DNA from: Gammaproteobacteria bacterium
Lineage (GTDB): Bacteria; Pseudomonadota; Gammaproteobacteria; Burkholderiales; Burkholderiaceae_C
Assembly (NCBI GenBank): GCA_018820395.1
Contig: JAHJOG010000156.1
Coordinates: 1-32,839, forward strand
Direction of reading: 5' to 3'
Length of the DNA: 32,839 bases
Under the pieces are notes generated by a model. That model searched no databases and had not been told where the DNA came from. It worked only from the letters and a program-made list of their open reading frames with translations. Position numbers and translations under genes: made by a program. This document shows, in pieces, positions 1 through 32,839 of this stretch (its first letter is position 1; each line of letters starts with the position of its first letter).

Positions 1-525
1 AAGGAACAGGCCGAGACGGTGCAAGAACTCGCCAGCGGGCACGGCGGCAACGCCTTCGAATGGGCCAGCACGCCGGAAGAGCGGACCCGGCTCTGGACCG
101 CGCGCCACAACAGCTACTTTGCGGCCGTGCAGTCACGCCCTGGCTGCCGCGTCATTTCGACCGACACTTGCGTGCCGATTTCGCGTCTGGCCGATTGCCT
201 GCTCGAATCCGTGGCCGAGGCCGACGCCAGCGGCATCCCCTACTTTCTCGTCGGCCACGTGGGCGACGGCAACTTCCACTTCGGCTATCTGCTGGACCCC
301 AATGCGCCCGAAGAGCGTGTGACCGCCGAAAAGCTGAATCACGCACTGGTGGCTCGCGCGCTGGCGCTGGAAGGCACCTGCACCGGCGAGCACGGTGTCG
401 GGCTGCACAAGATGGGATTCCTGGTGGACGAGGCCGGCGCGGGCGCTGTGGACCTCATGCGCACCATCAAGCGCGCACTCGACCCGAAGAACATCATGAA
501 CCCCGGGAAGATCTTCACGTTGTGA
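1..525 (+). CDS. FAD-linked oxidase, C-terminal part (GlcD / D-lactate dehydrogenase type), partial
   Basis: The frame is open from base 1, so this is the 3' end of a gene whose start lies outside the window; about 174 residues are visible. They match the C-terminal substrate and cap domain of the flavin-dependent 2-hydroxyacid dehydrogenases (glycolate oxidase GlcD, D-lactate or D-2-hydroxyglutarate dehydrogenases). Marks are HVGDGNFHFG, the GEHGVGLHK motif, and the closing stretch DPKNIMNPGKIF. In the family these enzymes oxidise a D-2-hydroxyacid with FAD and pass electrons to the respiratory chain or a cytochrome. The FAD-binding half is not visible, so the substrate cannot be told. A GC-rich hairpin follows before the convergent lipoprotein gene. 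Confidence 0.88.
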   Translation, partial: KEQAETVQELASGHGGNAFEWASTPEERTRLWTARHNSYFAAVQSRPGCRVISTDTCVPISRLADCLLESVAEADASGIPYFLVGHVGDGNFHFGYLLDPNAPEERVTAEKLNHALVARALALEGTCTGEHGVGLHKMGFLVDEAGAGAVDLMRTIKRALDPKNIMNPGKIFTL

Positions 526-556
526 TGCTGGCTTTGATGCGCGCCGGCACCTTGTT

Positions 557-576
557 CCCCGCGCGAATGCGCGGGG
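557..576. terminator. GC-rich hairpin between convergent genes
   Basis: CCCCGCGC (557-564) pairs perfectly with GCGCGGGG (569-576) around a GAAT loop. It lies between the stop of the oxidase gene (525) and the stop of the convergent lipoprotein gene (589), where a shared terminator would be expected. Neither side has a clear T tract, so intrinsic termination is only possible. Confidence 0.4.
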
Positions 577-588
577 GCAGAGCCTGAT

Positions 589-1482
589 TTATTTGCGTCG
601 ACGGGCCGGCGGCTGCGCCGGAGGAGCGGATGTCTGAGATGGCGCCGCGCCACCATCCACTCCGAGCCGTCCACCGCCGCCGAGACCCTGGCCCTGGACG
701 GCTTGCGCCTTGTAGTTGCGCAACGAAATCACCATCTGGTTGAACGCGTCCATGAACGCGGCGCTGATCACCTTGCCTTGTGCGGTGTTGGTGTAGCCGC
801 CGAGTCCGCCGGCACCGCTGCCTCCGAACAGCGAACCGAACGCGCCGAAGTCGGTCTTGGACGCACTGCCTTCTGACGCTGCCACCTGAACCCCGGAACG
901 GTTGTCGATCAGCGTCAGCAGTGCGCTCGCCTCCTTGGTCTGCAGGTTGCCGCCCACAGCGCCGATCAGGGGGCTGTAGCGCCCGCCGATGATGCCGCCG
1001 AGGCCACCGCCGATGCCGCCGGCGTTCTGATTGCTGAAGACGATTTCAGGCGACAGCCCGTAGTCGGAAGCGACCATCTGTCCCGCGCCGAAATTGCTGC
1101 CCTGCCTCATTTCGCCGGACTGCATCAGAGCGCGCTCGCGGCTCATCGCATTCATGCCGGCTGCACCGCGCTCGACCACCACGAAGCAGTTCGATTGCTG
1201 CACCAGAAGGCGAAGCAGATTGGCGGTGGGCGGCAGGCGGTATTCGTTGCGGAGGATGGTGTACCAGCCGGCCGACTGGTTTTCGACGAGCGACACAGTG
1301 CCCAGGGGCGAAGCGCAGCGCTCGAGTGCGCCGCTGGTGTTGGCCGACGCGCTGCCGGCAGCACTCCCGGTCGCCACGGTCTTGGCGCTCTGGCTGCCCA
1401 TCTGCATGTCGGTGGTCTGACAACCGGTGAGTAGGAGTGTGGCCGCGGCGACGACGGCAATTGGGAAACGGGCGGTGCGCAT
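589..1482 (-). CDS. CsgG-like outer-membrane lipoprotein
   Basis: The product has 297 residues with a lipoprotein signal peptide: MRTAR, a hydrophobic stretch and the lipobox LLTGC (Cys21). The body resembles the CsgG/HfaB family of outer-membrane assembly proteins. Features are a first strand after ALERCASPLGTVSLVE, VVVERGAAGMNAMSRER, and a segment around ASDYGLSPEIVFS and ASALLTLIDNRSGVQVAASEG. Two glycine-rich segments (near GGIGGGLGGIIGG and FGGSGAGGLGGY) interrupt the fold, and the C-terminus is proline- and alanine-rich and basic. CsgG forms a curli-secretion pore, but no csgA/B/E/F genes are nearby, so a curli role is not supported. The gene stands alone, convergent to the oxidase. The ATG at 1482 is the natural start because the signal peptide begins there. 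Confidence 0.7.
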   Translation of the reverse strand: MRTARFPIAVVAAATLLLTGCQTTDMQMGSQSAKTVATGSAAGSASANTSGALERCASPLGTVSLVENQSAGWYTILRNEYRLPPTANLLRLLVQQSNCFVVVERGAAGMNAMSRERALMQSGEMRQGSNFGAGQMVASDYGLSPEIVFSNQNAGGIGGGLGGIIGGRYSPLIGAVGGNLQTKEASALLTLIDNRSGVQVAASEGSASKTDFGAFGSLFGGSGAGGLGGYTNTAQGKVISAAFMDAFNQMVISLRNYKAQAVQGQGLGGGGRLGVDGGAAPSQTSAPPAQPPARRRK

Positions 1483-1515
1483 GATGGAGATCCCTCGGAG
1501 TTTTTCGATTGAGTG

Positions 1516-1544
1516 AGAAAACGTAACGCGGGAGGATATGTCAA
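1516..1544 (-). promoter_or_regulatory. Possible sigma-70 promoter of the lipoprotein gene
   Basis: On the minus strand a perfect -35 hexamer TTGACA (1544-1539) is followed after 17 bases by TTTTCT (1521-1516), a weak -10. Transcription would begin about 25-30 bases upstream of the ATG at 1482. The -35 and spacing are good; the -10 is poor. Confidence 0.35.
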
Positions 1545-1592
1545 AAAATGCCCGTCGAGCAACTGTCCGTAAGGCCGCCGGGTGCGTTCGTC

Positions 1593-2534
1593 CTACGACG
1601 TTTGTCGAATGCGGTCGATCAATCCATTGAGCGCTTCCAACGTGCCGAAGTGAATGGCGAGTTCACCACTCTGTTCGACCTGCCCGCCGCGCTTGTGGCG
1701 CTTCTTGATGCGCACTTCGACCTCTGCGCCCAAGAGGTCCGCAAGTTCTTCTTCAACCCGCTGCAGATCGCGCGACTTGTCTTGGGCGCCGGCGCGGCGG
1801 GTGGGGGTCAGGCTGAAATCGGCGGCCAGTTTCTTGACCAGGGCTTCCGCTTCGCGAACCGACATCTTCTTGGCAGCGATCTGATTGGCCGCAGTGATCT
1901 GCGTGCCCTTGTCGAGCGAGAGCAAGGCGCGGGCGTGGCCCATGTCGATGTCACCGGCCATCAGCATGGCCTGCGCTGGCTCGGCCAGATTCAGCAGCCG
2001 CAACAGGTTGCTGGCCGCGCTGCGAGAACGACCCACTGCCTGTGCCGCAGATTCGTGAGTGAGCCCAAACTCTGCCACGAGGCGTTGCAGCCCTTGCGCT
2101 TCTTCCAGGGGGTTCAAATCTTCCCGCTGGATGTTCTCGATCAGGGACATCGCCGCGGCTGCTTCGTTGGGAACGTCGCGCACCAGCACCGGGACGTGAT
2201 CGAGCCCAGCCAACTTGGCCGCCCGAAACCGCCGCTCGCCCGCAATGATTTCGAACCCGGCATTCTTGGCCTGCGCGGCACCTGGGTCGAGACGTCGAAC
2301 CAGGATGGGCTGCATGATGCCTTGGGCTTTGATGCTCTCGGCCAGCTCGTACAGTGCGCCCTCATCCATGCGCGTTCGTGGTTGGTAGACGCCCGGCACC
2401 ATCTGATCCAGCGCCAGCGAAGTCGGGTTGGGCGCCGCTTGATCACCGGTGTCTGCGGCCTCCACGCCGTTGAAGGTCGGGCCGAGCAGAGCTTCGAGGC
2501 CGCGCCCCAGGCCCTTGGGTTTCTTTGTCGCCAT
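1593..2534 (-). CDS. parB: Chromosome-partitioning protein ParB
   Basis: ParB/Spo0J is the CTP-dependent DNA clamp that loads at parS sites and works with ParA to segregate replicated origins. The N-terminus KKPKGLGRGLEALLG is the family signature. The CTP-binding core contains GERRFRAAKLAGL and SLIENIQREDLNPLEEA, followed by the helix-turn-helix region (AAQAVGRSRSAASNLLRLL) and a C-terminal dimerisation domain. I chose the ATG at 2534 (313 residues). A GTG at 2543 gives three extra residues and overlaps the upstream hydrolase stop in GTGA, so it remains possible. The gene is the last of the mnmG-rsmG-lysE-parA-hydrolase-parB run, and parS-like sequences sit in mnmG and rsmG. Confidence 0.95.
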   Translation of the reverse strand: MATKKPKGLGRGLEALLGPTFNGVEAADTGDQAAPNPTSLALDQMVPGVYQPRTRMDEGALYELAESIKAQGIMQPILVRRLDPGAAQAKNAGFEIIAGERRFRAAKLAGLDHVPVLVRDVPNEAAAAMSLIENIQREDLNPLEEAQGLQRLVAEFGLTHESAAQAVGRSRSAASNLLRLLNLAEPAQAMLMAGDIDMGHARALLSLDKGTQITAANQIAAKKMSVREAEALVKKLAADFSLTPTRRAGAQDKSRDLQRVEEELADLLGAEVEVRIKKRHKRGGQVEQSGELAIHFGTLEALNGLIDRIRQTS

Positions 2535-2539
2535 CGCTG

Positions 2540-3082
2540 TCACTTCACTTTAAATAACTGATTGAGAATTTCGCGGCCCTCTGACCAATCGCCGAGGTCG
2601 GAGTCGCTGTTGAGATGGCCGCGCTGTCCGGCGTCGGTGAAGGCGGAGCCCCAATCGCGCGCCATTTCCCGGGACCGCGACGCCTCGCAATAGGGATCGT
2701 CGTGGGCTGCGACCACTCGCGACGGAAACGGCAGGCGCTGGCGCACGATCGGCGCCCACCCGGGAATCTGCTGGCGAAGGTCGTCTCGCTCGGTGTCGCC
2801 AGGGGCCACCAACAGTGCGGCGGACACCTTGTGCGTATTGCGCGAGTGCGCGGCCCAGGCCGCCACGAGGATGCATCCGAGACTGTGCGCAACGAGAACC
2901 ACAGGGCAGGAGGCGGCCAGCACTACCTGCTCGAGCCGCGCCGACCAATCGCCGCGCAAGGGACGAAGCCAGTCGTGCTGTTCGACTCGGTGGTCACCGT
3001 AAATCGCCTCCCATCGGCTTTGCCAATGCGTCGAATCGCTGTTCTGCCATCCGGGCAGCAGAAGAACCGTCGGTGCAGCCAT
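2540..3082 (-). CDS. RBBP9/YdeN-family serine hydrolase (alpha/beta fold)
   Basis: A 180-residue single-domain alpha/beta hydrolase of the RBBP9/YdeN type. The N-terminus VLLLPGWQNSDSTHWQSRWE is typical of the family. The nucleophile elbow is AHSLG (Ser67), the probable catalytic acid lies in AAHDDPYC (Asp129), and the histidine is in QRGHLNSDSDLGDW (His156), so the triad looks complete. No signal peptide is seen, so the protein is probably cytoplasmic. Family members are small esterases of mostly unknown substrate. The gene starts 13 bases after parA ends and its stop overlaps the upstream candidate start of parB, so it is almost certainly co-transcribed with both partition genes. Its role there is unknown. 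Confidence 0.88.
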   Translation of the reverse strand: MAAPTVLLLPGWQNSDSTHWQSRWEAIYGDHRVEQHDWLRPLRGDWSARLEQVVLAASCPVVLVAHSLGCILVAAWAAHSRNTHKVSAALLVAPGDTERDDLRQQIPGWAPIVRQRLPFPSRVVAAHDDPYCEASRSREMARDWGSAFTDAGQRGHLNSDSDLGDWSEGREILNQLFKVK

Positions 3083-3095
3083 GCTCGGTGTCTCG

Positions 3096-3962
3096 CTAGA
3101 CGCCGTCGGGGCTCGGAATCATTGCCGACGAGGCGCCGGACTCAGCGGGAGGGTTCGCGGACTTCGGCGGCGTGGGCCCATCCGACTTGGCACTGGCCGG
3201 GGGCATTTTTTCAACCAGCTCTCGTGCGAAGGCCACGAACGCCTGGCTGCCCTTGGCCCCGGGGTCGAACACCACGCCAGGGAGACCGTAGCTCGGCGCC
3301 TCGGCCAGCCGCACGTTGCGCGGAATCACCGTGTCGAAAACCTTGTCGCCGAAATGCGATTTGAGCTGTTCGCTCACTTGCTGCTGAAGCGTGATGCGCG
3401 GGTCGAACATGACGCGCAGCAGGCCGATGACCTGGAGATTTTTATTGAGGTTGGCGTGCACCTGCTTGATCGTGTTGACCAGATCGGTGAGCCCTTCGAG
3501 CGCGAAGTATTCGCACTGCATCGGAACGATCACCCCATGCGCTGCGCAAAGTCCATTGAGCGTCAGCAGGCTGAGGCTGGGCGGGCAGTCGATGAGAATG
3601 AAGTCATAGTCGGCGCCTGCAGAAGCCAGAGCGGTTCTCAAACGCTTCTCACGCCGGTCGAGCGCGACCATTTCCACTTCTGCGCCAGCCAGCTCGCGAT
3701 TGGCGCCGAGCACGTCGTAGCCGCATTTGTCCGCCCGGACGAGCGCTTCCGCCACCGAGGCGGATTCGAGCAGCACGTCGTACACCGTGGTTTCGAGCTT
3801 GCGCTTGTCGATGCCTGAACCCATCGTCGCGTTGCCTTGGGGATCGAGATCGATCATCAACACCCGCTGGCCCACGGCTGCCAAACCCGCGGCCAAATTG
3901 ACCGCGGTGGTAGTTTTTCCAACGCCACCCTTCTGGTTGGCAATGCAGAAGATCTTGGCCAT
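3096..3962 (-). CDS. parA: Chromosome-partitioning ATPase ParA (Soj)
   Basis: A MinD/ParA-type ATPase that binds DNA non-specifically and, driven by ParB, moves origins apart. The start at 3962 gives the standard opening MAKIFCIANQKGGVGKTTT, with the deviant Walker A KGGVGKTT at residues 11-18. Further marks are MIDLDPQGNATMGSG, FILIDCPPSLSLLTLNGL and the helix around VNTIKQVHANLNKNLQVIG. At 288 residues it is about 30 longer than typical Soj proteins; the extra part is a proline- and serine-rich tail after the core ends at FARELVEKM. The reading frame stays open upstream, but that part overlaps the exporter gene and has no family resemblance. The ATG lies one base after the exporter's stop codon. 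Confidence 0.95.
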   Translation of the reverse strand: MAKIFCIANQKGGVGKTTTAVNLAAGLAAVGQRVLMIDLDPQGNATMGSGIDKRKLETTVYDVLLESASVAEALVRADKCGYDVLGANRELAGAEVEMVALDRREKRLRTALASAGADYDFILIDCPPSLSLLTLNGLCAAHGVIVPMQCEYFALEGLTDLVNTIKQVHANLNKNLQVIGLLRVMFDPRITLQQQVSEQLKSHFGDKVFDTVIPRNVRLAEAPSYGLPGVVFDPGAKGSQAFVAFARELVEKMPPASAKSDGPTPPKSANPPAESGASSAMIPSPDGV

Positions 3963-3963
3963 G

Positions 3964-4578
3964 CTATCGGGACGCAGCCAGCTTGACGCCGAAAGCAATG
4001 AGGAACACGCCAGCCAGCTTGCTGAACGCGCCCGAGACGCGTGGGTTCGCTCGGATACGCTCGGCGAAGAAGTGCGTGAGCAGCGTGGCTGTGAGGCCGT
4101 ACGCGAACGTGAGCGCAGCGATCGTCGCGGCCATGAAGGCAAAGGTAACCACGCCCTGATGCTTCGCGGGATCGACAAAAAGCGGGAAGAAAGCCATGTA
4201 AAACACGATCGCCTTCGGGTTGAGCAGCGTGATGGTGAGAGCCTGCCGAAAGAAATGTCGGGGCCGAATGTTCAGAATGGGTGCGGCGCCCGGTTTGGCC
4301 AACAGCATCCTGGCGCCCAGCCATGCGAGATAAGCGGCCCCGAGCCACTGGATGGCGCGGAATGCGGCTGGATAGGTCGCGAGCAGGGTTGCGACGCCAG
4401 CAACGGCAGCCCACATCAATACCTGGTCACCAGCGATCACGCCGAAGGTCGCAGCCAATCCACCCCGGATGCCGCCTTTGCCCGTGGAGGTGATGAGCGC
4501 CAAATTGCCGGGGCCAGGAATGGCCAGAAACAGAAGGATGGCTGCAACGAATGCGCCATAGTCAGCGACGCCGAACAT
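3964..4578 (-). CDS. LysE/RhtB-family amino-acid exporter
   Basis: A 204-residue integral inner-membrane protein of the LysE/RhtB translocator family, which exports amino acids or related small molecules. The family N-terminus is seen as FLAIPGPGNLALITSTGKGGIRGG, followed by a GVIAGD motif and about five to six hydrophobic segments. The segment FFRQALTITLLNPKAIVFYMAFFPLF is the usual second-half signature (LLNPKA). The C-terminus ends AGVFLIAFGVKLAASR. The substrate cannot be predicted from sequence. It sits inside the mnmG-rsmG-parA-parB run, 61 bases after rsmG and one base before parA, so it is probably co-transcribed with housekeeping genes. Confidence 0.9.
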   Translation of the reverse strand: MFGVADYGAFVAAILLFLAIPGPGNLALITSTGKGGIRGGLAATFGVIAGDQVLMWAAVAGVATLLATYPAAFRAIQWLGAAYLAWLGARMLLAKPGAAPILNIRPRHFFRQALTITLLNPKAIVFYMAFFPLFVDPAKHQGVVTFAFMAATIAALTFAYGLTATLLTHFFAERIRANPRVSGAFSKLAGVFLIAFGVKLAASR

Positions 4579-4639
4579 CGAGTTTTGAAGTGAACTGGTG
4601 AGCCGTCGAGTCTAAGCGACCCGAAGGTGCCGGCGGCGC

Positions 4640-5278
4640 TCAGTGCGCCGCTTTTCGAGCCCACACGATGCAGCGTTCAGCGTCGAGGTAAGGAACGACC
4701 AGTTGTTCCACGTGAAACACGTCGATCTCGCTGTCGAGTTGGCTGATTTCTTCGGTCGGAACCCGACCTTTCATCGCCATCCACTTTCCGTTCGGCGCAA
4801 GCAGGTGCGAAGTCTTCGAGACGAAATCACCTAAGGACGCGAAGGCACGGGATGAGATCACGTCGTAAGAGCCGTCGAGCGTCTCCACACGGGCGTGAAC
4901 GCCGCGCAAATTCGACAAGACAAGCTCCGCAGCCACTTGCTGCACGAAAGCCGACTTCTTCGCCACCGCATCCACACAAGCGACCTGCAGCTCTTCTTCC
5001 ACCGCTGCGATGACCACGCCAGGCAGGCCCGCCCCAGACCCAACATCCAGCAAACTGCTGCGCCCTGCGCCCTCCCGCCGCAGCGGCCCGATGACTGCCA
5101 GGCTGTCCAGAAGGTGGTGCGTGACCACAAGGGCTGGATCGCGCAAGGCTGTGAGGTTGTAAACCTTGTTCCACTTCAGGATGAGTTCGCCGAAACGGAT
5201 CAGCCTTGCGCTTGCCGCGGGCGACAACTCGATGCCCAGCTGAGCTGCGCCGTCACGCAGCACCCGGCCGTCGATCAT
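4640..5278 (-). CDS. rsmG: 16S rRNA (guanine527-N7)-methyltransferase RsmG
   Basis: RsmG (GidB) methylates N7 of G527 in 16S rRNA using S-adenosylmethionine; loss is known to give low-level streptomycin resistance. The 212-residue length is normal. The family N-terminal helices end in [17 protein letters not shown], the SAM-binding motif is [17 protein letters not shown], and the distal motif is [16 protein letters not shown]. The ATG overlaps the mnmG stop codon in ATGA, indicating translational coupling. A near-perfect parS sequence lies inside the 3' part of the gene, on codons for residues near the C-terminus. Confidence 0.96.
4704..4719. other. parS-like ParB-binding site (one mismatch)
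   Basis: TGTTCCACGTGAAACA differs from the 16-base bacterial parS consensus TGTTTCACGTGAAACA at a single position (C for T at base 5). It lies inside rsmG, about 750 bases from the start of parA. Together with the perfect copy in mnmG it makes a parS pair next to the partition genes. Confidence 0.85.
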
Positions 5279-7227
5279 TTTGTCTCTGTGGCCGCCAGTG
5301 CAGCGTCGCCGGCAAATGCGCGATAACCGCCCTTGCGCAGATGGACCATCAGCAAGGAAATCGCAGCGGGCGTGACACCTGAGATTCGAGACGCAAGCCC
5401 CAGTGTTTCTGGCCGATGCTTGGAGAGCTTCTGTCGAACTTCGAAGCTCAGTGCGGCAACCTTGCCGTAGTCCAAATCGTCTGGCAGCTTCAATTGCTCC
5501 AGATGGGCCGCCCGCGCGACTTCATCGTGCTGGCGACCGATGTAGCCGGAATACTTGGCCGAAATCTCGATCTGTTCGATCTCTATGGGTGACAGCGCAT
5601 CCGCGTCAGCCATCCGAAATTTGCCGCCATCCAAAGACATGAGATCCGCATAGCTGACGTTCGGTCGACGAAGCAGCTCGCCGAGGTTGTGCTCATGGTC
5701 GATTGCCTTGCCGAGCACGCGCTCGGAATCGGCTGCAGGCAGATTGCGCGGATTCACCCAAATCGAACGCAGCCGCTCTGTTTCACGTGAAACACGATCG
5801 CGCTTGCGGGCGAATGCGGTCCACCGAGCGTCGTCGATCAAGCCCAGTTTGCGCCCTGCTTCGGTCAATCGCAGATCTGCGTTGTCTTCACGAAGCTGTA
5901 GCCGATATTCGGCCCGGCTGGTGAACATGCGATACGGCTCTGTCACACCCTTGGTGATCAGGTCGTCGACCAGCACGCCAAGATAGGCCTCATCCCGCCG
6001 AGGCAGCCATGCCGGCTCGTCCCGGCACTGGAGTGCGGCGTTGATCCCGGCAAACAAGCCCTGCGCCGCCGCCTCTTCGTAGCCAGTCGTTCCATTGATC
6101 TGACCGGCAAAAAACAACCCGCGGATCGCGCGCGTTTCAAAGTTGCTCTTGAGTTCCCGCGGATCGAAGTAGTCGTACTCGATGGCGTACCCGGGCCGCA
6201 GAATGTGCGCTCGTTCAAGGCCCACCATCGAGCGCACGAGTTGGTACTGCACGTCGAAAGGCAGGCTGGTCGAGATGCCGTTCGGGTAATACTCGTGCGT
6301 GGTCAGCCCTTCCGGTTCAAGGAAGATCTGGTGGCTTTGCTTGTCCGCAAAGCGGTTGATTTTGTCCTCGACACTCGGACAGTACCGCGGACCCACGCCG
6401 TCGATCTTGCCCATGAACATGGGGCTTCGGTCGAACCCGGAGCGGATGATGTCGTGGGTTCGCTCGTTGGTATTCGTGATCCAGCATGGCCGCTGCTCGG
6501 GATGCATGTCCGCATTGCCCATGAAGCTGAACACCGGCATGGGGCCTTCTCCCCCTTCCATGCCGTCGCCCGGCTGACGCACACACCGATCGAAGTCGAT
6601 GGTGCGCCCGTCGAGGCGCGGCGGCGTGCCGGTCTTGAGCCTGCCTTGCGGAAGCTTCAACTCCTTCAGCCGAGCCGATAGGCTGATGGCCGGCGGATCG
6701 CCGGCGCGTCCGGCTTGATAGTTGTCGAGACCGACATGAATACGTCCATCCAGAAACGTTCCGGCGGTGAGGACCACCGTCCGCGCGCGAAAGGCAATCC
6801 CCACCTGAGTGACGGCACCCACCACGCGATCGCCCTCGACCATCAGGTCATCGACAGCTTGCTGGAAAAGCGAAAGATTCGGCTGATTCTCTAGACGACG
6901 CCGGATGGCCGCCTTGTAGAGCACCCGATCGGCCTGCGCGCGCGTCGCCCGCACGGCGGGGCCCTTGCTGGAGTTCAACAGCCGGAACTGGATTCCCGCT
7001 TCGTCGGTGGCGATGGCCATCGCACCGCCGAGTGCGTCCACCTCCTTGACGAGATGGCCCTTGCCGATTCCGCCGATCGACGGATTGCAGCTCATCTGCC
7101 CCAGGGTTTCGATGTTGTGCGTCAACAGCAGCGTGCGCGCGCCCATCCGCGCCGAAGCCAACGCGGCCTCGGTGCCGGCGTGACCGCCGCCAACGACGAT
7201 GACATCGAACTCTTCGGGATACAACAT
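5275..7227 (-). CDS. mnmG: tRNA uridine-5-carboxymethylaminomethyl(34) synthesis enzyme MnmG
   Basis: MnmG (GidA) is the FAD-dependent partner of MnmE that installs the cmnm5 group on wobble uridine 34 of certain tRNAs. The dinucleotide-binding motif [12 protein letters not shown] begins at residue 11. The family signatures [41 protein letters not shown] and [17 protein letters not shown] are all present, and the C-terminal MnmE-binding region is intact. I chose the ATG at 7227 (650 residues, [15 protein letters not shown]) by comparison with family proteins. An ATG two codons upstream (7233) is equally readable. The gene heads the minus-strand run ending with parB and contains a perfect parS site. 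Confidence 0.96.
5779..5794. other. Perfect parS ParB-binding site
   Basis: TGTTTCACGTGAAACA is an exact match to the universal 16-base palindromic parS consensus bound by ParB/Spo0J. It lies within the mnmG coding sequence, as is common for parS sites, about 1.8 kb from parA. Confidence 0.95.
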
Positions 7228-7271
7228 GGGCATACATGCGCCTGCCGGCGCAGCGGGGGGAAAGGGCTGCA

Positions 7272-7279
7272 ATTTTATC
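7272..7279 (-). promoter_or_regulatory. Possible -10 element upstream of mnmG
   Basis: On the minus strand GATAAAAT lies about 45 bases upstream of the mnmG start in an otherwise GC-rich gap. No convincing -35 hexamer is seen at the right distance. It would drive the whole mnmG-to-parB run. Confidence 0.3.
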
Positions 7280-7405
7280 GCTGGGGCCGATCTCCGACCC
7301 GAGAAAGGACATCGGCGCAAAGGCCGGAACAGTCCTTCCCCACTCAGACTGGGCGGAGCAATGCGCTATCAAATTCCTAGCATACCGCCCAGAAACCAAA
7401 ATGCC

Positions 7406-8275
7406 TTACGCGAGAGTGGCCACTGGCTTCTCGATCGCACCCGCACGGGCAGCCGAGGTCGGAGCCACGCCAACGGGAGCGCTCTCATCCTGCAGCTCCT
7501 CGATCGTCATGGTCTTGCTCGTCATGCTCACTGGCCCAAAGAGCGTGCAGAACGCCACGTCCTTGGCATCGCGACCAGTGCCCACACGCACCACCCGGTC
7601 CACCGGGGCCATGCGCGTCGGGTCGAACAGCACCCACCGCCCGCCGATCCAGGCTTCGAACACCGCATGAAAATCCTGTGGCGGCTCGTCGAACCAGACG
7701 TAGCCCACCACCAGCCGCGCCGGGATGTTGAGTGCGCGGCACAGGGTGATGCCCAGATGCGCGAAGTCCCGGCATACGCCTGCACGTTCCACGAACACTT
7801 CGCTGGCCGTGGTCGTCGACACGCTGCTGCCCGGCTCGTAGACGATGCTGTCGTGGATCCAGTCCGCCACCGCCTGCACGCGCCCGATGCCTGGCGTGAG
7901 ATGGCCGAACAGCTGCTGCGCTGCCCGCGACATCACATCCGACTCGCAATAGCGGCTGGGCATGAGGTAGTGCAGCACCTCATTGGGAATCCGATTGACC
8001 GGAACCTCCTCCAGATCCGGCGGCACCACGACGTGCGAGCGCTGAACGTGGGCGCGGTAGCGAATCTTGAGCGAGCCTGGCGCCGCGTCGAAGCGCACGA
8101 AGCGGTTCCCGCTTCCCTCGTCGCAAAAGGACTCGAAATCGCAGGCAGGCTCGATGACCAGCTCTTCGCTGATCACGGCCTGCGCCGACGTCTTCGCCGC
8201 CTCGATGTTCAGAAGAACGTGCGCCTCTCCGCCGACTCGATACTCGAGCACGGTTTCGACTTTTGAAAAATGCAT
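7406..8275 (-). CDS. Transglutaminase-like cysteine protease-fold protein
   Basis: A 289-residue cytoplasmic-looking protein of the transglutaminase-like superfamily. An N-terminal beta-rich region (about 1-105) precedes the core domain. The core carries a complete triad: Cys168 in ERAGVCRDFAHLGITLCRALN, His203 in DFHAVFEAWI, and Asp218 in WVLFDPTR. In bacteria such proteins are usually peptidases or amidases of unknown substrate, and many sit beside peptide-modification genes, which are not seen here. The ATG at 8275 is preceded by GAGGAAG at good spacing. An upstream in-frame ATG at 8293 would add six residues. A small DUF1328 membrane protein gene lies 59 bases upstream on the same strand. 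Confidence 0.85.
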   Translation of the reverse strand: MHFSKVETVLEYRVGGEAHVLLNIEAAKTSAQAVISEELVIEPACDFESFCDEGSGNRFVRFDAAPGSLKIRYRAHVQRSHVVVPPDLEEVPVNRIPNEVLHYLMPSRYCESDVMSRAAQQLFGHLTPGIGRVQAVADWIHDSIVYEPGSSVSTTTASEVFVERAGVCRDFAHLGITLCRALNIPARLVVGYVWFDEPPQDFHAVFEAWIGGRWVLFDPTRMAPVDRVVRVGTGRDAKDVAFCTLFGPVSMTSKTMTIEELQDESAPVGVAPTSAARAGAIEKPVATLA

Positions 8276-8334
8276 GCCCTTCCTCGCGCTCATCACGCGA
8301 GGCCCAGAAAAGATCGAACGAGTGGTCCGCTGGC

Positions 8335-8520
8335 TCAGTCCAGCATCTTCTTCGCAGCCCCGACCCCGAGAACGGCCAGGATGACGAAGATCACGGCGAG
8401 CACCAGAAACACGCCGAACAGCAGTTTGGCGATTCCCGCCGCACCGGCAGCGATCCCGCCGAAGCCCAAAGCCCCCGCAATGAGGGAAATGATGGCGAAC
8501 ACAATCGCGTACTTCAACAT
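8335..8520 (-). CDS. DUF1328 family small membrane protein (YtjA-like)
   Basis: A 61-residue, almost entirely hydrophobic protein starting [22 protein letters not shown] and continuing through a glycine/alanine-rich turn into a second membrane segment ([20 protein letters not shown]). This is the standard form of the DUF1328 (YtjA/UPF0391) family, two transmembrane helices in the inner membrane. Function in the family is not established; in several bacteria the genes respond to stress. It is transcribed in the same direction as the transglutaminase-like gene downstream. Confidence 0.9.
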
Positions 8521-8692
8521 GGATCAACTCCTCCGAGTGGCGCCCGTGCAGACACTGTAACGAGCAACTTCGAGCTTAAGCGGCCACATTCCCGGACCGC
8601 GCAACCCCCTCGCGCAAGCCGCCGTAGGACAAAAACGCGATGCGCCTCGACGCGATAGGATCACCGTCCGATCAATTTGTCCCCCTGCATCC

Positions 8693-9301
8693 ATGAAGCT
8701 CTACTACTCCCCCGGCGCCTGCTCGTTGTCGCCCCATATCGCACTTCGCGAAGCAGGCCTGGCTTTCGAGCCCGTGCTGGCAAGCACCAAGACCCACCAG
8801 CTGGAAAACGGGGCCGATTACTACGGGATCAACCCCCTCGGTTACGTGCCCCTCCTCGAACTCGACGACGGAACGCATCTGAGAGAAGGCCCGGTGATCG
8901 TCCAGTACATCGCCGACCTCGCGCCCACCAAGAACCTGGCGCCGGCCAACGGAACTCTGCCGCGTTACCGCCTCCAGGAGTGGCTCAACTTCATCGGCAC
9001 CGAGATGCACAAGGGCTTTTCCCCGCTCTTCAACCCCAACATGCCGGAAGAGGCCAAGACCATCGCCAAGACCAGGCTGAAGTCGCGCTATGAGTGGCTC
9101 GATGGCCAGCTCGATGGAAAGCAGTTCCTGATGGGCGATCAGTTCAGCGTCGCGGACGGCTACCTCTTCACTATCACCAACTGGGTCAAGCCCACCGGCT
9201 TCGACCTGACCCCTTACCCGAACGTGCGGGCATGGCACGAGCGCGTCGGCGCCCGGCCGGCCGTGCAGGAGGCCATGAAGGCCGAAGGCCTGCTGAAGTA
9301 A
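8693..9301 (+). CDS. gstA: Glutathione S-transferase, beta class
   Basis: A 202-residue glutathione transferase. The N-terminal thioredoxin-like domain starts MKLYYSPGACSLSPHIALREAG, with Cys10 at the position that forms the mixed disulfide with glutathione in beta-class enzymes. His106 (GTEMHKGFSPLF), the second residue typical of that class, is also present. The cis-proline region is NPLGYVPLLELDDG, and REGPVIVQYI provides the glutathione gamma-glutamyl contacts. The C-terminal helical domain contains FSVADGYLFTITNW. These enzymes conjugate or reduce electrophiles and peroxides in the cytoplasm. The next gene, an Old Yellow Enzyme, starts 12 bases later, pointing to a joint role in handling electrophiles. 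Confidence 0.93.
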   Translation: MKLYYSPGACSLSPHIALREAGLAFEPVLASTKTHQLENGADYYGINPLGYVPLLELDDGTHLREGPVIVQYIADLAPTKNLAPANGTLPRYRLQEWLNFIGTEMHKGFSPLFNPNMPEEAKTIAKTRLKSRYEWLDGQLDGKQFLMGDQFSVADGYLFTITNWVKPTGFDLTPYPNVRAWHERVGARPAVQEAMKAEGLLK

Positions 9302-9313
9302 GGCGCGTTCTCC

Positions 9314-10420
9314 ATGACCTCTCTTTTTTCCCCGCTCCAGGTCGGTGAACTGAAACTCGCCAACCGCATTGTCATGGCGCCGCTCACGCGCAACCGCTCG
9401 CCCGACGCGGTGCCGCAGGACATCGCCGTCGACTACTACACGCAGCGCGCCACGGCCGGGCTGATCATCACCGAGGCCACGGCCATCAGCCACCAGGGCC
9501 AGGGTTACTCGGACGTTCCGGGCCTCTACGGCACGGAGCAGCTCGACGCCTGGAAGCGCGTCACCGACAGCGTGCATGCCGCAGGCGGCAAGATCGTCGT
9601 GCAGCTATGGCACGTCGGCCGCGTCTCGCACACCGAACTCCAACCCGATGGCGGCAAGCCCGTCGCGCCGTCGGCAATCACCGCCAAGACCAAGACCGTG
9701 CTGATCAAGGACGGCGTGCCGACCTTCGTCGAAACCTCCGAGCCTCGCGCGCTCAAGGCCGCCGAGATTCCCGCCATCGTCCACACCTACGCCGCAGCCG
9801 CGCGCAATGCGGTCGAGACTGCGGGCTTCGACGGCGTCGAGGTGCATGCCGCCAACGGCTACCTGCTCGACCAGTTCCTGAAGGACGGCAGCAACCACCG
9901 CACCGACGATTACGGCGGCAGCATCGAGAACCGCGCGCGATTCGTGCTCGAAGTGATGCGTGCCGTGACCGACGCGGTCGGCGGAGGCAAGACCGGCATC
10001 CGGCTGTCGCCCGTGACGCCCGCCAACGACGCGAACGACAGCGACCCCCAGCCGCTTTTCGATCACGTGATCCGGCAGCTTGCCACGCTCAACCTCGCCT
10101 ACATCCACATCATCGAAGGCGCCACCGGCGGTCCGCGCGAGTTGCCCGATCGGCCCTTCGATTACGAGGCCCTCAAGGCCGCCTACCGCGAAGCCGGCGG
10201 CCGGGGCGCGTGGATGGTCAACAACGGCTACGACCAATCGTCGGCCGAGGCCGCGCTCAAGGACGGCGATGACCTGGTGGCCTTCGGCAAACCCTTCATC
10301 TCCAACCCCGACCTGGTGCGGCGGCTGAAGGAAGGCGCGCCGCTCAACGAATGGGACAAGAACACGTTCTACGGCGGCGGGAAGAAGGGCTACACCGACT
10401 ACCCGGCCCTCAAGGACTGA
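9314..10420 (+). CDS. nemA: Old Yellow Enzyme family alkene reductase (NemA-like)
   Basis: A 368-residue FMN-dependent TIM-barrel ene-reductase. The N-terminus SLFSPLQVGELKLANRIVMAPLTRNRSPD is typical of the N-ethylmaleimide reductase / xenobiotic reductase branch. The substrate-binding pair His178 and Asn181 lies in VEVHAANGYLLDQFLKD, followed by the NHRTDDYGGSIENRARF signature and C-terminal DLVAFGKPFISNPDLVRRL for phosphate binding of FMN. These enzymes reduce activated C=C bonds and nitro compounds with NAD(P)H. The gene follows the glutathione transferase with a 12-base gap, a common pairing for detoxification of electrophiles such as maleimides and quinones. Confidence 0.94.
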   Translation: MTSLFSPLQVGELKLANRIVMAPLTRNRSPDAVPQDIAVDYYTQRATAGLIITEATAISHQGQGYSDVPGLYGTEQLDAWKRVTDSVHAAGGKIVVQLWHVGRVSHTELQPDGGKPVAPSAITAKTKTVLIKDGVPTFVETSEPRALKAAEIPAIVHTYAAAARNAVETAGFDGVEVHAANGYLLDQFLKDGSNHRTDDYGGSIENRARFVLEVMRAVTDAVGGGKTGIRLSPVTPANDANDSDPQPLFDHVIRQLATLNLAYIHIIEGATGGPRELPDRPFDYEALKAAYREAGGRGAWMVNNGYDQSSAEAALKDGDDLVAFGKPFISNPDLVRRLKEGAPLNEWDKNTFYGGGKKGYTDYPALKD

Positions 10421-10439
10421 ATCGACCCCGGCCGCAACG

Positions 10440-10479
10440 TTGACAAGGTGGCAAGGTTCAAACTCGAACCTTGTCCACC
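10440..10479 (+). promoter_or_regulatory. Inverted-repeat leader / probable metal-responsive operator of the copper-chaperone gene
   Basis: A TTGACA hexamer (10440-10445) runs into CAAGGTTC (10452-10459), which is repeated in perfect inverted form as GAACCTTG (10466-10473). Flanking GGTGG (10447-10451) and CCACC (10475-10479) extend the stem with one bulged base. CAAGGT occurs twice directly (10444 and 10452) and once inverted. The GGCAAGGTT stretch resembles the right half of CueR-type (MerR-family) copper operators, but the usual left half is not present. It may be an operator, an RNA hairpin, or both. Confidence 0.45.
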
Positions 10480-10495
10480 CCAGCAAGGAGTCTTG

Positions 10496-10693
10496 ATGAT
10501 GAGCCAGAAATTCGAAGTCACCGGCATGAGCTGCGGCCACTGCGCCAGCACCGTGCAGAACGCCGTGCAGACCGTCGACCCGGAAGCCCAGGTCACCGTC
10601 GATCTCGAGACCGGACACGTCGACGTGCTGAGCACCCAACCCCGCCAGGACATCATCGCGGCGATCGAGAACGCCGGCTACGCAGCACGTTGA
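10496..10693 (+). CDS. Heavy-metal-associated domain protein, CopZ-like copper chaperone
   Basis: A 65-residue single-domain ferredoxin-fold (HMA) protein. The metal-binding loop GMSCGHCASTVQNAV has the CxxC motif of copper chaperones and P-type ATPase N-terminal domains. The C-terminal strand VDVLSTQPRQDIIAAIENAGYAA completes the fold. It would carry Cu(I) to a P-type ATPase or a regulator, but no copA or cueR lies nearby, so its partner must be elsewhere. I chose the ATG at 10496, five bases after AAGGAG (10485-10490); the ATG at 10499 is the alternative. An upstream GTG at 10448 falls inside the inverted repeat and is unlikely. Confidence 0.88.
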   Translation: MMSQKFEVTGMSCGHCASTVQNAVQTVDPEAQVTVDLETGHVDVLSTQPRQDIIAAIENAGYAAR

Positions 10694-10748
10694 GCGCGCA
10701 GACCGTGCGGGAATTGCGCCTCGGGCCCAAAGAAAAGTCCGGGAGCAA

Positions 10749-10778
10749 TTGAATCCCTGAAGAGGCCAGGGGCAAAAT
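10749..10778 (+). promoter_or_regulatory. Possible sigma-70 promoter of the methyltransferase gene
   Basis: TTGAAT (10749-10754) and CAAAAT (10773-10778) are separated by 18 bases; each matches four of six consensus positions. Transcription would start about 25 to 30 bases before the ATG at 10814. Confidence 0.35.
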
Positions 10779-10813
10779 GCGGATCGCACTGACTGACCCA
10801 AAGAGACCCGCCC

Positions 10814-11584
10814 ATGCTGTCGAGCCTGCTGCCCGCCTCCGTCAAGGAATCCGCCTACCGGCGCAAGTTTCTCGACAACCGCGAAGAGAACCTGTTCATG
10901 GGCTCCTTCGAAAGCTTCGCGGCGGCGGAGGCCGGTGCACCGCCCTCCAAGGCCATCGGCTACGACAACGCCGAAGCCGCCAAAACGCTCTACAGCCACC
11001 AGGTCTACTTCTACGACTACCCCGCGCTGTTCTGGCTCGGTCGCTCGCTCGCGGACGGCATGACCAGCGTGTTCGACCTGGGCGGCCATGTCGGCATCAA
11101 GTACTATGCGTTCCGCCGCATGGTCGACTACCCGCCCAACCTGCGCTGGACGGTGTGCGACGTGCCCGGCGTCATCCAGACCGGCCAGGAACTCGCGGTG
11201 CAGCGCGAAGCCACCGCCCAGCTCGGCTTCACCACCGACTTCAAGGACGCGAGCGGCTACGACGTGCTCTACGCCTCGGGCAGCCTGCAATACCTGCCGA
11301 CACGCATCGCCGAAATCATCGCCGCCCTGCCGCAAAAGCCCCGGCGCATCATCCTCAACACCACGGCCGTGCATCCCGAGCGCACGATCTACACGCTCAA
11401 CAGCATCGGCTTCGCGGTCTGCCCCTACCGCATCCAGCACCACGACGCGCTCCTGGCCGAGCTGACCGCCGCAGGCTACCGCCGGCGCGATGCATGGCGC
11501 AACGAGGGCAAGCCGATCGAAGTGCCCTTCGTCGAAGGCGGCGACAAGCCCTACTACGCCGGCTGCTGTTTCGACCTCCACTGA
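10814..11584 (+). CDS. TIGR04325-type putative methyltransferase
   Basis: A 256-residue protein resembling the TIGR04325 family of putative SAM-dependent methyltransferases. The glycine-rich motif MTSVFDLGGHVGIKYYAFR (about residues 78-97) fits motif I of a Rossmann methyltransferase. WTVCDVPGVIQTGQEL carries the acidic residue for SAM ribose. YDVLYASGSLQYLP fits the post-motif region. In other bacteria family members often sit in surface-polysaccharide loci, but no sugar genes are seen here. The substrate is unknown. It appears to be transcribed alone, with a possible promoter just upstream, and ends 70 bases before the response regulator gene. Confidence 0.72.
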   Translation: MLSSLLPASVKESAYRRKFLDNREENLFMGSFESFAAAEAGAPPSKAIGYDNAEAAKTLYSHQVYFYDYPALFWLGRSLADGMTSVFDLGGHVGIKYYAFRRMVDYPPNLRWTVCDVPGVIQTGQELAVQREATAQLGFTTDFKDASGYDVLYASGSLQYLPTRIAEIIAALPQKPRRIILNTTAVHPERTIYTLNSIGFAVCPYRIQHHDALLAELTAAGYRRRDAWRNEGKPIEVPFVEGGDKPYYAGCCFDLH

Positions 11585-11654
11585 CCCGCGCGCGCCAGCA
11601 CACGGTGCGCACGACGCGCTCTCGGCGCTCACGGCGCCCGCTACCATCCGGGCC

Positions 11655-12434
11655 ATGCCACCCTCCCCGCGGATCCTCATCGCCGAAGACGAACCAGGCA
11701 TCGCCGACACGCTGCAATACGTGTTGAAGACCGACGGATTCGTCCCGGTCTGGTGCCCGACCGCTGCCGAGGCGCTCGCGCAATTCGCGGCCGAGCCGCC
11801 GGCTCTTGCGATCCTCGATGTCGGCCTCCCCGACATGAACGGCTTCGAACTCTTCAAGCGGCTGCAGGCCCTCTTGCGCGAACAGGGCGGCCCCGACGTG
11901 CCGATGCTGTTCCTCACGGCGCGCAGCGACGAGATCGACCGCGTGGTCGGCCTCGAACTCGGCGCCGACGACTACATCGCCAAGCCCTTCTCGCCACGCG
12001 AACTGGTGGCGCGCGTGCGCACCATCCTGCGACGCAGTGCGCGGCATGGCAACGGCTCCGCAAGCGGTCCGCCGCTCGCGACGGCGGCGCCGCAGGCGAC
12101 CGGTCAGCCCATGCTTCAGCCAATGCCCCAACTCCCCTTCGCGCTGGACGAAGAGCGCATGCAGATCCGCTACTACGGGCGCGTGCTGGAGCTCTCCCGC
12201 TACGAGTACGGGCTGCTGCGCCTGCTCGTGCAGCGCCCGGGCCGCGTCTTCACGCGCGACGAGATGCTGCAGCAGGTGTGGGACGACGCCAGCGACAGCT
12301 TCGACCGCACCGTCGATGCCCACGTCAAGACCCTGCGCGCCAAGCTGCGCGCCGTGGCGCCCGAGGTCGAGGCCATCCGCACCCTGCGCGGCACCGGCTA
12401 CGCGCTCAACGAGGCCCTGCCGGCTCGCGCGTGA
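11655..12434 (+). CDS. creB: OmpR-family response regulator, CreB-like
   Basis: A 259-residue response regulator. The receiver domain (about 5-120) has the acidic pocket Glu11-Asp12, phosphoacceptor Asp55 (LAILDVGLPDMNGFELFK), Thr88 and Lys110 (YIAKPFSPREL). A proline/glutamine-rich linker leads to a winged-helix DNA-binding domain (about 160-255) with LELSRYEYGLLRLLVQRPGRVFTRDEML and VDAHVKTLRAKL. The start at 11655 gives the standard opening PRILIAEDEPG. The stop overlaps the start of the sensor kinase (GTGA). I call it CreB because of strong overall likeness of the pair and the neighbouring CreB-type box before the VIT gene. It probably controls the exosortase block downstream. Confidence 0.85.
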   Translation: MPPSPRILIAEDEPGIADTLQYVLKTDGFVPVWCPTAAEALAQFAAEPPALAILDVGLPDMNGFELFKRLQALLREQGGPDVPMLFLTARSDEIDRVVGLELGADDYIAKPFSPRELVARVRTILRRSARHGNGSASGPPLATAAPQATGQPMLQPMPQLPFALDEERMQIRYYGRVLELSRYEYGLLRLLVQRPGRVFTRDEMLQQVWDDASDSFDRTVDAHVKTLRAKLRAVAPEVEAIRTLRGTGYALNEALPARA

Positions 12435-13879
12435 CCCGCCGGACGCGCATCTTCGTCGGCATCCTGCTGATCTACACGGCCGGCATCGCCTTTCTGCTCT
12501 ATCGCGTGGTCGGCGACATCGACCCGCGCTACCGCGAGTCCGCCGAAGAATCGATGGTCGAGACCTCGCAGTTGCTCGCCAGCCTGATCGAGCAGGACGT
12601 GATCGCCGGCGCCATCAACCCAGCGCGGCTCGGGCCTCTTTTTCGCTCCGTCTACGCACGGCAGTTCTCCGCACAGATCTACAACCTGCACAAGAGCCGC
12701 GTCGAACTGCGCGCCTATGTCACCGACCGCTCGGGGCGCGTGCTTTTCGATTCGCAGGGCCGCCATCAGGGCGAAGACTTCTCGCGCTGGCCGGACGTCG
12801 GCCGCACGCTCGCCGGCACCTACGGCGCGCGCACCACGCGCGACGTCGAGGGCGACCCCGCCAGCTCCGTGATGTACGTCGGCGCGCCGATCCGGTGGAA
12901 CAACGAGATCGTCGGCGTGGTCACGGTCGGCAAGCCGGCCCAGAGCTTCGGGCAGTTCGTCGAAGACGCGCGCGCCCGCACGCTCTGGGTGGGCGCAGGC
13001 TCGGCCCTGGCCCTGCTGGTGCTGGCCGTCATCGTGTCGATCTGGCTGGTGCGCCCCTTCGGCCTGATCACCGACTACCTGAGCTGGATGCGCACGCAGC
13101 ACGCCGGGCGCGGGCTCAGCATCGGTCGCATGACGAGAAAGGCCGTGGACGCCGTGCGTGCCGCCTTCGGCGAGATGCGCGACGCACTCACCGGCCGCAA
13201 CTACGTGGCGGACTACGTGCAGACCTTCACGCACGAGATCAAGAGCCCGCTCTCCGCGATCCGTGGCGCGGCCGAACTGATCCAGGAACCGTCGATGCCG
13301 GAGGACGAGCGCCGGCATTTCCTCGGCAACATCTCGCGCGAAACCCAGCGCATCCAGGAAATCGTCGACCGCATGATGGAGCTCACCGCGCTCGAAACGC
13401 GCCGCGTGCTGGCCCACAGCGAGCCCGTCGCCCTTGCGCCGCTGCTGCAGGAGGTGGCCGCCAGCGCGCGCAACATCGCCGCCGCCCGCGACGTCCGGCT
13501 CCTGGTGGCAACCCACACCGAAGCGCACGTCGAAGGCGACCCCTTCCTGCTACGCCGCGCGATCAGCAACCTGCTGGACAACGCCATCGACTTCTCGCCG
13601 GCCGGCTCCGAGGTTGCGCTCGCGCTCAACGCCACCACGCGGCAGGCGCGTATCACGGTGCGCGACCACGGCAGCGGCATTCCGGACTACGCGAAGGACA
13701 AGGTCTTCGAAAAGTTCTATTCGCTCGCCCGTCCTCAGGGCACCAAGAAAAGCACCGGCCTCGGCCTGGCGTTCGTGAAAGAAATCGCCGTGCTGCACCG
13801 CGGCCGGATCGAACTCACCAATGCGCCGCGCGGCGGCGCGATCGCCACGCTCACGCTGCCGCTGTCCACGGCCGGCTGA
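12431..13879 (+). CDS. creC: Sensor histidine kinase, CreC-like
   Basis: A 482-residue membrane histidine kinase starting with GTG at 12431, whose codon overlaps the creB stop. Transmembrane helices at about 7-25 and 187-207 enclose a periplasmic sensor region with a PAS/Cache-like section (VTDRSGRVLFDSQGRHQGEDFSRW, then VMYVGAPIRWNNEIVGVVTVGKP), the region typical of CreC. A HAMP-like linker leads to the H box FTHEIKSPLSAIRGAAELI with His268. The ATPase domain has the N box (NLLDNAIDFS), G1 (DHGSGIPDYA), F box (FEKFYSL) and G2 (GLGLAFVKEI). All catalytic motifs look intact. It should phosphorylate the CreB-like regulator in response to an envelope or nutrient signal that cannot be read from sequence. 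Confidence 0.87.
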   Translation: MTRRTRIFVGILLIYTAGIAFLLYRVVGDIDPRYRESAEESMVETSQLLASLIEQDVIAGAINPARLGPLFRSVYARQFSAQIYNLHKSRVELRAYVTDRSGRVLFDSQGRHQGEDFSRWPDVGRTLAGTYGARTTRDVEGDPASSVMYVGAPIRWNNEIVGVVTVGKPAQSFGQFVEDARARTLWVGAGSALALLVLAVIVSIWLVRPFGLITDYLSWMRTQHAGRGLSIGRMTRKAVDAVRAAFGEMRDALTGRNYVADYVQTFTHEIKSPLSAIRGAAELIQEPSMPEDERRHFLGNISRETQRIQEIVDRMMELTALETRRVLAHSEPVALAPLLQEVAASARNIAAARDVRLLVATHTEAHVEGDPFLLRRAISNLLDNAIDFSPAGSEVALALNATTRQARITVRDHGSGIPDYAKDKVFEKFYSLARPQGTKKSTGLGLAFVKEIAVLHRGRIELTNAPRGGAIATLTLPLSTAG

Positions 13880-13965
13880 GCGCCGCGCGAGCGCGACACC
13901 TCGGTGAACGCGCCTCCGAGACGGTCGTTGCGTGACGCCATCAGCGCGGCACACGCCCCGGCGAC

Positions 13966-13981
13966 TTCACGCAGACTTCAT
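13966..13981 (+). promoter_or_regulatory. CreB-type box (cre tag) upstream of the VIT gene
   Basis: TTCAC (13966-13970), six bases, then TTCAT (13977-13981). The E. coli CreB-binding cre tag is TTCAC-N6-TTCAC, so this matches nine of ten fixed positions with exact spacing. It lies about 95 bases before the VIT gene start and directly after the creC-like gene, in the only sizeable gap of the block. Confidence 0.5.
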
Positions 13982-14076
13982 ACAAGGTCTTCGCGCTTCG
14001 CACAGGCTTCCTATTCGCTCCTCGGTCGGGCACGACAGTCGTCAGCGTGCAACGTCGCACGCTTTCGAGGACCCTC

Positions 14077-16155
14077 ATGCCCGCCCCCTTCACCCTGTCG
14101 CGCCAGCGCCCCGTTCGCCTCTGGCTCGCGACGCTGAGCCTCTCGGCCGCCAGCTTCTTCGTGCTTCTTGCGCGCCCGCTGCACGCGCAAGAGACCGACG
14201 GGCCGCGCACCAAGACCGAGAGCCCGTACTTCTTCGTCAAGAGCGACGATCCAGCCGTCGACGCACTGCCGCTCAAGAGCACCGAGGTCGACGTGCGCGT
14301 GACGGGCGTGATCGCCGACGTGACCGTGCGGCAGACCTATCGCAACGAAGGCAAGCGCGCCATCGAGGCCAGGTACGTTTTCCCCGGCTCGACGCGCGCC
14401 GCGGTGAGCGGGCTCAACTTCCGCCTCGGTGACCGGCTCGTCACGGCGCAGATCCGCGAAAAGCAGCAGGCACGCATCGACTACGAAGCCGCTCGCCAGG
14501 AAGGCAAGACCGCCACGCTGCTCGAACAGCATCTGCCCAACGTCTTCCAGATGAACGTCGCCAACATCCTGCCGGGCGACGACATCCAGGTCGAGCTGCG
14601 CTACACCGAACTCCTCGTGCCGCAGGCCGGCAACTACCAGTTCGTCTTTCCGACGGTGGTGGGCCCACGCTACAACAGCCCGCAATCCGGGCAAGCCAAG
14701 TCGGCCTGGGTGGCCCAGCCGACCTTGCCAGCAGGCATGGCGCCGAGCACCCGGTTCAAGCTCAAGGTCGCGCTCGACATGCCCATGGGCATCAAGGAAG
14801 TGCGTTCGCTCACCCATGCGATCGACGTCCGCAAGCCACAGGACAACGCCACGCATGCCGACGTGCTCCTCGCCAACACCAGCGAGCCGGCCGACAACCG
14901 CGACTTCGTGCTCGACTATCGCCTGGCCGGCGAGCGCATCGAATCCGGCCTGATGCTCTACAAGGGCCAGGGCGACAACGCGGAGAACTTCTTTCTCGCG
15001 ATGATCGAGCCGCCCAAGGCCGTGGCCGCCAACGCCATTTCGCCGCGCGACTACATCTTCGTGGTCGACATCTCGGGCTCGATGCACGGCTTTCCGCTGG
15101 ACCTCGCCAAGGCCACGCTCGAACGCCTCATCGGCGGACTGCGGCCGAGCGACACCTTCAACGTGCTGCTCTTCTCGGGCAGCAACAAGATGCTCTCGCC
15201 GCACTCGGTGCCGGCCACCCGCGCCAACATCGACGGCGCGCTGCGCACCATCCAGCAATACAGCGGCAGCGGCAGCACCGAGCTCATTCCGGCGCTCAAG
15301 CGCGTCTATGCCGAGCCCAAGGACGACAAGGTCTCGCGCACGGTGGTGGTGGTCACCGACGGCTACGTCACTGTCGAACGCGAAGCCTTCGAGTTGGTAC
15401 GCAAAAACCTGTCCAAGGCCAACGTGTTCGCCTTCGGCATCGGCTCGTCGGTCAACCGTCACCTGATGGAAGGCCTCGCCAGAGCCGGCATGGGCGAGCC
15501 CTTCATCATCACCGACCCCATCGAAGCGCCCGCGCAGGCTGCACGCTTCCGCCAGATGGTCGAGTCGCCGGTGCTCACCAGCGTCAAGGCCCGCTTCGAA
15601 GGGCTCGACGTGTACGACGTGGAACCTGCCGCGCTGCCCGACGTGCTCGGCGAACGCCCGGTGGTGGTGTTCGGCAAGTGGCGCGGCGAGGCCAAGGGCC
15701 GCGTGTGGATCGAAGGCCAGGCAGCCGACGGGCCGTACCGCGCCGAGCTGAAGGTCGATGCCCTCGCCCGCCAGGACGCGGCCGCGCTGCGCAGCCTGTG
15801 GGCCCGCCATCGCATCGCGAGCCTGGACGACCAGGAAGCGCTCGAAGGCGGCGGCGCGTTCAAGGAGCGCATCACCGAACTCGGCCTGCGCTACGGATTG
15901 CTCACGCAATACACCAGCTTCATCGCGGTCGACCAGGTGGTGCGCAACACCACGCCGGGCAGCGCTGCACGCGTCGACCAGCCGCTGCCGCTGCCCAAGG
16001 GCGTGAGCGAACTCGCGGTCGGCCAGAGCCTCGGCGCGGCCGTGCCCAGCACGCCCGAGCCCGAAATGTTCGGCGCGATCGCCGTCGTCCTCGGCGTGCT
16101 GGCCATGCTGCGCCGGCGCGCGCGCCGCACCGATGCCCGCCGTCTGACGTCCTGA
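14077..16155 (+). CDS. Secreted VIT/vWA-domain protein with PEP-CTERM-like C-terminal sorting signal
   Basis: A 692-residue exported protein. A signal peptide (1-37, ending PLHA) precedes a VIT domain (about 55-185, with YRNEGKRAIEARYVFPGS) and a von Willebrand A domain (about 325-495) whose MIDAS motif DISGS (331-335) is intact. The C-terminus has TPEPEM (659-664), a short hydrophobic stretch (665-678) and RRRARR, the tripartite layout of a PEP-CTERM exosortase signal. The nearest family I know is the VIT/vWA target of the proteobacterial dedicated sortase system. The ATG at 14077 follows CGAGGA at good spacing and starts right before the signal peptide; a GTG at 14047 is the alternative. 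The exosortase gene begins 11 bases later, so this protein is the obvious substrate. Confidence 0.87.
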   Translation: MPAPFTLSRQRPVRLWLATLSLSAASFFVLLARPLHAQETDGPRTKTESPYFFVKSDDPAVDALPLKSTEVDVRVTGVIADVTVRQTYRNEGKRAIEARYVFPGSTRAAVSGLNFRLGDRLVTAQIREKQQARIDYEAARQEGKTATLLEQHLPNVFQMNVANILPGDDIQVELRYTELLVPQAGNYQFVFPTVVGPRYNSPQSGQAKSAWVAQPTLPAGMAPSTRFKLKVALDMPMGIKEVRSLTHAIDVRKPQDNATHADVLLANTSEPADNRDFVLDYRLAGERIESGLMLYKGQGDNAENFFLAMIEPPKAVAANAISPRDYIFVVDISGSMHGFPLDLAKATLERLIGGLRPSDTFNVLLFSGSNKMLSPHSVPATRANIDGALRTIQQYSGSGSTELIPALKRVYAEPKDDKVSRTVVVVTDGYVTVEREAFELVRKNLSKANVFAFGIGSSVNRHLMEGLARAGMGEPFIITDPIEAPAQAARFRQMVESPVLTSVKARFEGLDVYDVEPAALPDVLGERPVVVFGKWRGEAKGRVWIEGQAADGPYRAELKVDALARQDAAALRSLWARHRIASLDDQEALEGGGAFKERITELGLRYGLLTQYTSFIAVDQVVRNTTPGSAARVDQPLPLPKGVSELAVGQSLGAAVPSTPEPEMFGAIAVVLGVLAMLRRRARRTDARRLTS

Positions 16156-16166
16156 GGAGCTGCGAC

Positions 16167-17072
16167 ATGACCTTGACCACACTCGCCCAGAAGGCCCCGC
16201 GCGTCATGGATTTCGGCATCCGGCTCGACCGGCTGCCCGCGGTGGCCTGGCTGGCCCTGCAAGCGGCCGCATTGCTGCCCACCTGGATCTGGATGGGTCG
16301 ACGCCTGCTCGACCGCTCCGACGATCCGCTGGGCGCCGTCGCCATCTGCGCGCTGGGCGCGATGGTCTGGTGCGCCAGACACGATCTGCGCGCCGCACCC
16401 CGACTCGGCTGGCTGGCGCTGGCCACCGTCGGCACCTTGGCTGCCACGCTGCTGCGCGATGGCGCCGGCGCCGTGCCCGCCTGGCCGCCACTGGCGGTCG
16501 GCCTCGTCGCGGTGCTGGCCTTCGCCTCTGGGCTGCTCGCGTTCCTGCCGCGGCAGACGCCCGCCGCGCCGGTGGCCGGCCTGGCCGTGCTCGCCCTGCC
16601 GCTCTTGTCCTCGCTGCAGTTCTACGCCGGCTTCCCGCTGCGCGTCGTCACGGCCGAGGCCAGCCGCTGGCTGCTCGCGCCCGCGTTCAGCGTCGTGCGC
16701 GAAGGCACGAGCCTGGTGGTCGACGGCCGGCTGGTGATCGTCGACGCGCCCTGCTCCGGCATCCAGATGGCCTGGCTCGGCTACTTCACCGCCTGCGCGG
16801 TGGCGCTTTGGGCGCGCCGCGACGACCGCAGCTTTCTTCAGCGCCTGCCGGTGGTCGGGCTGCTGGTGCTGAGCGGCAACATCGTCCGCAACGCGATCCT
16901 GGTGGCGTTCGAAGCAGCCGACCGGCCGCTGGCGCCGTGGCTGCACGCCGGACTCGGGCTGGTCCTGCTGGCCGGTGTGTGCGGCACCATCGCGCGCGTG
17001 ATGGCGCCGCAGCTCTTCTCCCGCATCTTGCCGCGGGAGTCTTCCCGACTGTCGTCGACGAGGCCCGCATGA
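16167..17072 (+). CDS. Exosortase (Xrt family transpeptidase)
   Basis: A 301-residue polytopic membrane protein with about seven to eight hydrophobic segments. The exosortase catalytic residues are all visible: Cys196 in VDAPCSGIQMAWLGYFT, Arg241 in LSGNIVRNAILV, and His260 in APWLHAGLGLVLLAG. Exosortases cleave the C-terminal PEP-CTERM-type signal of exported proteins and are thought to pass them to a glycan or lipid carrier. The start at 16167 follows TGAGGAG. The upstream gene encodes a protein with such a signal; the downstream gene overlaps by ATGA and encodes an EpsI-like partner. The exact subclass cannot be settled from sequence alone. Confidence 0.88.
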   Translation: MTLTTLAQKAPRVMDFGIRLDRLPAVAWLALQAAALLPTWIWMGRRLLDRSDDPLGAVAICALGAMVWCARHDLRAAPRLGWLALATVGTLAATLLRDGAGAVPAWPPLAVGLVAVLAFASGLLAFLPRQTPAAPVAGLAVLALPLLSSLQFYAGFPLRVVTAEASRWLLAPAFSVVREGTSLVVDGRLVIVDAPCSGIQMAWLGYFTACAVALWARRDDRSFLQRLPVVGLLVLSGNIVRNAILVAFEAADRPLAPWLHAGLGLVLLAGVCGTIARVMAPQLFSRILPRESSRLSSTRPA

Positions 17073-17644
17073 ACCTGCCCATCCCCCTCCGCGCCTGGTT
17101 CAACAACACCTTCGTGCATCGCGTCGCCCACAAATGCGCCTTTGCGCTCGCGATGCTGACCTGCGTCGTCTGGTCGGCCGGCCAGGTGATCCAGGAATCC
17201 GACCCGCCCGCGCCGGCGGCCCGCTTCCACGAATGGCCGAGCAGCTGGGACGGCGCCGCACTGCGGCCGCTGGCCCTGAGCGACGTCGAGGAGCGCTTCG
17301 CGCAGCACTTTCCGGGCGCCATCGCGCGGCTCACCGACGGGCACCAGACGGTGGTGCTGCGCGAAGTACGGCAGCCGACGCGCATGCTGCATCCGGCCGT
17401 GGACTGCTACCGCGCGCTCGGCTGGCGGGTGGAGCAGATCCGCCTCGAACGCGACGCCGACGCCAGACTGTGGCGCTGCTTCGTCACCCGGCATGACAGC
17501 GCTCAAAAGTTACGCGTCTGCGAGCGGATCGTTGACGCCAAGGGCGCGACTTTCACCGACACTTCAGCCTGGTACTGGGCGGCTGCCAGCGGCGAATCGA
17601 AAGGGCCCTGGGAAGCTGTGACCCTGGCCAGACCGATTCCATGA
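17069..17644 (+). CDS. EpsI-like exosortase-associated protein
   Basis: A 191-residue protein with one N-terminal transmembrane helix (about 22-40) and a soluble, probably periplasmic domain. The motif MLHPAVDCYRALGWRVEQ (Cys113, Trp119) resembles the conserved cysteine region of EpsI-domain proteins, which are encoded next to or fused to exosortases. A second conserved-looking section is RLWRCFVTRHD. Its ATG overlaps the exosortase stop codon (ATGA), so the two are translationally coupled and likely act together. The biochemical role of EpsI-type proteins is not settled. Similarity is at motif level, so the family call is moderate. Confidence 0.65.
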   Translation: MNLPIPLRAWFNNTFVHRVAHKCAFALAMLTCVVWSAGQVIQESDPPAPAARFHEWPSSWDGAALRPLALSDVEERFAQHFPGAIARLTDGHQTVVLREVRQPTRMLHPAVDCYRALGWRVEQIRLERDADARLWRCFVTRHDSAQKLRVCERIVDAKGATFTDTSAWYWAAASGESKGPWEAVTLARPIP

Positions 17645-17651
17645 GAGCCAT

Positions 17652-18911
17652 TTGAAAACCACGCTGCGCTACCTGCTTTTCGCCTTCCTGGCCCTGGCGC
17701 TGACCGCCTGTGCAGCGATCTACCTCGTCCTTCGCCTCGCGCTCGCCCCCGGCCCGGACGAATGGCCGGCGCGCGTCAAGGTCGGGCCGGTGTCGCTCGA
17801 CGTCGGCGTGCCGACCGCCCTGCGGCTGGCCACTTCGACCTGGTTCGCACCCTGGATCGACGGCCACTCGCTCGACACCCGCTACGGCACCGTCCACTTC
17901 GCCTGGGACGCGCCGGGCACCACGCTCGCACTCCGGTGCGCGCCTTGCACCGCCTCGGTGCCTTCGCTCAGCAGCCAGCCGATCCGGCTCGAGCAATTGC
18001 GCCTCACCGCCCGCAGGGACGCCGCCACGCTCGCCGGGACGATCGAAGTGTCGTCGGCCGCGGATGCGCCTGCGGACGACACCCTGCGCGCCCGCTGGAA
18101 CGGGCGGCTCTCGCAAAAAGACCTGCACGTGAGCATTGACGCCGACGAGGCGCCGATTGCCCGCTGGTACGCGGCCCTGTCTCCCCGCCTGCCCGAACTG
18201 CAGCAGGCGCGCATCGGCGGAACCATGGCGCTGCGCGCGCAGATCACCCTGCCGGCGGGCAGCTTCGCGGTGCAGCCGCGCATTTCCGATTTCACCGTCG
18301 AAGGCCTGGGCACCGAGGCCATGCTCAACGCGCGCAGCGCCTGCGGGGCGCCGAGCCGCCTCACGACCGAAAGCTTGCTGGCCCGTGCCGTGGTCGCCGC
18401 CGAAGACCAGCGCTTCTACCAGCATCCGGGCTACGACCTCGCCGAGCTGATGGCCTCGCTCGACCTCAACCAGAAGGCCGGCCGCGTCGAGCGCGGGGCC
18501 AGCACGCTCACTCAGCAGCTGGCGCGACTGATCGTCACCGGCGGCGAACGCACGGCCGAGCGCAAGCTCCGGGAGCTGCTCTATGCGGTCGAGATGGAAC
18601 AAACGCTCGGCAAGGCGCGCATCCTCCAGCTGTACCTCGACAACGCACCGTGGGGGTCGGGCGTGTGCGGCGCCGAGGCCGCGGCCCGGCACTACTTCAA
18701 GCGCAGCGCGCGCGTGCTCGACCTGCCGCAGTCGGTGTGGCTCGCAGCCCTCTTGACCAACCCGGACGCCGCCGTCGACCAGTGGAAGCGCGAGGGCAAG
18801 CTCGACCCGGCCCGGCTCAAGGCCGTCATCGAAGGCCTGCGCGGCATCAGCCGCCAGCAGCGCGAACAACTGAGCGCACGGCTGGCGGACAACAGGTTCG
18901 CACCAAACTAG
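17652..18911 (+). CDS. Stand-alone GT51 peptidoglycan glycosyltransferase
   Basis: A 419-residue protein. An N-terminal membrane anchor (about 4-30) is followed by some 200 residues without a recognisable domain and then a GT51 transglycosylase domain (about 235-405). Catalytic motifs are present: VVAAEDQRFYQHPGYD (first glutamate), RGASTLTQQLARL, RKLRELLYAVEMEQTLGKARILQLYLDNAPWG (second glutamate region), and GAEAAARHYF. There is no penicillin-binding transpeptidase domain. Such enzymes polymerise lipid II into glycan strands. The start is a TTG at 17652, eight bases after the EpsI-like gene stop, preceded by GAGAG; a later start would remove the anchor. It closes the exosortase block and suggests that the block acts on the cell wall. 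Confidence 0.85.
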   Translation: MKTTLRYLLFAFLALALTACAAIYLVLRLALAPGPDEWPARVKVGPVSLDVGVPTALRLATSTWFAPWIDGHSLDTRYGTVHFAWDAPGTTLALRCAPCTASVPSLSSQPIRLEQLRLTARRDAATLAGTIEVSSAADAPADDTLRARWNGRLSQKDLHVSIDADEAPIARWYAALSPRLPELQQARIGGTMALRAQITLPAGSFAVQPRISDFTVEGLGTEAMLNARSACGAPSRLTTESLLARAVVAAEDQRFYQHPGYDLAELMASLDLNQKAGRVERGASTLTQQLARLIVTGGERTAERKLRELLYAVEMEQTLGKARILQLYLDNAPWGSGVCGAEAAARHYFKRSARVLDLPQSVWLAALLTNPDAAVDQWKREGKLDPARLKAVIEGLRGISRQQREQLSARLADNRFAPN

Positions 18912-18944
18912 CGCGATTTCGTGCCGCCCCACGAGGCGGACCGT

Positions 18945-18960
18945 TGGCACATGTCTTGCA
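18945..18960 (+). promoter_or_regulatory. Candidate sigma-54 promoter of the ABC transporter operon
   Basis: TGGCACATGTCTTGCA matches the sigma-54 consensus TGGCACG-N4-TTGCW at all but one fixed position, with the GG and GC elements the required ten bases apart. It lies on the coding strand between the GT51 gene and the transporter ATPase gene. The predicted transcription start (about 18971) is only two bases before the ATG at 18973, so the message would be almost leaderless or translation begins further in. Confidence 0.5.
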
Positions 18961-18972
18961 GCCGGCACCGGA

Positions 18973-20076
18973 ATGGACGCCGCCATCACCCCACCGCCCG
19001 CCGCCGTGGAGATCGTCGCCCTCACGAAGCGCTACGCGGCGGGCACGCCGCCCGCGGTCGACCAGATCGACCTGCGCATCGCGAGCGGGAGCTACTGCTG
19101 CCTGCTCGGACCCTCCGGCTGCGGCAAGAGCACCACCCTGCGCATGGTGGCCGGCCACGAATCGGTGACCAGCGGCGACGTGCTGCTCGACAACCGCAAC
19201 ATCACCCATCTGCCTGCGGCGGCACGCGGCACGGCCATGATGTTCCAGAGCTTCGCGCTGTTCCCGCATCTTTCGGCGCTGGACAACGTCGCCTTCAGTC
19301 TCAAGATGAAAGGCGTGTCCAAGGTCGAGCGGCATCAGCGCGCCGGCAACCTGCTCGAGCGCGTCGCCATGGGTCACCTGGCCGACCGCAAGCCGGGCGA
19401 GCTGTCGGGCGGCCAGCAACAGCGCGTGGCGCTGGCGCGCGCACTCATCACCGAGCCGCGCGTGCTGCTGCTCGACGAGCCGCTGTCGGCTCTCGACCCG
19501 TTCCTGCGCATCCAGATGCGCGCCGAGCTGCGCCGCTGGCAGAAGGAACTGGGCCTGACCTTCGTGCACGTCACCCATTCGCAGGAAGAGGCCATGGCGC
19601 TGGCCGACACCATGGTGGTGATGAACCACGGCCTGATCGAGCAGGTCGGCTCGCCCCACACGGTCTACAACCACCCGGCCAGTGAATTCGTCGCGCGCTT
19701 CATGGGCGGACACAACGTGCTCGACACGGCCGAAGGCACGATCGCCGTGCGCAACGACCACACGAAGATCTCGTCCGCCTCGCCGGGCACCGCCGGAGGC
19801 CTGCCCGCCGAGATCACCGACATCGAATACCAGGGCACCTACGTGCTGATCGGCCTGCGGCTCACGGGCGTCGCCCCGGAACGCAGCGGCGTCTCGGTGC
19901 TGTTGTCTGAAAAGGCCTTTGCCGCCGAGCCACTGTCGCTCGGCGCGCACGTGCAGCTGTCCTGGTCGCCCGAAGATGCGCGGCGCCTCGGGCCCGGCGC
20001 CACGAGGCCCGGCGCGCCGCCTGCCCCCACGCCGAGACAGGAGCCGCTGGCGGCGCTGGCGGCCATGGCGTCCTGA
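18973..20076 (+). CDS. ABC transporter ATP-binding protein (PotA-like)
   Basis: A 367-residue ATPase subunit of the spermidine/putrescine-type importer family. Walker A is GPSGCGKST (46-54), the signature LSGGQQQRVALARAL, Walker B VLLLDEPLSALDP, and the switch histidine in HVTHSQEEAMALAD. A C-terminal TOBE-like region (about 245-345) follows, with a proline/alanine-rich tail. It energises the two permeases encoded downstream. A candidate sigma-54 promoter lies immediately upstream. The ATG at 18973 has no evident ribosome-binding site; a GTG at 19006 is the main alternative and would leave the fold intact. Confidence 0.93.
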   Translation: MDAAITPPPAAVEIVALTKRYAAGTPPAVDQIDLRIASGSYCCLLGPSGCGKSTTLRMVAGHESVTSGDVLLDNRNITHLPAAARGTAMMFQSFALFPHLSALDNVAFSLKMKGVSKVERHQRAGNLLERVAMGHLADRKPGELSGGQQQRVALARALITEPRVLLLDEPLSALDPFLRIQMRAELRRWQKELGLTFVHVTHSQEEAMALADTMVVMNHGLIEQVGSPHTVYNHPASEFVARFMGGHNVLDTAEGTIAVRNDHTKISSASPGTAGGLPAEITDIEYQGTYVLIGLRLTGVAPERSGVSVLLSEKAFAAEPLSLGAHVQLSWSPEDARRLGPGATRPGAPPAPTPRQEPLAALAAMAS

Positions 20077-20144
20077 ACGTCGCACCCACCTCGTCCGGCC
20101 CGCATCCCTTTCATCCCCAAACCAACCAGAGCAGGAGAACCTTC

Positions 20145-21416
20145 ATGTCCAAGCCCATCGACTCGCCCACCGCCGGCGTCCAGCGCCGCGCCTTGCTGCA
20201 GGGCACGGCCGGCATCTTGGCGACGGGCATGTTCCCCGCCATCCATGCGCAGGAAAAGATCGTGCTGCGCTATCTGGGCACCGCCGTCAATCAAGACAAG
20301 GCGATCGCCGAGAAGTTCAAGGCCGACACCGGCATCGAGATCCAGTACGTGGCGGTGACCACCGACGACGTGACCAAACGCGCCGTGACCGCGCCCAACA
20401 GCTTTGACCTGATCGACACCGAGTACTTCTCGCTCAAGAAGATCGTGCCCACGGGCAATCTCAAAGGCATCGACAGCAAGCGCGTCAAGAACGCCGACAA
20501 GATCACGTCGCTCTTCACCAAGGGCGAAGTGGCCGGCAAGAAGGTCGGCGACCAGGGCACGGCACCGATCAAGGTCATCTATCTCGAAGGCGAGAAGAGC
20601 AAGAACTTCGCGAAGTCGCCGACGCAGTTCATGTCGCTCATCCCGACCACCTACAACGCCGACACGCTGGGCATCCGCCCCGACCTCATCAAGCGCCCGA
20701 TCAGCTCGTGGGCCGAGCTGCTCAACCCGGAGTTCAAGGGCAAGGCCGCGATTCTCAACATCCCGTCGATCGGCATCATGGACGCCGCGATGGTGGTCGA
20801 AGCCAAGGGCATCCACAAGTACGCCGACAAGGGCAACATGACCAAGGCCGAGATCGACATGACGATCAAGACCCTGATCGAGGCCAAGAAGGCCGGCCAG
20901 TTCCGCGCGCTCTGGAAAGACTTCAACGAGTCCGTCAATCTCATGTCGTCCGGCGAAGTCGTGATCCAGTCGATGTGGTCGCCCGCCGTCACGGCGGTGC
21001 GCAGCAAGGGCATCGACTGCACCTTCCAGCCGCTCAAGGAAGGCTATCGCGCCTGGGCCTCCGGCTTCGGGCTGCCCGCCACCTTGTCGGGCAAGAAGCT
21101 CGACGGCGCGTATGAATTCATCAACTGGTTCCTCGATGGCTGGGCCGGCGCCTACCTCAACCGCCAGGGCTACTACAGCGCCGTGCTCGAGACTGCCAAG
21201 TCCAAGATGGAAGCCTACGAGTGGGCCTACTGGATGGAAGGCAAGCCCGCGACGCAGGACATCAAGAGCCCGCAGGGCGATGTGATCGCCAAGACCGGCG
21301 CCGTGCGCGACGGCGGCAGCTACGAACAGCGCATGGGCGGCATCGCCTGCTGGAACGCGGTGATGGACGAGAACGAATACATGGTGAGGAAGTGGAACGA
21401 ATTCGTGGCTGCCTGA
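20145..21416 (+). CDS. ABC transporter periplasmic substrate-binding protein (PotD-like)
   Basis: A 423-residue extracellular solute-binding protein of the PotD-like family. The N-terminus has a twin arginine (QRRALLQG, residues 14-15) and hydrophobic core ending in IHA, so export by Tat or Sec with cleavage near residue 35 is likely. The mature part opens KIVLRYLGTAVNQDKAIAEKFKADTGIEIQYV, typical of the fold, and includes NPEFKGKAAILNIPSIGIMDAAM and GAYEFINWFLDGWAGAYLNRQGYYS. The ATG is preceded by AGGAGA. Polyamine is not assured; PotD-like proteins bind varied amines and amino-acid derivatives. The racemase-family gene in the operon hints at a hydantoin, malonate or amino-acid-related substrate. 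Confidence 0.9.
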   Translation: MSKPIDSPTAGVQRRALLQGTAGILATGMFPAIHAQEKIVLRYLGTAVNQDKAIAEKFKADTGIEIQYVAVTTDDVTKRAVTAPNSFDLIDTEYFSLKKIVPTGNLKGIDSKRVKNADKITSLFTKGEVAGKKVGDQGTAPIKVIYLEGEKSKNFAKSPTQFMSLIPTTYNADTLGIRPDLIKRPISSWAELLNPEFKGKAAILNIPSIGIMDAAMVVEAKGIHKYADKGNMTKAEIDMTIKTLIEAKKAGQFRALWKDFNESVNLMSSGEVVIQSMWSPAVTAVRSKGIDCTFQPLKEGYRAWASGFGLPATLSGKKLDGAYEFINWFLDGWAGAYLNRQGYYSAVLETAKSKMEAYEWAYWMEGKPATQDIKSPQGDVIAKTGAVRDGGSYEQRMGGIACWNAVMDENEYMVRKWNEFVAA

Positions 21417-21434
21417 GGGCAGTCCACGAATTCG
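21398..21434 (+). repeat. Large hairpin spanning the stop codon of the binding-protein gene
   Basis: The left arm CGAATTCGTGGCTGCC (21398-21413) pairs with GGCAG (21418-21422) plus CCACGAATTCG (21424-21434), leaving one bulged T and a TGAG loop that contains the stop codon. That is 16 base pairs, far beyond chance. It would stabilise the 3' end of the binding-protein message or reduce read-through into the permease genes. Confidence 0.8.
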
Positions 21435-21540
21435 ACCCCCAGGCTGCGCTTCGCTTCGCCAACCCCCTGTGAGGGGGCGACACCGGCGGCCCGGCAAAGC
21501 CGGTTCCGCGGTGTCTCTGGAACGGGCTTCGCTTTGCTTG
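21435..21540. repeat. Structured intergenic repeat of Comamonadaceae type
   Basis: This stretch contains CCCCCT-GTG-AGGGGG (21463-21477), an outer GACACCG (21479-21485) / CGGTGTC (21509-21515) pair, and an inner CCGGC-AAA-GCCGG hairpin (21491-21503), followed by TTCGCTTTGCTTG. I recall near-identical sequences scattered between genes in Variovorax and relatives; no second copy was seen in this window. It separates the binding-protein gene from the first permease. Confidence 0.55.
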
Positions 21541-21565
21541 CCATCGGACTTCTACGACACACCAG

Positions 21566-22495
21566 ATGAGTTCTATCAGCGCGTCTGCAAATACTGCCGC
21601 ACATCCGGCTTCGATGCCTGAGCAGGGCATCAAGGCCTGGTGGCAGGCCGCTCCGTTCACGCTGGTGTTCGTGCTGTTCTTCCTGCTGCCGCTGGCGCTG
21701 GTGGCCATGGTCAGTTTGTGGAACTTCAACGAATACGAACTCATTCCGGCTGTCACGCTGCGCAACTACCTAAGCATCTTCGAGGGCTGCTCGCATCTCA
21801 CCGACAACGGTGATTTCTGCGTCACGCTCTCGACCTATCTGAGCACGCTGAAGTTCTGCCTGCTGGTCTGGGCCATCACGCTGCTGCTCGGGTTTTCGGT
21901 GGCGTATTTCCTTGCCTTCTACGTGCGCTCGCCGGGCATGCAGACGCTGCTCTTCGTGCTGTGCACCGTGCCCTTCTGGACATCGAACGTGATCCGCATG
22001 ATCTCGTGGGTGCCGCTGCTCGGGCGCAACGGGCTGGTCAACCAGGGGCTCGTCGGGCTCGGGGTGGTGAACCAGCCGGTCGAGTGGCTGCTCTTTTCGG
22101 ACTTCTCGGTGGTGCTGGCTTTCGTGCACCTCTACACGATGTTCATGATCGTGCCGATCTTCAATTCGATGATGCGCATCGACCGCTCGCTGATCGAAGC
22201 CGCCAGCGACGCCGGGGCCTCGGCCTGGCAGACGCTCTGGAACGTGGTGATTCCGCTGTCGCGCACGGGCATCCTGATCGGCTCGATCTTCGTCATCACC
22301 ATCGTCATGGGCGACTTCGTCACCATCGGCGTGATGGGCGGACAGCAGATTGCCTCGATCGGCAAGATCATCCAGGTGCAGACCTCGTACCTGCAGTTCC
22401 CGCTCGCCGCGGCCAACGCCATGATTCTGCTGGCCGTGGTGCTGATGATCATCTGGGGCCTGACCCGGTTGGTCGACATCCGCAAGGAGCTGTGA
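21566..22495 (+). CDS. ABC transporter permease (PotB-like)
   Basis: A 309-residue inner-membrane permease with about six transmembrane helices, the first at PFTLVFVLFFLLPLALVAMVSLW. The EAA loop that contacts the ATPase is EAASDAGASAWQTLWNVVIPLSR. The extended periplasmic loop after the first helix (YELIPAVTLRNYLSIFEGC) is typical of PotB-type permeases. It should pair with the second permease downstream to form the channel for the PotD-like binding protein. A structured repeat of about 100 bases separates it from the binding-protein gene. The ATG at 21566 opens with a serine/alanine-rich stretch before the first helix; a later ATG (MPEQGIKAWW) is possible. Confidence 0.92.
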   Translation: MSSISASANTAAHPASMPEQGIKAWWQAAPFTLVFVLFFLLPLALVAMVSLWNFNEYELIPAVTLRNYLSIFEGCSHLTDNGDFCVTLSTYLSTLKFCLLVWAITLLLGFSVAYFLAFYVRSPGMQTLLFVLCTVPFWTSNVIRMISWVPLLGRNGLVNQGLVGLGVVNQPVEWLLFSDFSVVLAFVHLYTMFMIVPIFNSMMRIDRSLIEAASDAGASAWQTLWNVVIPLSRTGILIGSIFVITIVMGDFVTIGVMGGQQIASIGKIIQVQTSYLQFPLAAANAMILLAVVLMIIWGLTRLVDIRKEL

Positions 22496-22497
22496 CG

Positions 22498-22539
22498 ATG
22501 CCGACGATATCGGTCCTGCACGAGAGGCGCGCCCCGTGA
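22498..22539 (+). CDS. Possible 13-codon coupling mini-ORF before the second permease
   Basis: A short frame MPTISVLHERRAP starts two bases after the first permease stop, with AAGGAG (22484-22489) eight bases upstream of its ATG. Its stop codon overlaps the GTG start of the next permease gene (GTGA). This arrangement would let ribosomes reach the permease start by translational coupling. The peptide itself need not have a function. Confidence 0.35.
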   Translation: MPTISVLHERRAP

Positions 22540-23426
22540 GCGCGCGCATTCGCGAGCAGCGCGCGCCGGGCTTCTGGCCGCTCGCGCTCGTCTTCACGCT
22601 CTTCGTGGTGTTCCTCTACGGGCCGATGATCACGATCTTCGTGCTGAGCTTCCAGGGCCCCGAAGGCGGCCTCACATTTCCGCTGCGCGGCATCTCGCTG
22701 CATTGGTTCTACAAGCTGGCCGAAGGCCTGGGCACGGTCGACATCGGCGCGGCCTTTCGCCGCTCGCTGATGCTCGGCACCGTGGTGATGGCGTTCACCG
22801 TCGTGCTGTCGGTGCTCGCGGGACTCGCGTTCCGCAAGCGGCTGAAGGGCGGCAACGCCCTTTTCTTCGTCGCGGTGGCCAGCCTGATCATGCCGTCGAT
22901 CATCGTGTCGCTCGGCATCGGCCTGCAGTTCCGCCTGCTCGACACGGGCCTCAAGGAAGCGCTCGGCGCGGTGGGCGCGACGTCCACGCTCGAGCAATAC
23001 GGCACGTCGCTCGGCCTTCTGACCTCGGCGCTCGGGGCGCACCTGACCTGGACCCTGCCCTTCGGGCTGCTCATCATGTTCGCGGTGTTCAACCGCTTCA
23101 ACCCGGCCTACGAAGAAGCCGCGCGCGATCTCGGCGCGACGCCGTGGCAGGCCTTTCGCCATGTCGTGCTGCCGCTGATCGGGCCGTCCATCATCGGCAT
23201 CGGCATGTTCGGCTTCACGCTCAGCTGGGACGAGATCGCGCGCACCTCGCAGGCCATCGGCGACGTGAACACGCTGCCGCTCGAACTGCAGGCGCTGACG
23301 TCCACCGTCACCACGCCGTCGATCTACGCGCTCGGCACGGTCACCACCGTGGTCTCCTTCGTCGTCATGGGAATCGCACTCGGCACGGCCGCCTGGCTGC
23401 GGCGGCGCGCGACACGGCGGGCCTGA
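22536..23426 (+). CDS. ABC transporter permease (PotC-like)
   Basis: A 296-residue permease with about six transmembrane helices, opening PLALVFTLFVVFLYGPMITIFVLSFQG, the usual PotC-type first helix and following loop. The EAA motif is YEEAARDLGATPWQAFRHVVLPLIGPSI. The start is a GTG at 22536, with GAGAGG eight bases upstream; no ATG gives a complete first helix. A mini-ORF ends across this start. The stop codon overlaps the ATG of the racemase-family gene by one base (TGATG). Confidence 0.92.
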   Translation: MSARIREQRAPGFWPLALVFTLFVVFLYGPMITIFVLSFQGPEGGLTFPLRGISLHWFYKLAEGLGTVDIGAAFRRSLMLGTVVMAFTVVLSVLAGLAFRKRLKGGNALFFVAVASLIMPSIIVSLGIGLQFRLLDTGLKEALGAVGATSTLEQYGTSLGLLTSALGAHLTWTLPFGLLIMFAVFNRFNPAYEEAARDLGATPWQAFRHVVLPLIGPSIIGIGMFGFTLSWDEIARTSQAIGDVNTLPLELQALTSTVTTPSIYALGTVTTVVSFVVMGIALGTAAWLRRRATRRA

Positions 23427-24166
23427 TGCTCAACCTGCTCGTCATCAATCCGAACACCTCGCCGCTGGTGAGCACGCTGCTGCAGACGCACGTGCAGAAA
23501 GAGCTCGGCGACGCCTTCGATGTGCAGGCCGTCACGGCACGCTTCGGCGCCCCGTACATCGCCTGCGAAGCCAGCTATGCCGTCGGCCAGCATGCGGTGC
23601 TCGACGCCTGGGCGGCCGCCCATGCGCATGGCGCGCGGCCCGACGTGGTGTTGATCGGCTGCTTCGGCGACCCGGGCCTGCTCGCGCTGCGCGACGGCTG
23701 CAACGTGCCGGTGGGCGGCCTGGCCGAAGCCTCGATCCTCGCCGCCGCCCGCCTGGGCCGCTTTGCGATCGTGACCGGCGGCGAGCGCTGGGCGCCGATG
23801 CTGCGTCGCATCGTGCCGGCCCTTGCGCCCGAAGCCGCCGGTGCACTCGCAGGCATCCACACCCTCGTCCCCACCGGGGCGGAACTCGCCACGGACCCGG
23901 ACCTGGCCCGGACGCTCCTGGCCGAGGCCTGCAGGGAAGCGGCCGCGCGATTCCAGGTCGACGCGCTGATCCTCGGGGGAGCCGGTCTCGCTGGCATCGC
24001 CGCCGACATCGCCGACCAGGTGAGCGTGCCCCTCATCGACAGCGTGCAGGCCGGCGCCCGCTGGGCCATGGACGCGCTGCAGCAACGCCGCACGCTCGGG
24101 CCTTCGCCCCCGGGCTTCGGCGTTGCGTGGCAGAACCTCTCGTGGGAACTCGAAGCGCTCGGTTGA
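23426..24166 (+). CDS. Asp/Glu/hydantoin racemase-family protein lacking the second cysteine
   Basis: A 246-residue protein with the family opening MLNLLVINPNTSPLVSTLLQ. The first catalytic-type cysteine is present (Cys79, VVLIGCFGDPGL). At the second position, where hydantoin and Asp/Glu racemases have LGCAG, this protein reads LILGGAGLAG, with Gly185 in place of Cys. A two-base racemisation mechanism using two cysteines is therefore unlikely. It could be a decarboxylase, isomerase or other lyase of the same fold, or use another residue. It is the last gene of the ABC transporter operon, its start overlapping the permease stop, so it probably acts on the imported compound. Confidence 0.85.
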   Translation: MLNLLVINPNTSPLVSTLLQTHVQKELGDAFDVQAVTARFGAPYIACEASYAVGQHAVLDAWAAAHAHGARPDVVLIGCFGDPGLLALRDGCNVPVGGLAEASILAAARLGRFAIVTGGERWAPMLRRIVPALAPEAAGALAGIHTLVPTGAELATDPDLARTLLAEACREAAARFQVDALILGGAGLAGIAADIADQVSVPLIDSVQAGARWAMDALQQRRTLGPSPPGFGVAWQNLSWELEALG

Positions 24167-24241
24167 ACCGCACGGCGCAATACCGAGTGCCCCCCGAGCA
24201 GAGCCCGTGAGTTCGTTCATCCTTCTTTACGTCCGTGTCAC

Positions 24242-24255
24242 GCCGTGCGCACGGC
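24242..24255. promoter_or_regulatory. 14-base perfect palindrome upstream of the Spy-like gene
   Basis: GCCGTGCGCACGGC is its own reverse complement and lies about 75 bases before the Spy-like gene start, where an operator might be. About two such palindromes are expected by chance in a window of this size and base composition, so the case rests on position only. Confidence 0.2.
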
Positions 24256-24330
24256 AGCGTTACAGCAGCCGCCCACACTTGGCTTCACCTGCTGCACATC
24301 GCACAGGCTTCTAGCAAAGGAAGCTCTCTC

Positions 24331-24924
24331 ATGACCACGTCTCGCACATCCCTCCTCCTCGCCGCCCTGTTGGCCGGCTCTGCGTTCGCTTCGACGGGAG
24401 CGTTCGCGCAAGCACCCATCACCGCGCCCACACCCGCGGCCGCCGAAGCCCAGGTCGGCGCCACGACGCCTGCGCCCCAGGCGAAGCACCAGCGCATGGA
24501 TCCGGCCAAGCGCTTCGAGCGCATGCAGGAACACCGTGCCCAGCGCATGGCCGCGCTCAAGGAAAAGCTGAAGCTGACGCCCGCGCAGGAAAGCGCCTGG
24601 ACCAGCTTCACCGCCACCGGCAAGCCCGAGCCCCGCGCTCAGGGTCAGCACCGGATGGACCGCGCCGAGTTGGCGAAGCTGACGACGCCGCAACGCCTGG
24701 AGCGCATGCAGGCCCGCCAGGCCGAGCGCAACGCCCGCTTCACCCAGCGCGCGGATGCCACCCGCGCCTTCTACGCCGCACTGACGCCTGAACAGCAGAA
24801 GACCTTCGACGCCGAGTCCATGAACTCCATGGGACGTCGCGGGCACGGCCACCATGGGCACCATGGCCACGCCGGTGACCACGGCCATCAGCCAGCGGCC
24901 CAGGCGCCGGCCACCGCGAGCTGA
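24331..24924 (+). CDS. Spy/CpxP-like periplasmic protein with LTxxQ motifs and His-rich tail
   Basis: A 197-residue protein with a signal peptide ending GAFAQ (about residue 27). The mature part is rich in Arg, Met, Glu and Gln helices, as in CpxP/Spy proteins, and has two LTxxQ-type motifs (LTPAQESAW and LTPEQQKTFD) about 60 residues apart. Spy and CpxP are periplasmic ATP-independent chaperones and stress-signal modulators. The C-terminus RRGHGHHGHHGHAGDHGH carries about eight histidines, suggesting metal binding, as in ZraP. The ATG at 24331 follows AAAGGAAG and begins the signal peptide. A strong terminator follows. No two-component genes adjoin it. Confidence 0.82.
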   Translation: MTTSRTSLLLAALLAGSAFASTGAFAQAPITAPTPAAAEAQVGATTPAPQAKHQRMDPAKRFERMQEHRAQRMAALKEKLKLTPAQESAWTSFTATGKPEPRAQGQHRMDRAELAKLTTPQRLERMQARQAERNARFTQRADATRAFYAALTPEQQKTFDAESMNSMGRRGHGHHGHHGHAGDHGHQPAAQAPATAS

Positions 24925-24968
24925 CCGTGTGAAACAGGCACCGGCCTCGGCCTGGCCTGTTCGATCGA

Positions 24969-25005
24969 CGCGCCGATCCTCTGTGGGGATCGGCGCGTTT
25001 TGCTT
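24969..25005 (+). terminator. Rho-independent terminator after the Spy-like gene
   Basis: CGCGCCGATCC (24969-24979) pairs perfectly over 11 bases with GGATCGGCGCG (24987-24997) around a seven-base loop, and TTTTGCTT follows. This is a textbook intrinsic terminator on the plus strand, 45 bases after the Spy-like stop codon. Confidence 0.92.
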
Positions 25006-25130
25006 GTAGGCGACCTTCGCCGCACACGGCCCGCGCCAAACAACGTGGAGTGCTCCTACAGGCCCTGAGGTCGCCTGCTCTTACAACCTCAGGTGTGAAA
25101 GATTCGAATCATCAGGGAGCGGCGACTGCA

Positions 25131-25880
25131 GTGCCGACCTCTCTCAAGGTCATGACGGTGAATACCCACAAGGGCTTCACCGCGCTCAACCGCAAGTTCA
25201 TCCTGCCCGAACTGCGGGAGGCGGTGCGCACGGTCGGGGCCGACGTGGTGTTTCTGCAGGAGGTGCTGGGCACCCACTCGCGGCATTCGCGCAAGGTCGA
25301 CAACTGGCCCGAGGCGCCGCACTACGAGTTCCTGGCCGACACCATGTGGCCGCAGTTTGCCTACGGCCGCAACGCGGTGTATCCCAAAGGCCATCACGGG
25401 AATGCCGTGCTGTCCAAGTTTCCGATCGTTCATTACAAGAACCACGACGTGTCGATCGTCGGCCCGGAAAAGCGGGGCCTGCTGCATTGCGTGCTGCGCC
25501 TCGCCGGCCGCCCGATCGACGTCCACGTCATCTGCGCGCACCTCGGACTTGCCGAAGCACACCGTGCGCAGCAGCTCGAACTGTTGTGTCACATCGTTCG
25601 CGACGAGGTCCCCTCCGACGCGCCGCTGATCGTCGCCGGCGATTTCAACGACTGGCGCGGTCGCGCCCACGAGATCCTCGAGCAACGTGCGTCGCTGCGC
25701 GAGGTGTTCGTGCATGCCAACGGCAGTGCGGCCAAGACCTTTCCCGCCCGATTCCCGCTGCTGTCGCTCGACCGCATCTACGTGCGCAACGCAGGCGTGC
25801 ATTCGCCGGTGGTGCTGCCGCGCAAGCCCTGGTCGCATCTGTCGGACCATGCGCCGCTGGTGGCGGAGATCGAGCTGTGA
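25131..25880 (+). CDS. Endonuclease/exonuclease/phosphatase-family protein (YbhP-like)
   Basis: A 249-residue protein of the EEP superfamily. Visible motifs: [12 protein letters not shown] (Asn of the metal site), VVFLQEVLG (catalytic Glu), [27 protein letters not shown] (Asp/Asn pair), LDRIYVRN, and the closing [12 protein letters not shown] (Asp-His). All metal and catalytic residues look intact. Substrate unknown; homologues next to cardiolipin synthase genes may act on phospholipids. The GTG at 25131 is my best start, with AGGGAG about 12 bases upstream; a GTG at 25095 is possible, and the later ATG at 25152 would cut the first strand. Its stop overlaps the clsB start, in the same order as E. 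coli ybhP-clsB-ybhN. Confidence 0.85.
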
Positions 25881-27106
25881 ATCGCGGCTGGGTCGCTGGC
25901 AACCAGATCGAGTTGCTGGACAACGGCGAGGAATTCTTTCCGCGCGTGTTCGGTGCGATCCGCGACGCACAGCGCGAGGTGATCGTCGAGACCTTCATCC
26001 TGTTCGACGACGAAGTCGGCCAGCAGCTGCGCGACGTGTTGCGCGAAGTCGCGTTGCGCGGCGTGAAGGTCGACTTGATGGTCGACGGATTCGGCTCGTT
26101 CGATCTGCCGCCCGATTTCATCTCGGTCATGACCTCGGCGGGCGTGAACGTGCGCGTGTTCGATCCCGGCAAGCCGATCCTCGGCAAGCGCATGAACGTG
26201 TTTCGGCGCATGCACCGCAAGATCACCGTGGTCGACGGCGTGCGCGCTTTCGTGGGCGGCATCAATTTCTCGGCGGATCATCTGCTGAGCTTCGGTGCCG
26301 AAGCCAAGAAAGACTACGCGGCCGAACTTTCGGGGCCCATCGTGTCCGAGATCCATCGCTTCGTGCTGCGCGCGATCGCGCTCGGCAGCCGCAAGCGGCG
26401 GTGGTTTCGCCGACGCATGAAGGCGGTCGAGCCCACCGCCAATCAGCCTGTGGGCGATGCCGAGATCCAGTTCGTCACGCGCGACAACCGCCATCACACC
26501 ACCGACATCGAGCGCCACTACCGGCATGCGATCCGTGACGCGCGCGAGCGCATCGTGATCGCCAACGCGTATTTCTTTCCCGGCTATCGACTCATCAAGG
26601 AAATGCGGCGCGCCGCCCGTCGCGGCGTCGACGTCAAGCTGGTGCTGCAGGGCGAGCCCGACATGCCGATCGTCAAGGTGGCGGCGAGCATGCTCTACCA
26701 CCATCTGTTGCATGCGGGCGTGCAAGTGTTCGAATACTGCGAGCGACCGTTGCATGGCAAGGTGGCACTGACCGATCGGCGCTGGAGCACCATCGGATCG
26801 AGCAACCTCGACCCGCTGAGCCTGTCGCTGAACCTCGAAGCCAACGTGGTGGTCCATAGCGAAGCCTTCAACCAGGTGCTGGCCGAGCGGCTGGACGAGC
26901 TCATGACCACGAGCTGCAATCAGATCCGCACCGAGGATCTCACCGAGTGGAGCGGGTGGCGTCTGGTGCGCAGCTTCTTCATCTTCCACTTTCTGCGCTG
27001 GTATCCCTCCCTGGCCAGCTGGCTGCCGCGCCACATTCCGCGTCTCAAGCCGCTCGAGAATCCGCAGCCGCGCGGCGGCGGGGCCACGCAGACGGACACC
27101 GCGTGA
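25877..27106 (+). CDS. clsB: Cardiolipin synthase ClsB
   Basis: A 409-residue phospholipase-D-superfamily enzyme that joins phosphatidyl groups to form cardiolipin at the inner membrane. Both HKD motifs are present: [19 protein letters not shown] and [21 protein letters not shown]. The opening [23 protein letters not shown] fits the ClsB (YbhO) branch, which has no long N-terminal membrane segments. The start is a GTG at 25877 that overlaps the upstream stop codon. The stop likewise overlaps the GTG of the ybhN-like gene, so the three genes are tightly coupled. Confidence 0.93.
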
Positions 27107-28111
27107 CCTCGACGCCCGCCGCCAGCCGCAGCCCGGCGCCTTCGTCCGGAAGCACCAGGCACACGGCGTGGCGCTGGGCCCGGCGCATCGGCGTGTGGCT
27201 GTTCTTCGCGCTGGTGGCATGGCTGCTGGTCAAGCAGGCGCGCACCATCGACTGGAACGAGGTGCTTCACGCGATGGGGCAGATTCCCCGTATGTCGCTG
27301 GCGCTCGCCGCCCTGCAGGCCGCGTCCAGCTACCTTCTGTACAGCACCTACGACCTGCTCGGCCGGCGCATGACGGGGCATCCGCTGAAAACCGGCACGG
27401 TCATGAACGTGACCTTCATCAGCTACGCCTTCAACCTCAATCTCGGGTCCTTCATCGGCGGTGGCGGCGCGCGGTACCGCCTCTATTCGCGACTGGGCCT
27501 GCCGCCGGCCACCATCACCCGCGTGTGGGCCTTCAGCATGCTCACCAACTGGATCGGCTACCTCGTGATGGGCGGCGCCGCTTTCGCCTTCTGGCCTATG
27601 GCGCTGCCGCCCGAATGGAAGATCGACAGCGAGGGGCTGCGATGGTTGGGTGCCGCCATGCTGTTGGTCGGTGCGGCCTACCTCGTGGTGTGCGTCGTGG
27701 CCGACGAGCACACCTGGAGCTTCAGAGGGCGCGAGCTGCAAACGCCCTCCTGGCGAATGGCCCTGGTACAGATGGCGTTGTCGAGTGCGAACTGGTCCCT
27801 GATGGGCGCCACCATCTGGCTCCTGCTGCAACAGCAGGCCGACTATCCGCATGCGCTGGCGGTGCTGCTGGTGGCGGCCATCGCCGGCGTCATCATTCCA
27901 CATCCCGGCGGGCCTCGGCGTGCTGGAGGGCGTTTTCGTGGCCCTCTTGGCCTACGAGATTCCACAGGGGCAGATCCTGGCCGCCCTGCTCGCCTACCGG
28001 GCGCTTTACTACCTGCTGCCGCTCATCGCCGCCACCCTGTCGTTTGCGGCGACCGAACTGCGAGCCAGAAAGTCGCGGAACAAGGGCAATGTTGCAGTGC
28101 AGCAAAAATAG
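27103..28111 (+). pseudogene. YbhN/UPF0104-family membrane protein, frameshifted
   Basis: From a GTG at 27103 the frame encodes some 265 residues of a YbhN-type (lysylphosphatidylglycerol synthase transmembrane-like) protein with about six membrane segments, up to AIAGVIIPH. Near 27903 the family motif HIPAGLGVLEGVFVALLAYE continues in the next frame, through to a stop at 28111. The simplest account is loss of one AT from CATATCCC, giving CATCCC. After the shift the first frame reads 130 unrelated residues to 28311. Both parts keep normal codon use, so the lesion is recent or a sequencing error. If real, the C-terminal helices are lost. It is the third gene of a ybhP-clsB-ybhN-like operon. 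Confidence 0.85.
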
Positions 28112-28128
28112 TGCGCCCGCCGTATAGT
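28092..28128 (+). promoter_or_regulatory. Possible promoter and PhaR-like site before the phasin gene
   Basis: TATAGT (28123-28128) could be a -10 element 29 bases before the start codon; no good -35 is seen. Just upstream, TTGCAGTGCAGCAA (28092-28105) has TTGC/GCAA arms and TGCA core, like the TGC-rich sites bound by PHA regulators of the PhaR type. Both assignments are weak. Confidence 0.3.
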
Positions 28129-28156
28129 CGACTCACCCCATCTTCCAGGTCATCCC

Positions 28157-28747
28157 ATGCCATCCAGCCTGCCCTTCTCGCGCTTCGCCAATCCGCTGAT
28201 GCTTTGGATCGACGTGGCTTTCAAGTCTCAAGAGACTTTTCTCTATTCCGGGTCGGTGATCCAGCAGCGCACCGAACGCATGGCGCGGGCCGGCCTGATG
28301 CCGAGCGATGACGACATCGAAGAGTTGAAGCTGATGAGCAGCGAAAAGCTCGAAGCCGCCAGCGAAGCCGGCGCCGCCATGGCCGACCAACTGCATGCCG
28401 CGAGCTTTGGCCTCCCACACCGGGCCGTGACCGAATGGCTCGCGAGCGCGCTGGCACTGGCATCGTTGAGCACGAGCACCACGCCTGCCGAGGTGGCGGA
28501 GCACACGCGAGCCTTCGCCCGTGCCACGACGCGCACCGCCGAGGCGCTGAGCCAGCTGTCCAGCGTCGGAGCGCGCATGGTCCAGCGTGGTCTGAAGCCG
28601 ATCCATTCCAAAGTCAGTTCGAACGCCCGGCGATTGGCGAGCTCGCGCGATTCCGCTTCCGCCGCGGCTGGTGCTCAGGACGCCGGCACGAGCGTGAGCA
28701 AGGTGATTTCCGAAGGCGCCCCGAAGCGCTTGGGTGGGCCCCAGTAG
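28157..28747 (+). CDS. Phasin-like polyhydroxyalkanoate granule-associated protein
   Basis: A 196-residue, mainly helical protein. The part NPLMLWIDVAFKSQETFLYSGSVIQQRTERMARAG followed by ELKLMSSEKLEAASEAGAAMADQL resembles granule-associated phasins of betaproteobacteria, which coat polyhydroxyalkanoate granules. The last part is rich in serine, alanine and arginine. There is no signal peptide. The last 73 bases overlap the 3' end of the convergent metallophosphoesterase gene, whose C-terminus there is clearly conserved, so the tail here may be little constrained. The family call rests on general pattern, so alternatives such as another coiled-coil protein remain open. Confidence 0.6.
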   Translation: MPSSLPFSRFANPLMLWIDVAFKSQETFLYSGSVIQQRTERMARAGLMPSDDDIEELKLMSSEKLEAASEAGAAMADQLHAASFGLPHRAVTEWLASALALASLSTSTTPAEVAEHTRAFARATTRTAEALSQLSSVGARMVQRGLKPIHSKVSSNARRLASSRDSASAAAGAQDAGTSVSKVISEGAPKRLGGPQ

Positions 28748-29856
28748 CCGGTGCCCCGGCTCGTATAGACCCACATCTCGCGCAGCCGGTGGAGCCCGGC
28801 AGTGAAGGGCTGTTGCAGCGGCACGAAGAAATTCCACGGAAAGAACTGTCCGCCGTGGGTGTGCCCCGACAGCTGCAAATGGAAGCCGGCCTGGGCCGCG
28901 TCGGGCGCGCTGCGCGGCTGATGCGCCAACAACACCCGCGTGCGCACCAGTGGCGGCGCCCCGTTCAGTGCGCGCTGCGGATCGCTCGCATGCGACGCAT
29001 CGAAATGACCGGCGCTGAAGTCGGTCACGCCGGCAACGAGGAGCGCGCTGTCGAAGGCCTCTTCATCGGTCTGTGCGCCCTTCACGTTGCGCGCCTGCAG
29101 CACGACGTGTTCATTGAGCAGCACCTGCAGACCCAGCCGGCGAAGTTCGTCGATCCACGCGTGGGCGCCGGAATAGTATTCGTGATTGCCCGTGACCACG
29201 AAAGTCCCGTGGCGTGCGCGCAGGCCGGCGAGCGGCGCCACATGCTCGCGCAGTTCGGCCACCGATCCATCGACCAGGTCACCGGTGATCGCCACCATGT
29301 CGGCGCCCAGCGTGTTCACCGCAGCCACGATGCGCCGGATGTAGTTGCGCCGGATGGTGGTGCCCACGTGGATATCGCTGAGCTGGGCGATCGTGAAGCC
29401 GCTGAGCCCGTCGGGCAGGCCGCGGATCGGCACGTCGACGCGCACGACCCCCGCAGTGCGGCGGGCGTTGAAGAAGCCGATCAACGTGACTGCCGTGGCC
29501 ACCAGCGGCACCGCGGCCGCGCTCGCCGACTGCCAACGGCCCCAGTTCACCGGCCAACCGCCCATCGACACCACCGCCCAGCCGACGAGCAGCCCGACAT
29601 CGCGCGCCAGGGTCAGCACCAGCATCGACGAGAACCAGCCCATGCACAGCAGGCCGAGCCACTTCCAGCGGTCTGCGATCTTCGAGGTCGACCGGCCGCG
29701 GCCCATGAACGGCAGCGGCATGCTCACGACCGAGACCAGCAACGCGATCGACAGCAGGACCCAGGCGGCCGGCTCAGCGCCCAGTGCGGGCAGCAGCCGC
29801 AGCGCCATGTAAACGTGGAGCAAGGCGACCAAGACGGTCACGGGGCGGAGGGGCAT
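28675..29856 (-). CDS. Membrane-anchored metallophosphoesterase
   Basis: A 393-residue protein with about four N-terminal transmembrane helices (first at VTVLVALLHVYMALRLLPAL) and a calcineurin-like phosphoesterase domain from about residue 150. Metal and catalytic motifs are complete: AQLSDIHVG, AITGDLVDG, VVTGNHEYYSG, RVLLAHQP and LSGHTHGGQFFPW. The ending RGTGYWGPPKRFGAPSEITLLTL is typical of the YkuE/YaeI-like branch, some of which hydrolyse UDP-sugar or lipid pyrophosphates at the membrane. I chose the ATG at 29856; a GTG at 29892 or 29940 would add 12 or 28 residues. Its 3' end overlaps the convergent phasin gene by 73 bases. Confidence 0.88.
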   Translation of the reverse strand: MPLRPVTVLVALLHVYMALRLLPALGAEPAAWVLLSIALLVSVVSMPLPFMGRGRSTSKIADRWKWLGLLCMGWFSSMLVLTLARDVGLLVGWAVVSMGGWPVNWGRWQSASAAAVPLVATAVTLIGFFNARRTAGVVRVDVPIRGLPDGLSGFTIAQLSDIHVGTTIRRNYIRRIVAAVNTLGADMVAITGDLVDGSVAELREHVAPLAGLRARHGTFVVTGNHEYYSGAHAWIDELRRLGLQVLLNEHVVLQARNVKGAQTDEEAFDSALLVAGVTDFSAGHFDASHASDPQRALNGAPPLVRTRVLLAHQPRSAPDAAQAGFHLQLSGHTHGGQFFPWNFFVPLQQPFTAGLHRLREMWVYTSRGTGYWGPPKRFGAPSEITLLTLVPAS

Positions 29857-29993
29857 CGAGAAATGGGAGAGAAAAAGCGGGAAGAGGGGCACCCACTCTG
29901 GGGTCCATCTTCCCGCAGGTGGGCGCTCTACCGCCCACATTCAAGGTCCGTGCCATGCACGGCTCTTCGATCGCCCTCGTTGCGGCGAAAAAA

Positions 29994-30458
29994 TCAGGAA
30001 TGCGCGCTCATGTCGGACCCCGCGGGCCAGACGAACATCGCCCGCGCCGAATCGCCGGCGCGGACATCGATCGCCTTGGTAAGGGTCTTTCCATCGAGTG
30101 TCGCCTCGACGTCGTAATGCCCGGGCTCGAGTCGGGCCACCATGAACGGGCCTTCCGACTTGACCTGCCCGAGCACCACCTTGCCCGAGCCGTCGCGAAC
30201 GGTGATCTGGACGTTGGCCGCGAAGTCGGCGTCGCGGCCGTCCTTGACGGCGAATTCGAACGCCGCCGGCCAGCGCGGCTCCACCGTCTTCATCAAGGCC
30301 GCCTCGTCGCTGCCGATGCCACCGCTCATGTATTCCACGCCGTTGGCCATGTGAATGGGCGGGTTGAACGTCGCATGCGCACCAAGCGCCAGTGAAAGCA
30401 ACGCGCCGCCGAGCGCCCAAGCGGCAGCTCCGCGACGCCATGAAATCTCTGTCTTCAT
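29994..30458 (-). CDS. Secreted small protein with carboxypeptidase-regulatory-like fold, copy 2
   Basis: A 154-residue protein with a signal peptide ending LGAHA (about residue 30). The mature part reads NPPIHMANGVEYMSGG, then EAALMKTVEPRWPAAFEFAV, and a beta-rich region with FMVARLEPGHYDVEATLDGKTLTKAIDV, ending in MFVWPAG. The PGxYxVxATxxGK pattern fits a carboxypeptidase-regulatory-like (transthyretin-like) beta sandwich. It is clearly paralogous to the next gene upstream. No cysteines are present in the mature part. Function unknown. The ATG at 30458 follows AGGATCAGG and starts the signal peptide; the in-frame ATG at 30491 would add an unlikely leader. Confidence 0.82.
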   Translation of the reverse strand: MKTEISWRRGAAAWALGGALLSLALGAHATFNPPIHMANGVEYMSGGIGSDEAALMKTVEPRWPAAFEFAVKDGRDADFAANVQITVRDGSGKVVLGQVKSEGPFMVARLEPGHYDVEATLDGKTLTKAIDVRAGDSARAMFVWPAGSDMSAHS

Positions 30459-30563
30459 TGCCTGATCCTCAAGAAAAATACGGGAGATCAATGTCGCCGC
30501 GATGTCTTAGGCCAAGCTGAAGCGCAGGCTGGGCCTGCCAGGGCGATCAACGCCCGCCCGGGC

Positions 30564-31052
30564 CTACTCGATCCGCGCGGCCGCCTGCTGCTGCGGCGCG
30601 TCGCCCGCGGCCGCGGCAGCAAAGTCGATGTTGGACGGCCAGACGAAAGCGGCCTTCGCCGGCACGCCGTTGAACACGATCAGGGGTTGTTCCAAGGTGA
30701 TGCCCGCCAAGGTCGCCTGCACTTCATAAGCGCCCGGCTGCAGTCGCGCGAGCATGTACGGCGATGCCGTCGTCGCTTCCATCACCGGCTTGCCCGTGTA
30801 ACGCTCGCGCACGCGCACCAGGACTTCGGCCGGGACCGCGTCGGATTGGTCCCGGCTGACGCCGAATTCGAGCGTCGCCGCCCACCGCGGCGCCACCATC
30901 CGCATGAAAGCTGCTTCGGCGGGTGTCTTGCCGCCGCACATGTATTCCACGCCCTGCGCCATGCGAATCGGCGGGTTGGCAGCGTGCGCGACCCACGAAG
31001 CACCCAGCATCGCCGCGACCGCCAGCGGCCGCCAGTAACGGAAATCTTTCAT
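30564..31052 (-). CDS. Secreted small protein with carboxypeptidase-regulatory-like fold, copy 1
   Basis: A 162-residue protein with a signal peptide ending SWVAHA (about residue 24). The mature part reads NPPIRMAQGVEYMCGGKTPAEAAFMRMVAPRW, matching its neighbour copy 2 along the whole length, including the PYMLARLQPGAYEVQATLAGITLEQ strand and AAFVWPS near the end. It adds an alanine/glutamine-rich tail. It carries a single cysteine in the mature N-terminus (YMCGG) that copy 2 lacks. Function unknown; probably periplasmic. The ATG at 31052 has AGAGGA about ten bases upstream; an ATG at 31076 has no site for ribosomes. The pair is probably co-transcribed, with a 105-base gap. Confidence 0.82.
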   Translation of the reverse strand: MKDFRYWRPLAVAAMLGASWVAHAANPPIRMAQGVEYMCGGKTPAEAAFMRMVAPRWAATLEFGVSRDQSDAVPAEVLVRVRERYTGKPVMEATTASPYMLARLQPGAYEVQATLAGITLEQPLIVFNGVPAKAAFVWPSNIDFAAAAAGDAPQQQAAARIE

Positions 31053-31170
31053 CGCCAAGGGTCCTCTCTTGCTCATGAAACGGCGTCGGATCGACGTCCA
31101 TTTTCCTTAGCAAGAGTCGGGCAAGGTATAGCGTTAACCCAGAAGTCCGGGCATCTACCCTGCTCGCGCC

Positions 31171-31675
31171 CTATCGCTGGCCCTGTCGCGCCTCCTGGGG
31201 CGAACACACGCTGACCACCACCTTGCAGGGCTCGGTCGGCAAGAATCCATTGCATTGCGTCACTGCCGCCTGGCCCGCTGCCGGCGCCGTTTCGGCGTTG
31301 GCCGTGGCCCACTCGCCGTAATTGCCCCGCGCCAGCGCCGCGCACGAACGGTCGAAGAACGCGCGCACCTCACACGGGCCCGCGCGGCCCGAGGCGCGAT
31401 CGCACTGGCTGCGCGCCGCCCGCTCCGCATCTGTGCGCGTCGGCAGGTTGAACGAATAGCCGAACCACGCGTCCCGCGCCGCAATGGCACCCCAGCTCGG
31501 TGCCCCGGCTTTGGCTGGAGCTTGCGTCGCTGCCGTCGCGGGCGCCGGCATCGCGCTCACGACCAACGCCACGACGACAACGGCCACCGCGAGACCGAAT
31601 CGACGCGCGTCACCGAAACGGGCCGCGTCGCCGGACTCGAACCTTCTTTGCAAAATCAACCGCCGCACCGCACCG

Positions 31676-31698
<23 letters not shown>
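31171..31698 (-). CDS. DUF4189-type secreted protein
   Basis: A 175-residue protein at most. A hydrophobic signal segment ([20 protein letters not shown]) is followed by a domain resembling DUF4189: [55 protein letters not shown], then spaced cysteines and CKVVVSVC near the end. The cysteines suggest disulfides in the periplasm. Function unknown. The start is uncertain: the GTG at 31698 overlaps the gyrB 3' end by 23 bases and gives a long basic region before the signal segment, while a TTG at 31650 avoids the overlap. It lies downstream of gyrB on the same strand. Confidence 0.72.

Positions 31699-32839
<1,141 letters not shown>

Follow-up and report, generated by a model that had tools for sequence, protein, structure and literature searches.

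A probable one-target exosortase system under CreBC control in relatives of Variovorax

Organization of the locus

The window (the whole stretch of DNA analysed, 32,839 nucleotides) harbors six genes between positions 11655 and 18911, all on the + strand and at the coordinates given by an earlier, sequence-only reading of this DNA (Table 1). The creC gene starts with GTG, with a 4-bp overlap with the creB stop; xrtQ and the gene for the EpsI-like protein share an ATGA overlap, and the GT51 gene starts with TTG (17652). In the VIT frame a GTG start is possible at 14047, and the start is more likely the ATG at 14077, which directly precedes the signal peptide. The sequence-only reading had overlooked both the cre tag before the VIT gene and XrtQ as a named family.

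Table 1. Features of the locus, with the model matches on which their assignment is based.
Feature	Position	Strand	Evidence
creB-type response regulator	11655..12434	+	NF008296 CreB 301.7 bits vs. cut-off 273; PF00072 + PF00486
creC-type sensor histidine kinase	12431..13879	+	NF008312 CreC 580.9 bits vs. cut-off 356
cre/blr tag, proposed CreB operator, TTCACGCAGACTTCAT	13966..13981	+	1 mismatch to TTCACN6TTCAC; 96-111 bp upstream of ATG 14077
VIT/vWA target, signal peptide and C-terminal PEP-CTERM tail	14077..16155	+	PF08487 116.9 bits (cut-off 26.5), VWA_3 68.2 bits
C-terminal sorting signal of VIT: VPSTPEP, hydrophobic helix, RRRARR	16042..16152	+	E 9.9e-22 vs. model A2
Exosortase Q (XrtQ), Cys196 Arg241 His260	16167..17072	+	NF012182 381.2 bits vs. 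cut-off 270
EpsI-like partner: N-terminal helix (probably membrane-spanning) and alpha/beta domain	17069..17644	+	exosortase T NF033770 positions 290-395, E 8.7e-8
GT51 peptidoglycan glycosyltransferase (domain aa 242-374), N-terminal helix and N-terminal domain with invariant CxxC	17652..18911	+	PF00912 146.5 bits vs. cut-off 27

Both regulators exceed the cut-offs of the CreB and CreC models, and fall far below those of the sortase-system models (125.5 vs. 335.7 bits for TIGR03787 and 105.5 vs. 612.2 bits for TIGR03785). In P. aeruginosa, the loss of PBP4 activates CreBC. The accessible part of PMC2654508 ties CreBC of the same species to cell-wall stress and beta-lactam responses. No match to CreD (PF06123) was retrieved from the host genome, and its Cre circuit may therefore be partly decayed.

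The search against the Xrt subfamily models assigned the exosortase to XrtQ; the three residues named by the sequence-only reading (Cys196, Arg241, and His260) are exact when the start is placed at 16167. The corresponding positions (C177, R222, and H241 in alignment A1, which holds 30 of the 33 XrtQ sequences above the cut-off), which we take to be catalytic, are invariant in all 30 sequences. Open-access full-text matches to the XrtQ names included no exosortase paper by title.

The VIT protein ends in VPSTPEPEMFGAIAVVLGVLAMLRRRARR, that is, a PEP motif followed by a hydrophobic helix and an Arg cluster (tail and signal peptide were read by eye). It reaches 422 bits against TIGR03788, under the cut-off of 551.65, which no VIT protein exceeds in the 200 genomes of the family that were searched, host included; TIGR04477, the XrtN system VIT protein, is not among the three families matching it at E<=0.01. 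Tail model A2 was built on 23 of 31 tails, the window tail included, leaving out seven similar to those kept and that of L061, which carries PEA; PEP is replaced by PEA or PEQ in three tails (L057, L061, and L063).

Probing the host genome with A2 retrieved eight matches at E<=10, and the full signal was covered only by the VIT tail; four of the eight places were read, the remaining four have E >=0.8, and the count refers to a draft genome and a short model. The Pfam family PF07589 gave no match at E<=1 in the host genome and missed the VIT tail itself, so that it is useless as a PEP-CTERM counter. The host genome contains one VIT protein match and one exosortase (a single PF09721 match). The proposal of a dedicated unit, with one exosortase and one PEP-CTERM target, is thus borne out for this genome by the single PF09721 match and the single full PEP-type tail, and on the same grounds we rejected a PEP-CTERM system with many targets in it. 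In four of eight XrtQ genomes examined XrtQ is alone, and in the other four it is accompanied by one or two further exosortases. Extra PEP tails, together with other exosortases of 197-237 bits, occur in G060, G091, G121, and G197, according to the 30 of the A2 matches listed that were read. As a separate observation, the paralogous VIT protein of G015 ends in an OmpA domain, which is a peptidoglycan-binding fold.

For the protein encoded downstream of xrtQ, the sole match is to the exosortase T model, in its C-terminal part (E 8.7e-8). The window protein matched no Pfam family, EpsI (PF11984, DUF3485) included, and two of the 30 members of alignment A5 (30 of 34 EpsI-like sequences) matched EpsI, with a best E of 0.14. 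Its structure model (pLDDT 88.8) had no match in the PDB at E<=0.001; on these sequence and model comparisons, membership in EpsI is weakly suggested.

The window GT51 protein possesses the motifs AEDQRF and RKLRE; the motif positions E251 and E308 reach at least 90% conservation in alignment A3 (30 of the 33 GT51 sequences listed; L035, L053, and L061 left out), and the motifs are degraded in L131. Foldseek matched GT51 structures (best E 7.4e-8), with no fold match for the N-terminal domain outside the GT51 part; weak YhdP and AsmA matches were obtained for this domain (two and two of 29, best E 0.034; alignment A4 holds 29 of 34 sequences). Against the MtgA model (TIGR02070) the window protein scores 134.1 bits, under the cut-off of 182.65.

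Distribution of the genes and of the cre tag

The locus survey covered 91 of 104 unique loci, those with enough flank, window included. In these non-redundant loci the EpsI-like gene was found in 91, VIT in 90, GT51 in 89, and CreC in 80, as counted with BLAST bit thresholds under which divergent members are taken as absent (e.g., the partial VIT of L056). CreC was not found in the other 11 of the 91 loci, some of which end too near (e.g., L033). VIT, XrtQ, EpsI-like, and GT51 genes, where found, are co-oriented in 91/91 loci, and a multimodular PBP lies within the locus in 65 (domains checked on two). The conservation of the neighbourhood on which the sequence-only reading depended thus recurs in relatives, and its loss did not appear; since the arrangement recurs, it is not due to chance. 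The genes diverge in a correlated manner, which demonstrates shared descent rather than function.

The same association emerged from the 200 family genomes, host included. XrtQ was counted in 36 of them, a figure that takes in G027, G118, and G148, below the cut-off or fragmentary, and sets aside, out of 38 matches, G033 and G170 (23-29 bits) as other exosortases. VIT proteins of at least 269 bits occur in 33 genomes, all among these 36, and GT51 proteins with this N-terminal domain in 34 of the 200, that is, in 33 of the 36 with XrtQ and in one of the 164 others. Nevertheless, GT51 is conserved but separable: G129 keeps creBC, tag, and GT51, with VIT, XrtQ, and EpsI-like genes not found within the examined 18 kb, and two loci, L055 (G035) and L161 (G508), have VIT, XrtQ, and EpsI-like genes with no GT51 match within the examined 17-18 kb. 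Nor does the genome G035 have a GT51 match at E<=1e-40.

The published CreB operator is TTCACN6TTCAC, as given in the accessible part of PMC4689548. A tag of this form lies directly upstream of VIT in 109 partly redundant loci, being exact in 106 and with one mismatch in three, the window among the latter; these are 109 of 112 candidates, leaving out L056 (partial VIT), L104 (without VIT), and L149 (too little upstream DNA). Once loci with similar flanks were removed, the tag was exact in 50 of 53 distinct upstream regions, in which it has the orientation of VIT. In the shuffling control (20 letter shuffles per upstream region) no exact tag was obtained, and a mean of 1.2 out of 109 had one mismatch. 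The scan of whole loci (109, without the window, L056, and L104, and with L149) retrieved 116 exact tags in 2,078,636 bases, 113 of which sit at most 330 bp upstream of a VIT start. The tag is retained in L053, L058, L059, and L060 without creBC found in the examined locus.

Among VIT genes above the TIGR03788 cut-off (L218-L247), used as a sortase-type control, the tag was exact in 0/29 loci, with one mismatch in one, two in 10, and three in 18 (29 of 30 loci, L239 being too short); TIGR03784 sortases were confirmed adjoining three control targets (L259-L261). No tag with one mismatch or fewer was found in the XrtT-VIT loci L165, L257, and L258. In the window, two one-mismatch sites are present, a number reached or exceeded in 29 of 100 shuffles, so that the window tag alone is not significant; the second site (17552) was discarded as lying inside the EpsI-like coding sequence (TTC ACC GAC ACT TCA, FTDTS). 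Its 16 bases also occur in L090 at 11334. From the sequence comparison we infer that the tag before VIT is the CreB operator, where CreB would bind and activate transcription.

Possible scenarios for the function of the locus

According to these data, the whole is best explained as an exosortase system dedicated to one target and controlled by CreBC, an interpretation that we consider likely. In Variovorax-related soil bacteria, CreBC appears to turn on a kit for making, cutting, and placing one envelope protein, plus a cell-wall-building enzyme. CreC would sense an envelope or metabolic signal, and phosphorylated CreB would bind the cre tag between creC and VIT, switching on a presumed single transcript embedding VIT, xrtQ, the EpsI-like gene, and GT51. 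Judging from what is known of these families, the signal peptide would direct the export of the VIT/vWA protein, and the PEP-CTERM tail would keep it in the inner membrane; XrtQ, with its Cys/Arg/His residues, would then cut the tail near PEP and pass the protein to the envelope, with the help of the EpsI-like protein, while GT51 might make glycan strands from lipid II within the same response.

A narrower form of this explanation is plausible and stops just short of probable: the exosortase would merely remove the C-terminal anchor, so that the VIT/vWA protein is set free to the outside, to the outer membrane, or to an exopolysaccharide location, and GT51 would belong to the regulon as a cell-wall enzyme in its own right. 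The separable gene content speaks for it, as does the link between classical PEP-CTERM/exosortase systems and exopolysaccharide described in the accessible part of PMC1569441; on the other hand, the adjoining wall synthase and creBC hint at a role in the wall. Such a role is central to another scenario, in which XrtQ would join VIT to lipid II (or to its stem peptide) and the adjoining GT51 would complete the sorting by polymerising this precursor into peptidoglycan, much as in Gram-positives sortase A and a glycosyltransferase join a protein precursor into peptidoglycan. Wall damage would activate CreBC, XrtQ would transfer VIT/vWA to a lipid II-type acceptor, GT51 would polymerise it into new peptidoglycan, and the vWA protein would serve adhesion or repair at damaged sites, a chain of events that we regard as improbable. 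The presence of GT51 in nearly all the loci and its distribution over the XrtQ genomes, the conservation of E251 and E308, the multimodular PBP in 65/91 loci, and the OmpA ending of the G015 paralog are in favor of GT51 as a sorting step. However, the loci L055 and L161 without a GT51 match, the GT51 of G129 without VIT, XrtQ, and EpsI-like genes, and the degraded motifs of L131 argue against it; moreover, we know of no lipid II acceptor for exosortases. GT51 as the sorting step is therefore unlikely, and within the preferred reading the enzyme shares the regulation of the other members without being required for sorting. The idea of the sequence-only reading that GT51 marks a target displayed on, or acting on, peptidoglycan was not established, the GT51 and exosortase genes being separable.

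One might also suppose that gene order alone is conserved and that CreBC controls creD, the tag being part of a divergent creD promoter. A creD match on the strand opposite XrtQ is indeed found in 47/91 loci (BLAST threshold 250 bits, with which divergent CreD could be missed), and in L090 the sole exact tag (7744) is flanked by creD (6186-7661) and VIT. Nevertheless, loci that lack a creD match retain the tag, among them compact creC-tag-VIT loci such as L034, L039, L040, and L043, and the tag of G129 stands before GT51 in examined DNA where creD was not matched; this scenario is accordingly very unlikely.

Exosortases are mostly treated as many-target systems tied to exopolysaccharide, and to our knowledge little has been settled about their acceptor or about the physiological signal that triggers them. 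An exosortase that serves one target, with its regulator and operator clearly recognizable, would represent a clean model, with one substrate, one peptidase, and a known switch. For CreBC, in turn, the operon is a candidate target that is conserved in Variovorax and its relatives and encodes products that would act at the envelope, and this candidate makes the role of CreBC for the cell directly testable.

Comparison with known systems

The proteobacterial dedicated sortase system (TIGR03784, TIGR03785/TIGR03787, and TIGR03788) shares with the window a two-component pair, an adjoining sorting enzyme, and one VIT/vWA target; the targets are related along their length. It relies, however, on a sortase, an LPxTA-like tail, and its own regulator pair, whereas the window has an exosortase, PEP-CTERM, and CreBC; the targets L218-L247, which exceed the TIGR03788 cut-off, share 27-33% identity with that of the window. 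Class GN sortase (TIGR03784) was found in 0/200 family genomes, host included, and membership in that system was rejected, the target and regulators being under the cut-offs. The suggestion that the locus copies this plan with an exosortase in place of the sortase holds for the kind of plan and not for the parts.

Loci with exosortase T (NF033770, cut-off 250) and VIT, namely L165 (620 bits), L258 (488 bits), and L257 (by 82% identity to L165), also have an exosortase with an EpsI-like part adjoining a TIGR03788-type VIT, with a PEP tail in L165 and L257. They differ in that the EpsI-like part is fused, the examined DNA has no GT51 match and no cre tag, and the L258 tail lacks PEP. The XrtN system and the loci L162 and L163 share VIT, exosortase, EpsI-like protein, two-component pair, and PEP tails; in L162 and L163, however, VIT has a hydrophobic N-terminal region (118 and 106 bits vs. 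the TIGR04477 cut-off of 250), the exosortases are under the XrtQ cut-off, and there is no cre tag.

Exchangeable sorting signals on VIT proteins were already published in 2011: the accessible part of PMC3237569 describes a VIT/vault-type family with GlyGly-CTERM, LPXTG, or PEP-CTERM tails matched to different sorting enzymes, including Verrucomicrobium spinosum. It concerns other taxa, and CreBC and GT51 are unmentioned in that part. The ShkRS of V. paradoxus (PMC3283707) and the Burkholderia BiofilmReg (PMC5192318) were set aside as other systems, as far as the accessible text of these sources indicates. Among the open-access literature matches listed, no description of a CreBC-exosortase wiring was found. 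With CreBC/CreD of E. coli, P. aeruginosa, and S. maltophilia, and BlrAB of Aeromonas, the window system has in common the regulators and the operator TTCACN6TTCAC (accessible part of PMC4689548); elsewhere creD is the marker target, whereas here the tag heads the exosortase operon in a host genome without creD. Most of the parts are known separately, and the proposed link of CreBC to an exosortase operon is the new result.

Gene content and conservation of the locus

In the window, the six genes share one orientation, and in a family-model search one of them passes the CreB model and another the CreC model; compared with the Xrt subfamily models, the exosortase recognized in the sequence-only reading passes that of exosortase Q (XrtQ; NF012182, cut-off 270 bits). 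As for the others, a domain search placed VIT and vWA domains on one protein, whose vWA metal-site motif DISGS was seen by eye, one (EpsI-like) is similar to exosortase T over the latter's C-terminal part, and the sixth has a GT51 peptidoglycan glycosyltransferase domain at its C-terminal end. The host genome is a draft (5.28 Mb, 99% complete, 331 contigs) in which one VIT domain and no CreD were found. Among the closest named relatives of this exosortase (best 80 of 234), Variovorax predominates.

Coordinates of the features (window unless a locus is named)
Feature	Position	Strand
Six-gene unit	11655-18911	+
creB	11655-12434	+
creC	12431-13879	+
cre/blr tag	13966-13981	
VIT/vWA	14077-16155	+
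XrtQ	16167-17072	+
EpsI-like	17069-17644	+
GT51	17652-18911	+
GT51 homologue	L131:19486-20772	+
Second VIT/vWA of G015	L176:6627-9143	+
Divergent XrtQ-like cluster	L162:8075-14417	
Divergent XrtQ-like cluster	L163:1519-8358	
PBP1B of G242	L260:9263-11590	+

XrtQ exceeds its cut-off in 33 of 200 family genomes; a class-wide sample of 369 genomes gave 2, counting the own genome. The same reading had described a self-contained unit, and its neighbourhood is indeed conserved. The count covered 91 non-redundant loci, the window among them, whose flanks were long enough, and used BLAST bit thresholds that score divergent members as absent. EpsI-like was detected in all 91, VIT in 90, GT51 in 89, CreC in 80, CreB in 64 and CreD in 47, and a PBP1-type protein in 65. 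For the family sample alone (n = 28 loci) the figures are, in this order, 28, 27, 27, 21, 20, 4 and 3. VIT, XrtQ, EpsI-like and GT51 (where found) lie on the same strand in 91/91 loci, and CreD (47/47) and the PBP (65/65) on the strand opposite to these four downstream genes; domains were checked for CreD on locus L090 and for the PBP on L090 and L125. VIT matches of at least 269 bits occur in 33 of the 200 family genomes, all within the 36 counted with XrtQ (three of them below the cut-off or fragmentary), and a GT51 with the window-type N-terminal domain in 34, 33 of which belong to those 36. Sequence distances of the genes are correlated for VIT-XrtQ (0.73), XrtQ-GT51 (0.79) and the pairs with EpsI-like (0.28-0.39), each with 0/500 permutations, as common inheritance predicts.

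The cre tag upstream of the VIT gene

The CreB/CreC assignment predicts the CreB operator TTCACN6TTCAC (PMC4689548) upstream of the VIT gene. Within about 330 bp upstream, the best site is exact in 106 of 109 loci and has one mismatch in 3, and letter shuffles of these regions gave 0 exact and a mean of 1.2 one-mismatch sites per 109 loci. The 109 loci being partly redundant, similar flanks were removed, and the exact tag was present in 50/53 distinct regions, where it forms an island of conservation extending to ACTTCACaCaGACTTCACACA. A scan of 2,078,636 bases gave 116 exact tags, and 113 stand at the VIT-upstream position. In L038, L042, L044, L045 and L049 the tag is present two or three times with an 11-bp period, and it is retained in L053, L058, L059 and L060, each without a creBC match in the locus DNA examined. 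The window tag has one mismatch, like the S. maltophilia creD tag as reported (PMC4689548), and would not stand out without its relatives.

Upstream of VIT genes over the sortase-target cut-off (TIGR03788, 551.65), the exact tag was found in 0/29 cases (one mismatch in 1, two in 10, three in 18); a class GN sortase was confirmed beside three control targets (L259, 190; L260, 224; L261, 211 bits; cut-off 158). No tag with at most one mismatch was found in the locus DNA examined of the XrtT-VIT loci L165, L257 and L258, nor in that of L162 and L163; stray one-mismatch tags occur in L261 and L262.

Sorting target and GT51

The exosortase had been read as standing beside one target rather than serving many PEP-CTERM proteins, and this view is supported: one full PEP tail and one exosortase were found in the own genome, a count to be read with the facts that a short tail model can miss divergent tails and that the genome is a draft. 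The 43-position model, built from VIT tails and run on eight XrtQ genomes, gave 8 matches there at E ≤ 10, and only the VIT tail covered the whole signal; the second-best (E 2e-4) spans positions 15-39 and lacks PEP. Of the eight matched places, four were read (L191, L196, L206, L214); a PEP tail is seen in L191, which is the VIT tail itself, and in none of the other three. XrtQ is also the sole exosortase of G122, G015 and G079; other PEP tails were read in G060, G091, G121 and G197, each with one or two further exosortases (197-237 bits). Since extra PEP tails were read where further exosortases occur, XrtQ pairs with one target and the other exosortases with classical tails in this small set. 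A further full VIT/vWA protein of G015 (TIGR03788-type, 428 bits) carries a C-terminal OmpA domain (PF00691, aa 721-806) in place of the PEP-CTERM tail and may be a paralogue bound to the wall.

GT51 is linked to CreBC, and sorting probably does not require it. L055 (G035) and L161 (G508) harbor the exosortase unit, with no GT51 match in the locus DNA examined. G129 (L256) carries creB and creC followed by an exact tag and GT51, with a short reading frame between the last two, and VIT, XrtQ and EpsI-like gave no match in the 18 kb examined. Because this GT51 nests among XrtQ-linked GT51s in a clade whose enclosing node has a support of 0.998 (exact place inside weak), loss of the sorting genes is the simpler reading. 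In the GT51 alignment, the N-terminal domain, to which family searches assigned no family, has an invariant CxxC (C96, C99); conservation of C231 and C339 is 90% or higher. The L131 homologue, which has degraded motifs and follows the EpsI-like gene at a distance of about 8 kb, may be inactive.

Proposed scheme and related systems

Gene content, conservation, the operator (as sequence) and the single target found are observations on this system, and the following scheme is probable. CreC would respond to a signal and CreB~P, by binding the operator, would activate the operon as a putative single transcript; the VIT protein would be exported, held by its tail and cut at PEP by XrtQ, which, with the EpsI-like protein, would transfer it to a presumed acceptor or release it, and GT51 may support the wall within the same response. 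The link between CreBC and wall stress derives from P. aeruginosa, where PBP4 loss activates CreBC (PMC2654508).

Another wall synthase lies beside a dedicated sorting locus in L260, where a PBP1B gene (TIGR02071, 892 bits) is directly downstream of the class GN sortase and VIT target; no such match was found in L259, L261 or L262, the other three that were examined. L162 and L163 represent a separate cluster type, with divergent XrtQ-like exosortases (147 and 140 bits; cut-off 270), a large VIT protein with a PEP tail, an EpsI-like protein and a two-component pair in divergent orientation; the L162 genome, G498, has a TIGR03788 target over the cut-off elsewhere. In 10/104 loci (L042, L048, L053, L057, L061, L062, L101, L106, L121, L126) a single stop-to-stop frame holds both XrtQ and EpsI-like, an arrangement of reading frames that resembles exosortase T with its fused EpsI-like part.

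Among the matches listed from the open literature, none dealt with XrtQ or with CreBC in connection with an exosortase. Exchangeable sorting signals on VIT proteins were described in 2011 (PMC3237569), XrtQ is an already named family, and VIT pairs with XrtT- and XrtN-like exosortases exist; this system varies from them in its probable CreBC control and in the GT51 member.
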